A stretch of DNA of 40,088 nt, taken from positions 1-40,088 of the IMG/VR virus record IMGVR_UViG_3300009379_000002; one strand, written 5' to 3'. Source of the stretch: a virus. Below the pieces are notes generated by a model that saw only the letters and a list, made by a program, of their open reading frames with translations, ran no database searches and was not told where the DNA came from. The position numbers and the translations under genes are program-made. How positions within the stretch are numbered: the first letter of the stretch is position 1; each line of letters begins with the position of its first letter. This document shows, one piece after another, positions 1-40,088 of this stretch.

Positions 1-76
1 ATTTTTTTTTCAAGCAGAAGACGGCATACGAGATTCCTCTACGTCTCGTGGGCTCGGAGATGTGTATAAGAGACAG
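1..76. other. Illumina P7 / Nextera i7 adapter (artefact)
   Basis: After A plus nine T, bases 11-34 match the Illumina P7 oligo, 35-42 are an eight-base index (TCCTCTAC), and 43-76 are the Nextera read-2 adapter ending in the Tn5 mosaic end AGATGTGTATAAGAGACAG (58-76). This is library adapter left at a contig end, not phage DNA. The poly-T before P7 fits read-through past the adapter. Any ORF crossing these bases is spurious. Confidence 0.98.
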
Positions 77-199
77 CTCTACATTCTCTCTCACACATGG
101 GCCATTGTCTCCAGCCCTGTCTCTCTCAGAAAACGGAAGGTACTGTGTGGCTTCTGAGGCGCGTAGGGGGTGGGTCTCAAGCTCCGGCCTTTTCGACTC

Positions 200-274
200 A
201 CACCATTTTTTGGTGTCAACCGTTTCTCTATATGCCGAAAAACGGTTGACAAAGCCCTATATATTTGGTTGACA
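200..274. promoter_or_regulatory. Repeat cluster upstream of terS (cosB-like candidate)
   Basis: Three copies of GGTTGACA lie just before the small terminase gene. Copies one and two (214-225 inverted, 240-251) form a perfect 12-bp inverted repeat, AAACGGTTGACA, around a 14-nt spacer. The third (267-274) is a direct copy 23 bp after the second. A separate hairpin, ACACCA-TTTTT-TGGTGT (200-216), overlaps the first copy, so the two structures exclude each other. None of the TTGACA hexamers has a convincing -10 box at 16-18 nt, which argues against simple promoters. In lambda, repeated terminase-binding sites (cosB) lie in the same place; the packaging role here is inference. Confidence 0.45.
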
Positions 275-307
275 TTCATGCAGCAAATAACAGGGTGCAT
301 ATGAAAA

Positions 308-940
308 ATGACAAAACGAATATCTCAGGCAGACGCCGCTGACCTCAAGGGCGTCACTCGTCAAAACATCGGAAAACTCAGCCGGAATAAATGGGGATTT
401 TTCGTCGATAACGAAATTGACATTGAACATCCGGACTGGCAGATGTATTTGGCTGGGGGCAAACCGCCGAAAAAAGAAAAACCTAAATCAGAGAAAAAGG
501 CTCCGGCGAAAAAATCGACCCCAGCGAAGAGCAAAAAAGGATCCCGTCAGCACGTGGGCGGCAAAAGCAAGCCTTCGGGAGAAAAAACACCGCTGCAGAC
601 CGGAACAGAGTTCGATCCCAAAGAAATAAATAATTTCCCGCCAACTACGATCAGAGAATTAAAAACTCAAACAGAAGTCCATAAATTAAATATCGAAATT
701 CTCGCCCGATACAAAGAATTGCTGCAGCGTGAATTATTCGAAGCGGTAATTCAGGAAATTAGCAATTTAGTGCAATCGAATTTTGTTGATCTCGGACGAA
801 GGGTATCAGCTCAAATATGCCAAAGGCTGGAACGTCCTGGATTAGAGAAAGAGGTCGAGAAAATAATTAATCCAGACGTACAAAGGGGCATTCAGGGAAT
901 AAAAGAGTGCTGTGCCAAGAATATGGGATCCTCCGAATGA
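308..940 (+). CDS. Terminase small subunit (Nu1-like)
   Basis: Probable DNA-recognition subunit of the packaging motor, which would bind the packaging site and recruit the large subunit. The N-terminus (about residues 4-30) reads as a helix-turn-helix (SQADAADLKGVTRQNIGKL), as in lambda Nu1. A long Lys/Pro/Ala-rich linker follows (about 50-95), then a helical C-terminal region likely to oligomerise and contact the large subunit. Start ATG 308 has AGGGTG ten bases upstream. The stop overlaps the ATG of the next gene (ATGA), the normal small-large terminase arrangement. Position directly before a GpA-type terminase supports the call more than sequence similarity does. Confidence 0.75.
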   Translation: MTKRISQADAADLKGVTRQNIGKLSRNKWGFFVDNEIDIEHPDWQMYLAGGKPPKKEKPKSEKKAPAKKSTPAKSKKGSRQHVGGKSKPSGEKTPLQTGTEFDPKEINNFPPTTIRELKTQTEVHKLNIEILARYKELLQRELFEAVIQEISNLVQSNFVDLGRRVSAQICQRLERPGLEKEVEKIINPDVQRGIQGIKECCAKNMGSSE

Positions 941-2943
941 TTGCCGCATATACACCAACTCAAATCCCCGATTTTGTTATTACTGAGATGAAGGAATATG
1001 TTTTATCTCAAATATATAAACTTCCAGAGGCAAATATTACACAATCCGTCTCTGAATGGGCTGAAAAGAAACGACGCCTAACATCCGGATTAACCGCACG
1101 CCCTGGGCCATTCCGTTTCGATTCCTCCCCATACCTGCGGGAAATTGCAGACTGCCTGTCCGACCTGTCCCCTGTGCAGGAAATTATTTACATGAAAGGC
1201 ACGCAGGTTGGGGGAACAGTCGGTATAATCGAGAATTTCATGGGGTATTGCATAGACCATGGACTCGGGCCCGTGCTGTTTATTTCTGGCGACCAGGCAA
1301 TGGCCGAGGAGTCCATGTCTCTGCGTGTTGACCAAATGATCGACGCAGCCAACCTGCAGGGCAAAATCAAGCCAAATACAACAAAAAAGAATCAAAAAAA
1401 TACCGGCGATAAAGTTGATACAAAGAATTACGGCGGAACCTTCATGAGAGCGGTCGGCCCGAATTCAGAATCCAAGCTGCGGACTTTCCCCATGCGGTTT
1501 GTTCTGGGGGATGAGGTCGATGTCTGGCCTCTGAATATTGCGAAAAACGGATCCTCTGCAGGAAATCCGATTGAAAAAATCGAACGCCGGACAGATTCAT
1601 ACGGGAACCTGAAAAAACTTTTCTATATTTCAACCCCAAAACAGAAAAACACATCCCAGATCGAGCCAAAGTTCGACATGGGGGATAAAAGATATTATAA
1701 TTTCAAATGCCCCGAATGCGGTAAATATCAGCCGTTCGTCTGGGGCCAGTTCAAATGGGACAAAAACGAGAACGGGAAAGCGGATATACAATACACAACA
1801 ATCGCAGGAGTTGAAATCCCACAGAACAACCCAACATATTACGAATGCATAAATCCCGATTGCAAAAGAAAAATTAAAGAGTATGAAAAATATGAGTTAC
1901 TGCTTGAGCAGGGGCACGGGGGCACAGCGAAGTGGATCCCAACAAAAAAAGCGGATAAACCGTTTATGCGAAGCTATCACACTAATGCGCTTTATGGATT
2001 TAGACCATGGCTCGATATTGTTTTGCATTTCGAGGAGGTCAAAGACGATATAATGAGATTTCCCGATTTCGTCAACGATGTGTTGGGCGAAACATGGGAA
2101 GAGCGAGTCGAATCGCCCGACAAACATTTTCTCATGGAGCATGCAGAGGACTGGGATAGAGGATATATCAGCGATCAGGCTATATTCTTGACGCTCACAG
2201 CTGACATCCAAGGGAATCGGATCGAAGCAAGCCTTCACGCTTGGGGAAGAGATAAACGGTCTTGGGCCGTGGATTACTGGACTTTTGAAGGCGAGCCGCA
2301 CGAAATTGAGTCTAAATGCTGGAAAAAACTGCATGAAAAAATAACAAACACATATAGAAGAGCAGACGGCATGAAAATGTTGGTTGATATTGCATTTATT
2401 GACAGTCAGTATAACACATCACAGGTAAATACATTCTGCGATCAGTTCAACTATCATCCTGAGAGTATATCCGGTGTTTATCCGATTCTTGCCAGAGATG
2501 CAATGACTCACGGAGTTATTGTCAAGGCAACAAAAAATGATATATCAACTCCCAAAATTGCATTGAGTGACCAAAAATTAAAATTTGCCCTCTATAACAC
2601 TTTGAGATTAAAACCATATGCAAACGGATTTCCGTTCGGATATATCCATTTTTCTCACGGGTACGGGGCTGAATATTATGACCAGCTCACAGCAGAGGAA
2701 ATTTTTGTTGAAACACGGAAAAATGGTAAAAAAATTACGACAATTGAAAACCGAAAACAGCGCCGGAATGAGGTTTTCGATATTATGAAATATCATATTG
2801 CCGCTTACCAATTTGCAATTGATCGATTTTTTGAGATTGAGAATGCAAAGCGGAAATTGCAAAAAATGCCGGAAATTCAGACCGATAATGAAATGTTTAT
2901 GGACGCCATGCAGAAGAAATTATATGACCGGAATGCTGCTTAA
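937..2943 (+). CDS. Terminase large subunit (GpA family)
   Basis: ATPase-nuclease that cuts concatemeric DNA and pumps it into the prohead. Visible motifs: Walker A-like KGTQVGGT (about residues 87-94), Walker B-like VLGDEVD (about 187-194), a zinc-binding insertion CPECG...CINPDCKRK (about 258-308), and a C-terminal nuclease region with the acidic stretch LTADIQGNR (about 417). The KGTQVGGT loop is the variant P-loop of the lambda A / GpA family. About 668 aa is normal length. I prefer ATG 937, which overlaps the previous stop as ATGA; an in-frame GTG at 907 would add ten residues. Confidence 0.93.
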   Translation: MIAAYTPTQIPDFVITEMKEYVLSQIYKLPEANITQSVSEWAEKKRRLTSGLTARPGPFRFDSSPYLREIADCLSDLSPVQEIIYMKGTQVGGTVGIIENFMGYCIDHGLGPVLFISGDQAMAEESMSLRVDQMIDAANLQGKIKPNTTKKNQKNTGDKVDTKNYGGTFMRAVGPNSESKLRTFPMRFVLGDEVDVWPLNIAKNGSSAGNPIEKIERRTDSYGNLKKLFYISTPKQKNTSQIEPKFDMGDKRYYNFKCPECGKYQPFVWGQFKWDKNENGKADIQYTTIAGVEIPQNNPTYYECINPDCKRKIKEYEKYELLLEQGHGGTAKWIPTKKADKPFMRSYHTNALYGFRPWLDIVLHFEEVKDDIMRFPDFVNDVLGETWEERVESPDKHFLMEHAEDWDRGYISDQAIFLTLTADIQGNRIEASLHAWGRDKRSWAVDYWTFEGEPHEIESKCWKKLHEKITNTYRRADGMKMLVDIAFIDSQYNTSQVNTFCDQFNYHPESISGVYPILARDAMTHGVIVKATKNDISTPKIALSDQKLKFALYNTLRLKPYANGFPFGYIHFSHGYGAEYYDQLTAEEIFVETRKNGKKITTIENRKQRRNEVFDIMKYHIAAYQFAIDRFFEIENAKRKLQKMPEIQTDNEMFMDAMQKKLYDRNAA

Positions 2944-2961
2944 TTAACGCCATATAACATA

Positions 2962-2992
2962 TAACACTTGACACCACATAATAAAAGTGTTA
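2962..2992. promoter_or_regulatory. Inverted repeat overlapping a -35-like TTGACA
   Basis: In the 97-bp gap after the terminase gene, TAACACTT (2962-2969) and AAGTGTTA (2985-2992) form a perfect 8-bp inverted repeat with a 15-nt spacer. TTGACA (2968-2973) starts inside the left arm; 17 nt later lies TAATAG, a weak -10. This looks like an operator over a promoter, possibly an internal late promoter before the portal. It lacks the T-run of a terminator. Confidence 0.35.
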
Positions 2993-3040
2993 ATAGTGCC
3001 CAAATTAAAACGGGGGTGTTGTGCGGTGTTAAGTCCTTCA

Positions 3041-3295
3041 ATGATAGCCAAAACATACACTATTGAACAAATAAACGAGAAAATTACATTTTATGAAGCC
3101 AAACTCGAAAAAGCGGCTGATTTTATTACAGCAGACATGGACACATCACAGACTCGTGCCCGAACACAGACAGACGACACCGCCCGATTGTCAAAACTTT
3201 TAAACTCCTATTTGACCGCAAAAGTCATAAAACAGGGCAACGGCGGGGCAACCCTTAAAGCAGCGAGATATACCAGAGGCGGAACCAGACCATGA
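3041..3295 (+). CDS. Small head-joining-position protein (DUF6148/gpW-like)
   Basis: Small helical protein between terminase and portal, where lambda has gpW and related phages have a short joiner or DUF6148 protein. The N-terminal YTIEQINEKITFYEAKLEKA helix, a Thr/Arg-rich middle and the SKLLNSYLTAK helix fit a two-helix fold. I take ATG 3041 (84 aa); an in-frame GTG at 2987 would add 18 residues but runs through the inverted repeat. The stop overlaps the portal ATG (ATGA). The family assignment rests on position and size, so the function is uncertain. Confidence 0.6.
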   Translation: MIAKTYTIEQINEKITFYEAKLEKAADFITADMDTSQTRARTQTDDTARLSKLLNSYLTAKVIKQGNGGATLKAARYTRGGTRP

Positions 3296-4989
3296 ATAAC
3301 CCATTCAGACAACTCGGCGGCAGGCTTCAGGCCTCTGTCAAAAAACGCCCCCGCCTGAGCAGGAAACAAACAAAACAGAAAAACTTGCGGGAAGAAATTG
3401 CACTGCGCAGAGAACTGATAAAAGTCAAAAATCAGTTTAACGAAACAGTGCTTTCAATGACACAGCCAAAAAACGCGCTGTCTCCTGATCTATATGCAGA
3501 TCTATTTTCTGGAAGCAATGCCGGAGCGGGCAATACAGGCTGGTGGGCGGCAAATACTAGCAAGCTGAGACATGTTTCCCGTATAGCATACTGGGATTCA
3601 GAGACCGGCCGGAGCATGATCAACCGACTCGTTGACACTGTGGTCGGCTCAAAACTCGAACTGCAGGCAGCCCCGAACTGGCTGGTTTTAGACAACCCTT
3701 TATTCTCAGACAAAGAAACCCGAAAAGCGTGGTCTCAGAAAACGGAGGCCCATTTCAAAAACTGGGCAAAACAGAAAAATGTTGATCGCCTGAAAGAGCG
3801 GAATCTTTATAAAATGATGCGGACTGCATTTTTTTATCTGCTCAGAGACGGGGAATATTTTATTGTCCTCCGATATTCTCCGAGCCGGAACAAAAACCCT
3901 TTGTCCCTGCAATTTATCCCGCCTGAAAATATTTCCGGCGGAACCCCGAAAAAGGGGAACCGAGTATTAGACGGCATTGAATATAACGAGCATGACGAAG
4001 CGGTCGCATACCACATATACGATGAGAAAGACCGAAAAACCAAGAGAATAACCAAGACGGGCCCGAAATCAGGCCTGACTTTTGTAATTCATAATTATAT
4101 AAAAGAAAACGAAAAACAGCGTCGTGGTATTCCGATGTTGTCAAAATCGATACCTGGATTAACCAAATTAGCGGATTACCAGATTCTTGAGCTTCAGGCA
4201 GCCGTAATAAATGCCCTGTTCGCTGTATGGGTGAAGCCTCCGAAGGACACCGACGGCAGAGAGACTATCCCGACCGAAGGAATAACCTCAAAACTGAACA
4301 CTCCGCAAACCAAAGGCGTCAGCCTGTCAGACTGGGAATCGAAAATTGAAAAAACCGACATGTCACAAGGTGGCTTGGTTGTTGAGAATATACCCGCTGG
4401 TCATGAACTCGAATCCTTCGACACAAAACGGCCAAACACCGGTTTTGCGGGATTCTGCAAAGAGGTCAAAAAATCAATCACGGCATCGGAAAGTATTCCG
4501 GTGTCCGTCGCTGATTTTGATTTTGACGATTCATATTCTTCAATCAGGGGTCAGCTGCTGCTATTCTGGAATACTGTTACAAAATTCAGAGACGACCACA
4601 GCTGGGATTTCTGCGATGAAATTCTTAAAATGTGGCTCTGGGGAGAAATTCGGAATCAAAAAATTGAAGCCCCTGGATGGGAAAATGAAGAGCTCAGAAA
4701 CGCATGGTCAAACGCAACCTGGAACGGTAACCAGAGACCGGATATTGATCCGTTGAAGAGCGTAAATGCACACGAAAAAGAACTAATGCTCAGTTTAAAA
4801 ACGTTTCAAAGGGCCACGGCCGAAAGAGGAGGAGGGGATTTTGACGAAAATCTGGAAGCCAACACTCCGGCATACGCCCAGCTCGCAGCAGCAACAAAGG
4901 AATATTATGCAGCCAAAAAGGGCACTGAGGAGACCATAGAAGTTGAAGATGACGAGTCAAAAAAGAAATCAGATAAAAAGAAGAAATAA
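3292..4989 (+). CDS. Portal protein, lambda family
   Basis: Dodecameric portal at the head vertex through which DNA enters and leaves. The N-terminal basic segment is followed by SETGRSMINRLVDTVVGSKL (about residues 100-119), typical of lambda-family portals, then FFYLLRDGEYFIVL (about 180) and LQFIPPENISGGTPKKG (about 205), the conserved portal core. The C-terminal tail is highly charged (DDESKKKSDKKKK). 565 aa is normal length. It lies after the joiner and before the small-membrane-protein insert; in lambda the next gene would be the protease. Confidence 0.9.
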   Translation: MNNPFRQLGGRLQASVKKRPRLSRKQTKQKNLREEIALRRELIKVKNQFNETVLSMTQPKNALSPDLYADLFSGSNAGAGNTGWWAANTSKLRHVSRIAYWDSETGRSMINRLVDTVVGSKLELQAAPNWLVLDNPLFSDKETRKAWSQKTEAHFKNWAKQKNVDRLKERNLYKMMRTAFFYLLRDGEYFIVLRYSPSRNKNPLSLQFIPPENISGGTPKKGNRVLDGIEYNEHDEAVAYHIYDEKDRKTKRITKTGPKSGLTFVIHNYIKENEKQRRGIPMLSKSIPGLTKLADYQILELQAAVINALFAVWVKPPKDTDGRETIPTEGITSKLNTPQTKGVSLSDWESKIEKTDMSQGGLVVENIPAGHELESFDTKRPNTGFAGFCKEVKKSITASESIPVSVADFDFDDSYSSIRGQLLLFWNTVTKFRDDHSWDFCDEILKMWLWGEIRNQKIEAPGWENEELRNAWSNATWNGNQRPDIDPLKSVNAHEKELMLSLKTFQRATAERGGGDFDENLEANTPAYAQLAAATKEYYAAKKGTEETIEVEDDESKKKSDKKKK

Positions 4990-5005
4990 TCAGGGGGACT
5001 GAGAT

Positions 5006-5242
5006 GTGGAGTTATCGGGCATATATTTTTTGTTCTTCGTTAAGTGCAATTTTCTTGTGTTCAGCCTTGTGTTTGCAATTCTGGGGCAGCTCTTCAAACA
5101 ATTGTTCCAAGTCTCTCGCGAAGTCGCCCAAATCGCAGCACAACACACAGCGAATAACACAGCCGAAACCGGAAAAAACGAAATCCGGAAATACAAATTT
5201 AGCCCAAAAAAAAGGGAAAAAAAGAGGGGAGGCACTGATTGA
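5006..5242 (+). CDS. Small membrane protein, holin candidate
   Basis: 78-aa protein with one hydrophobic segment near the N-terminus (IYFLFFVKCNFLVFSLVFAI, about residues 6-25), then an amphipathic helix and a basic C-terminus. This suits a single-span holin or a lysis accessory protein. It starts at GTG 5006 behind AGGGGGA (4991-4997). Its TGA overlaps the next ATG (TGATG, 5240-5244), implying translational coupling and supporting this frame. A second ORF from ATG 5004 runs in the -2 frame to 5270 and is also hydrophobic at its start; an embedded gene pair as in Rz/Rz1 cannot be excluded. No direct holin homology seen. Confidence 0.5.
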   Translation: MELSGIYFLFFVKCNFLVFSLVFAILGQLFKQLFQVSREVAQIAAQHTANNTAETGKNEIRKYKFSPKKREKKRGGTD

Positions 5243-5697
5243 TGGAACTGACATCACAAAGATTTTTTAATAATTCCGATGCGACCCTGACAAGATTTTA
5301 TATTGACGGCGTTTTCGAGTGCTATTTTCTCGAACCGCCAAAAAAACAGCGAAAGTTTTCAATTAAGGGTCGAGTCCGTGCGGGTCGGTACCCCGTCAAG
5401 CTGCGAAGGGTCGGCGGGTATCATATGAGATACAAAAAACGGTTCCCTGATTTTCACAGGGGAATGCTGCACATCAGGCGGATTTTTAATTTTAAATATG
5501 TGCTGATTCACTGCGGGAATAAACCAAGGGACACACGGGCCTGTCAGCTACCTGGAAGAGGACACACTATCATTAAGGGGAAGCCGAATGTCTCCTTTTC
5601 AACCAACGCATACAAACAGCTATACAGCAAAATCACCCCCCGCCTGCTGGAAGGGGAGAAAGTTTTCATCACAATTAAAGACGAGGAAGCGACATGA
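5242..5697 (+). CDS. DUF5675-like protein
   Basis: 151-aa protein resembling the DUF5675 family, found in phages and often near lysis genes. Key motif: YVLIHCGNKPRDTRACQLPG (about residues 88-107), where His, a DT pair and a Cys recall the His...Cys arrangement of L,D-transpeptidase-type active sites. This suggests, but does not prove, action on the cell wall. The N-terminal half is beta-rich (TRFYIDGVFECYFLEPP). Start ATG 5242 is coupled to the upstream stop, and the stop overlaps the next gene (ATGA). No signal peptide is visible. A classical endolysin is not otherwise recognised in the window, so this is the best candidate for that role. Confidence 0.6.
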   Translation: MELTSQRFFNNSDATLTRFYIDGVFECYFLEPPKKQRKFSIKGRVRAGRYPVKLRRVGGYHMRYKKRFPDFHRGMLHIRRIFNFKYVLIHCGNKPRDTRACQLPGRGHTIIKGKPNVSFSTNAYKQLYSKITPRLLEGEKVFITIKDEEAT

Positions 5698-5897
5698 AAA
5701 AATCAACCAAAGAAGTTTTTGACATGTTTCTCGGGAAAACACCAGCCAAGAAATTCAAGCGGATTATGATTCTGCTGATAACGTTTTTTATCGGCTTCAT
5801 GCTAATTCAGAATCTCGGCTGGTCATGGACCAAAGAGAAAGGGTTTTCGATCCAGTGGCAACCCGCCGCCGAAATCAAAGTTAATAAAAATCTATAG
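5694..5897 (+). CDS. Small single-span membrane protein
   Basis: 67 aa. A basic N-terminus (MKKSTKEVFDMFLGKTPAKKFKR as seen in translation, residues 1-23) precedes one strong transmembrane segment (about 24-42, IMILLITFFIGFMLIQN), with a short polar C-terminus. Overlaps the previous gene by ATGA and lies 11 bp before a small lipoprotein gene. A membrane protein next to a lipoprotein hints at a spanin-like pair, but the C-terminal domain is very short for an inner-membrane spanin. A holin or antiholin role is equally possible. Confidence 0.55.
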   Translation: MKKSTKEVFDMFLGKTPAKKFKRIMILLITFFIGFMLIQNLGWSWTKEKGFSIQWQPAAEIKVNKNL

Positions 5898-5908
5898 GGA
5901 GAATAGAC

Positions 5909-6145
5909 ATGAAGAAAATCACATTATTTCTGCTGCTGCTGGTTATCACTCTGGGGGTCATGGGTTGTAATTCAATGCCCGATCCAATAAAAGGAGAACC
6001 ACTGTCCTGTTTCCAGTTCAGGGCCTGTATGAAAATGAACATAAAAAACCACGACAAGGCTGTTTGTGTGCCTTTTTCGGTGGTTTGCTGTGACCACCTG
6101 AAGGACATCCACCGAAAAACTATTGACAAAAACTCTTATAAATGA
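5909..6145 (+). CDS. Small lipoprotein
   Basis: 78-aa predicted lipoprotein: N-terminal KK, hydrophobic core LFLLLLVITL, and lipobox GVMGC with the lipidated Cys at residue 20. The mature part is short and carries several Cys residues (SCFQFRACMK, AVCVPFSVVCCDH), suggesting disulfides in the periplasm. ATG 5909 has AGGGAG upstream. Next to a small membrane protein and a DUF5675 gene, an outer-membrane spanin (Rz1-like) role is plausible, though it is not proline-rich like lambda Rz1. Confidence 0.6.
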   Translation: MKKITLFLLLLVITLGVMGCNSMPDPIKGEPLSCFQFRACMKMNIKNHDKAVCVPFSVVCCDHLKDIHRKTIDKNSYK

Positions 6146-6184
6146 TTGTGGTTTAGATATTATATTACACATAACGGTTGTTAT

Positions 6185-7264
6185 ATGGCAAAAAAAATAA
6201 ATATTAGCGGGGAAATTGGTTGGGATGTAATTCCCTCTGATGTAGCCGCGCAGTTTAAAGCCGCGAAAGGCGAAGACGTTGATATTCATATCGCAAGCCC
6301 TGGGGGCTATGTTTATGAAGGCATAGAGATTTATAATCTGATTAGGGATTACAAGCGCGAAAATCCAAATGCGCAAATCATGATAATTTTAAAAGGTCTT
6401 GCTGCTTCTATGGCATCATACATCGCATGTAATCCGGCGGCCGACATGGTTGTTGCAGAGGACAATGCAGTTTTTATGATACACAATGCGTGGAGTTATG
6501 CAAGAGGCGATTATAACGAGTTAATGAAAACCGCTGAAACGCTTCACGGTCTTGATAAAATGCTAAACAAAGCATATGCCAAAAAAACCGGAAAATCTGA
6601 GGAAGACGTCACGGCCATGATGGACGCGGAAACATGGTTTTTCGGGGAAGAGATCAAAGAGGCCGGTTTTATAGACGATATTATTGCAACTGAATCTGAT
6701 GATAAAGACAAAGCCTCTCTTGTTGCTGCGGGAAAAATGAAATTTAAAGCGCTGCACGAAAAAATGAAGGAAAGCGAAAAAGCCAAAGACGACATAGATA
6801 AGGCCGCTGCAATAATCAGACCTAACAACAGAACAGAACAAAATAATAATACACCCGCCGCAGGCGGACAAAATTCACAGGAGGTGCAGATGAAAACTCT
6901 GGCCGAACTTAGAGACAAGTTCCCCGCCTTGCATGAAGACGCCGTGGCACTGGGAAGGAAAAAAGAAAAAGAGGAAGCCGCCGCTGAACGCGAAAGGGGA
7001 AGGGTTCCTGCGATCATCAAAATGAAACAGCAGTTCAGAGACTCTCCTCTGAGCTCTGGAATCAATGAGATTTGCGACGAAGCGCTCGAAAAGGAATGGA
7101 CGGAGGAGCAGACTGTTATGGAGATCGCCAAGTGGACAACTTCAGACACAGTAATTGCATCGATTGAATCCCCTGGTCCTATCGCAACCAGAAAAGCCGG
7201 TGCATCAGCCAGCGGCGAAGTATTTGAAGACATGCCCGAAAGCATATGGGAAGAGGAGGATTAG
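6185..7264 (+). CDS. Head maturation protease, ClpP/S49-like fold
   Basis: Serine protease that would trim scaffold and head proteins during prohead maturation, equivalent to lambda gpC. The ClpP-like core shows IHIASPGGYVYEG (about residues 36-48), the nucleophile in GLAASMASY (Ser about 75), the His in FMIHNAW (about 100), and MDAETWFFGEEIKEAGFID (about 145-163), the usual region of the third catalytic residue. A charged helical C-terminus follows and also contains a nested scaffold gene. ATG 6185 begins MAKKINISGEIGWD, a standard start for the fold; the in-frame upstream start at 6146 has no support. About 359 aa, between the lysis-like insert and the decoration gene. Confidence 0.88.
   Translation: MAKKINISGEIGWDVIPSDVAAQFKAAKGEDVDIHIASPGGYVYEGIEIYNLIRDYKRENPNAQIMIILKGLAASMASYIACNPAADMVVAEDNAVFMIHNAWSYARGDYNELMKTAETLHGLDKMLNKAYAKKTGKSEEDVTAMMDAETWFFGEEIKEAGFIDDIIATESDDKDKASLVAAGKMKFKALHEKMKESEKAKDDIDKAAAIIRPNNRTEQNNNTPAAGGQNSQEVQMKTLAELRDKFPALHEDAVALGRKKEKEEAAAERERGRVPAIIKMKQQFRDSPLSSGINEICDEALEKEWTEEQTVMEIAKWTTSDTVIASIESPGPIATRKAGASASGEVFEDMPESIWEEED
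6890..7264 (+). CDS. Nested scaffolding protein (in-frame internal start)
   Basis: The last 124 codons of the protease gene have their own start: ATG 6890 preceded by AGGAGGTG (6879-6886) at ideal spacing, the best ribosome binding site in this part of the genome. The product is highly charged and helical (RKKEKEEAAAERERGR), as scaffolds are, and ends in an acidic tail (SIWEEED). Lambda makes its scaffold Nu3 in the same way, from an internal start within C. It would template capsid assembly and then be removed by the protease. The internal start is seen; the role is inferred from the lambda parallel. Confidence 0.75.
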   Translation: MKTLAELRDKFPALHEDAVALGRKKEKEEAAAERERGRVPAIIKMKQQFRDSPLSSGINEICDEALEKEWTEEQTVMEIAKWTTSDTVIASIESPGPIATRKAGASASGEVFEDMPESIWEEED

Positions 7265-7267
7265 ACT

Positions 7268-7993
7268 ATGGATACACAAGTGGATTTTCCAAAATTTGCA
7301 GAAAAAACAGTCAGCGACAAACAGCCGCTGGTTTTGAATAACACAGGACGCGCTGTCCTTGACCTCGAACTCGTTTATTTGAGCGGCTATTTCGGCGAGG
7401 TAAAAGGCGCGGGCGGGATTGCCAACGGCCAGCAGGGCCGAATCAACATCGACAGCGAGAGAACAATTCAGACCGGACAGATAGAGGCCTCGGACTCTTT
7501 TGTCGCGGATCAGGATGTCTATTACGAACCCGGCACCAGCGAAGTCGCAGGAAAGATCAGAGCAACCAAGGCTGACGGCAGGATACCCGTCGGCGTGTGT
7601 ACCGAATTTGGCGGGGCTGCAACAGAGCATACGAGCGTGACATTCAGGCCGTTCGTGCAGGGTGCTCAGGGCGGACTCGACAGAGTTGTAAAAGCTCGTC
7701 AGGTATTGATCCCGACCGGCTCTCATGCCGCAGGAACCCCTGTTGTGGACACAGGTTTTCCGGCTGGTGCAGAAATAATTAAGACTGAAGGGGTTGGGCT
7801 GGCAACAGTCGAAAATGCAGCCGTAACAGTCAAAAACGGAGGCGACACTGTATCCGTTGCGGGAATTGCAACAGAAAATGCGGTTTCGAATGGCACTTTG
7901 GTAAGGTCAAAAAGATTTGTTGTCGCAGCCGGTCTAACATTTACGGCAGCATCAACAGCAGACACCGGCGTAATAACCGTGCATTACATTTAA
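7268..7993 (+). CDS. Head decoration protein (DUF2190-like N-terminus)
   Basis: 241 aa, directly before the major capsid gene, where lambda has decoration protein gpD. The first ~120 residues (YLSGYFGEVKGAGGIANG; IQTGQIEASDSFVADQDVYY; ADGRIPVGVCTEFG) follow the beta-rich decoration/DUF2190 pattern. The second half (SGAEIIKT-type repeats, VSVAGIATENAVSNG, ending TADTGVITVHYI) is a further beta domain, making it about twice the usual size. ATG 7268 follows the protease stop by a few bases. Likely a capsid-surface stabilising protein, possibly with a displayed extra domain. Confidence 0.6.
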   Translation: MDTQVDFPKFAEKTVSDKQPLVLNNTGRAVLDLELVYLSGYFGEVKGAGGIANGQQGRINIDSERTIQTGQIEASDSFVADQDVYYEPGTSEVAGKIRATKADGRIPVGVCTEFGGAATEHTSVTFRPFVQGAQGGLDRVVKARQVLIPTGSHAAGTPVVDTGFPAGAEIIKTEGVGLATVENAAVTVKNGGDTVSVAGIATENAVSNGTLVRSKRFVVAAGLTFTAASTADTGVITVHYI

Positions 7994-8008
7994 GGGGGCA
8001 AGGAAATA

Positions 8009-9304
8009 ATGAGTAATTTACAGCTGATAACACAGGAAAGCAACAGGGAACTTGCCTCCAAACGCATGGCGGACGGCAAGATTAATTTTAAGTTTTCAGA
8101 CATGTGCGGAATCTCAACACCGCTCGGCCTGAAGGATTCAGACAGCGACGACACAAGATTTCACAAGATGCGCGGGGCAAGAAAAGGCAAAAGCAAAATG
8201 CCTGATTTTGACGAAATTAAGAAATACGGCTCCGCTCTCGATGTCCCAAAAAAATGTTTTAGTATGCTGGATGAAAACGGCGAACCCAAAACAATGTCTG
8301 TCAGGGAAATGGTCAGAGCAGGCGTGTTCACCAAAAAAAGAATTGAAAACGCACCGCAGGGCAGCTCAAACACATTGCTTCCGGACTGGGAGCAATTCTG
8401 GGAGGCCATGAAATTTGATCTTTCGATCAAAAAAACAGTCAATCCGACAATCAGAGAAAACATTTATAATATTGTAGATATGCCGAATTCAAGCCAGAAA
8501 GTTGGGTTCAGGGAATTTTTCTCTTATGCCGTTGTTTTTAAAGAGCATAACGGAGCCGGACAACCTGTCAACATGGGAGAAACCAGAGGCGGACAGATTG
8601 ACGATGTAACACACAAGCTTTATTCTGCCGGTTTTTCGGTAGAATTGATTGCGAAACTTTTCGACCGGTCTCTTGATTTTGACAAAATGAACGATGGAGT
8701 CATCGAGGGTTATAACTCTCTGAGGGACGATCTTGCAATCAGTCCAATTATTAACGGTACATATGCCGGAGGCAAGACAACTGACGCAGACACAACAGGC
8801 TCAAACAGAGAAGAAAAACTCTACCTGACGATTGAAAATGCAGTTGATGCGTTTGCGCAGAAACTCGATCCGGTAACCAAACAGGAAATTGGCGCGGAGG
8901 GTCTTGTTTTTCTAACAAACAAATATGATTCGATGCACATAAGAAGGGTTATAAGCGGCAATATTAAAAAATCCGGTTTTAATACAGACAGAGGCTTCGA
9001 GGCAATCCCTGAGATCAACAAGATTCTCGGATACAACGGGAACTCAATTGACGGGAGGATGGAGTCAGAAATTTATGCTGGAGTACCGTCAAAAGTGGGA
9101 TTTCTGATAATGCCATGTACAGGGCCAACAGGCAACCGTTACATGAACATCGGTGTCAAAAGAAATCTTCAATCCGAAGTTGACGAAAATCCGAATGTCA
9201 AGACACTCGAACAGGAAAACAGAGCATGGTGGTTCTGTGAGTGTATCTATTATGCGGAAGGCATAAATTCTTTCGTTCAGAAAATACAACTTCCAGTATG
9301 GTAG
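8009..9304 (+). CDS. Major capsid protein
   Basis: 431-aa protein in the position of the major capsid gene, right after scaffold and decoration genes. It is soluble, without repeats or signals. The N-terminal ~75 residues are polar and charged, followed by a region (VGFREFFSYAVVFKEHNGAGQPVNMGE seen at about residues 165-192) and a later conserved-looking part (IGAEGLVFLTNKYDSMHIRR; GFLIMPCTGPTGNRYMNIGV) consistent with an HK97-type fold. I cannot see close identity to lambda gpE. It could also resemble the Mu gpT-type capsids given the Mu-like tail. ATG 8009 has GGGGGCAAGG upstream. Called mainly by order and size. Confidence 0.75.
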   Translation: MSNLQLITQESNRELASKRMADGKINFKFSDMCGISTPLGLKDSDSDDTRFHKMRGARKGKSKMPDFDEIKKYGSALDVPKKCFSMLDENGEPKTMSVREMVRAGVFTKKRIENAPQGSSNTLLPDWEQFWEAMKFDLSIKKTVNPTIRENIYNIVDMPNSSQKVGFREFFSYAVVFKEHNGAGQPVNMGETRGGQIDDVTHKLYSAGFSVELIAKLFDRSLDFDKMNDGVIEGYNSLRDDLAISPIINGTYAGGKTTDADTTGSNREEKLYLTIENAVDAFAQKLDPVTKQEIGAEGLVFLTNKYDSMHIRRVISGNIKKSGFNTDRGFEAIPEINKILGYNGNSIDGRMESEIYAGVPSKVGFLIMPCTGPTGNRYMNIGVKRNLQSEVDENPNVKTLEQENRAWWFCECIYYAEGINSFVQKIQLPVW

Positions 9305-9313
9305 GAGCAATAA

Positions 9314-9682
9314 ATGGAAAGCAAATATAAAGTAATCAAGCAGCCCCTGACTCTCAAGGGGCGAGTTGGACAGGTTGACGACACATTTGTCGAGTCTGAG
9401 TTTATCGGCGGTAATGCTGGAATTGCTGAGGCAATAGAAGACCAGCGCTGTGAGCTGGTAGAGGGCACAGGCGAACCGGTTGTCAATGTTTCTGAGAGAG
9501 TGAAAAAACTCAAGGAGCAGCACGGGAAAGAAAAGAGAAAACTGGATGATGAGATTGAAAAACTCAAAGTCGAGAAAGTAGATTTGGAAAATGAAAATAA
9601 AATTCTCAAGGCCGAAAACGAAGAGCAGAAAAAAACCCTTGAGGAATTGACGGCACCCGCAGACGAGGGCGGAGATAAATGA
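9314..9682 (+). CDS. Coiled-coil protein after the capsid gene
   Basis: 122 aa. The N-terminal ~60 residues form a small domain beginning KYKVIKQPLTLKGRVGQ; residues ~62-115 form a strong coiled coil (KLKVEKVDLENENKILKAEN) and the end is acidic. Small proteins of this kind lie after the capsid gene in Mu-like phages (Mu gp35 position). Its stop overlaps the next start (ATGA). Function unknown; possibly an assembly or connector helper. Confidence 0.6.
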   Translation: MESKYKVIKQPLTLKGRVGQVDDTFVESEFIGGNAGIAEAIEDQRCELVEGTGEPVVNVSERVKKLKEQHGKEKRKLDDEIEKLKVEKVDLENENKILKAENEEQKKTLEELTAPADEGGDK

Positions 9683-9918
9683 TTGTACTCAGGCCGATAG
9701 GCCCGCCAAAAATTAACGGAACAATCAGCCGTCTAACAATTGGCCGTCCGGTTCCTCCTGAAGTGCTGGCTCACTGGAAAGAGACAAAGCAGCTCGAGTC
9801 CCTGGTTAAAGGCGGTTTTATTGGCCAGCCTGACGAGGGCAAAGACTCAGACGGAAACGAAGAGGCAGAAGCCGAAAAAGATCAGGGTAACAGGCAAAGA
9901 GGGAACGATAAAAAATGA
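9679..9918 (+). CDS. Hypothetical small virion-operon protein
   Basis: 79 aa. The first ~45 residues (VLRPIGPPKINGTISRLTIG) look structured and proline/isoleucine-rich; the rest is a charged, low-complexity Glu/Asp/Lys tail. Overlaps both neighbours by ATGA, so it is translated as part of the head-connector block. No family recognised. Confidence 0.5.
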   Translation: MIVLRPIGPPKINGTISRLTIGRPVPPEVLAHWKETKQLESLVKGGFIGQPDEGKDSDGNEEAEAEKDQGNRQRGNDKK

Positions 9919-10274
9919 GTCTATATGACCGCATACGAGAGGACAGCAGAGTCATCCTCAACGAAGGATTCACAGCCGAATTCACTCTTGACAATGGTCT
10001 GACAGGTGAGAGCAGAAAAACTCAGCCAATTAACGGCTCTTATGCGGACACAGGACTTGTTATTGATATGACAACCGGACTTCCTGCAGCAGGGCAGAAG
10101 ACGGTTATAGTACTGCATGTTGACGATGTTACAATCTCAAGCGGGCCGAATGAGACGTTCAGCAAGTTTTGTGTAACATGGACGAATGTAACAGGCCAGA
10201 CTCGGACAGGGAAATTTTATAAGCCTATGGTTGACCGAACTTTCGGGATTATAACTACAACATTGGAGTTGTAA
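9915..10274 (+). CDS. Putative head-tail connector protein
   Basis: 119 aa, compact and beta-rich (AEFTLDNGLTGESRKT; GLVIDMTTGLPAAGQ; KFCVTWTNVTGQTRTG). Between the capsid gene and the tail terminator/sheath genes, its place matches head-tail joining or completion proteins (lambda FII / Mu gp36-37 neighbourhood). ATG 9915 overlaps the upstream stop. Assignment is from position and fold impression only. Confidence 0.5.
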   Translation: MSLYDRIREDSRVILNEGFTAEFTLDNGLTGESRKTQPINGSYADTGLVIDMTTGLPAAGQKTVIVLHVDDVTISSGPNETFSKFCVTWTNVTGQTRTGKFYKPMVDRTFGIITTTLEL

Positions 10275-10278
10275 GAGA

Positions 10279-10860
10279 ATGAGCGACCTGTATCCGTTAG
10301 CAAGCAAATGTGTTGATAATATTGCAACAATCCTTGAGGACTTTGCCGCAGCTCAGGCGGAAGAAGAGGAAGGTTTGTTTTTTGAAGTAACGAAAAATCG
10401 AAACAGGCCTTATATAGAGGAAATCAGAAACAAAGCGCTTGTGAATATCATACTGTTTGACATTCAGCCGATCGATGCGACGGCGCATGGTGTGTCTGAT
10501 AGAGCAACTATTTATATCGACATGTACGCGAGAGGGAAGCGGTGCAATCTAACCCCCTCTGACGAGGTCGCAATAAAAAGGCTACACCTGCTGACAGGGC
10601 AAGTCAGATATGCATTGACCGACAAAAAAAATGCATATCTCGGAATGAACCCGAGGGAAATAAAACGGGATTATAAAATGCCGTTGTATTTCTACAACAA
10701 TGAGCCGGTCGGTGACGAAGCAAACGAATCATACGCGCCGGCTCGATACATGATGAATAATGATTTTGTTTATACACCGGCAGACCTCACAGGCCTGCCG
10801 ACACTCGGAGAATTCGACATTGAACTTTTGGACGAATTCAAAAGAGCATTTAAGTATTAA
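10279..10860 (+). CDS. Putative tail terminator / Mu gp37-like protein
   Basis: 193 aa directly before the sheath gene. It mixes helices at the N-terminus (ASKCVDNIATILEDFAAAQ) with a central alpha/beta part (DRATIYIDMYARG) and a long acidic C-terminus ending LDEFKRAFKY. In Mu-like phages the gene before the sheath encodes the protein that ends tail polymerisation and joins it to the head. ATG 10279, five bases after the previous stop. No motif fixes this; position only. Confidence 0.5.
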   Translation: MSDLYPLASKCVDNIATILEDFAAAQAEEEEGLFFEVTKNRNRPYIEEIRNKALVNIILFDIQPIDATAHGVSDRATIYIDMYARGKRCNLTPSDEVAIKRLHLLTGQVRYALTDKKNAYLGMNPREIKRDYKMPLYFYNNEPVGDEANESYAPARYMMNNDFVYTPADLTGLPTLGEFDIELLDEFKRAFKY

Positions 10861-10877
10861 AAACAGCGAGGTGTCGC

Positions 10878-12401
10878 ATGGGAAAGCCTATTCATTTTAA
10901 TCAGATACCGGATTATGCAGAAGCATCAACAATAATGATAGAACTGGCGGGGGTCAAAAAATATCTTTCTGATTATTTCATCCCGCCCAAAATCGGAATA
11001 ATAGGGCAATATGATCCCCTTAAAACCGGCACTGTGAACTATGAACCGGTAGAAATCGAAAGCAAAAATCACCTTGGCCAGCTGTCCGGATATGGCAGCC
11101 ACTCTCACAGGCAGGCGCTTGCTATGCCTGACGAGGTTTTCCGCTCAGGCTGTGAGGTGTGGTGGTTCCCTGTTCCGGACGCAGATGGAGCGGCGGCAGC
11201 AACAGAGACAATAACATTCACAGGCACCGCAACCAGCGCAGGGCGTCTATATTTTGAAATCGGCGGCGAATTGGTTTATATCAATGTTGCCAAAGGGGCC
11301 GACCCGACTGCAAATGCAGACGCTCTTGTTGCAGCGATAACAGCGAACAGAAATATTGCAGTAACTGCAGCCAACACAGCCGGAGTCGCAACAGCAACAG
11401 CAAAATTTAAAGGCACCGCCGGAAATGAAATTCTGATAAAGCAGAATCCTTCCGGAGCAGTTCAGGAGGCGGAAGCGCCTTCAGGAGTGACGGTAGCTCT
11501 TGAGAATTTAAACGGGTTCCTGGATGGCGGAAGCGGAGCCGTTGACATAAAGAGCATATATTTTGATAGCTCAGACGAGGACAAGCTCGGTGACAGATGG
11601 TATACAATTTTCACATGTCCATTTTCAGATGGCACAAATCTCGGATACATCAAAGACGCAGGCGATGAGAGGGCAGATCCTCAGACAGGCAGATTTTTTG
11701 GGGCTTACGTGGGGTATGTAAGCAAAACATATTCCGAGGCCAAAGCTATTCCGGCAACCATAAATAAAAAATGGATTGGCGCGGTATGGGATAAGAGCAC
11801 ATATGCACCGGCATTTGAACTCAGTGCCAACCTTGTTGGCCGGATTGCGCTCGAGCAGGCACAGGCCCCGAACAGACCATATAAAGAGACGCCGGTCGGA
11901 CTGGATTGCGATGGCTCAGTGCCGAATATGACTTACAAACAGGCGAATCCGCTGTTTAGCGACGGAATGGGATTCTGTGAGCGTGACGCAGACGGTAACC
12001 TGATATATGGGGACATCCCTCTGACATATAGAATGGACGGCGATGGTGGGGCAACCAAAGAGTGGTATGACGCAGTATCTCTGCATCTGAGACAGGCAAA
12101 AGCATATAGTATTGAGCAGCTGTTTAAAGCTGAGAAATACAGGCGGGCTGTTGTGGTCACGAATGACGATATAACAAACTACGAATGGGCAATTGCACCG
12201 AAGGATATTATCTCTGACCTGACAAAATTGATAACAGACCTCTGGGGCAAATATAACTGGTCTAAAAATATTAACAAAATTATTGCAGGCCTGACGGCAG
12301 ATATTAACGCTGGATTTGAAGGCAGAATGGATGCGAAATTGCAGGACGATGAGGCCAGAGCGCTCAGAGTTATTGCAATGAAATATACATATCTATACTA
12401 A
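10878..12401 (+). CDS. Contractile tail sheath protein (Mu gpL-like)
   Basis: 507-aa sheath subunit that would form the contractile outer tube. N-terminal part IPPKIGIIGQYDPLKTGTV (about residues 35-53) is the usual sheath opening with a Gly-rich strand. Residues ~105-220 are an Ala/Thr/Gly-rich domain (ATETITFTGTATSAGRLYFE; VAAITANRNIAVTAAN) typical of the surface-exposed beta insertion in Mu-type sheaths. The C-terminal region (AEKYRRAVVVTNDDITNYEW onward) carries the conserved helical part and ends RVIAMKYTYLY. Length is normal for Mu gpL. Followed by a tube gene, which confirms a myovirus tail. Confidence 0.88.
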   Translation: MGKPIHFNQIPDYAEASTIMIELAGVKKYLSDYFIPPKIGIIGQYDPLKTGTVNYEPVEIESKNHLGQLSGYGSHSHRQALAMPDEVFRSGCEVWWFPVPDADGAAAATETITFTGTATSAGRLYFEIGGELVYINVAKGADPTANADALVAAITANRNIAVTAANTAGVATATAKFKGTAGNEILIKQNPSGAVQEAEAPSGVTVALENLNGFLDGGSGAVDIKSIYFDSSDEDKLGDRWYTIFTCPFSDGTNLGYIKDAGDERADPQTGRFFGAYVGYVSKTYSEAKAIPATINKKWIGAVWDKSTYAPAFELSANLVGRIALEQAQAPNRPYKETPVGLDCDGSVPNMTYKQANPLFSDGMGFCERDADGNLIYGDIPLTYRMDGDGGATKEWYDAVSLHLRQAKAYSIEQLFKAEKYRRAVVVTNDDITNYEWAIAPKDIISDLTKLITDLWGKYNWSKNINKIIAGLTADINAGFEGRMDAKLQDDEARALRVIAMKYTYLY

Positions 12402-12419
12402 CAGATAACGGAGGCAAAA

Positions 12420-12764
12420 ATGAAAGGTCCTTTAAAATCATTAAAGTGGGCTGGTATGCCACTCAACCCAGAAGGGGAGCCGGAAGTCGAACTCGGCGGA
12501 ACTGATTACGAGGCAAATATAACAGGCAACGGTCATGTTTATCCTGCAGCAACTCCGAAAGTTGGGCATTTAAAAACCGATGTTATTATGACTGGCGATG
12601 AATACAAAGCTGTAAAAAAAATGCAGGACGGGAAACCCCGAGCTGGAAGTGCAACAATGCAGGACGGCAAAGTGTTGTCACTTGACTGTATGCTGACCGG
12701 AGAAATCCCACTGTCAGACAGCAAAGTTTCACTGACTCTCTCAGGAGGAGTCAGGTTTCAATAA
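12420..12764 (+). CDS. Tail tube protein (Mu gpM-like)
   Basis: 114 aa, right size and place for the inner tube subunit of a Mu-type contractile tail. It is beta-rich, opens KGPLKSLKWAGMPLNPEGEP, and ends in SLTLSGGVRFQ, like other gpM-type proteins that carry a statement-like strand pattern (GEIPLSDSKVSLTLSGG). ATG 12420 has GGAGG upstream. It stacks as hexameric rings inside the sheath. Confidence 0.8.
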   Translation: MKGPLKSLKWAGMPLNPEGEPEVELGGTDYEANITGNGHVYPAATPKVGHLKTDVIMTGDEYKAVKKMQDGKPRAGSATMQDGKVLSLDCMLTGEIPLSDSKVSLTLSGGVRFQ

Positions 12765-12792
12765 ATAAATAAAAAACAGGAGAGATTAAAAA

Positions 12793-13251
12793 ATGCTTGG
12801 TAAACCAAAAGAAAAGAAAAAAATCCTTCCACGCGAAGATGCAGAGGCGATTATAAAAGAATGGGGGGAGGCATTCGAGCTGGACACTGAAAGCAAAAAC
12901 TTTCAGGATGTTATTGAGGAGCTCATTCAGCCAGTCAGACACGGGAAACTGAAATTCAATCCTGATGACAAAACTTTCGATATTGTTTTATTTTTCCCGA
13001 TTGAAAAACAGGACGGGAGCGAGCCGATCAGCATGGTAAAGATTCGCTCGACCTCCATGAACGAGAAAAAAGGCGTACAAAAATATAATAAAAAACAGAC
13101 CATCGATCAGGCTACAACGCTGCTTGCGGCCTCATGTGATATTGAAATCGGTTTTGCTGGCAGAATAAAAGAGCCCGATACTCCAAGGATTAACGCGGTA
13201 ATTATGGGTTTTTTCGTTCAGGCAGCCCCTTCGCGAGACTCGGACGATTAG
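12793..13251 (+). CDS. Tail assembly chaperone, short form
   Basis: 152-aa zero-frame product, equivalent to lambda gpG / Mu gp41, expected to coat the tape measure protein during tail assembly. A charged start (MLGKPKEKKKILPREDAEAI) leads to a helical region and then VMIMGFF-type end region, where the ribosome can slip. After the slip point it continues only 11 codons (VQAAPSRDSDD). Located between tube and tape measure genes, the universal chaperone position. Confidence 0.8.
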   Translation: MLGKPKEKKKILPREDAEAIIKEWGEAFELDTESKNFQDVIEELIQPVRHGKLKFNPDDKTFDIVLFFPIEKQDGSEPISMVKIRSTSMNEKKGVQKYNKKQTIDQATTLLAASCDIEIGFAGRIKEPDTPRINAVIMGFFVQAAPSRDSDD

Positions 13252-13514
13252 ATTTTTCGCACGAGTTCGAGCTGGTTGGGCTGCTGGGTAAATACTTCGG
13301 CGGCGGGTACCCAATACCCGAACTGATGAAATTAACATTTGAGGGCAATCTTTTTTGGTACAACATCTATGAGGTGCAAGTTACTGAAAAAGAAATTGTC
13401 GATGAACATTTATATCCGGCGAACGGGAAGCCGCGGAAAGTTCCCGAACCTGAGGAGCTTAAAAGACTGGTTGACGAACGAATCAGGAACCGAAGGAAGA
13501 GAATAAATGGCTTC
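12793..13514 (+). CDS. Tail assembly chaperone, -1 frameshift long form
   Basis: A -1 slip at GGGTTTTTTC (13206-13215) joins the 141-residue N-terminal part to 100 residues in the overlapping frame (RSGSPFARLGRLDFSHEFEL...), which has no stop until 13515. The downstream part is clearly protein-like and includes a 63-aa ORF from 13326 that has no good ribosome binding site of its own. The total is about 241 aa, equivalent to lambda gpGT or Mu gp41/42. The reading ends TAA at 13515-13517, inside the first codons of the tape measure gene. The slip is inferred from frame geometry and slippery bases. Confidence 0.75.
13206..13215 (+). other. Programmed -1 frameshift site
   Basis: In the zero frame this reads G GGT TTT TTC. 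It contains two overlapping X_XXY_YYZ heptamers, G_GGT_TTT (13206-13212) and T_TTT_TTC (13209-13215). Both let P- and A-site tRNAs re-pair after a -1 slip. Zero-frame translation stops at 13249-13251; the -1 frame stays open to 13514. Confidence 0.75.
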
Positions 13515-15417
13515 TAAATTTACACTTGAATCTCTCCTTACTATGACCGACCGCATTACTGGGCCAATGCGTAAAGCAACCAGTAATGTGGTCGGCTTTT
13601 CTCGCAAAATGACACGCAGTTTCGAGCGCGTCAATTCAGTTATTGACCGCACAACCCGAAAAATGAAAAAATTTGCCAAAACTGCAGCTATAGCGGGGGT
13701 CGCTGTGCTTGCGCTCGGGGTGGGCACGGTCGCGAGGGAGTATGTCAAGTTCGATGATGCGATCTACGGCGCGACGGCGCGGTTCAAAGACGCGCAGGTC
13801 GAGGGCGCAAACGTCACTCAGATTATGGATAACCTGCGTAAATCAGCCCGACAGACAGGCGCGGACACACAATTTTCAGCTGCTGAGGCGGCCCAAGGCT
13901 TAGACAAGTATGCTCGAGCCGGTTTCACGAGCTCTGAGGCAATCAATTCTTTACGATCTGTAATAGACCTGACAACGGTTTCAGGCGAGGAATTCGCGAG
14001 GGTCGCTGATATTTCCTCTGACCTGCTGGGCTCGTTCGGTTATTCGGCGCTTGAATCAACTGCTAAAATTGCGAAATTAAAAGACCTGAATAATACTCTC
14101 GCAATCGCGGTCAACTCGTCAAATGTGACACTTGAAGACCTGTTTGAGACACTGAAAGACATCGGGCCTATAAGCAAAATCGCAGGCGCTGACATGAAAG
14201 AAGTTGTCGCCATGGCGTCAATGCTGGGCGGGGCCGGTATCAAGGGCTCTACCGGTGCAACTGCAATTAAAAACGCTTACCTGAGACTTGGCGAGATGGG
14301 CCCGAAAATACAACAGGGCCTTGCTGCGGCTGGTCTTGGCATGAACGACATTAAAGACAAAGCCGGAAACATGCGGTCGCTACCTGGAATATTGGAAAAG
14401 GTTGTCAAGGGCGTGGAGGGCATGGGAACTCATGACCAGCTGAAAATCATGTCTCTGATATTCGGAAAAAGGGCAATTGCGGGTGCGAAAAATATCGGGG
14501 AGCTGTCTACTCAGATAACCCTGTTAAATGATAAAATGAGAAAAAACACTGACGCCTCAGCAATCGCAGCGGACAAAATGCGGGAATCGTGGGGAATCAG
14601 GCTTAAAATGCTGCAAAGCACTCTGATAGAAAAGGGGATGCAAATATTTGATCAGTTTGACGGAAAAGGCCGGAAGGGAATCTCCGGATTAACCCAAGCA
14701 ATCAAAGGCTTTGACATGTCTCCAATTGTGGCGACTCTGAAAATTTTACTCTGGACATTCCAGACTCTGGCGCCGGTCATCCCGTATGTGGTCGGTGGGT
14801 TTATTGCGTTTAAAGTTGCACTGTACGGTCTTTTGGGAGTGCAGCAACTGATAATCGGGATAGGCTGGATTAAATATTTATGGATGATGAGAGCAGCGAT
14901 CATGCAGGCGGCACTTGCCACGAAAGTATGGGCGGCTGTGCAATGGGTTTTGAATGGGGCAATATCATTTTTGTTGTCTCCGATATTTCTCGTCATTGCC
15001 GGAATAGCAGCCTTTGCGGCGCTTGCATATCTCGTTTACGAAAACTGGGCACCGATAAAAGAATTTTTCGGTGGCCTGTGGGATGGGATTTGCGAGGGTT
15101 TCGGCATTGCAATAAGCTGGATAACGGAGAAATTTACAGCCGTTGTGGACTGGGTGGCGCAGAAATGGCAAACAGTGAAGGAATTTTTCGGCTTTGCTGC
15201 CGAATCAGGTGATGCGGCCATGAATGCGACGGTCAATAATAATGTGCAGACACCGGCTCACTACAGATCACCGGAAACAGCGCACAGTTCACACACAGTC
15301 AATAACCGCTCTCAGGTCGATGTCAATTTTAACAACACACCGGCCGGAACAACAGTCCAGCGCAAAGGTGGTACTGCTGCAGGCGGCACTCTCAATCTGG
15401 GGGTCAATCCTGCATGA
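13507..15417 (+). CDS. Tail tape measure protein
   Basis: 636 aa, sets tail length and is threaded through the tube. The N-terminal ~100 residues are helical and basic (MTDRITGPMRKATSNVVGF; VNSVIDRTTRKMKKFAKTA), then IAGVAVLALGVGTVA is hydrophobic. The TP901-type tape-measure core follows (ARTQFSAAEAAQGLDKYARAG region, about 120-300). Residues ~415-510 contain several hydrophobic segments (FLLSPIFLVIAGIAAFAALAY) for membrane penetration. Central part ends with a low-complexity Asn/Thr tail. It is short for a tape measure, predicting a fairly short tail. ATG 13507 overlaps the frameshifted chaperone end. Confidence 0.88.
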   Translation: MASKFTLESLLTMTDRITGPMRKATSNVVGFSRKMTRSFERVNSVIDRTTRKMKKFAKTAAIAGVAVLALGVGTVAREYVKFDDAIYGATARFKDAQVEGANVTQIMDNLRKSARQTGADTQFSAAEAAQGLDKYARAGFTSSEAINSLRSVIDLTTVSGEEFARVADISSDLLGSFGYSALESTAKIAKLKDLNNTLAIAVNSSNVTLEDLFETLKDIGPISKIAGADMKEVVAMASMLGGAGIKGSTGATAIKNAYLRLGEMGPKIQQGLAAAGLGMNDIKDKAGNMRSLPGILEKVVKGVEGMGTHDQLKIMSLIFGKRAIAGAKNIGELSTQITLLNDKMRKNTDASAIAADKMRESWGIRLKMLQSTLIEKGMQIFDQFDGKGRKGISGLTQAIKGFDMSPIVATLKILLWTFQTLAPVIPYVVGGFIAFKVALYGLLGVQQLIIGIGWIKYLWMMRAAIMQAALATKVWAAVQWVLNGAISFLLSPIFLVIAGIAAFAALAYLVYENWAPIKEFFGGLWDGICEGFGIAISWITEKFTAVVDWVAQKWQTVKEFFGFAAESGDAAMNATVNNNVQTPAHYRSPETAHSSHTVNNRSQVDVNFNNTPAGTTVQRKGGTAAGGTLNLGVNPA

Positions 15418-16691
15418 GCAACAACTATCTTGACAGACTAAGACCAGGGTCATTTGTCCCCCCGTCAGGAACCGAGCTTTTTTATATGTTCGACAACCTG
15501 AAACGATCCGGCGGGAAAAAATCGGCGGTTGCTGAGATCCTTGACTCTGACGAATCAATGGCTCAGGAGCTGGGGAACACAGCACCGGTTTTTTCAATGG
15601 ACATTTATTTCGTTGGTGAAAATTACGACGAAGAAATTGACGATTTCGTTTTAGCGCTCGAAGAGCGGTACAGCATGGAAATGCCCGGGATACTCAGAAG
15701 TCCGAGGTGGGGCGATATTGATGTGATGCCCTTCGGGGAGTGGGAGCAATCAGAGAAATTTGTTTCCGGCGCGATGCGGGGCAATCTGACAGTCAAGTTT
15801 ATCAAGGTTTTTCCGGCTCAATATCCGACTACGGACGGGCAGGCTGAAACAGAGGCACTGCAAAACATCGATAAAATGACAGAAGCCTCGGCAAGTGCAA
15901 CAGAGAGCATGAAATTAAAAACCGTTGCTGCAATCTCGAACGTCAAAGGCAAATTGTCTGCAGCAGTGGGAGCGGTGAGCAGCAGCCTGAAAAGCATGGT
16001 CGATATGCAGGAAGGTTTAATCACGACTTTTGAAAACATTCAGGAAGGGATAAACAGCACAATTGACGATGTTGGCGGAAATATTGTATCCCTGATTTCA
16101 GCAACTCAATATCTTATGAGATTACCGGCAAAAATTAAATCAGATACTCTCTCAAAAATCAACGGATACAAGAGTCTGATAACTGAATTGATCGCCGGTT
16201 TTGATGATCCGAACGAAATTTCTATAGACAATAAAATAAACAATGCCGTTCTGCTTGAGCTCATCGGAGGCATGGCGGCTGCATCGCTGGCTGAGGCGGC
16301 AGTGTATACAGATTTTGAAACACGATCACAGGGAGCCGCTGCAATAGAGATTATTCAGGCCGGTTATCAAGAGGTGCTCGAGGGCGTTGAGTCAAGCGCT
16401 GTGCAGGGACTGATAACAAAAACATATACAGGCGATCATAACTATTTGTCATTACTGCAGGATACAATCAGCCGAATAAATGCAATCCTGCTGGACAAAA
16501 ATTTTGACCTGAAAACTGAGCGGAAAATTATTTTGAGTGCGTCAAGTGACGTGATCAATTTGTGTCATAAATATTATGGCGATGTGGAAAATCCAACTCT
16601 GAATAAATTTATTAAAACGAACGGCATAACAGACGCCGAATTTTACGAAATTCCTGCGGGAAGGGAGATTGTGGTGTATGGGAAAATTTAA
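15414..16691 (+). CDS. DNA circularisation / tail protein (Mu gpN-like)
   Basis: 425 aa. The N-terminal ~130 residues match the DNA circulation protein N-terminal domain: FVPPSGTELFYMFDNLKRSG, then MDIYFVGENYDEEIDDFVLA and GILRSPRWGDIDVMPF. In Mu gpN this protein sits at the baseplate/tape-measure interface. The C-terminal two thirds are helical and Ala-rich. The start overlaps the tape measure stop (ATGA). It leads the Mu-type baseplate block. Confidence 0.82.
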   Translation: MSNNYLDRLRPGSFVPPSGTELFYMFDNLKRSGGKKSAVAEILDSDESMAQELGNTAPVFSMDIYFVGENYDEEIDDFVLALEERYSMEMPGILRSPRWGDIDVMPFGEWEQSEKFVSGAMRGNLTVKFIKVFPAQYPTTDGQAETEALQNIDKMTEASASATESMKLKTVAAISNVKGKLSAAVGAVSSSLKSMVDMQEGLITTFENIQEGINSTIDDVGGNIVSLISATQYLMRLPAKIKSDTLSKINGYKSLITELIAGFDDPNEISIDNKINNAVLLELIGGMAAASLAEAAVYTDFETRSQGAAAIEIIQAGYQEVLEGVESSAVQGLITKTYTGDHNYLSLLQDTISRINAILLDKNFDLKTERKIILSASSDVINLCHKYYGDVENPTLNKFIKTNGITDAEFYEIPAGREIVVYGKI

Positions 16692-17067
16692 AGTATATTT
16701 TGTAATATTCAAGGGGGTAATCCAGCAAAAAATATTCCATTATAAGATACTGTTTAGAATCAAAATTCTCAGACAGAATATTCACTATACCCCTGGGAGA
16801 AACAAATTAAACGAATGGTTCAGCCTCTCATATGCATCATGGTTGACATTGCCGAGAGTATTAGTGCAGGAAATGCCGGACGAATGGCAAAAGAAAATGG
16901 CTAAACTGCTCGAAGAGTATGACCGGACATGGGATTTATCAAGCCTTGAATATGGGACAACAGTGAGATTAACCGAAGACGGGAAATTAAAATCAATGCC
17001 CGAATGGTTAAAAAATTACAGACATCCAGACCACAGGATTATTAACAGTATGAGGGCAAAAAAATAA
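16678..17067 (+). CDS. Hypothetical tail-region protein
   Basis: 129 aa from ATG 16678, with AAGGGAG (16661-16667) upstream and a 14-bp overlap with the previous gene. The first ~45 residues are basic and aromatic; the second half holds the recognisable block FSLSYASWLTLPRVLVQEMP followed by DEWQKKMAKLLEEYDRTW, a small-protein pattern seen in other phages between circularisation and hub genes. Role unknown; possibly an assembly factor. The N-terminal part could instead be leader sequence, with translation starting nearer 16800. Confidence 0.55.
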   Translation: MGKFKVYFVIFKGVIQQKIFHYKILFRIKILRQNIHYTPGRNKLNEWFSLSYASWLTLPRVLVQEMPDEWQKKMAKLLEEYDRTWDLSSLEYGTTVRLTEDGKLKSMPEWLKNYRHPDHRIINSMRAKK

Positions 17068-17069
17068 AT

Positions 17070-18374
17070 ATGCCTAACTATCTAAACTTCTACGACACTA
17101 AACCCAAACCGCAAGCAGGGGCATATTACAAAGTCCCCAAGGGCGCCTGGTTGGACACGATCTCTATAGCTGCATATGGTTATAACAGAGTGTCAGATAT
17201 TATTCAGGCAAACTCTTTTCTGACGGAAAGGCCTGTTTACAGAGGCGATCAGGCCGCACAGTTGCCATACATACACCCTGGTGACATGCTTTTTCTACCG
17301 GCATCGGAAAGTCAAATCAAAGATCCGGACACTATCCCATTCGAGAAACCGAACGAGGTGGCAATCCGCATCGACGGAACAATTTTTCGCGGCTGGACAA
17401 CAAACAGCATAACACGAAATATTGATAAATGTGCAGACTCATTTGTGTTTTCAGCGCCATTTGATCCAAACAGCGAAGCAGCAAAATATATTTGGCCGTT
17501 CACGTATAAAAAAACAGACCTGTTCATCGGCGGCAAGCTGTATATTTCCGGTATTGCCATGAAACACACGCCGTCGCCATCCAGCAGCGGCGTCACCATG
17601 ACAGTTGAGGTGAGATCGCGGGCAGGCGAAACCGTGGACTGCATGTCTATGGACAAAAATCTTGACTACAATAAAATGACACTGAAACAGATTGCAGACA
17701 AGATTTTAAAGCCCTTCGGTATTGAAACAGAATTTCCGCATGGAGATACCGCCCCATTTATTCAGGCGAACCGGCAAATCACAGACACAATTTTCGGCTT
17801 TCTGTCCGGACTTGCTCGACAGAAAGGCTTGCTGGTCACATCGACCACGAACGGGAATATGTCATTCCAACAGGCAAATATTGACGCCGAACCCGTGGCC
17901 GCTCTGATTCAGCAAAAATATCCGCTGATCAATGTTTCAGCCAGCTATGACAGTATAAAACGACACAGCCACATTACAGCCGTGTCACAGTCAGCAGGCA
18001 ATGCAAATATTAAAGCCCTGATTCAGGACGAGTCAATTCCGGCGTATAGGCCGTTGATCATAACAGCGAACGAAGCCGAAGCAGGGAATATCAAGGACAC
18101 CGCTCTCTGGAAACGATCAAGGGCAATAGCTGACTCAGCGCCGACAAGTGCGGCTGTGTTCGGCTGGAAAGACGAGAAGGGGGACGACTGGATCGAAAAC
18201 AGTGTCGTGACTGTATACTATCCCCTTGCCTGCATCATGGTTGAGAGCCGTTATCTGATAACAAATGTCAGCCTCACGAAAGACGAGAACGGGGGCGATA
18301 TGGCCAATTTGGGGCTTGCTCTTCCGCAGGCATTTAGCAAAGAATTTCCGGAGGTTTTACCGTGGGATATTTAG
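17070..18374 (+). CDS. Baseplate hub protein (Mu gpP/gp44-like) with LysM-like N-terminus
   Basis: 434 aa. The main part (from about residue 90: VAIRIDGTIFRGWTTNSITR; then SGVTMTVEVRSRAGETVDCM and MTLKQIADKILKPFGIETEF) follows Mu gp44, a hub protein with a late-control-D-type fold at the base of the tube. The first ~75 residues (YKVPKGAWLDTISIAAYGYN; GDQAAQLPYIHPGDMLFLP) resemble a LysM/tail-protein-X module that Mu gp44 lacks, so this is a fused version. Start ATG 17070, three bases after the previous gene. It would hold the spike and contact the peptidoglycan side. Confidence 0.82.
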   Translation: MPNYLNFYDTKPKPQAGAYYKVPKGAWLDTISIAAYGYNRVSDIIQANSFLTERPVYRGDQAAQLPYIHPGDMLFLPASESQIKDPDTIPFEKPNEVAIRIDGTIFRGWTTNSITRNIDKCADSFVFSAPFDPNSEAAKYIWPFTYKKTDLFIGGKLYISGIAMKHTPSPSSSGVTMTVEVRSRAGETVDCMSMDKNLDYNKMTLKQIADKILKPFGIETEFPHGDTAPFIQANRQITDTIFGFLSGLARQKGLLVTSTTNGNMSFQQANIDAEPVAALIQQKYPLINVSASYDSIKRHSHITAVSQSAGNANIKALIQDESIPAYRPLIITANEAEAGNIKDTALWKRSRAIADSAPTSAAVFGWKDEKGDDWIENSVVTVYYPLACIMVESRYLITNVSLTKDENGGDMANLGLALPQAFSKEFPEVLPWDI

Positions 18375-18871
18375 CCGAAATAGTTTCAACGAAAATAAAG
18401 AAAATAAAAGGCGCACCTGGTGACTCAATCGTTGCCAACGTCAAGGGGGTAGGGGACAGCGGGCATCAGGCAGAAGTCTTTTCCGTCCCTGGAATTTATG
18501 GCCGACCGACCAAAGGCACATTCGGGGTTGAGCTGACAGTGTTCGGCATGAAAATTATTGTCGGGACACACAACTATAAGCTGCGAAAAGCACTTGACAG
18601 GGGTGAAACATTCGTCTACTCGATGTTAGACGATGGCACAATTAAGGCTAGCGCCTATCTGGACAAAGAGGGGAATTTTGTTCTGAATGATGGGGCTGAT
18701 TATGCGGTGAAATATTCGGAACTTGACACAATATTGCAGAAGATAGCAACGGATGTTAATGCGGAATTAGCGAAAATCAAATTAGCTATAACAGCTCTTG
18801 GCGGAACTTATAAGGCGGTGCCGATCGTGGTGGATTCTTCCGGCGCAAAGGTTGACAAGGTGCGAATATGA
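18362..18871 (+). CDS. Baseplate spike protein (Mu gp45 / gpV-like)
   Basis: 169 aa from GTG 18362, overlapping the hub gene by 13 bp. Pattern: SVPGIYGRPTKGTFGVELTV (OB-like part, about residues 41-60), IVGTHNYKLRKALDRGETFVY, then strand-rich DDGTIKASAYLDKEGNFVLN leading to a C-terminal helical stretch. This is the order seen in Mu gp45, the trimeric membrane-piercing spike. The C-terminal helix (about 120-150) replaces the usual apex, so the tip may be formed differently or by another protein. Confidence 0.78.
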   Translation: MGYLAEIVSTKIKKIKGAPGDSIVANVKGVGDSGHQAEVFSVPGIYGRPTKGTFGVELTVFGMKIIVGTHNYKLRKALDRGETFVYSMLDDGTIKASAYLDKEGNFVLNDGADYAVKYSELDTILQKIATDVNAELAKIKLAITALGGTYKAVPIVVDSSGAKVDKVRI

Positions 18872-19296
18872 AATTCACAGGTGACCTGAAAATAACCAGA
18901 GACATTGACGGCAATTTTGACACACCTATTGAAAACGGTCAGCCTGCAATGACAGACGGGATTGACACGGCAATTTACTTTGCTGTGTACGGCGACCGGC
19001 ATACATGGCAGAATTCAATCGCCAAAAATGAGAATGAAAAAATTATTACAAAATTTCCTGAAATTATCGCCCGTGCTGTGGTTTGCGACAAGACCAAAAA
19101 CGACGGTACGCAGGAGCTAATCAGAGTCCTGCAATTTTTGAAAAGAATTAAGGCAGTCAAAAGCATCAAAGCGTCAGGGCAAATAATCAGTGTGTATGGG
19201 ATTCAATGGACAGTTGAACTCGAAAAACCGGACGGCGGAAGTTCAAAATATTCTATCCTGTGGGAAAACATGGAGAGCGACTTGTTCGCTGAATAA
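18868..19296 (+). CDS. Baseplate wedge protein (Mu gp46 / gp25-like)
   Basis: 142 aa. Gene order after the spike and the pattern (GDLKITRDIDGNFDTPIENG; MTDGIDTAIYFAVYGDRH; then FLKRIKAVKSIKASGQIISV) match the Mu gp46 wedge subunit that starts sheath assembly. The start overlaps the previous stop (ATGA). It acts with gp47 in the baseplate. Confidence 0.75.
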   Translation: MKFTGDLKITRDIDGNFDTPIENGQPAMTDGIDTAIYFAVYGDRHTWQNSIAKNENEKIITKFPEIIARAVVCDKTKNDGTQELIRVLQFLKRIKAVKSIKASGQIISVYGIQWTVELEKPDGGSSKYSILWENMESDLFAE

Positions 19297-19308
19297 CGGA
19301 GCAAATAT

Positions 19309-20448
19309 ATGGCATTACCTAAAATTCCGAGTATTGCAGAAATCAGAGACCGGATTGTCTCAGATGTCGAGGGAAAGATTGGTCAGACTGTTCCATTTTT
19401 GCCGATTGCTCTAGTGAAAGATATTGCCGGAGCAATTGCCGGTATAATCATGCTGCTGTATCAATCAATCCTGTGGGTTTATAAACAGATTGACCCCGAA
19501 AATGCAGACTGGCAAACACTCAAAATGCTCGGAGCAATATATAAACTGTATCCATCGGCTGAAGTGGCAGCAGAAATAATATGCGATATCCCTGGAACAG
19601 GGGAGTCAGTCTCTCGCGGCACTCTGTTTGTCGGCAGCAATAGCATTATTTACAAAGTCACAGCAGCCGTTTCAATCGTTGAGGGCGTGGCTTCAGATGT
19701 GCACATGCTCGCTCAGGTAGGCGGCGAAATCGGCAATCTTGCGAACGGTGAAGAGCTGAACATTGACGGGACAGACCTCTCTCTTGACGGCACTGCAACC
19801 GTGACCGGAATTGAGACACAGGGGGCTGATCCGGAGGGGATTGAATCATTCAGAGCGACGGTGGTCGCTCGCTATAAACACAGAGTCACAGGCGGCAGCC
19901 CATTTGATTATTTTCTGTGGGGAATACAGGAGCCTAATTTTATCTGGATAGGCCCATATCAGGACGAAACATATCCGAACAGAATAAATGCGTGGGGGAA
20001 GGTCGATAATCAGCCCGACGGGATACCAACATCCGCACAGCTGTCCTCTCTGCATGATCGGCTATGTGTTGACCCTTCAACCGGCAAAGCAAACCGCCGG
20101 AATATCGGTGAGGAAATAATCACAAGGGCGATAGAGCTGCACGAATTTGATATAACCGTGCAAATCAGAAATGCCGACGATGACCTGAAAAATGAAATCA
20201 GGACAGCAATCCGGAATCATGTTTCGTCACTGTCTCCATTTATTCAGGGTGTTTATGATGTGAACAAGGACACCCTAACAAATTCCAATATTTCAGATGT
20301 GGCGGCGGACGTGGCAAAAACTGAGGGAGCAACGGTGATAACTACAACCGTGACCGAGGTCACATCAGGGGATATTGTCGGCTCATACACATTCTACGGC
20401 GGGGAATTTGGGAAGGCTCTAAACGTGGATTTTGAGGACATGGCATAA
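19309..20448 (+). CDS. Baseplate J protein (Mu gp47-like)
   Basis: 379 aa, baseplate wedge subunit. Typical parts: N-terminal IPSIAEIRDRIVSDVEGKIG and the helical AIAGIIMLLYQSILWVYKQI region, IICDIPGTGESVSRGTLFVG (about residues 88-107), TVTGIETQGADPEGIESFRA (about 163-182), then RVTGGSPFDYFLWGIQEPNF. These match baseplate-J proteins of Mu/P2. Normal length. ATG 19309 with GGAGC upstream. Confidence 0.88.
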   Translation: MALPKIPSIAEIRDRIVSDVEGKIGQTVPFLPIALVKDIAGAIAGIIMLLYQSILWVYKQIDPENADWQTLKMLGAIYKLYPSAEVAAEIICDIPGTGESVSRGTLFVGSNSIIYKVTAAVSIVEGVASDVHMLAQVGGEIGNLANGEELNIDGTDLSLDGTATVTGIETQGADPEGIESFRATVVARYKHRVTGGSPFDYFLWGIQEPNFIWIGPYQDETYPNRINAWGKVDNQPDGIPTSAQLSSLHDRLCVDPSTGKANRRNIGEEIITRAIELHEFDITVQIRNADDDLKNEIRTAIRNHVSSLSPFIQGVYDVNKDTLTNSNISDVAADVAKTEGATVITTTVTEVTSGDIVGSYTFYGGEFGKALNVDFEDMA

Positions 20449-20453
20449 TTAAA

Positions 20454-21233
20454 ATGTATGAAGCAATAAAAAACACACTAAATCGACTGACAACAAAAAT
20501 ACATTTGCCGGGGTTTACGCAGTTCAGGGAATTGATGTCCGGCTTTGCGGTCGAATTCGGGCGGGTGGTTGATTATCGAGATAAAGTCAAACGGTCGATT
20601 GTGCCTAATCCCGACATGGACCCTGACACAATCGATGATTATAAAATCAAATACGGTGAGAGTAATTATCTCGGTGGCACCACTGAAGATCAGATAAACC
20701 GGATAATCGAAAAAGCCGCTCTGACTGGCAACGGTGGGCCGGACTGGATACAGGAGCAGGTGCAACAGGCAGGATTTCCGCTGTATATGATCGAAAATGC
20801 AGACCGGAGTATTGATCCTGCGACCGTTCAGGGAAGTCTGATTGTGTGCTCTCCTCCAAGAGGGGAGGGGAAGGAAACAATTCAATTCGATGATTACGGG
20901 ATTCAGTTTGACGATCCGGTGCAATATGACAGCCCGAATCCGAAAACCACATATCCGGTGCCGGTGAAATATGAGATAGGGAGTGACCCGAAATATTGGG
21001 GATATTATTTTTTTCTGTCTCCGTTTCCGGACAGGCTGGCGACTCAATCAGAGCTGCTGCTCCTGACCGGCAGAGATTATATTTATCTGAAAAATTTGAT
21101 AATCGAGCTGAAACATTTACGGTTTCGATGCATTGCACAGGTCGGAATTGATATGAGAATTGTAACCGACACGGGAATGCAGATCGTGACCGATACAGGA
21201 ATGAAAATTATTGCAGTGAATAAGGGGGAATAG
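20454..21233 (+). CDS. Tail protein (Mu gp48-like)
   Basis: 259 aa, in the gp48/YmfQ position that ends the baseplate block before the fibre. The N-terminal ~110 residues are helical (FTQFRELMSGFAVEFGRVVD; TTEDQINRIIEKAALTGNGG), as in that family. The C-terminus carries an 8-residue repeat, RIVTDTGMQIVTDTGMKIIA, followed by NKGE. This repeat looks like a short beta-helix rung and may dock the fibre. ATG 20454, six bases after gp47. Confidence 0.72.
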   Translation: MYEAIKNTLNRLTTKIHLPGFTQFRELMSGFAVEFGRVVDYRDKVKRSIVPNPDMDPDTIDDYKIKYGESNYLGGTTEDQINRIIEKAALTGNGGPDWIQEQVQQAGFPLYMIENADRSIDPATVQGSLIVCSPPRGEGKETIQFDDYGIQFDDPVQYDSPNPKTTYPVPVKYEIGSDPKYWGYYFFLSPFPDRLATQSELLLLTGRDYIYLKNLIIELKHLRFRCIAQVGIDMRIVTDTGMQIVTDTGMKIIAVNKGE

Positions 21234-21236
21234 AGC

Positions 21237-21749
21237 ATGGCGGAAGGCGAAGGCAGAATATACGAGATACCGAATGAAGTATCAGAGCTGGTCGATAACG
21301 ATGCGGTCATGGCTGACAATTTGGGGACACCGTCTAAATGGATTCGGTGGTCGAATTTCAAGGCACAGATTAAGGCTGTGGTTAAGGCGTGGCTGGAATT
21401 ACAAGGCACTCAATTTTATTATGACAGCACAGAGGGTCAGTATTGGCGATGGGGTAATGTTGATGGTGTGGCTACAAAGATTTATAATAAAACTTTGATA
21501 GGTACTACTGATAATGATATTCGTACTGATATTTTACATGGTGTATCTGATTTCGATAAAATAATCAATTGCACTGGATTTATCAAATCTGCATCATTTA
21601 CACTATACCGAGTGAAAGAGCATTTTTTGGTATCGTCAGCATCAAATAGTTACATAATTGTAATAGAGCCTGGAACTATATCTTTTGCTAGTGTCGGTAG
21701 TGATTTGCAAGGACAGCCATACAAACTATATATAGAATATTACATATAA
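21237..21749 (+). CDS. Putative tail fibre / receptor-binding protein, short
   Basis: 170 aa. The N-terminus (GRIYEIPNEVSELVDNDAVM; SKWIRWSNFKAQIKAVVKAW) is the kind of adaptor seen at fibre N-termini. From about base 21440 the sequence becomes clearly AT-richer with T-ending codons, unlike its neighbours, and reads as a compact beta domain (LYRVKEHFLVSSASNSYIIV; GTISFASVGSDLQ). This suggests a recently exchanged receptor-binding C-terminus. Starts six bases after gp48. It could be a short fibre or fibre-adaptor. Confidence 0.6.
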   Translation: MAEGEGRIYEIPNEVSELVDNDAVMADNLGTPSKWIRWSNFKAQIKAVVKAWLELQGTQFYYDSTEGQYWRWGNVDGVATKIYNKTLIGTTDNDIRTDILHGVSDFDKIINCTGFIKSASFTLYRVKEHFLVSSASNSYIIVIEPGTISFASVGSDLQGQPYKLYIEYYI

Positions 21750-21761
21750 GGAAAATAAAAA

Positions 21762-22271
21762 ATGAAAATAACAATATCAACAAACAAAACCAAAATAGCC
21801 TTCATCCACTCCGACGCCACCAAACACCACTCATCCGGTGAACGTGAGGAGTACGAAGTCACCGACCCTCTTCAGGAACAGCTGATAAAAAAAGCCTCCC
21901 TGAAAGACATAATATGGGACAACGAAACCAAAACCGCAACCCTAATGACAGAATCTCAGATCGCAGACGAAAAAACCCTGCAAACACTCACGGCAGAAAT
22001 GTCCGCACTCGATCAGGAAATGCTGAACATGAGAGCGGCTCGAATCCTTGAGGACAACATTGCAAGGCGCATTGCAGAAGGCGAGGACGTGCCCGAAGAG
22101 CTCAGGGACATTGTACAGCGCAGGGAACAAAAAAGAGTGGAACTCGTGGCTGTGCTGCCCTCTCCGGCACCCGCACCGGCAACACCCGAGGCACCAACAC
22201 CCGAGGCACCCGAGGCACCCGAGGCACCCAAGCCACCACCAACACCAAAACAGGAGAAAAAAGCCAAATGA
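21762..22271 (+). CDS. Tail fibre-associated protein with Pro/Glu/Ala repeat tail
   Basis: 169 aa between two fibre-like genes. Residues 1-75 form a small domain (MKITISTNKTKIAFIHSDAT), 75-125 are helical and charged (LDQEMLNMRAARILEDNIAR), and the end is a low-complexity PEAP-rich tail from a 9-nt tandem repeat. Position and the Pro-rich tail suggest a fibre assembly or attachment protein. The stop overlaps the next ATG (ATGA). Confidence 0.5.
   Translation: MKITISTNKTKIAFIHSDATKHHSSGEREEYEVTDPLQEQLIKKASLKDIIWDNETKTATLMTESQIADEKTLQTLTAEMSALDQEMLNMRAARILEDNIARRIAEGEDVPEELRDIVQRREQKRVELVAVLPSPAPAPATPEAPTPEAPEAPEAPKPPPTPKQEKKAK
22165..22245 (+). repeat. Short tandem repeat coding PEA/PEAP
   Basis: A 9-nt unit close to GAGGCACCC recurs imperfectly, giving TPEAPTPEAPEAPEAPK in the fibre-associated protein. 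Such repeats change length easily by slippage, so linker length could vary between isolates. Confidence 0.7.
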
Positions 22272-23284
22272 AAGACATCCGATCATATCTCGAAAAATAT
22301 ACTGAAGCCACAACAGATTTTCCCTTTGGAAGACTGAAGCCTAATTCAAGCAATAAAAACGGCTCGTCAATCACAGTCAGAACTTTCAACGATATTCTGT
22401 ACGGATTTTTCTCCACGATTAAAAAATATCGCACAGGGGGGCTCTCAGGGTACGACGAATCAGAGGCACACCCTGACCACCTCGATGCGCTCGAAGAAAT
22501 GACCGGACTGAAAATTGACGGCGTGGCTGAATGGACAGCAGGTGAGACATGCTCAGCAGGAGCTCAGAGGATGTATTGCGGTGTGCAGTTCGTGTCATTG
22601 ATCGACAGCAACACCGGATACGACCCGTTTGAGAATCCCGACAAGTGGATTATGTGTCCTGATTTCAAATCGGTGTTTGCCCTGTTTCAGGACGGCAGAG
22701 TCAACAGGGGCGGCTTGCATGATATGCATGATCCCCGAAGCGCAAATTATAAACAGATTTTCAAGTGCGGGCGATATAAGGTCGGCGGCGAAGGGGGGAA
22801 GGTTTTTCAGTTTTACGGCGTGCACATTGACGGCTCGACTGTGTCGGGGGAATTGGAGACGATCCTTGATCCAGGGGGAGCGGAGGAATATTTCAGGCTT
22901 GATAAAATCGCAACCGAAAACATGGGCTCGTATACTCTCAGAAATTATAAAGGCTGTGCCGGTCGCGCGATGGATGGGGACGGCGGCGATACTGAAGCGA
23001 TGGGAGTGAGGCAGGAGGATGCTATGGAGAGGATGACGGGGTTAGCATTCGGAACCACAGAAGGTGCTTCTCAGACACCTCTCGGTTATGAAGGAATCAC
23101 GGTTTCCGGTGTGCTTAAAAAAAGTACTACACTTTCCGGTAAAAAATTTGCAGCTGGTGAAAATGGATCAGTATGCAGCATAGAATTTGACAACCAAGGA
23201 GTTGTCCGCACCGACTCAGAAACCCGAATGAAAAACTATTCCGAAGGCGTGCCTTATGTCCTCGTAATGAAAACCGTCTCCTAA
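22268..23284 (+). CDS. Putative tail fibre / tail tip protein
   Basis: 338 aa, last gene of the late block. The N-terminal ~70 residues begin with a helix (KDIRSYLEKYTEATTDFPFG) and RTFNDILYGFFSTIKKY; the middle is Gly- and Asp-rich (YKVGGEGGKVFQFYGVHIDG) and the end, DSETRMKNYSEGVPYVLVMK, is like the last strand of tail collar/fibre proteins. Probably the distal adsorption protein. It overlaps the upstream gene by ATGA, and there is no clear rightward terminator after it. Confidence 0.62.
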   Translation: MKDIRSYLEKYTEATTDFPFGRLKPNSSNKNGSSITVRTFNDILYGFFSTIKKYRTGGLSGYDESEAHPDHLDALEEMTGLKIDGVAEWTAGETCSAGAQRMYCGVQFVSLIDSNTGYDPFENPDKWIMCPDFKSVFALFQDGRVNRGGLHDMHDPRSANYKQIFKCGRYKVGGEGGKVFQFYGVHIDGSTVSGELETILDPGGAEEYFRLDKIATENMGSYTLRNYKGCAGRAMDGDGGDTEAMGVRQEDAMERMTGLAFGTTEGASQTPLGYEGITVSGVLKKSTTLSGKKFAAGENGSVCSIEFDNQGVVRTDSETRMKNYSEGVPYVLVMKTVS

Positions 23285-23320
23285 TTTCTCCTCACGTTTC
23301 CCCTCTCTCCTGACACACAC

Positions 23321-23345
23321 AAAAAAAGGGGGCTACAATGCCCCC
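23321..23345 (-). terminator. Rho-independent terminator (leftward)
   Basis: On the minus strand GGGGGC-ATTGTA-GCCCCC forms a perfect 6-bp GC stem followed by seven T. It lies 30 bp beyond the lipoprotein stop and ends the leftward transcript in the short gap facing the late genes. Confidence 0.9.
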
Positions 23346-23374
23346 TCTCTCATTCAATCCTTCACATTATCACG

Positions 23375-24811
23375 CTAATCAATCCACATTTTCCCGACTG
23401 GTTTCAGGTGGAGCGGAGCCCAAGCACCCTCTGCCCAGAAATACAACCCGTCCTGAAATTGACATGTTGGCTCAGCTTTTTCCGTGACTGAATAATACAA
23501 TCCGTTAGCACCGTCACGGGCGCCGAGAGAATAACAGTCTACTGTTTTATAAATCGGAATTGGTCCGTTTGGTGTCATGTCATAAATTTTAATATAATGC
23601 TCGCCCTCATAGACATAGTCCTCAGAGTAAAAATTTGTTGTGTTGAAATGTACACACGGTTTGACCGGTCTCGCCGGAATTTCCTCCTCTGTGATTTCCG
23701 CCACAACTCCGAGCTCTTTTTTATAAAACCTTTCAGCCTGCGCATAAATCGGCTGTTCATCGTCCGTAAAATGTCCCGTGAACTCGCTGAAAATTGCAGA
23801 GAAATATTTTATAGTTTGACTCCCCGCACCGACCGAGAAAAAATCATTCACAGGAATATCCTTCGTTTCGATCACGCCGTCCGTGTCAAATTCAACAGAC
23901 AATTGCACCTCACCGAATGTCCCCCACAGTGCGCCGGACAGTTCTTTCGTGCTGTTCTCAAAAAAATAAAAATCCTGAACCGGCAGAGTAATTGTTTTTG
24001 TCGGCACCGCTACATATGGCGGCTGAATATTTCTGTGTGCAATCACCTGATTTTTTATTTCTGACAGGGCAGGGCAGCTGTGATACATGGCTGTCATGTT
24101 TGCCTCGATCTGTGTGCAATTAAGAAAATAAAACGATCGATCCAAAATAGACAGGTCAACAACTCCGTCAATTAAATCATTAGCGAGTATCGTCAGAATA
24201 TTAGATACCTGATCGACAGTCCTGTTTCTGCAAACAGCAGCAGACAGGAAGAGCAATTTTGCATTTGTGGACACCGACTGATCAAGCGGCGTTGAGACTG
24301 ACCAGCTTAGACCTGAGTACAATTCCCCGACCGCCTGATTATATGCTGCGTCGAATGTCGACCCCGCTTGAATCAAATTTATGACTCTTTGCATGACTAT
24401 ATGAGTTATAATATTTATGTTACCGGTTGATTTTGACGAGTCGATCAAGCCTTTTAAAATGATCCTCGAATCCGACACGGTTCCGGTATTTTCATTAATA
24501 AAAAATCCGTCAACTTCCACGTCCAGCAAGCCTGTCATACCTGTTCCGGACAGAACATATCCGCCAAGATTATCAACAGTCAGGGATTTGAAAATTTTCC
24601 CTGAATAACCGCCTTCAGCTGACCACTGCGAGGCATCAATTTCAGCCCCTTTTTGGAGTGCGCCTTTTTCAACATTGCCCGTGACAGTAACGACTTTCCC
24701 GCCTCCGTCGTCGCCTCCGGTGCCTGAATCTGAATCACAGGCAACAAAAAACGAGAATGAGAATGCGAGCAAAATCGCAAATAAAAACATGATTGGTTTT
24801 TTAAAAATCAT
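23375..24811 (-). CDS. Large secreted lipoprotein (moron-like)
   Basis: 478 aa. Signal peptide MIFKKPIMFLFAILLAFSFS with lipobox FFVAC (Cys 25), then a Gly/Asp/Ser linker (DSDSGTGGDDGGG). The Asp right after Cys would favour inner-membrane retention by E. coli rules. The mature part has a GNVEKGALQKGAEI opening, a long helical middle (IITHIVMQRVINLIQAGSTF), and a Cys-containing C-terminal domain. It resembles large cell-envelope lipoproteins of anaerobic or environmental Gram-negatives, not virion genes. Oriented against the late genes with its own terminator, it may be a lysogenic-conversion or superinfection-exclusion gene. No precise family known to me. Confidence 0.75.
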   Translation of the reverse strand: MIFKKPIMFLFAILLAFSFSFFVACDSDSGTGGDDGGGKVVTVTGNVEKGALQKGAEIDASQWSAEGGYSGKIFKSLTVDNLGGYVLSGTGMTGLLDVEVDGFFINENTGTVSDSRIILKGLIDSSKSTGNINIITHIVMQRVINLIQAGSTFDAAYNQAVGELYSGLSWSVSTPLDQSVSTNAKLLFLSAAVCRNRTVDQVSNILTILANDLIDGVVDLSILDRSFYFLNCTQIEANMTAMYHSCPALSEIKNQVIAHRNIQPPYVAVPTKTITLPVQDFYFFENSTKELSGALWGTFGEVQLSVEFDTDGVIETKDIPVNDFFSVGAGSQTIKYFSAIFSEFTGHFTDDEQPIYAQAERFYKKELGVVAEITEEEIPARPVKPCVHFNTTNFYSEDYVYEGEHYIKIYDMTPNGPIPIYKTVDCYSLGARDGANGLYYSVTEKAEPTCQFQDGLYFWAEGAWAPLHLKPVGKMWID

Positions 24812-24915
24812 AGTGTATCCTTCCTCTTTTGGGATAGTTTAATATACAAATTAATCCCTCGTAAAGCTAGCTCTTTTTTTTGCTGTATTTTTTTTATTTA
24901 TTTTTCTGTGTTTTT

Positions 24916-24943
24916 TATAGACGTTTAAATTCTATCGTCTATA
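24916..24943. other. Hairpin at the end of the annealing-protein gene
   Basis: TATAGACG and CGTCTATA form a perfect 8-bp stem with a 12-nt loop, overlapping the stop codon region of the upstream-coded gene. On the plus strand five T follow, so it could stop rightward readthrough; on the minus strand it is flanked by A instead. Confidence 0.4.
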
Positions 24944-26325
24944 TTTTTGTCTATATTTTTCGACTCTCTTCCTTTGTAGTCTGCCTGATCCTGATCCTGT
25001 GCTACCTGATCCTGATCCTGATCCTCTGCGCTTACCTCCTCGTATTCTGCGTCAATAATATTTGGATCTTCGGCCTCCGGCTCCGGCTGAACCTGCTGTT
25101 TTGCTGTGTTGAAAACATCGTTAATAATCGTTTCGTCGTCAGCCTCATCCATGGCGGCAATATCCGCCTCTGACCATTCCCCCGCCATAGCCAGAGAATT
25201 CCGCTTTTTAAGCCACGGCCAGAAATACGATTTTCCCGCCATTTTCCTGAGCATCTCGGGGCGGTCAGCTCCGGCATATGGATTGATGAGAGAATCGACA
25301 TAAATCCGTTTTGTTTTGACAGACGGATTTTCGATGTCTTTCCTGTATATTTTTTTTGTCCATGTTCCGCCGCCTTTTTTCGGCAGTTCATTCTCGCAAT
25401 ATTCCCCGCGATTATCTTTTTTCAGAGTCTTGTTTTTTTCAGCTTCCCTGAAGGCCGCGACATCCTGCGCAAAATATTTGTCACCGTTTTCATTTTCCGT
25501 GATTTTCTCAAAATATTCGCGCCCGTTTTCGACTCCGATGCCATTCTCTGTCCGTGCAGCATCGCAAGCCGCGACATCCTGCAAATAATACCGGTATGCT
25601 TTACTGTGCTCTGCTGCTTTTTTTATCAGTCTGTCAGCTTCAAAAATATCTCCGATAACGATTTCCCTGACAATATCATAAGCGTACACCGCGACGGAGA
25701 CCACCTCGCCTCTTGCAGAGGGAATGTCTGTAAATTCAAGGCAGAAATTCCCGTTGATCCGCGTAACCGGTTTCCTTTTATCATGCTCAAAAATCGGCTC
25801 AATCGCTATCCATTTGAACGGCGCATTCCTCCCCGTCGTCAAAGCAAAATCAAAAGCCTCAATTGCGGGAATAAATATTGCTATTCCGCCATAAGCCACA
25901 ACAGACCCCATGTCCGGCATGACAGCCCCGTAATTAAACGAGTCCTTCAGTGCGCTGATAACTGACCGCTGTCCTTCCTCTGTCTCCCAGCAGGCTGCAA
26001 GCGTGGTCAGGCTCATCACATAATCAGTATTTTTCTCAAACATCCGAGCCGTGGCGGGTTTGTCGATAAATGCCGCTGACGTTTTTTGCAGCTCTCCAAA
26101 GTGGGCTCTAACCCACGGACGCAATTCCGCCGGACGTGTTGGCAGTGCCGGAAGGTTTGCGTCAGGCGGGGCAGGGGCGCTCTGCACGAACGCCTTCAGT
26201 GCCTCAGCTGCTGTTTTGCCCCGTCCTTTTTTTCTGCAAGTCTGGCAATGATAAAAAACATAATTCGTTTCTTTTTTCAGCTGCAGGGGTTTCCCGCAGC
26301 AGATTACTGTTTGCGCTGTCGTCAT
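24925..26325 (-). CDS. Putative RecT-like ssDNA annealing protein
   Basis: 466 aa. An N-terminal Cys cluster (ICCGKPL, then YHCQTCRK, residues ~8-31) suggests a small zinc ribbon. The middle (SVVAYGGIAIFIPAIEAFDF; EVVSVAVYAYDIVREIVIGD) is a compact alpha/beta core and is followed by SLINPYAGADRPEMLRKMAG, similar in tone to the end of RecT-type proteins. The C-terminus is acidic (EDQDQDQVAQDQDQ), as in proteins that compete for SSB partners. It shares the operon with a YqaJ-type exonuclease, SSB, helicase and nuclease, so a strand-annealing role is plausible. Direct similarity is weak, so this is tentative. Confidence 0.42.
   Translation of the reverse strand: MTTAQTVICCGKPLQLKKETNYVFYHCQTCRKKGRGKTAAEALKAFVQSAPAPPDANLPALPTRPAELRPWVRAHFGELQKTSAAFIDKPATARMFEKNTDYVMSLTTLAACWETEEGQRSVISALKDSFNYGAVMPDMGSVVAYGGIAIFIPAIEAFDFALTTGRNAPFKWIAIEPIFEHDKRKPVTRINGNFCLEFTDIPSARGEVVSVAVYAYDIVREIVIGDIFEADRLIKKAAEHSKAYRYYLQDVAACDAARTENGIGVENGREYFEKITENENGDKYFAQDVAAFREAEKNKTLKKDNRGEYCENELPKKGGGTWTKKIYRKDIENPSVKTKRIYVDSLINPYAGADRPEMLRKMAGKSYFWPWLKKRNSLAMAGEWSEADIAAMDEADDETIINDVFNTAKQQVQPEPEAEDPNIIDAEYEEVSAEDQDQDQVAQDQDQADYKGRESKNIDKNIDDRI
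24980..25024 (-). repeat. CTGATC microsatellite in the acidic tail
   Basis: A run of near-perfect CTGATC units, broken by GTGCTAC, codes the DQDQ tail. Each unit contains GATC, so the stretch is also a cluster of Dam-type sites. Unit number is likely to vary. Confidence 0.7.
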
Positions 26326-26328
26326 AGG

Positions 26329-26517
26329 CTACCCCTCTTTGATTGGTTCATAAATATTCAGACCGATAAACAAATTCTCGCGCCCTGGTACCTTCTTATT
26401 CCCGCTTGTCGTTGCGATGTTGACGCTCTTGCCTGAATTGCTTTTCCCAATTGTCTTGGACAGATCAACCGTAATCGTCAAAATATCCCCGTTAATTTTC
26501 AGATCCATATTTTCCAT
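26329..26517 (-). CDS. Small hypothetical protein before the annealing gene
   Basis: 62 aa. Beta-rich small domain (LKINGDILTITVDLSKTIGK) with a Gly/Ser stretch and an acidic end. Starts four bases past the stop of the previous small gene and ends three bases before the annealing-type gene, so it is in the same transcript. Unknown role. Confidence 0.55.
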   Translation of the reverse strand: MENMDLKINGDILTITVDLSKTIGKSNSGKSVNIATTSGNKKVPGRENLFIGLNIYEPIKEG

Positions 26518-26518
26518 G

Positions 26519-26656
26519 TTACCTGCTCCTTTTTATATTTTTTTTAAATTTGCGCCAGAAATGTTTATACATCGCCTCGTCTCTCTGTGATGCCAGAAAT
26601 CCGAAACGATTCTCAAATGCCTCTCTGAGTTTTTTTGTGCGTGATTTTGATGTCAT
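26519..26656 (-). CDS. Small basic protein
   Basis: 45 aa: MTSKSRTKKL start, a central aromatic stretch (FENRFGFLASQRDEAMYK), and a Lys/Arg-rich end. Behind AAGGAG at good spacing; its ATG directly abuts the TAA of the preceding gene. Predicted small nucleic-acid-binding or regulatory peptide; no family seen. Too short for most automatic calls but the start signal is clear. Confidence 0.5.
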   Translation of the reverse strand: MTSKSRTKKLREAFENRFGFLASQRDEAMYKHFWRKFKKNIKRSR

Positions 26657-26836
26657 TTAAACTCCTTTTGGTTTACTTGGCGCGACTGCCTGAATCGTCC
26701 CCTGAGTCATAAAACCGATATGAACACTGATGTCATGTTCGGTTCTCCGATCGATCGAAATATAATCGATCTCCTGATCAATATTTTTAACTATCAGCTC
26801 ATTCAATCTCTTAAAAACTTTTTCTATCTCATCCAT
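26657..26836 (-). CDS. Small acidic protein
   Basis: 59 aa (MDEIEKVFKRLNELIVKNID start). Behind GGGAGGA four bases upstream, a strong start. Half helical, half beta (DYISIDRRTEHDISVHIGFM). It ends where the next small gene begins. Function unknown. Confidence 0.55.
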   Translation of the reverse strand: MDEIEKVFKRLNELIVKNIDQEIDYISIDRRTEHDISVHIGFMTQGTIQAVAPSKPKGV

Positions 26837-26907
26837 GAATCCTCCCTGTGATTTGATTTGCTTTATGGCATTTTTCTCTATGCGACATAAAATATGTTAT
26901 CGGAAGT

Positions 26908-26928
26908 ACAGGGGGATTATTCCCCTGT
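26908..26928. other. Intergenic hairpin
   Basis: ACAGGGG-GATTATT-CCCCTGT, a 7-bp perfect stem in the 106-bp gap between leftward genes. No T-run follows in the leftward direction, so it is more likely an mRNA processing or regulatory structure than a terminator. The rest of the gap holds nothing I recognise. Confidence 0.45.
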
Positions 26929-26942
26929 TTCAAAAAACATAT

Positions 26943-27263
26943 CTATTCGGCTAAATAAATTCTGCTTGCACTGATTTCCAGATTTGTGTCTTTTTGCTCG
27001 TACCGCTGAAATTTGTATCTGTCATCCGGCTCATCCTCACACCTGACCGCGTAATGGATTTGACATCCTGCGATTATCATTTCAGATCCTTCTTTGCCCA
27101 CGACAAGAAACCAGTTGGTGCTCGGCGCCTGCGGTGTGAATCCGAATAGATCCTCAGTCGTCTTCATGTGGCATGTTCCCCAAGCTGAACTATATTGTTC
27201 TCCGTCCGGCGCGACAAACCAGCGGTCTGTTGTGATTAGATATTTCTCGCCTGATTTAATCAC
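26943..27263 (-). CDS. Hypothetical phage protein
   Basis: 106 aa, beta-rich and aromatic (KSGEKYLITTDRWFVAPDGE; TPQAPSTNWFLVVGKEGSEM). Soluble, no Cys-rich motif or membrane segment. It overlaps the start region of the upstream gene at the shared 28-bp junction repeat. No family recognised. Confidence 0.55.
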   Translation of the reverse strand: MIKSGEKYLITTDRWFVAPDGEQYSSAWGTCHMKTTEDLFGFTPQAPSTNWFLVVGKEGSEMIIAGCQIHYAVRCEDEPDDRYKFQRYEQKDTNLEISASRIYLAE

Positions 27264-27543
27264 TGTTCACCTCCTGAGATTCTTTGAGTTCCAGATAAGC
27301 TGAATGGTATTTTTTTACAAGGCCCAGCAGACTATCCGACCACGCTTTATATCCCTCTCTGTTGTTCTCAATAACCACTCCTTGCAAACTTTGATATGTC
27401 TCCTCCGCTTCCTCAAATTTTGATTTTTTGATGAAGCCTGCCTGTTTAACATTGTGGATAAATAGATTTTTAAACCCTGCATTGGGCATCGTTCGCTCAA
27501 AAAACTCCCGCGCTTCCTGTTCATTATTGAAGTATATTTTCAT
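27256..27543 (-). CDS. Hypothetical protein, junction-repeat gene
   Basis: 95 aa, alpha/beta (MKIYFNNEQEAREFFERTMP) with a helical middle (ESDSLLGLVKKYHSAYLEL type). Its last residues LKESQEVNSD come from a 28-bp repeat that also ends the next upstream gene. The repeat supplies the ribosome binding site (AGGAGGTGA) for the following gene. Function unknown. Confidence 0.55.
   Translation of the reverse strand: MKIYFNNEQEAREFFERTMPNAGFKNLFIHNVKQAGFIKKSKFEEAEETYQSLQGVVIENNREGYKAWSDSLLGLVKKYHSAYLELKESQEVNSD
27265..27292 (-). repeat. 28-bp gene-junction repeat, copy 1
   Basis: Perfect copy of 27545-27572. It codes the ELKESQEVN ending of one gene and carries AGGAGGTGA for the next. See findings. 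Confidence 0.9.
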
Positions 27544-27859
27544 CGTTCACCTCCTGAGATTCTTTGAGTTCCTCTCCTTCCCCATTAATCAATTCCCTCA
27601 ATTTCTCTCCGGCCTCTTCATCTTTCGGGTCAAAAGTTATTCTTTCCTCATCGTCATGAACCGTGAAAGTTCCGTGTATACCCTCACATGCTTTTCGATT
27701 TTTATAATCTGAAATTATTTCAGTGCCCCACATTGCCGCAGCCATTATCCATGCGACGATAATGCTTTGCCATTCCGCACTGTGTCCAGTTTTGCATCGA
27801 TAGACTAAAAGAACCAAAATCGCCAGACTCAAAACAAATCCAATAATGCTACTTTCCAT
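27524..27859 (-). CDS. Small membrane protein
   Basis: 111 aa. N-terminal transmembrane segment (IGFVLSLAILVLLVYRC, about residues 5-21), a second hydrophobic stretch (QSIIVAWIMAAAMWGTEIIS, about 32-51), then a charged C-terminus ending ELKESQEVNDENILQ. The end overlaps the next gene and is coded by the 28-bp repeat. Possibly an inner-membrane accessory or exclusion protein; unproven. Confidence 0.5.
   Translation of the reverse strand: MESSIIGFVLSLAILVLLVYRCKTGHSAEWQSIIVAWIMAAAMWGTEIISDYKNRKACEGIHGTFTVHDDEERITFDPKDEEAGEKLRELINGEGEELKESQEVNDENILQ
27545..27572 (-). repeat. 28-bp gene-junction repeat, copy 2
   Basis: Second perfect copy (see 27265-27292), 280 bp from the first. It carries the ribosome binding site of the 95-aa gene. 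Confidence 0.9.
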
Positions 27860-27863
27860 TTCA

Positions 27864-29087
27864 TCATCCCTCCAAATTCAATTTAATATTCGGCGTCTCA
27901 CCGCTCTTCTTCGGTTTAATCAATTTCTTTCTCTTCAGGTACCGATATGCATTCGGATCGGCTTCCTCCATATCTTTCAATCCCATAACACCGAATCCGC
28001 CGCCGGTTTTTTTCCATGTCGCGATGTCCTGCAACTCTCCATCGATCATTCCTTTAACCATACGCTGGTCTTTCAAAATTATAGACATGGCGTTTTTCGC
28101 GTCTTTTTTTCTCTGTTCCCATTTGGTTTCCTGCTCGTCAGCCCTGTGGAAATCCTTCGAAATCTGAATGGCTTTCTCAAGCTCTGCATCTTTCAGCTCT
28201 CTGAAATCTTCCTGAATCTCCGGATATAATTTCCTGATGTCCTGTGCATTGAGAGCCAGCAGCTTCGGTGGCTGTTTTTTGTCGATGCACTGTTTCATGT
28301 AGTATGCCGTTTCAAGCAGGTCAGCCTGATGTTTTTTGTTCGCCTTGATCTGCCAGTAATGGAATTCTGATGTATCATAACCGAGCGCAAGATAACCGAC
28401 CGGCATATCATACAGAGCGAGCTGGTATTGGATTTGAAAATAATGTTTGAGCGGAATTCCTCGCCATTTTTTGAGCTCAAGATCATATCCCCCGAAACGG
28501 TCTTTTTTGCGAGTCTTAACAACCCAGTATCGGGCAGACTTGGCCTCGATGAGAAACGCCTTTGAATAATCAAAAGTGAGTTTATGTTTTTTATATTTCC
28601 AGATTCCGTTTTTGTCCTGCTCCATTTCAACTGTTTCGGCCTTCGGCACATAAACACAGTCAGCATGAGCAACCCCGAATCCGTTTTTTGCTTCGGTATG
28701 GTGTTTGAAATCCGTGTTGTTGAATGGTCTGCAATCAATATTTTTCCTCAGCATCCGCTCAAGTTCACAGAGCATGTAACCCCGATAAAAACTGTCTGAT
28801 GTTTTCAGCCCCACATCACTGACGGGGAAAACGTCATCCGCAAAATCGTGAATGAAATCAGTCAGGATTTTCGGCTCAAGATAATGACCCATTTTCGCAG
28901 AACGGCCAGAAGGATCTCGTTTTGTGATGCCTGCTTTTTCCTGGTAGAGAGTGACCGCTGTCGAACCATAACCGGCTAGCGACTCATGTGGCTTGTCAGG
29001 GTGTGGCAGACAGGATGAGATTTCCGATGCACCGATAAGACTCTCTCGGGATTTTTCAAAATCTTTGATGTATGAGAGACTGATCAT
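27864..29087 (-). CDS. YqaJ/RecB-family phage exonuclease
   Basis: 407 aa, 5'-3' exonuclease that would load a strand-annealing protein for phage recombination. Motifs: GASEISSC (about residue 19), AKMGHYLEPKIL (Glu 71), VAHADCVYV (Asp 143) and FLIEAKSA (Glu 181, Lys 183), with QIQYQLALYD (about 227) as the usual Q motif. This D-ExK arrangement is the nuclease active site of the lambda exo / YqaJ group. Normal length. It overlaps a zinc-ribbon gene upstream (ATGA-type) and precedes small genes leading to the annealing candidate. Confidence 0.88.
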   Translation of the reverse strand: MISLSYIKDFEKSRESLIGASEISSCLPHPDKPHESLAGYGSTAVTLYQEKAGITKRDPSGRSAKMGHYLEPKILTDFIHDFADDVFPVSDVGLKTSDSFYRGYMLCELERMLRKNIDCRPFNNTDFKHHTEAKNGFGVAHADCVYVPKAETVEMEQDKNGIWKYKKHKLTFDYSKAFLIEAKSARYWVVKTRKKDRFGGYDLELKKWRGIPLKHYFQIQYQLALYDMPVGYLALGYDTSEFHYWQIKANKKHQADLLETAYYMKQCIDKKQPPKLLALNAQDIRKLYPEIQEDFRELKDAELEKAIQISKDFHRADEQETKWEQRKKDAKNAMSIILKDQRMVKGMIDGELQDIATWKKTGGGFGVMGLKDMEEADPNAYRYLKRKKLIKPKKSGETPNIKLNLEG

Positions 29088-29266
29088 ATGGGGGAAACCT
29101 CTTGTTTATAATTTTCACATTCAGGATTTGAGCAGAAATAAATGTTGTCATCTTTTTTATCCAAAATATCCCGACAGTTGGGACAGACATAAGAGTCTAA
29201 AAAATCAGGCGATTGCGTCAGCCATAAGTCAATGACCTCTCTGCGTGTTAATAATTTTCGTTTCAT
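29084..29266 (-). CDS. Small zinc-ribbon protein
   Basis: 60 aa with CPNC (about residue 28) and CSNPEC (about 45) making a four-Cys zinc ribbon. The N-terminus has an HTH-like opening (MKRKLLTRREVIDLWLTQSP). It overlaps both the upstream metalloprotease and the exonuclease by four bases, so it is co-translated. Possibly a DNA- or RNA-binding partner of the exonuclease. Confidence 0.65.
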   Translation of the reverse strand: MKRKLLTRREVIDLWLTQSPDFLDSYVCPNCRDILDKKDDNIYFCSNPECENYKQEVSPI

Positions 29267-30081
29267 ATTCTTTCAGCCTCGTATGTTTTTCTAATCAGCT
29301 TATTGATTTTGCCAATTGTTTCTGAAATTTTCATTTTTCCTTTTTCGAGTGCTTCTGATAATTTTTCTTTTTTATCCTGAAGGTATGCGATTTCAGTTGA
29401 AAACTTTTTATCTGCATTGTAAAATTTGAACATGTCGAAGGTGATTGATTTATCCGGTTTGTTTTTGACTGTCTCAAATCTCAGTTTATTCAGCAGATCT
29501 GAATCAGGCTCTTTCATTGTGGCAAGCTTCATCACCGTGGCGTACTGGTATCCATCAATGACCATTCTTTCAAGCGCTTTGAATATTTTTTCAATTTCAT
29601 TTCTTGGGATTTTTAGAAAACGCTCGCAAGCATCATAAAATTGATTTGCGTTTTTCTTTTCCATTGACTGCGCAAATGCGACAACTTCCATGAAAAATCT
29701 TTCCATCTCCTTATTGAATCTTTCGTTTGCCTTAAGCATTCTGTTGAAATCTTCCTCATGAGTTGTCCGGCAGCAATTTTCGTAAAAGCCTTTTTCCTCA
29801 GCAAGAAAAAGCAGCTCATGATAAATTTTATAAAATTCTGTGTCGTGAGGGTTCCCCTTGACAAACGATTCCGTGAAATGAATATGGTGCGCATACTCAT
29901 GCAGGGCAGTGAGCAGCATCTCATTGTCATTGGAAAAATTGCAATTGTTGATATATATTTCCTTGCTGTCTGGCTTATAAAAGCCATCAATTTTTTTATG
30001 AGCTTTGCCGGTGAAATACAGATTAAAATTTTTTGTCTCTCTGATTTGCAGCAACGTTGATTTTAATTCCTGTTCGTTCAT
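29263..30081 (-). CDS. Zincin metalloprotease-like protein
   Basis: 272 aa with HEYAHH at residues 61-66, an HExxH zinc site, and GNPHDTEFYKIYHELLF (about 77-92), where HD may give the third ligand, as in SprT-type proteins. The C-terminal half is helical (KNPDKSITFDMFKFYNADKK) and ends with a coiled coil. It is the first gene after the terminator at 30099-30132. Could process a host or phage protein; substrate unknown. Confidence 0.55.
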   Translation of the reverse strand: MNEQELKSTLLQIRETKNFNLYFTGKAHKKIDGFYKPDSKEIYINNCNFSNDNEMLLTALHEYAHHIHFTESFVKGNPHDTEFYKIYHELLFLAEEKGFYENCCRTTHEEDFNRMLKANERFNKEMERFFMEVVAFAQSMEKKNANQFYDACERFLKIPRNEIEKIFKALERMVIDGYQYATVMKLATMKEPDSDLLNKLRFETVKNKPDKSITFDMFKFYNADKKFSTEIAYLQDKKEKLSEALEKGKMKISETIGKINKLIRKTYEAERI

Positions 30082-30098
30082 TTTTTCTCTCCTTAAAT

Positions 30099-30132
30099 AA
30101 AAAGCAGGAGACAGGAAGTCCCCTGCTTTTTT
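30099..30132. terminator. Bidirectional terminator
   Basis: AAAAAGCAGG (30099-30108) and CCTGCTTTTT (30122-30131) form a 10-bp stem with T-runs at both ends. Leftward it separates the tRNA-like gene and six-residue ORF from the metalloprotease gene; rightward it can also terminate. Confidence 0.8.
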
Positions 30133-30151
30133 GGTTAAATATATTTGTGTT

Positions 30152-30172
30152 TTATGCCACCAAGATTTTCAT
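30152..30172 (-). CDS. Six-residue leader-type ORF (MKILVA)
   Basis: ATG AAA ATC TTG GTG GCA TAA, with GGAGGTG ending 6-7 bases upstream, one of the best ribosome binding sites in the window. An upstream in-frame ATG (30178) gives MLMKILVA. It lies between the tRNA-like gene and the terminator, as an attenuation leader peptide would, though it has no run of one amino acid codon. Confidence 0.45.
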   Translation of the reverse strand: MKILVA

Positions 30173-30199
30173 AAGCATCACCTCCAATTTATTTAATGT

Positions 30200-30343
30200 G
30201 ACGGGGGCGGGATTCGAACCCGCGCACTCAGAGCCGACGACTTCTCCTGCCTTGCGGAACTTTATTTTACTCTGCTTAGTTCCTACGACTTTTTCATGCG
30301 CGGAGATGCCGCCGGTGGCGTCTACCAGTTCCGCCACCCCGCC
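30200..30343 (-). tRNA. tRNA-like gene with extended helix instead of anticodon arm
   Basis: Read on the minus strand: acceptor GGCGGGG (30343-30337) pairs with CCCCGTC (30206-30200, one GU). Leu-type D arm GCG-GAACTGGTAGA-CGC is intact, T arm GCGGG-TTCGAAT-CCCGC is perfect. In place of the anticodon stem, CCGGCGGC-A-TCTCC (30315-30302) pairs with GGAGA-A-GTCGTCGG (30247-30234): 13 bp with an A-A mismatch, enclosing a further hairpin (30256-30283). There is no anticodon loop with U33. The 3' end is followed by ACA, not CCA. Likely an RNA gene folded like a tRNA but not a decoding tRNA. Confidence 0.6.
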
Positions 30344-30369
30344 GTCTGCCCCACTCAGGGGCAAAAAAA

Positions 30370-30630
30370 TTAAACCTCTTCGACAGTCTCAACTTTGGGC
30401 CAGTACAGCTGACCATAAGACTCGACCAGAAAACTTTTTCCTTCCCTCGGACTCATTTTATTAAATCCCTTCTTGCTCAGGTTCGGGAATTTTTCAAGGT
30501 TTGGAAATTCGCTGTCCTTGACCACTGCAACGATAATTCCCTTTCTGGGAACCTCGTTTCTGATTCTGGTTCTGAACCAGACTTCAATTCCCTTTTTCAA
30601 CCCCTTCAAACTTTTTGTTTTTTTGCTCAT
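30370..30630 (-). CDS. Small hypothetical protein
   Basis: 86 aa, basic at the N-terminus (MSKKTKSLKGLKKGIEVWFR), then beta-rich with KGIIVAVVKDSEFPNLEKFP and an acidic end. Size and composition suit a small phage DNA- or RNA-associated protein. It precedes the tRNA-like gene by about 26 bases. Unknown. Confidence 0.5.
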   Translation of the reverse strand: MSKKTKSLKGLKKGIEVWFRTRIRNEVPRKGIIVAVVKDSEFPNLEKFPNLSKKGFNKMSPREGKSFLVESYGQLYWPKVETVEEV

Positions 30631-30644
30631 AAAATCTCTCCTTT

Positions 30645-30980
30645 TTATTTTTCCGCCGTGGGGCGGTTTGGTTGCTCATTTTTGCTGAGGTGTTTTTGAT
30701 ATTGAGATTCGTAAAAATCAAAAGAATTATTTCCTTCGGTGCCGTCTTTTTTTAGCACTCTGCCGGAGACCTGCCATTCGAGTCTACCTCCTGCATGAAA
30801 CCCTTTAACCCTTTTAATAATTCCCTTTTTTCCTCGATGTGACCACCCACAAATCGTCACCTCTTCCCCGATTTTCAAAGGGCATTTTTCATCTGCATAT
30901 TTTTGCCGAAGTTTATCCATTTGCGAAATGATGAGTTTTTTGCACGCCTCAAGTCTTCTGTGTTCTAAATTGTAATCCAT
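30645..30980 (-). CDS. Hypothetical small protein, SH3-like middle
   Basis: 111 aa. N-terminal helix (LEACKKLIISQMDKLRQKYA), then a compact beta part (GEEVTICGWSHRGKKGIIKR) that looks like a small barrel, and a charged tail. ATG 30980 follows GGAGG. No specific function. Confidence 0.5.
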   Translation of the reverse strand: MDYNLEHRRLEACKKLIISQMDKLRQKYADEKCPLKIGEEVTICGWSHRGKKGIIKRVKGFHAGGRLEWQVSGRVLKKDGTEGNNSFDFYESQYQKHLSKNEQPNRPTAEK

Positions 30981-31129
30981 TGGTTTCCTCCTTCATATTT
31001 ACTTCTTTCAGTTCAATAAAAAAGTTAAAAAAAATAAACATCTTTAATTTCGCCTCAAACTCAATCCGCTCATATTCAAGCAAGCATTTTTAATTGTTCG
31101 CTGACGATTTTGGCTTCATATTTTCCCAT
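30981..31129 (-). pseudogene. Frameshifted small gene, partial copy of the 98-aa gene
   Basis: From ATG 31129, in a start region identical to 31824 (21-bp repeat), MGKYEAKIVSEQLKMLA stops after 17 codons. One base fewer in the A5 run before the stop would open a frame containing LLEYERIEFEAKLK, which parallels LLEYKRIEFEAERLKF at the start of the neighbouring 98-aa gene. So this looks like a broken duplicate, or a sequencing indel in a homopolymer. Confidence 0.4.
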
Positions 31130-31145
31130 CAAATAAACTCCTCCA
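31125..31145 (-). repeat. 21-bp start-region repeat, copy 1
   Basis: Identical to 31820-31840. On the minus strand it carries GGAGGAG and the TTGATGGG start. See findings. Confidence 0.88.
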
Positions 31146-31150
31146 AAAAC

Positions 31151-31447
31151 TTATAAAAATTTCAATTCTCTTTCTCCTGTAAAATCCCATAGCCAGCGCC
31201 CGTCTTTCAGCGTATAGGTGCCATAAAGTGTCCTTATTTTGCCAGCGTCCAATTCCCCTTTTCTCAACAGAATTGTTCCCGAATGCTTGACTTCTCCGTT
31301 GATAATCAATTCAAAATTTTTCTTGATCAAAATGCATTCCCCCTCTAACATCATGTCGTGTAAATATAAACAATAGTAAAATTTAAGCCTTTCGGCCTCA
31401 AACTCAATCCGTTTATATTCAAGCAATCTTTCAAGTTCCGGTAACAT
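31151..31447 (-). CDS. Hypothetical small protein
   Basis: 98 aa, helical N-terminus (LPELERLLEYKRIEFEAERL) and a beta-rich rest (KNFELIINGEVKHSGTILLR; GTYTLKDGRWLWDFTGEREL). The N-terminal helix is partly duplicated in the broken gene just downstream. Function unknown. Confidence 0.5.
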   Translation of the reverse strand: MLPELERLLEYKRIEFEAERLKFYYCLYLHDMMLEGECILIKKNFELIINGEVKHSGTILLRKGELDAGKIRTLYGTYTLKDGRWLWDFTGERELKFL

Positions 31448-31824
31448 TAAGCCTCTCCGCCTGTTCCATGAATTGAAGGTGTTATCCCTATTTCTTTTTC
31501 AAGCTGATAAATCCCTTTTTCAATCTCCTTTATCCGTTCTTTATTTTTGCACTCGATTGGCTCTCGCACGCCTTCATAAAGAGAATGCATTGGGTCTTTT
31601 TTGAGCTTTTCAATTTTTGCATTATATTCCTCATCCGTCATATTTCCCCGTCTTGGTACTGCGAAGGAAAGCAGTTCACATCCTCTGCAATCTCCGCAAT
31701 TTTCAAAAGGCCCGTTTGACATAAAATATTTTGCAAAATCAGAATTTTTTTTGCTTCTCAATTTGCTTTCATTTTTTGTCTTTAAAATAGTGACTCCGTT
31801 TAAAACAAATGATATCTTGCCCAT
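31447..31824 (-). CDS. Hypothetical protein with Cys cluster
   Basis: 125 aa from ATG 31824. Residues ~36-50 carry CGDCRGCE, a metal-binding Cys group (CxxCxxC); the rest is charged and helical (EEYNAKIEKLKKDPMHSLYE). The start overlaps the helicase stop. May be a small iron-sulfur or zinc protein acting with the helicase. Confidence 0.5.
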   Translation of the reverse strand: MGKISFVLNGVTILKTKNESKLRSKKNSDFAKYFMSNGPFENCGDCRGCELLSFAVPRRGNMTDEEYNAKIEKLKKDPMHSLYEGVREPIECKNKERIKEIEKGIYQLEKEIGITPSIHGTGGEA

Positions 31825-31840
31825 CAAATAAACTCCTCCA
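31820..31840 (-). repeat. 21-bp start-region repeat, copy 2
   Basis: Identical to 31125-31145. It includes the stop of the helicase gene and the ribosome binding site plus start of the 125-aa gene. Confidence 0.88.
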
Positions 31841-33320
31841 GCGTTTCCTTAAACAAACTTTTTGCCCCTTTCCCTGTCAGCCCCTTCCTCAGAATTTCCA
31901 GTTTGTCTTTTCTTGCAATCTCGGCACTCTCAACCGGCTCGGCGCTCTTCCCGCCGTCTCCGGCTCCCGTCTGCGCCGCCTTGATCTGCTCCCGCTGTTT
32001 CAGCATGGCCGCCTTAACTTCCTCAGCATATCGGGCCCGTTGTGCCTCATCCAGAACAATAAGATTCCCGTCAACCATAGCAGGGAAACCCCGTTTCTGC
32101 TTCGCCTTGATGGCCTCAGCCTCATCGCTTATGAACTCCAGTCCGCAAATATGGCACCTGTCATTATCGAGCGAGTTCGCCACTCCGCACCGTGGGCAGA
32201 TTTGCTGACTGATAGCGTCTCTGTCCGGCGGCTGGTACTCTGTGTGTAGGTTCCATTGCCTTTCAATTTCCGGCCGGCCATGAATAAAAGTGTTACCGCA
32301 CGGATCAAGAATGATTCCGTATTTTTTCCCTGGTAGCGGCCTTAAAACTCTGCCGCACAGCTGAATATATATTGTCAGGCTCAGAGTCCGTCTCATCCAG
32401 ATTAAACCGTAAAGCCCCGGGATGTCCATTCCCTCGATGCCGATTCCAACCGTGCACAGCCCATTCAGCCGCCGTTTTCCCTCACCTTTGACCTCTTTAA
32501 TCAGTCGTGCTCTGTCGTTCGGGTGCAGGTTGGAGTGAATATGATCGAAACACCAACCAGCTTTATTAAACAACTCACTGACACCTGCTGCCTGTTCATA
32601 TGTCGAGCATGCAACCAACACCGGCAGCCCCCCGAAAATCTCGCCATACTGCTCGATCATGTCGCCGATGATTTCAGTCTCTCCGAGCAGATCCGCTTTT
32701 TTCTGCGGGTCATATTTGCCTGAGCCGTCATACAGCGGCACGGCTTCCCTGTATTTTTCCGGCACGATGACCAGAGGCTCACACAGAAATCCTTTATCAA
32801 CCGCCTCCTGAGTCTGTATCGTCTGCACAATATCGGTGTAATATGCGCCAAGCGGCTTGTTGTCGCTCGGCCGGTATGGACTCGCTGTCAGGCCTGCTCT
32901 CTGCGCTGACTCAAAGTGAGTGAAAATATCCTCCCACGTTTTCGCGCCTGAATGATGCGCCTCGTCTGACCACACCTCATCGAAGACCGTGCGCTCCGGC
33001 AAATAATCCAGCATGCTCCAGACTGATTGAGCCATGCCGATGTAAACATCTCGATTTTTCCCGTGGACTCTGCCGTTATGAATCAAACCATAATGCAGGC
33101 CTTCTTCTGAAATATCTTTTACCCACTGGTTGAAAATCTCAACCTGTGGCGTGAGCATTAGCGTTTTCTTTTTCAGCTTAATCCGGTCGCCGATAATTAC
33201 GACGCCGGTTTTCGTTTTACCGGTGCCGGTGCCTGAAACAAACAACGGATTCCGGCCGCCATTGAGCAGAGTATTGCACTGATAACGGGCTTCATTCTGA
33301 AAAGGGCGGGGGATGATCAA
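31824..33320 (-). CDS. SF2 helicase (DEAH, with C-terminal zinc ribbon)
   Basis: 498 aa. Walker A GTGTGKT (residues ~30-36), DEAH box WSDEAHHS (~119-124), TASPYRP (motif III region, ~146), and QLCGRVLRPLPGK (~320, motif VI). The C-terminus carries CPRCG and CHICG (~378-405), a zinc ribbon probably for DNA binding, then a basic, Lys-rich tail. Typical of phage SF2 helicases used in replication start or recombination. The TTG start 33320 overlaps the upstream nuclease stop. Works with the adjacent VRR-NUC and SSB genes. Confidence 0.9.
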   Translation of the reverse strand: MIIPRPFQNEARYQCNTLLNGGRNPLFVSGTGTGKTKTGVVIIGDRIKLKKKTLMLTPQVEIFNQWVKDISEEGLHYGLIHNGRVHGKNRDVYIGMAQSVWSMLDYLPERTVFDEVWSDEAHHSGAKTWEDIFTHFESAQRAGLTASPYRPSDNKPLGAYYTDIVQTIQTQEAVDKGFLCEPLVIVPEKYREAVPLYDGSGKYDPQKKADLLGETEIIGDMIEQYGEIFGGLPVLVACSTYEQAAGVSELFNKAGWCFDHIHSNLHPNDRARLIKEVKGEGKRRLNGLCTVGIGIEGMDIPGLYGLIWMRRTLSLTIYIQLCGRVLRPLPGKKYGIILDPCGNTFIHGRPEIERQWNLHTEYQPPDRDAISQQICPRCGVANSLDNDRCHICGLEFISDEAEAIKAKQKRGFPAMVDGNLIVLDEAQRARYAEEVKAAMLKQREQIKAAQTGAGDGGKSAEPVESAEIARKDKLEILRKGLTGKGAKSLFKETLEEFI

Positions 33321-33706
33321 CTAATAATACCCCACTCGGTCAGCCAATACAGAGCCTCGTCCAGTGAGTGAACCACTTCGACCAAACACCCGCATTCACG
33401 GAGTCGGGCGATAACAAAGGGCTGTGAACCGGTCAGGGTTTGACCTGGTCTTTTCACCTCTAGAAAATATGCGCGACCCTGGTACGCAAGCCCCATGTCC
33501 GGCATACCTGGTGTCATTCCCATTTTTTTCAGGATCATAATTATTGCAGCAACGATTCTTTTAGCTGCGCCTTTCAACCCGCCACCCGCTGCGCCTGCTG
33601 TTTTCATCGCTCCCTCGTTTGGAATTGAGTAATAAACAAAATTATGTTTCAGTGCGAGAGAGGAAAATTTTTCTGCAATTGTGATTTGAATTTCTGTTTC
33701 GGTCAT
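33317..33706 (-). CDS. VRR-NUC domain nuclease
   Basis: 129 aa. Core motif GMPDMGLAY (Asp 70), FLEVKRPG (Glu 83, Lys 85) and GSQPF (Gln 95), followed by RLRECGCLVEVVHSLDEALY: the VRR-NUC pattern of small restriction-like nucleases in phages. Probably a Holliday-junction or flap nuclease, functioning with the helicase encoded next. Confidence 0.88.
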   Translation of the reverse strand: MTETEIQITIAEKFSSLALKHNFVYYSIPNEGAMKTAGAAGGGLKGAAKRIVAAIIMILKKMGMTPGMPDMGLAYQGRAYFLEVKRPGQTLTGSQPFVIARLRECGCLVEVVHSLDEALYWLTEWGIIS

Positions 33707-33733
33707 TTGGTTTCCTGTTCGGGTTTCCTCAAT

Positions 33734-34156
33734 CTAAAACGGTATATCGTCATCAGAAAACGGGTTATCATCCATTGCCGGTGCTGCTGATTGTGCTGAA
33801 GCTGCTGGCTGAGAGGGCTGTCCGGTTTTTGGTGTCAGGAATTGGAAATCCCCAACAATAATTTCATATTTGGACTGATGCTTGCCTTCATCATTTTTCC
33901 ATGTTTGGTGATCCAGCCGTCCTTCAATATACATTTTATCGCCTTTTTTCGCATACTGGCAAATGGTCTCTCCCTTTTTTTTCCATGCTATACAGGAGAA
34001 ATAAGAAACTTTTTCTTTTTTCTCTTCCCCTTGATAATAAGTCCGGTTATTTGCAATTGTCAGTTTGGCAACCGGTATTCCTGTTTGTGTGTATTTTAAT
34101 TCTGGGTCACGGGTCAAGTTCCCGATTATAATTGCTTTATTTGCATCATTAGCCAA
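33734..34156 (-). CDS. ssb: Single-stranded DNA-binding protein
   Basis: 140 aa. OB-fold opening ANDANKAIIIGNLTRDPELK (residues 2-21), SYFSCIAWKKKGE, MYIEGRLDHQTW, a Pro/Ala/Ser/Gln linker and the acidic tip DDNPFSDDDIPF. The tip is the conserved SSB-protein interaction peptide. TTG start with GGAGGGA upstream. It protects ssDNA during phage replication and recruits partners. Confidence 0.95.
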   Translation of the reverse strand: MANDANKAIIIGNLTRDPELKYTQTGIPVAKLTIANNRTYYQGEEKKEKVSYFSCIAWKKKGETICQYAKKGDKMYIEGRLDHQTWKNDEGKHQSKYEIIVGDFQFLTPKTGQPSQPAASAQSAAPAMDDNPFSDDDIPF

Positions 34157-34168
34157 AACATCCCTCCG

Positions 34169-34384
34169 TTAATCGCTTAGTGTCATCAAATCCATACAGG
34201 CAAAACATTTTCTGATTCTCTCCGGCCTTTTGGCGTTTGCCGGTATAATTTCATGCAGTACCATTTTCCGGCCGCATGAACACCGGTATGCACACGGAAA
34301 TTCTTTTTCCCCTTCCTCGACCTCCCCGAAAGTTTTAACAAAATCGGGGCGGGAAAGGTCAGGTCTGTGTGATACAGAGGCCAT
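34169..34384 (-). CDS. Small Cys-containing zinc-ribbon protein
   Basis: 71 aa with YRCSCGRKM (about residue 33) and RKCFACMD (about 57), a CxC...CxxC set likely to bind zinc. The start overlaps the previous stop (TAATG). Located just upstream of ssb. A regulator or DNA-binding factor is plausible. Confidence 0.6.
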   Translation of the reverse strand: MASVSHRPDLSRPDFVKTFGEVEEGEKEFPCAYRCSCGRKMVLHEIIPANAKRPERIRKCFACMDLMTLSD

Positions 34385-34725
34385 TAGTTGGTCTCTGATT
34401 TTTTCTTTTTCTTCCTGAAGGCATAACCGAAAATTTTAAAATTGTCGATTGACCTGTCTTTAAGACTTTCGAGATGACTTTCAATTTCCTGTTTGAGCTC
34501 GTCATTGTTGAGGATTTTTATTTTAATTGGGCCCTCAACACCGATCCAAGGGGGGGTGTAGTTTTTTATAATGCTCACTCTTGTTTGTTTCTTCTCAAGT
34601 TGCTCACGAAGGTTACCATTTTCTTCATTCAGGAATTCAACAAGACTATCCTTCTCCTTGTCAAATTTTTTTGACTTCTTAGTCAACTCGTCATAGCTTT
34701 CTCTCATTATAGTTACAGTTTCCAT
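34384..34725 (-). CDS. Coiled-coil protein
   Basis: 113 aa. Long helices (residues ~1-50, KKSKFDKEKDSLVEFLNEEN) then a compact part ending in a basic tail (AFRKKKKKSETN). Co-transcribed with the zinc-ribbon and SSB genes. No family recognised. Confidence 0.5.
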   Translation of the reverse strand: METVTIMRESYDELTKKSKKFDKEKDSLVEFLNEENGNLREQLEKKQTRVSIIKNYTPPWIGVEGPIKIKILNNDELKQEIESHLESLKDRSIDNFKIFGYAFRKKKKKSETN

Positions 34726-34901
34726 TAATTACTCTCCTTAGATTTCTTTGCACAATATTTTTCTTCTGCTGCTTTCGGGTCTTTGTAATATTCTGACAGC
34801 GCCGAAAACATTTCTTTTTCATTGTTGAAAACAAATTCCTGACATCCGACTTCAACGATAAAACCATTGTTAACTTTTTCAATTTCTACGTTGTAAAACA
34901 T
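34725..34901 (-). CDS. Nested small protein (internal start)
   Basis: 58 aa in frame with the C-terminus of the larger gene. ATG 34901 follows AAGGAGAG at good spacing, stronger than the start of the long form. The domain resembles stand-alone small phage proteins with a GFIV(E/T)V strand. Confidence 0.45.
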   Translation of the reverse strand: MFYNVEIEKVNNGFIVEVGCQEFVFNNEKEMFSALSEYYKDPKAAEEKYCAKKSKESN

Positions 34902-35537
34902 TTTTCTCTCCTTTAAAATTTTATTTATTCCTTTATCTCTGGGTAGCATCAACGACTCCTTAGGCGGTGTTGGTTTTCTGAAACACCCCATTTCTAGGTC
35001 AAAAGATCCAGCGTATAGGGAATGATAAGGAACAATATCAGCAAGTATTCTGTTTTCGATTTCTGCTTTGCTTTTCATCAGTTCGGCAACCCTTGTATGA
35101 GATGACCCCCAAACTCTCATTCGTTCCTCCGCCTTTTTTGCTCGCCTTTCCTTCTCAGGGTCGATTGACCACGGCTCCCCGATTAACGAGTTAAAGTACG
35201 AAGCATCTAAAGAATGATGGCCTTCGTTCATAATCGGATACCTTCTTTCTCCCGCTGCTTTTCCTTCCATCCTTCCAATATACTGAGGATAAAGTGTATC
35301 TCTAATTCCCCTCGATTGTTCAACCATCTGCTTCGCCCATTCCTGATGAGTTCTGCTCTTCCCGCACTGCCTTCCTTTTTGCTGTACGCTTACCTTCTCA
35401 GGGTCGATTTGAGGCCTCGGCCCCCTAATCATCCTCAGTGGCTCCGCCTCCATCTCTTCCGAATCTGCCCAAGTTTTTCCAGCTTGATTGTGTTCTTCAG
35501 CCGCCGCAGTTGCCATCCGAAAAAATTTCATCCACAT
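34725..35537 (-). CDS. Hypothetical protein with internal start
   Basis: 270 aa from ATG 35537 (a GTG at 35543 adds two). Mostly helical and charged (REFIGEPWSIDPEKERRAKK region). The last 58 residues from ATG 34901 (MFYNVEIEKVNNGFIVEVGC) form a small beta domain that occurs as a stand-alone protein in other phages and has its own ribosome binding site (AAGGAGAG). So the gene is either a fusion or contains a nested gene. Function unknown. Confidence 0.5.
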   Translation of the reverse strand: MWMKFFRMATAAAEEHNQAGKTWADSEEMEAEPLRMIRGPRPQIDPEKVSVQQKGRQCGKSRTHQEWAKQMVEQSRGIRDTLYPQYIGRMEGKAAGERRYPIMNEGHHSLDASYFNSLIGEPWSIDPEKERRAKKAEERMRVWGSSHTRVAELMKSKAEIENRILADIVPYHSLYAGSFDLEMGCFRKPTPPKESLMLPRDKGINKILKERKMFYNVEIEKVNNGFIVEVGCQEFVFNNEKEMFSALSEYYKDPKAAEEKYCAKKSKESN

Positions 35538-35539
35538 AC

Positions 35540-35719
35540 TCACAGCCCCATTTCACAGGCATCAATCGCCCTCCGGTATTTCCTGAAAGACAAAATTTTC
35601 TCCCGTCTCTCCATACCGCCGACATATTCCCTGTACATTTTTTTCAGCTCGGATTTGTCCTCTTTGGCTGTACGGCGCGTGTCCTTCCGCTTCTTGCTCT
35701 CTCTGATGAAATTAAACAT
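35540..35719 (-). CDS. Small basic coiled protein
   Basis: 59 aa, start MFNFIRESKKRKDTRRTAKE, all-helical and strongly basic, with RYREYVGGMERREKILSF-type second helix. Behind TAGGAGAG at good spacing; its stop overlaps the next start. It is short and would escape default gene calling. Possibly a nucleic-acid binding helper. Confidence 0.5.
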   Translation of the reverse strand: MFNFIRESKKRKDTRRTAKEDKSELKKMYREYVGGMERREKILSFRKYRRAIDACEMGL

Positions 35720-35782
35720 AGCTCTCTCCTATATTTTTTATTTTTTGTGTGACATTTTTTGCTTTTCCAATTACCTGATAAA

Positions 35783-36535
35783 TTAACGGATATACTTCCG
35801 AGCTGCCTTCAGAAATTGATATTCCATGAACGACTCGATTAAGGCATCCAGAGATTTTTCAAAATTATGCTGCCCTTTAACATGGATTGCTGATTTTCCC
35901 AGTGTCCGGATCATGGTGGTTTTATTTCCCTTCTGAGCATAAATTCCTTTGCCATTGCTGAGCGGGTCGAAGATAAAAGGCTTTGTAAGATCCCATTTTT
36001 CAGCTTTTTTGTATTTGTTCATGATAGCCCACTTCTGACCACGGGCATTAAATTTGTCATTATAACCAAACCGTGTCCCGCCAAGCAGGAGAGACTGCGT
36101 CCCTTTGTCGAGTCGGAACCTGGGAGAGATTGGCCTCGCATTGCTCGCCCCTGGTCGTGCAGCATTCAGAGGAACAGGCACATTACCAAGCGTCATGGGG
36201 TTTCCGTGCTTGATCCCACCGTCTTCCTGTATGCCGAGATAATGGTCTTTCCCGCCTCGCTGCTTCCGGACAACGACTTTTGCATCTATTTTTGGCAGGG
36301 GTCGAATCGTGCCGTCCTTTTTTTTCGCATGAGCAGGGAAAACTTTTGTGCTCTTCAGTGTGTAATGATTCCGGATTGTGAAATCCCGTTCCAGCCGCCT
36401 GAGATAGTCCCAATTCTGAACTTTTGCAGCAGCGGTCAGTGTGTCAGCTCCGGCCATGTTTAACAGCCCGTGGTTCTGAGCGAGCCATTTAATCATTTTT
36501 TCGGAGTTGTCTGTGTATTTGATTAAGTCGTTCAT
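35783..36535 (-). CDS. Hypothetical protein
   Basis: 250 aa. Helical N-terminus (MIKWLAQNHGLLNMAGADTL), then a beta-rich middle with repeated Gly/basic turns (VVVRKQRGGKDHYLGIQEDG; GGTRFGYNDKFNARGQKWAI), ending in a helical tail. The style recalls phage minor structural or connector proteins (YLGIQEDGG-like), which is odd in an early operon. No confident family. Confidence 0.45.
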   Translation of the reverse strand: MNDLIKYTDNSEKMIKWLAQNHGLLNMAGADTLTAAAKVQNWDYLRRLERDFTIRNHYTLKSTKVFPAHAKKKDGTIRPLPKIDAKVVVRKQRGGKDHYLGIQEDGGIKHGNPMTLGNVPVPLNAARPGASNARPISPRFRLDKGTQSLLLGGTRFGYNDKFNARGQKWAIMNKYKKAEKWDLTKPFIFDPLSNGKGIYAQKGNKTTMIRTLGKSAIHVKGQHNFEKSLDALIESFMEYQFLKAARKYIR

Positions 36536-37224
36536 TGTTTGACCTCAATGATTTTAAATTCTTCTCGCCACACATAAGGGTTTGAATCCCAGCTGTAACC
36601 ACGTTTTTTGTTTATGGCGTCCCATAGATCAATAAATTTTTCCATCAATATGTCGTGAAAATCATCCTCTGAAAACATTCCCGAAACCGTGGGAGGGATT
36701 ATCCCCTCAGAGATAATATCGTTTACATCTATATCATGCAACCGTTCAACACTGACATTAACAACTTCAAGCCAAATTCTTGCGTATATTTTAGGCATGT
36801 GGATTGATGGTTTCCACTTTATTTCAGAAAAGTTCTCAGGGGTTCCATCTTCAAAATCATCATACTTTGATGTTGCTTTCCACGCCATGCCGTCAGATGA
36901 AGACATCCCGCAAGCAAACGTCTCCCGAACCCACAACTGATCGCCTGCTTGACCGTGTGGGCATTTTAAAAAAAATACATCGTCTGTTTTTTTTGAACGA
37001 AAAATAAAAAATTCACTTTCACTAACTTTTTCATTTTCGTAATCATATTTTGCATCCAACTGCTTAACAACCCGCCTTGTCTGAGTCTTTAAGAAATCAA
37101 CCCCTCCGCAATGACAGCAGGGGAAAGTATTGCTAATCTGCCCGCATTTTTTACATGTTAGGATCGCCTGAACCATTGCCGTGTTAAACAGTATCGGCTT
37201 TTCTTTGACTTTCTGACTATTCAT
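36532..37224 (-). CDS. ASCH-domain protein with inserted zinc ribbon
   Basis: 230 aa. ASCH-type frame: EKPILFNTAMVQAILT at the start, KTQTRRVVKQLD after the insertion, then GDQLWVRETFACG, WKPSIHMPKIYARIWLEV, LHDIDVNDIISEGI and NPYVWREEFKII, matching the phage ASCH/YcfD-like family that binds RNA or modified nucleotides. CKKCGQISNTFPCCHCGG (about residues 24-41) is inserted between QAIL and KTQTRR, adding a zinc ribbon. ATG 37224 overlaps the previous stop (ATGA). Confidence 0.72.
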   Translation of the reverse strand: MNSQKVKEKPILFNTAMVQAILTCKKCGQISNTFPCCHCGGVDFLKTQTRRVVKQLDAKYDYENEKVSESEFFIFRSKKTDDVFFLKCPHGQAGDQLWVRETFACGMSSSDGMAWKATSKYDDFEDGTPENFSEIKWKPSIHMPKIYARIWLEVVNVSVERLHDIDVNDIISEGIIPPTVSGMFSEDDFHDILMEKFIDLWDAINKKRGYSWDSNPYVWREEFKIIEVKQ

Positions 37225-37571
37225 TGTTTCACCCACTCCGGCAACAACCCTCTACACCTCAAAATTGCCTGCATGTTTTTAGATTCTAAAATCACATCGT
37301 CTGTAACCTGCGGGCCGTCGAAGCTCAGACGGCCGTTTATTTCTTTCTGGTCATGCAGACACTGAGCAATGCTGCGCTCAAGCTGCTCAATTTTTATTTC
37401 CAGTTTTCCGTTAATCCCCTGAAGCCGTGAAACCCTGTCCAGCAATAAAAACCCCGTACTGGTAAACAAAATTATCAGACAGAATGCAATCACCAGAAAA
37501 TATCTCAAAAGTACAATATTGAGCTTTTCCATATATACCGGTCTTTCAGTTACTGGTCTCTTATGTCTCAT
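37221..37571 (-). CDS. Small membrane protein with coiled coil
   Basis: 116 aa from ATG 37571. Single transmembrane segment (YFLVIAFCLIILFTSTGFLL, about residues 24-43) then a coiled coil (LQGINGKLEIKIEQLERSIA). This arrangement is like a spanin or envelope stress protein, although it lies in the early operon. Start overlaps the upstream gene by ATGA. Confidence 0.5.
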   Translation of the reverse strand: MRHKRPVTERPVYMEKLNIVLLRYFLVIAFCLIILFTSTGFLLLDRVSRLQGINGKLEIKIEQLERSIAQCLHDQKEINGRLSFDGPQVTDDVILESKNMQAILRCRGLLPEWVKQ

Positions 37572-37738
37572 AACAGGCGCTCCTTTTGCAATTTTTCCCA
37601 ATTTTTTTTGAGCTCTTCCGGTTGGGCGGCTGTGATGTCTCCGCTGCGCAAATCATTCAATAAATTTTTACAGAACAGAAGAAGAGCTGTATAGAAAAAT
37701 ATAATAATGAAAATTCCAATCCAGTCTGCTGCTGTCAT
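37568..37738 (-). CDS. Very small membrane protein
   Basis: 56 aa from ATG 37738 (an in-frame upstream start exists). One transmembrane segment (WIGIFIIIFFYTALLLFCK, about residues 6-24) and a charged helical tail. It lies between small soluble ORFs in an early block. A membrane effect such as exclusion is possible. Confidence 0.5.
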   Translation of the reverse strand: MTAADWIGIFIIIFFYTALLLFCKNLLNDLRSGDITAAQPEELKKNWEKLQKERLL

Positions 37739-37740
37739 AC

Positions 37741-37947
37741 TCACACGCTCAGGCTTCGAAGCTCTCCGGCTCCGGTTTCTGCATTCCGCAATGTCTCCCA
37801 ATGACCGACCACAATAATTCTTGCACCGGTTTTTTCTGATATTGTTCTGGAGAGGGCGGGGGTCATGCTGATCGAATCCGCAAATTTTTTGTCAGTGTTA
37901 AACACTGAGCGCTTTCCCAAAAATGTGAGCTGCTCTACTGCTGTCAT
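37741..37947 (-). CDS. Small hypothetical protein
   Basis: 68 aa, starting MTAVEQLTFLGKRSVFNTDK, with a central beta-alpha region (ISEKTGARIIVVGHWETL). Overlaps neighbours, so it is part of the same translated chain. Unknown. Confidence 0.45.
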   Translation of the reverse strand: MTAVEQLTFLGKRSVFNTDKKFADSISMTPALSRTISEKTGARIIVVGHWETLRNAETGAGELRSLSV

Positions 37948-38099
37948 TTGCTGACCTCCGCTGTTCTGCGCTCTTCAATCCCATCAATGCGGGTCATGCA
38001 GTACACTGTTTTTTTATTTGCCTGCGCTGCTTTCTCTTTTTCCGCCTGCTCTCTCAACGCCTGACAATTCCTGCTGATCATCTGTTCCTGTTTGGTCAT
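37944..38099 (-). CDS. Small charged protein
   Basis: 51 aa (MTKQEQMISRNCQALREQAE...). GGGGAGG upstream at reasonable spacing, stop overlapping the next ATG (ATGA). Overlaps the NrdD-like gene by 86 bases in another frame; its start and codon pattern favour it being real. Unknown. Confidence 0.5.
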   Translation of the reverse strand: MTKQEQMISRNCQALREQAEKEKAAQANKKTVYCMTRIDGIEERRTAEVSK

Positions 38100-38250
38100 T
38101 GCTCAACCTCCCCGAAATTTTTTTCATGTCAAAAGTTTTCCGCTCTTTGAATTCCTGCTGCTTGCCTTTATGCCATTGCTGCACCGGTCTGAAATATCCG
38201 ACCACTCGACTGTAAACCTCAACCGGCACCTTTAATTTTTTCTTGCTCAT
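38014..38250 (-). CDS. Stand-alone NrdD C-terminal (glycyl-radical) peptide
   Basis: 78 aa. VEVYSRVVGYFRPVQQWHKG and KQQEFKERKTF (residues 10-40) match the C-terminal glycyl-radical segment of anaerobic ribonucleotide reductase NrdD; Gly 18 in RVVGYF sits at the radical position. The rest of NrdD is absent, so this is a stand-alone peptide. It could serve as a spare radical domain for the host enzyme, like GrcA for pyruvate formate-lyase, or as a regulator. Indicates anaerobic growth. The last third overlaps the next gene. Confidence 0.6.
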   Translation of the reverse strand: MSKKKLKVPVEVYSRVVGYFRPVQQWHKGKQQEFKERKTFDMKKISGRLSNDQTGTDDQQELSGVERAGGKRESSAGK

Positions 38251-38453
38251 TCTGCGCTGTCTGCGCTGTCTGAGCTGTCTGCGACTTCGCCGATAATTTC
38301 CGACCGTTCAAAACTCGCGCCCATTCGTCCGTAAGATTCAGAGTCTTTGAATTTCCGAATTGCCTCTTTTTTTGATTCGACATTTAGATAGTCCGTGGAA
38401 TTGTATTCTTTATATCGGTTTGGTTTCGTCGAATAATGGATTCTTACATTCAT
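38247..38453 (-). CDS. Small hypothetical protein
   Basis: 68 aa. N-terminal beta-alpha part (RIHYSTKPNRYKEYNSTDYL) then acidic end (DSSDSADSAE). ATG-type overlap with its neighbours. Unknown. Confidence 0.45.
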   Translation of the reverse strand: MNVRIHYSTKPNRYKEYNSTDYLNVESKKEAIRKFKDSESYGRMGASFERSEIIGEVADSSDSADSAE

Positions 38454-38728
38454 TGATTAGCCTCCTGTGGTGTTTCTTTCGATGTTTCTTTCGCTACAAA
38501 GAAAAAAATTGAATCTTTATCGAAACGGGCTTTTTCCGCCCTGTATTTGAATTTCTTTTTCATGGCTTCAAAATTCCAGATAGCGCCGAAGGTGTGAACC
38601 CATTCGATGCTCCCGCATGCAGGTCGATAATTTATTTTTATAATTTTGTGCTCAATGCCCGTGCGTTTTTCAATCAGCCTGTCCCCTGGGGCTAGCTCAA
38701 GATTGTGTTTCAGCCGAATGTGTTTCAT
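38450..38728 (-). CDS. Small hypothetical protein
   Basis: 92 aa, beta-rich (LELAPGDRLIEKRTGIEHKI) with a basic C-terminal stretch (KKKFKYRAEKARFDK). First gene after the non-coding tRNA-like region; GGAGACAAAGGG precedes the ATG. A hairpin (38754-38777) sits just upstream. Unknown. Confidence 0.5.
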   Translation of the reverse strand: MKHIRLKHNLELAPGDRLIEKRTGIEHKIIKINYRPACGSIEWVHTFGAIWNFEAMKKKFKYRAEKARFDKDSIFFFVAKETSKETPQEANQ

Positions 38729-38753
38729 GTTTTCCCTTTGTCTCCTTTTTTAT

Positions 38754-38777
38754 GCGGGCGCCATGGCTGACGCCCGC
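38754..38777. other. Hairpin upstream of leftward gene
   Basis: GCGGGCG-CCATGGCTGA-CGCCCGC, a perfect 7-bp stem with a 10-nt loop. On the leftward side it lies just before the ribosome binding site of the 92-aa gene. It has no T-run on that side. Confidence 0.55.
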
Positions 38778-38797
38778 AAATTTTGGAGGAGTTTTTT

Positions 38798-38836
38798 ATG
38801 TCTGCCGGTCTTTCCCGACTGTCCGCTATTTTTTAA
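38798..38836 (+). CDS. Twelve-residue plus-strand ORF
   Basis: ATG 38798 preceded by GGAGGAG at six bases, coding MSAGLSRLSAIF then TAA. The signal is very good, but the ORF is tiny, so it could be chance or a leader peptide of a rightward transcript. That transcript could end at the terminator at 39289-39312. Confidence 0.3.
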   Translation: MSAGLSRLSAIF

Positions 38837-38908
38837 GAAAGTCCTGTCAGGAACAGCATACACTGTTTTTGCCGGACTCTTAACCCTGTTTGAATGATGT
38901 TTAGATTG

Positions 38909-38953
38909 ATTGCTCTTCCCGTGTCAATTCACGTCCAAACATTCAAGAGCAAT
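38909..38953. other. Nested inverted repeat after tRNA-like gene B
   Basis: ATTGCTCTT (38909-38917) and AAGAGCAAT (38945-38953) form a perfect 9-bp stem. Inside, CGTG-TCAATT-CACG makes a second stem. It begins three bases past the 3' end of the tRNA-like gene. A leftward TTGACA (38922-38927)/TCTAAA (38900-38905) pair with 16-nt spacing also lies here, so it may hold a promoter. Confidence 0.45.
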
Positions 38954-38955
38954 TT

Positions 38956-39092
38956 GACAGTGGCGGGAATTGAACCCGCGCGATCAGGGCTACACAGTCA
39001 TGATATTATTTTGTCGTTGAAGCTAGTGCTGTGTGACTCAAATACCACCTGTTCGTTTAATACTCCTGCTGTTTCCATTTCAGCACACTGTC
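38956..39092 (-). tRNA. tRNA-like gene B, abnormal anticodon region
   Basis: Acceptor GACAGTG (39092-39086) pairs perfectly with CACTGTC (38962-38956). D-arm-like CTG-AAATGGAAA-CAG, T arm GCGGG-TTCAATT-CCCGC perfect. GGAGT then ATTAAAC looks like a Leu(UAA) anticodon stem/loop start (T33, TAA), but there is no matching 3' strand in the normal place; the next 90 nt are extra sequence containing ACACAG...CTGTGT. The D-arm sequence GTGCTG also complements CAGCAC inside. So the tRNA shape is kept at the ends but the decoding part is not usable as is. Confidence 0.6.
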
Positions 39093-39190
39093 ATTTTTGC
39101 CGGATAACGCTCCGGCGGGCGGCGGTCTTTGCCAGCTGTCATCATACGTTCAAAAGTTGATCTAATCGTATGGCCTTCTTTGAGCCATGC

Positions 39191-39283
39191 GCCCCCGACG
39201 GGATTCGAACCCGTGTAATCTGCTATGGTCTTACTCAGCTATTTGCCTGTGCCATAACAGGGTGCCGCCTCGCACACAAGGGC
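39191..39283 (-). tRNA. tRNA-like gene C, shortened D and anticodon arms
   Basis: Acceptor GCCCTTG (39283-39277) pairs with CGGGGGC (39197-39191, two GU). T arm ACGGG-TTCGAAT-CCCGT perfect. D-arm TGC-GAGGCG-GCA has a loop of only six nt. The anticodon-like hairpin CCTGT-TATGGC-ACAGG has a six-nt loop, not seven, and no normal anticodon. Its loop TATGG also complements CCATA (39228-39224) downstream. The variable region is ~30 nt with a direct repeat of ATAGC(T/A)GA(G/T)TA. 93 nt in total. Confidence 0.6.
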
Positions 39284-39288
39284 AGTTT

Positions 39289-39312
39289 GCGGAGGGTGTT
39301 ACTCCGCTTTTT
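39289..39312 (+). terminator. Rightward terminator near tRNA-like C
   Basis: GCGGAG-GGTGTTA-CTCCGC, 6-bp stem, followed by TTTTT. It would stop a plus-strand transcript, yet no convincing plus-strand gene is nearby, except the 12-residue ORF. This hints at an antisense RNA over the tRNA-like genes. Confidence 0.6.
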
Positions 39313-39372
39313 AACACAAGACAAAAATTGAACCTGTTAAGCGACCGGCTCGCCTTTGTCTTTTTTTTATTA

Positions 39373-39624
39373 CTATTGACCGAGAGGTGTATTATTAAAA
39401 CCGCCAAGCCTCCGTCTTTGCATTTGCTCGCATCTAATTTTTGTCATTATGCCTTTTGTGGCAATTGCAAGTTTCCGGTCTTTGGTTATTTCAACATCGA
39501 TATTGATGTCATCCGTCCTGCCGGATTCCTGAAGGCTGGTAACTTCTTTGTAGCTTTTAAGAGCCTCGTCTACAACGAAGTCAAGAGCGTTAATTTCCTT
39601 CTGCATAACTGGCGCTTTATTCAT
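39373..39624 (-). CDS. Small hypothetical protein
   Basis: 83 aa, mainly helical at the start (VMQKEINALDFVVDEALKSY) and with a Arg-rich end (KIRCEQMQRRRLGGF). Its start overlaps the previous stop (TAATG); behind AAGGAG. Unknown. Confidence 0.5.
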   Translation of the reverse strand: MNKAPVMQKEINALDFVVDEALKSYKEVTSLQESGRTDDINIDVEITKDRKLAIATKGIMTKIRCEQMQRRRLGGFNNTPLGQ

Positions 39625-40067
39625 TACCGAATCTCCTTTAATATTTTATTTTTTTTACGTAAAATTATAAGTGCTTCAACTAACGGCTTGATTTCTTCGG
39701 GACAGGTGTTGAGATTGAAGCATTCACCGTTAATTATTATCCTGTTCTTTTTGCGATGTGCTTTCCGACACTCAGAAATTTTATCTTTATTCTTTTCGGA
39801 ATATTCCTTTTTATATTCAGAAATTTTATCTTTATTCTTTTCGTAATATTCCTTTTGCCATTCAGCAAGTTTCTCTTTATTCTTTTCGTAATATGCTTTC
39901 CGCCATTCAGCAAGTTTCTCTTTATTCTTTTCGTAATATGCTTTCCGCTGCTCAGCAGCACATTTCTTGCATTCCGCTTTTAGCCCGTCTTTTCCGGTCG
40001 GCTGCTCATAAAACTCCTCAGCTCCCTTAACCTCTCCGCACTTACTACACTTCTTTTTCTTCACCAT
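39624..40067 (-). CDS. Zinc-ribbon protein with 15-residue repeats (HNH-type N-terminus, no HNH)
   Basis: 147 aa. N-terminal zinc ribbon CSKCGEVKGAEEFYEQ with CKKCAAEQ (residues ~7-38), as in phage HNH-associated proteins, then four 15-residue repeats beginning YYEKNKEKLAEWRKA (residues ~44-103). No HNH domain follows; the end is a helical segment. It may be an HNH relic or a DNA-binding scaffold. First recognisable leftward gene at the right edge. Confidence 0.6.
   Translation of the reverse strand: MVKKKKCSKCGEVKGAEEFYEQPTGKDGLKAECKKCAAEQRKAYYEKNKEKLAEWRKAYYEKNKEKLAEWQKEYYEKNKDKISEYKKEYSEKNKDKISECRKAHRKKNRIIINGECFNLNTCPEEIKPLVEALIILRKKNKILKEIR
39759..39938 (-). repeat. 45-nt tandem repeat
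   Basis: Four in-frame, imperfect 45-nt units coding KAYYEKNKEKLAEW-type blocks. Copy number may vary between isolates. Confidence 0.8.
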
Positions 40068-40088
40068 AAAAAAACCCCCCCGTTATCA

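What the first reader, a model, noticed from the sequence alone, without database searches (positions are those of the whole stretch)
30200..30343. tRNA-like gene with a long helix where the anticodon arm should be
Acceptor, D and T parts pair as in a Leu-type tRNA, but the anticodon stem is replaced by a 13-bp helix with one A-A mismatch (30302-30315 with 30234-30247), enclosing a further hairpin. Covarying-looking pairs (two GU, one mismatch in 14 positions) are unlikely by chance. This resembles the domain plan of tmRNA but is only 144 nt. Its own D-arm also complements AGTTCCGC inside the insert, giving an alternative fold.
Basis: partly seen in the sequence, partly recalled or inferred. 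Interest (0 to 1): 0.78.

Follow-up and report, generated by a model that had tools for sequence, protein, structure and literature searches.

The report
Phage tRNA-like RNA lacking anticodon arm
A bacterial virus encodes an RNA that keeps the end-stem and elbow of a transfer RNA but has a long double-stranded hairpin where the code-reading arm should be, so it cannot read codons; similar RNAs recur in unrelated viruses and none turned up in a comparable search of bacterial and archaeal genomes, which points to a little-known kind of viral tRNA mimic.

Summary
No shuffle out of 500 (two shuffle types) put such a helix at that place. No single deletion restores an anticodon arm (p=0.26), so it is not a simple tRNA-plus-intron; it fails the tmRNA tests. 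The window holds two more tRNA-likes of this plan (39092-38955; 39283-39191) and no normal tRNA. A distant relative phage carries a probable homologue of one, without a normal anticodon loop, with compensatory acceptor and T-stem changes. Pattern scans found many unrelated phage elements of this kind; their elbow pair 15-48 covaries. The same long-gap pattern in ~85,000 cellular genomes gave only tandem or remnant tRNA-Leu. One family is conserved in five Aeromonas T4-like phages, annotated as tRNA-Val, tRNA-Leu or not at all. Best reading: a non-decoding, tRNA-processed scaffold RNA carrying a structured insert, a natural counterpart of the laboratory "tRNA scaffold". No homologue of this particular element was found, its 15-48 pair is atypical, and its function is inferred.

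The parts
30200..30343 (-). W1: whole tRNA-like RNA, acceptor to acceptor (144 nt); discriminator A73 at 30199
   Evidence: fold, sequence; ARAGORN none
30337..30343 (-). acceptor 5' strand GGCGGGG
   Evidence: 7/7 pairs with 30206-30200
30317..30335 (-). Leu-type D-arm GGCGGAACTGGTAGACGCC (A14, A15, G18G19)
   Evidence: same D-arm as the phage elements
30302..30315 (-). 5' strand of the 13-bp helix that replaces the anticodon arm
30248..30301 (-). inner part enclosed by the helix; includes hairpin GGAACT (30283-30278) / AGTTCC (30261-30256)
30234..30247 (-). 3' strand of the long helix
30224..30233 (-). 10-nt variable region CTCTGAGTGC, no proper class-II arm; base 48 is C
30207..30223 (-). 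T-arm GCGGGTTCGAATCCCGC
30200..30206 (-). acceptor 3' strand CCCCGTC
38955..39092 (-). W2: second tRNA-like, acceptor GACAGTG/CACTGTC, 80-nt middle, no anticodon arm
   Evidence: Rfam tRNA 33.1 bits; probable homologue in L244
39191..39283 (-). W3: third tRNA-like, acceptor GCCCTTG/CGGGGGC, helix CUGUUAUGG/CCAUAGCAG at the anticodon position, T-arm ACGGG/CCCGT; weaker D-arm and G73

Best explanation
W1 is a non-decoding phage tRNA mimic built on a tRNA scaffold. It lies inside the minus-strand early gene block, between two genes and before a hairpin-plus-T-run, so it is probably transcribed with them (inferred). The acceptor, D-arm and T-arm rebuild the tRNA elbow, so host tRNA enzymes should cut its ends (RNase P at the 5' end, RNase Z or exonucleases at the 3' end), add CCA and protect it (inferred from what those enzymes read). 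The anticodon arm has been exchanged for a structured insert closed by a 13-bp helix, so it cannot read codons (shown from sequence). The insert is the working or variable part and the tRNA body is the conserved carrier. The likeliest use is a stable decoy or scaffold RNA that occupies a host RNA-binding factor or tRNA-acting enzyme during infection (function inferred, weakest step).
For: Intact 7/7 acceptor, D-arm and T-arm with a helix beyond chance at the anticodon site. Three such elements and no normal tRNA in one 40-kb phage. A distant relative phage (helicase 46%, terminase 31% identical) carries a tRNA-like with an 18-nt non-canonical anticodon loop, probably homologous to W2, with compensatory changes in acceptor (U-A/C-G) and T-stem (G-C/A-U). 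Many unrelated phage elements keep 7/7 acceptors while the middle differs; pair 15-48 covaries in those without a restorable anticodon arm: A:U 18, G:C 9, A:C 3, G:U 0, Fisher 1.5e-5. The same long-gap pattern in genome contigs gave 50 hits, all tandem or partial tRNA-Leu. An Aeromonas T4-like family of five phages changes three stem pairs on both sides while keeping them paired (D-stem, inner hairpin, T-stem) and has an encoded CCA. Two gut-phage elements (L005, L158) share acceptor, D-arm and T-arm but have different inserts. RNase P, RNase Z, CCA-adding enzymes and LeuRS read the elbow (PMC4810234). Engineered tRNA scaffolds are built the same way and stabilise RNA in E. coli (PMC3753655).
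Against: No homologue of W1 itself was found, so its own helix has no covariation test. W1 has A15 with C48, one of only three exceptions to the 15-48 rule. T-stem and D-stem are only about 0.56-0.58 likely in the computed ensemble. No expression data. No long word shared with, or complementary to, the rest of the phage, so no antisense target is visible.
Confidence: 0.55

Rival explanations
1. Decayed tRNA-Leu: a dispensable phage tRNA gene hit by an insertion, not yet eroded in its two outer thirds.
For: Phage tRNAs are often dispensable; only one copy known; A15-C48 and the missing V-arm deviate from tRNA-Leu; the fold is only moderately better than shuffles.
Against: Acceptor, D-arm and T-arm intact; a 13-bp helix placed exactly at the anticodon stem is unlikely for a random insert; three such elements in one genome; homologous pair W2/L244 with compensatory changes; Aeromonas family conserved across genera. 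Caution: the search patterns demanded intact D- and T-arms, so decayed copies would be missed.
Confidence: 0.22
2. Leucine-charged but non-decoding tRNA: LeuRS charges it and it acts as a LeuRS decoy or as a leucine donor outside translation.
For: E. coli LeuRS needs A73 and D/T-loop contacts, not the anticodon or long V-arm; tRNA-Leu variants lacking both arms stay active (PMC9976931). W1 has A73, A14, A15, G18G19, U54/U55/C56.
Against: The A15-U48 pair named as essential in E. coli is A15-C48 in W1; among Leu-type anticodon-less phage elements only 9 of 19 keep A73 (9 of 16 after removing mis-flagged or near-duplicate rows), so charging with Leu is not a shared trait.
Confidence: 0.15
3. tRNA-Leu with a short intron that is spliced out to give a decoding tRNA.
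For: Other phage tRNAs do carry inserts whose removal restores a canonical anticodon arm (L007, L020, L022, L078, L143; class-I examples too).
Against: For W1 no single deletion does so better than shuffled inserts (p=0.26), and no V-arm is available.
Confidence: 0.05
4. Compact tmRNA-like RNA (tRNA domain plus tag frame).
For: A long helix at the P2 position and a T-arm identical to the tmRNA consensus.
Against: Pair 3-70 is C-G, true D-arm, no tag frame of the usual kind, no pseudoknots, Rfam and ARAGORN negative.
Confidence: 0.02
5. Fragments of a host tRNA kept as an attP or other recombination site.
For: Integrated phages often carry tRNA 3' ends.
Against: Both the 5' and the 3' part are present and pair; no integrase among about 30 window proteins scanned.
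Confidence: 0.01

Closest known systems
Canonical bacterial tRNA-Leu (class II)
   Same: Acceptor length, Leu-type D-arm, T-arm, A73
   Different: No anticodon arm, no class-II variable arm, A15-C48, 144 nt
Engineered tRNA scaffold for RNA production (PMC3753655)
   Same: Acceptor, D- and T-arm kept; anticodon arm replaced by a hairpin-closed insert
   Different: Natural, viral; insert function unknown
Bacterial and phage Y RNA (YrlA) (PMC8394870)
   Same: tRNA mimic with D- and T-arms and a long helix; 90-150 nt; Ro60-related proteins are reported in some phages
   Different: In YrlA the RNA ends form the Ro-binding stem; here the ends form a tRNA acceptor. No Rfam hit and no Ro/TROVE protein found in the window
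tmRNA
   Same: tRNA-like end domain with a helix at the anticodon position
   Different: No C3-G70 to G.U swap, true D-arm, no tag frame, no pseudoknots, less than half the length
Plant-virus tRNA-like structures (e.g. TYMV; PMC4810234)
   Same: Viral RNA that rebuilds the tRNA elbow
   Different: Those are 3' ends of RNA genomes; this is a separate element in a DNA phage

Membership tests
Canonical tRNA | 7-bp acceptor, D-arm, T-arm | tested here: met
Canonical tRNA | 5-bp anticodon stem with 7-nt loop, U33 | tested here: not met
   ARAGORN 0 genes; 13-bp helix instead
tRNA with one intron | one deletion restores a canonical anticodon arm | tested here: not met
   p=0.26 against shuffles, positive controls p about 0.003
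tmRNA | G3.U70 alanine determinant | tested here: not met
   C3-G70 in the sequence
tmRNA | match to the tmRNA model or ARAGORN tmRNA | tested here: not met
   only T-arm, 17.7 bits against cut-off 47; ARAGORN none
tmRNA | SmpB-dependent tagging | not testable with these tools
   needs experiment
Y RNA / YrlA | Rfam match at gathering score | tested here: not met
   window scan lists only tRNA (W2)
Y RNA / YrlA | Ro60/TROVE partner protein encoded nearby | tested here: not met
   no such hit among scanned window proteins
Leucyl-tRNA synthetase substrate (E. coli set) | A73, G18G19, U54/U55/C56 | tested here: met
   sequence; set from PMC9976931
Leucyl-tRNA synthetase substrate (E. coli set) | A15-U48 | tested here: not met
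   A15-C48
Leucyl-tRNA synthetase substrate (E. coli set) | actual leucylation | not testable with these tools
   needs charging assay
Anticodon-less phage tRNA-like RNAs (grouping made here) | 7/7 acceptor, D- and T-arm, no restorable anticodon arm | tested here: met
Anticodon-less phage tRNA-like RNAs (grouping made here) | standard 15-48 pair | tested here: not met
   exception with two others

The most novel reading that the evidence does not exclude
Phages carry a distinct class of natural 'tRNA-scaffolded' RNAs: the tRNA body is kept as a processed, stable carrier while the anticodon arm is exchanged for changing functional inserts. W1, W2 and W3 are three such cargos in one genome.
Probability: 0.35. 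Interest if true: 0.85.

Novelty: new variant of a known kind. Interest (0 to 1): 0.7.

Why it matters
tRNA finders either miss these RNAs or mislabel them (Aeh1 'tRNA-Val', PX29 'tRNA-Leu' for the same conserved RNA). If they are real non-decoding tRNA mimics, part of what is counted as phage tRNA supply is something else, perhaps decoys or stable scaffold RNAs used against the host. The Aeromonas family offers a direct test in culturable phages.

Tried and rejected
Relatives by flanking proteins: SprT-like and exonuclease scans found none; the terminase relative L025 has no T-arm; the helicase relative L244 gave the W2 homologue. Blast of W1 against phages gave only short tRNA arms. Window DNA around W1 matched no phage. 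Antisense or shared words between inserts and their own phage: not above shuffles for W1-W3. ARAGORN intron mode gave incoherent anticodons for W1. Two- and four-codon ATG frames inside W1 and W2 were dismissed as expected by chance. The alternative D-arm fold was rejected on energy. Y RNA was considered because Aeh1 has a vWA-type RNA-binding gene about 3 kb from its array; Pfam says DUF2828/DUF7788, not TROVE.

Full report
Observation. The element lies on the minus strand, 30343 to 30200. It pairs as a tRNA in its outer parts: acceptor GGCGGGG/CCCCGUC, D-arm GGCGGAACUGGUAGACGCC and T-arm GCGGGUUCGAAUCCCGC, followed by A at position 73. Between D-arm and T-arm stand 94-95 nt instead of about 31-35. 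In 500 mononucleotide and 500 dinucleotide shuffles a helix this long appears somewhere in 3 and 6 cases and never at this place. ARAGORN sees no gene. Rfam sees only the T-arm of W1, through the tmRNA model.

More of the same in the window. Rfam reports a tRNA at 39092-38955 (33.1 bits) with an 80-nt middle. A third T-arm at 39214-39198 belongs to a 93-nt tRNA-like (39283-39191), whose fold again puts a long helix at the anticodon position; its D-arm is weaker. All three are on the minus strand with the early genes; W2 and W3 lie in a 640-nt stretch without a good minus-strand gene that folds far better than shuffles (z -4.8, 20 shuffles). The phage is a contractile-tailed bacterial phage (GpA-type terminase, lambda-type portal, tail sheath, bacterial SSB). 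No integrase was seen.

Is W1 a tRNA with an intron? I scored, for each element, the best anticodon arm obtainable by one contiguous deletion against shuffled inserts. Several phage elements are clearly restorable (L007, L020, L022, L078, L143, and class-I cases L027, L051, L095, L114, L139, L227-L229, L231, L239, L241; p about 0.003-0.013). W1 is not (p=0.26).

How widespread is the plan? Scans of viral contigs for a Leu-type D-arm and T-arm 60-111 nt apart, and for a looser D-arm, returned many loci. Some are tandem tRNAs or chance, but dozens have 7/7 acceptors that the pattern did not require. The same long-gap pattern (80-109 nt) over about 85,000 cellular genomes returned 50 stretches, all of them tandem or partial tRNA-Leu copies; the 54-90 nt range was not scanned there. 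Among 31 virus elements with no restorable anticodon arm, position 15 and position 48, which touch in the tRNA elbow, go together: A15-U48 18, G15-C48 9, A15-C48 3, U15-U48 1, G15-U48 none (Fisher 1.5e-5; by hand about 1e-4 after dropping near-duplicates). This may partly reflect ancestry from different tRNAs, but it shows that the elbow has not decayed. W1 itself is one of the A15-C48 exceptions. That group is a catch-all: a few members have a normal-looking anticodon stem with a huge variable region (L012, L018).

Conserved families. The helicase relative L244 (46% identical helicase, 31% terminase) carries a tRNA-like with acceptor GACAGCG/CGCUGUC, a 5-bp anticodon stem and an 18-nt loop that is not an anticodon loop. 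It shares the upstream word GCAAAAATGACAG with W2, and differs from it by a two-sided change in the acceptor and one in the T-stem. The neighbourhood is similar but not identical in order, so 'homologue' is probable, not proven. Element L070 is from Aeromonas phage Aeh1 and is found in 13 Aeromonas records. In five distinct sequences three stem pairs change on both sides and stay paired, four change on one side and stay paired, and one is broken in one phage; CCA is encoded. GenBank calls it tRNA-Val in Aeh1, tRNA-Leu in PX29 and nothing in Ah1, AS5 and Wae14. It keeps a 5-bp anticodon stem but has a conserved domain of about 50 nt as 'loop'. In gut phages, L005 (in Bacteroides phage BF1-TP2) and L158 share acceptor, D-arm and T-arm but have unrelated inserts.

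How it most likely works. Shown: tRNA outer parts kept, decoding part absent, helix beyond chance, plan recurrent in phages. Inferred: co-transcription, end processing, stability, and decoy or scaffold action. The inference rests on what the tRNA-handling enzymes read: RNase P, RNase Z, CCA-adding enzymes and LeuRS contact the elbow (PMC4810234), and laboratory tRNA scaffolds with the anticodon arm replaced by a hairpin-closed insert are made and kept by E. coli (PMC3753655). A leucine-charged role is possible because E. coli LeuRS ignores the anticodon and V-arm (PMC9976931), but only about half of the Leu-type relatives keep A73, so it is unlikely to be the shared trait.

Known kinds. It is a tRNA mimic, hence a new variant of a known kind. 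It is not a tmRNA (C3-G70, D-arm, model negative), not a Y RNA by any feature tested, and not a decoding tRNA. Ten full-text searches found no description of phage tRNA-like RNAs without anticodon arms; the library lacks most subscription papers and preprints, so absence there is weak evidence.

Limits. The search patterns required intact D- and T-arms, which favours intact elements. The contig starts with sequencing adapter, so its assembly is not flawless, though far from the elements.

Noticed in passing
L095, L227, L228, L229, L231, L241, L027, L139, L051, L114, L239, L048 (viral contigs): Phage tRNAs for Asp, Gly, Ile, Lys, Asn, Ser and Thr carry an insert of about 45-55 nt between positions 28 and 29 of the anticodon stem (exact border ambiguous in some); removal restores a canonical arm. 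Most share a hairpin followed by ACAGCAA, while L027 and L139 share another related insert. They look like a family of short tRNA introns or inserts in bacterial phages.
   Followed up: partly
L215 2230-2622; L218 133-250; L219 133-250: Aeromonas T4-like phages have three unusual tRNA-like RNAs in tandem upstream of rI.1; the first has a 4-nt anticodon loop with covarying stem and a second T-arm-like hairpin inside.
   Followed up: partly
L007, L020, L022, L078, L143: Phage tRNA-Leu genes with inserts of about 26-60 nt inside the anticodon loop; deletion restores the standard CUUAAAA or CUUAGAA-type loop and all keep A73.
   Followed up: partly
window 30185-30152 (-): Just downstream of W1: a strong ribosome-binding site (GGAGGTGAT) and a six-codon frame MKILVA*, then a hairpin with T-run at about 30126-30104.
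   Followed up: no
window 38740-39380 (-): Stretch without a good minus-strand gene and with many stable hairpins besides W2 and W3 (fold z -4.8); probably a cluster of small RNAs.
   Followed up: partly
window 11-60: The contig starts with Illumina P7/Nextera adapter (CAAGCAGAAGACGGCATACGAGAT plus index plus GTCTCGTGGGCTCGGAGA), an assembly artefact.
   Followed up: yes
L252 62-1642 (Aeh1p164): RNA-binding protein with DUF2828/DUF7788 and a vWA domain about 3 kb from the Aeromonas tRNA-like array; layout recalls Ro60 but no TROVE hit.
   Followed up: partly

Follow-up and report, generated by a model that had tools for sequence, protein, structure and literature searches.

Three tRNA shells in a phage genome, one of them with an 88-nt segment in place of the anticodon and variable regions

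The window analysed here, i.e. the whole 40,088-nt stretch of IMG/VR record IMGVR_UViG_3300009379_000002, contains on its minus strand a 138-nt tRNA shell, E2 (positions 38955–39092). We consider that E2 may be a non-decoding tRNA-derived RNA with a retained role, one of three in this phage, and give this reading a probability of roughly 0.48; decoding by E2 is unlikely. Its support comes from the anatomy of the element, the recurrence of such shells within this genome, and a single comparable Leu-like element carried by a related phage. In the proposed scheme, i) E2 retains the acceptor stem, D hairpin and T arm, which form the elbow and acceptor portions of a tRNA, while the codon-reading arm is replaced, ii) its 5' end would be cut by the host RNase P, iii) its 3' end would be trimmed and CCA added as in tRNA, and iv) the outcome would be a stable RNA presenting the 88-nt centre as an effector or spacer, with no codon decoded.

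Anatomy of E2

Read directly, E2 has the layout GACAGTG-T-GCTG-AAATGGAAA-CAGC-(88 nt)-GCGGG-TTCAATT-CCCGC-CACTGTC-A (Table 1). The perfect acceptor and T arm named in the original prediction were confirmed, as were the D-arm-like hairpin and the ATTAAAC heptamer directly after GGAGT. E2 scored 33.1 bits as a tRNA in Rfam (gathering score 29), where the D arm is followed by a large insertion in the alignment, and ARAGORN called no tRNA in the 40-kb window, E2 included. Among the features of tRNA membership, the 7-bp acceptor stem and a T arm with a TTCRA loop are present, and a 5-bp anticodon stem with a 7-nt loop and U33 is absent; the D arm forms a hairpin with GG in its loop, its linker and position-26 spacing being irregular.

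Table 1. Positions of the tRNA-like elements in the window and of the parts of E2
Feature	Positions	Strand	Basis
E1, 94-nt tRNA-like gene	39190–39283	minus	Structure scan; whole-element fold z = -2.60
E3, 145-nt Leu-like tRNA-like gene	30199–30343	minus	Structure scan
E2 acceptor stem, 5' strand GACAGTG	39086–39092	minus	7/7 Watson-Crick with 38956–38962
E2 D-arm-like hairpin GCTG-AAATGGAAA-CAGC; U8 at 39085	39068–39084	minus	MFE fold and Rfam tRNA alignment; GG in loop
E2 GGAGT + ATTAAAC, Leu(UAA)-like 5' half of anticodon arm	39055–39066	minus	Direct reading
E2 88-nt central segment in place of anticodon and variable regions	38980–39067	minus	Fold z = 0.18 versus shuffles
E2 T arm GCGGG-TTCAATT-CCCGC, perfect	38963–38979	minus	Direct reading, fold, structure scan
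E2 acceptor 3' strand CACTGTC + A73; CCA not encoded	38955–38962	minus	Direct reading and fold
9-bp hairpin directly downstream of E2	38909–38953	minus	Fold z = -2.95

The central segment begins with AGGAGTATTAAAC, which resembles the 5' half of a Leu(UAA) anticodon arm and has U33, UAA and A37 at about the right distance, so that a Leu(UAA)-like front half, as proposed, is plausible. The claim that no usable anticodon stem is present was borne out: the sole candidate 3' strand for GGAGT in the 88-nt segment is GCTTC, which would form two G-U pairs and leave a 39-nt variable region. About 90 extra nucleotides had been predicted; the segment between the D and T arms measures 88 nt, an excess of ~50–60 nt over a normal tRNA. 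The proposed pairing between GTGCTG of the D arm and CAGCAC of the insert exists as complementarity, but at chance level, since 18% of shuffled inserts equalled it (p = 0.18). The centre folded no better than shuffled sequence, and no antisense target for it above chance was detected within the phage. An open frame with its ATG in the D loop runs for 26 codons and stops before the T arm; used as a protein query against phages, it gave no match.

An exact 11-nt repeat, TTTTTGCCGGA, is present at 38866–38876 and 39094–39104. Both copies are followed on the minus strand, at short intervals, by CAGTGT and GCTG and are perhaps a partial duplication of the E2 start and its leader.

Further shells in the window and their background frequency

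The window was scanned for shells consisting of a T arm, a 7-bp acceptor, U8 and a D stem with GG. Exactly three matches were obtained (E1, E2 and E3), all on the minus strand in intergenic stretches, and these contain the sole three T arms in the 40 kb. E3, the third shell, was absent from the original prediction. None of 60 dinucleotide-shuffled versions of the window contained a shell, compared with 3 in the real sequence; the E2 shell is thus far beyond chance. A similar scan, with slightly different cut-offs, of other phage DNA totalling 1.17 Mb (some slices overlapping) recovered six distinct normal tRNA shells and no expanded one; it serves as a rough background because the loci had been gathered for other purposes.

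E1 consists of an acceptor stem (GCCCTTG/CGGGGGC), a D arm, a 9-bp central helix (CUGUUAUGG/CCAUAGCAG), a 5-nt variable loop, a T arm and G73. E3 has an acceptor stem (GGCGGGG/CCCCGTC), a Leu-type D arm, a T arm and A73, and its central helix (CCGGCGGC/GUCGUCGG) runs on as UCUCC/GGAGA. Both central helices sit directly after the D stem, and the central domains are more structured than chance (fold z of -3.06 for E1 and -2.44 for E3 versus shuffles). The G-U wobbles in the stems of both elements still pair.

Relatives and host

Exact DNA patterns of the E2 T arm/acceptor and of the E3 D arm had no match in IMG/VR; that of the E2 D arm had two, both in coding sequence and judged to be chance. 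BLAST of E2 against phages, plasmids and 26 genomes from the same order as the Spirochaetales MAG described below returned short matches only, which, where inspected, were T arms of tRNA or tmRNA genes or coding sequence; several of the T-arm matches in the Spirochaetales-order genomes were tmRNA 3' ends. None of these pattern and BLAST searches revealed a homologue of E2 itself.

As protein queries, the ORF at 38450–38728 found no relatives among viral contigs, nor did the capsid among genome contigs. The protein encoded at 39624–40067 on the minus strand, with repeated YYEKNKEK-like units and matches to HNH/endonuclease VII families, gave 73 loci and was uninformative as to kinship. One phage contig matched solely through this repetitive protein (L032, 1435–1650) carries a Leu-like tRNA whose anticodon region is enlarged and, in addition, a very short tRNA-like element; neither was called by ARAGORN or by Rfam at the gathering score.

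Terminase searches of viral contigs yielded five relatives in one case and 41 in another, mostly distant. Two terminase relatives also occur in bacterial MAGs that bear the labels Spirochaetales and Spirochaetaceae, which suggests a spirochaete host. In the nearest relative found, with 64% terminase identity, the gene homologous to 35783–36535 of the window is followed downstream by a 105-nt Leu-like element, which has a CCCAC-AAC-GTGGG hairpin replacing the canonical anticodon arm, and beside it by a normal tRNA-Tyr. The Leu-like element lies at a different position in the gene order from those in the window. It scored 35.7 bits in one scan and was unlisted at E ≤ 1 in a later scan of the stretch; because of this and its bulged T stem, it is weaker than E1 to E3. 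Between it and the tRNA-Tyr, a strong hairpin ending in CCA (GCCGGGGAG...CTCCCCGGCACCA; L098, 8036–8075) was observed, which none of 200 shuffles folded as well as.

Three other contigs contained features worth recording: 1) In a distant relative (L141, 1400–1560), a tRNA-Gly-like gene is represented by its 3' half (anticodon arm, T arm and 3' acceptor strand), which is probably a phage attachment site. 2) L057 has, on the minus strand (~190–230 of the reverse complement), an acceptor/T-arm minihelix, TCTCCTGG..CCAGGAGA, with a perfect T arm, adjoining a normal tRNA. 3) In L075 (714–1349), an ORF that closely precedes the terminase resembles part of it at its end (ERTPYLREIVDGLCEISKIKEVVF...), perhaps through partial duplication.

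Alternative explanations and known systems

It is quite possible that E2 is a dying tRNA-Leu pseudogene, which lost its anticodon half through recombination or indels, has no function, and owes its intact stems to the recency of that event. The resemblance of the front half to tRNA-Leu(UAA) as far as position 38, the unstructured centre, and the mixture of normal and odd tRNA genes in one cluster of the related phage are all consistent with such decay. However, three separate elements in one genome keep their acceptor, D and T pairing, with wobbles that still pair in E1 and E3; the centres of these two are long helices above chance; and the 3' strand of the anticodon stem, which a single insertion would be expected to leave in place, is absent in E2. 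The fully Watson-Crick acceptor and T stems of E2, despite the lost anticodon arm, are not predicted by long neutral decay. Constraint on the shells is favoured because perfect stems are retained and the centres of E1 and E3 are structured, and is weakened because no homologue of E2 was found and its centre is unstructured. The same points bear on a retained role for E2, as the missing homologue leaves it with no covariation support and its centre has no antisense target above chance in the phage; the relative's element, with its bulged T stem and different position in the gene order, also counts against such a role.

A tRNA-Leu(UAA) with a removable intron or insert that yields a working tRNA is improbable. 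In its favour, GGAGT-ATTAAAC is compatible with the anticodon loop of a tRNA-Leu(UAA), and its spacing from the D arm is approximately correct. The only 3' strand on offer is GCTTC, with its 39-nt variable region. When every single internal deletion leaving 71–92 nt was judged by ARAGORN, 36 of 715 E2 variants were recognised as tRNA, compared with 4 to 488 in 20 shuffled-insert controls, 18 of which exceeded E2. Rescue was no better than with shuffled inserts and so gives no support to a simple intron or insertion. The original prediction of a tRNA "interrupted or expanded" within the anticodon region holds in its second part, the region being expanded, but its first part is not supported, because the anticodon stem lacks its 3' strand instead of having it displaced. 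Excisions from E1 were recognised more often than those from its controls, mainly through an 8-nt-loop "atgg" reading. No intron family of Rfam passed its gathering cut-off anywhere in the window, nor was any named in the 900 bases around E2; no splicing enzyme was named among the 24 window proteins scanned, mostly from the early region. A match of the 27256–27543 product to a tRNA-intron endonuclease (SEN2-like) profile was weak, fell below the curated cut-off and was discounted.

Like E2, tmRNA (RF00023) has tRNA-like ends around a large inserted domain, and the open frame in E2 and the tmRNA 3' ends among its T-arm matches would fit a miniature tmRNA-like molecule, with a tRNA domain and an internal frame. 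This is nevertheless very improbable, as E2 is 138 nt long versus about 350 nt, has no listed Rfam tmRNA match, carries C3-G70 by direct reading instead of the G3-U70 needed for alanine charging, and possesses a D stem, with no tmRNA-like P2 helix evident in the predicted fold; a 26-codon frame is not unusual by chance. Phage attachment sites usually carry only the 3' part of a tRNA; derivation of E2 from a host tRNA or tmRNA gene as such a site, which the tRNA-Gly 3' half of L141 resembles, is hardly credible for an element with a matching 5' acceptor strand and D arm, and no integrase was named among the 24 window proteins scanned.

The preferred reading, a non-decoding RNA with a retained role, has counterparts in known systems. 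The pseudo-tRNA tRNA-Other of Bacillus cereus, also tRNA-derived, has a role outside translation and shows that such relics can gain functions; it is chromosomal with a Trp anticodon (PMC3399842), whereas E2 is phage-borne, lacks the anticodon arm and is known here from sequence alone. The layout of E2 matches that of the engineered "tRNA scaffold", in which acceptor stem, D arm and T arm are kept and a foreign insert replaces the anticodon stem-loop; the scaffold, however, is man-made, with an insertion region designed to keep a hairpin (PMC3753655), and E2 is natural, with no stable helix above chance in its centre. E2 resembles phage tRNA genes in its placement among early-region genes and in the likely Leu origin that it shares with E3, but has no decodable anticodon arm, whereas the relative has an intact tRNA-Tyr. 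No description of a phage tRNA shell whose anticodon arm has been replaced was found in the literature searched (titles and the beginnings of abstracts, with partial coverage), so novelty is a cautious judgement.

More speculatively, and with rather low confidence, phages of this lineage may use natural tRNA scaffolds, the shells being kept for processing and stability and the arm exchanged for differing effectors (E1, E2, E3 and the relative's Leu-like element), which would together constitute a class of small RNAs in phages. Such genes can be overlooked or misread by standard gene finders, ARAGORN having called none in the window. If the shells are relics, decoding would be the first property of phage tRNA genes to go, and the shell the last. 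If, instead, the shells are functional, phages would have invented the tRNA-scaffold design, and anticodon-less tRNA-like RNAs may be more widespread than annotated.
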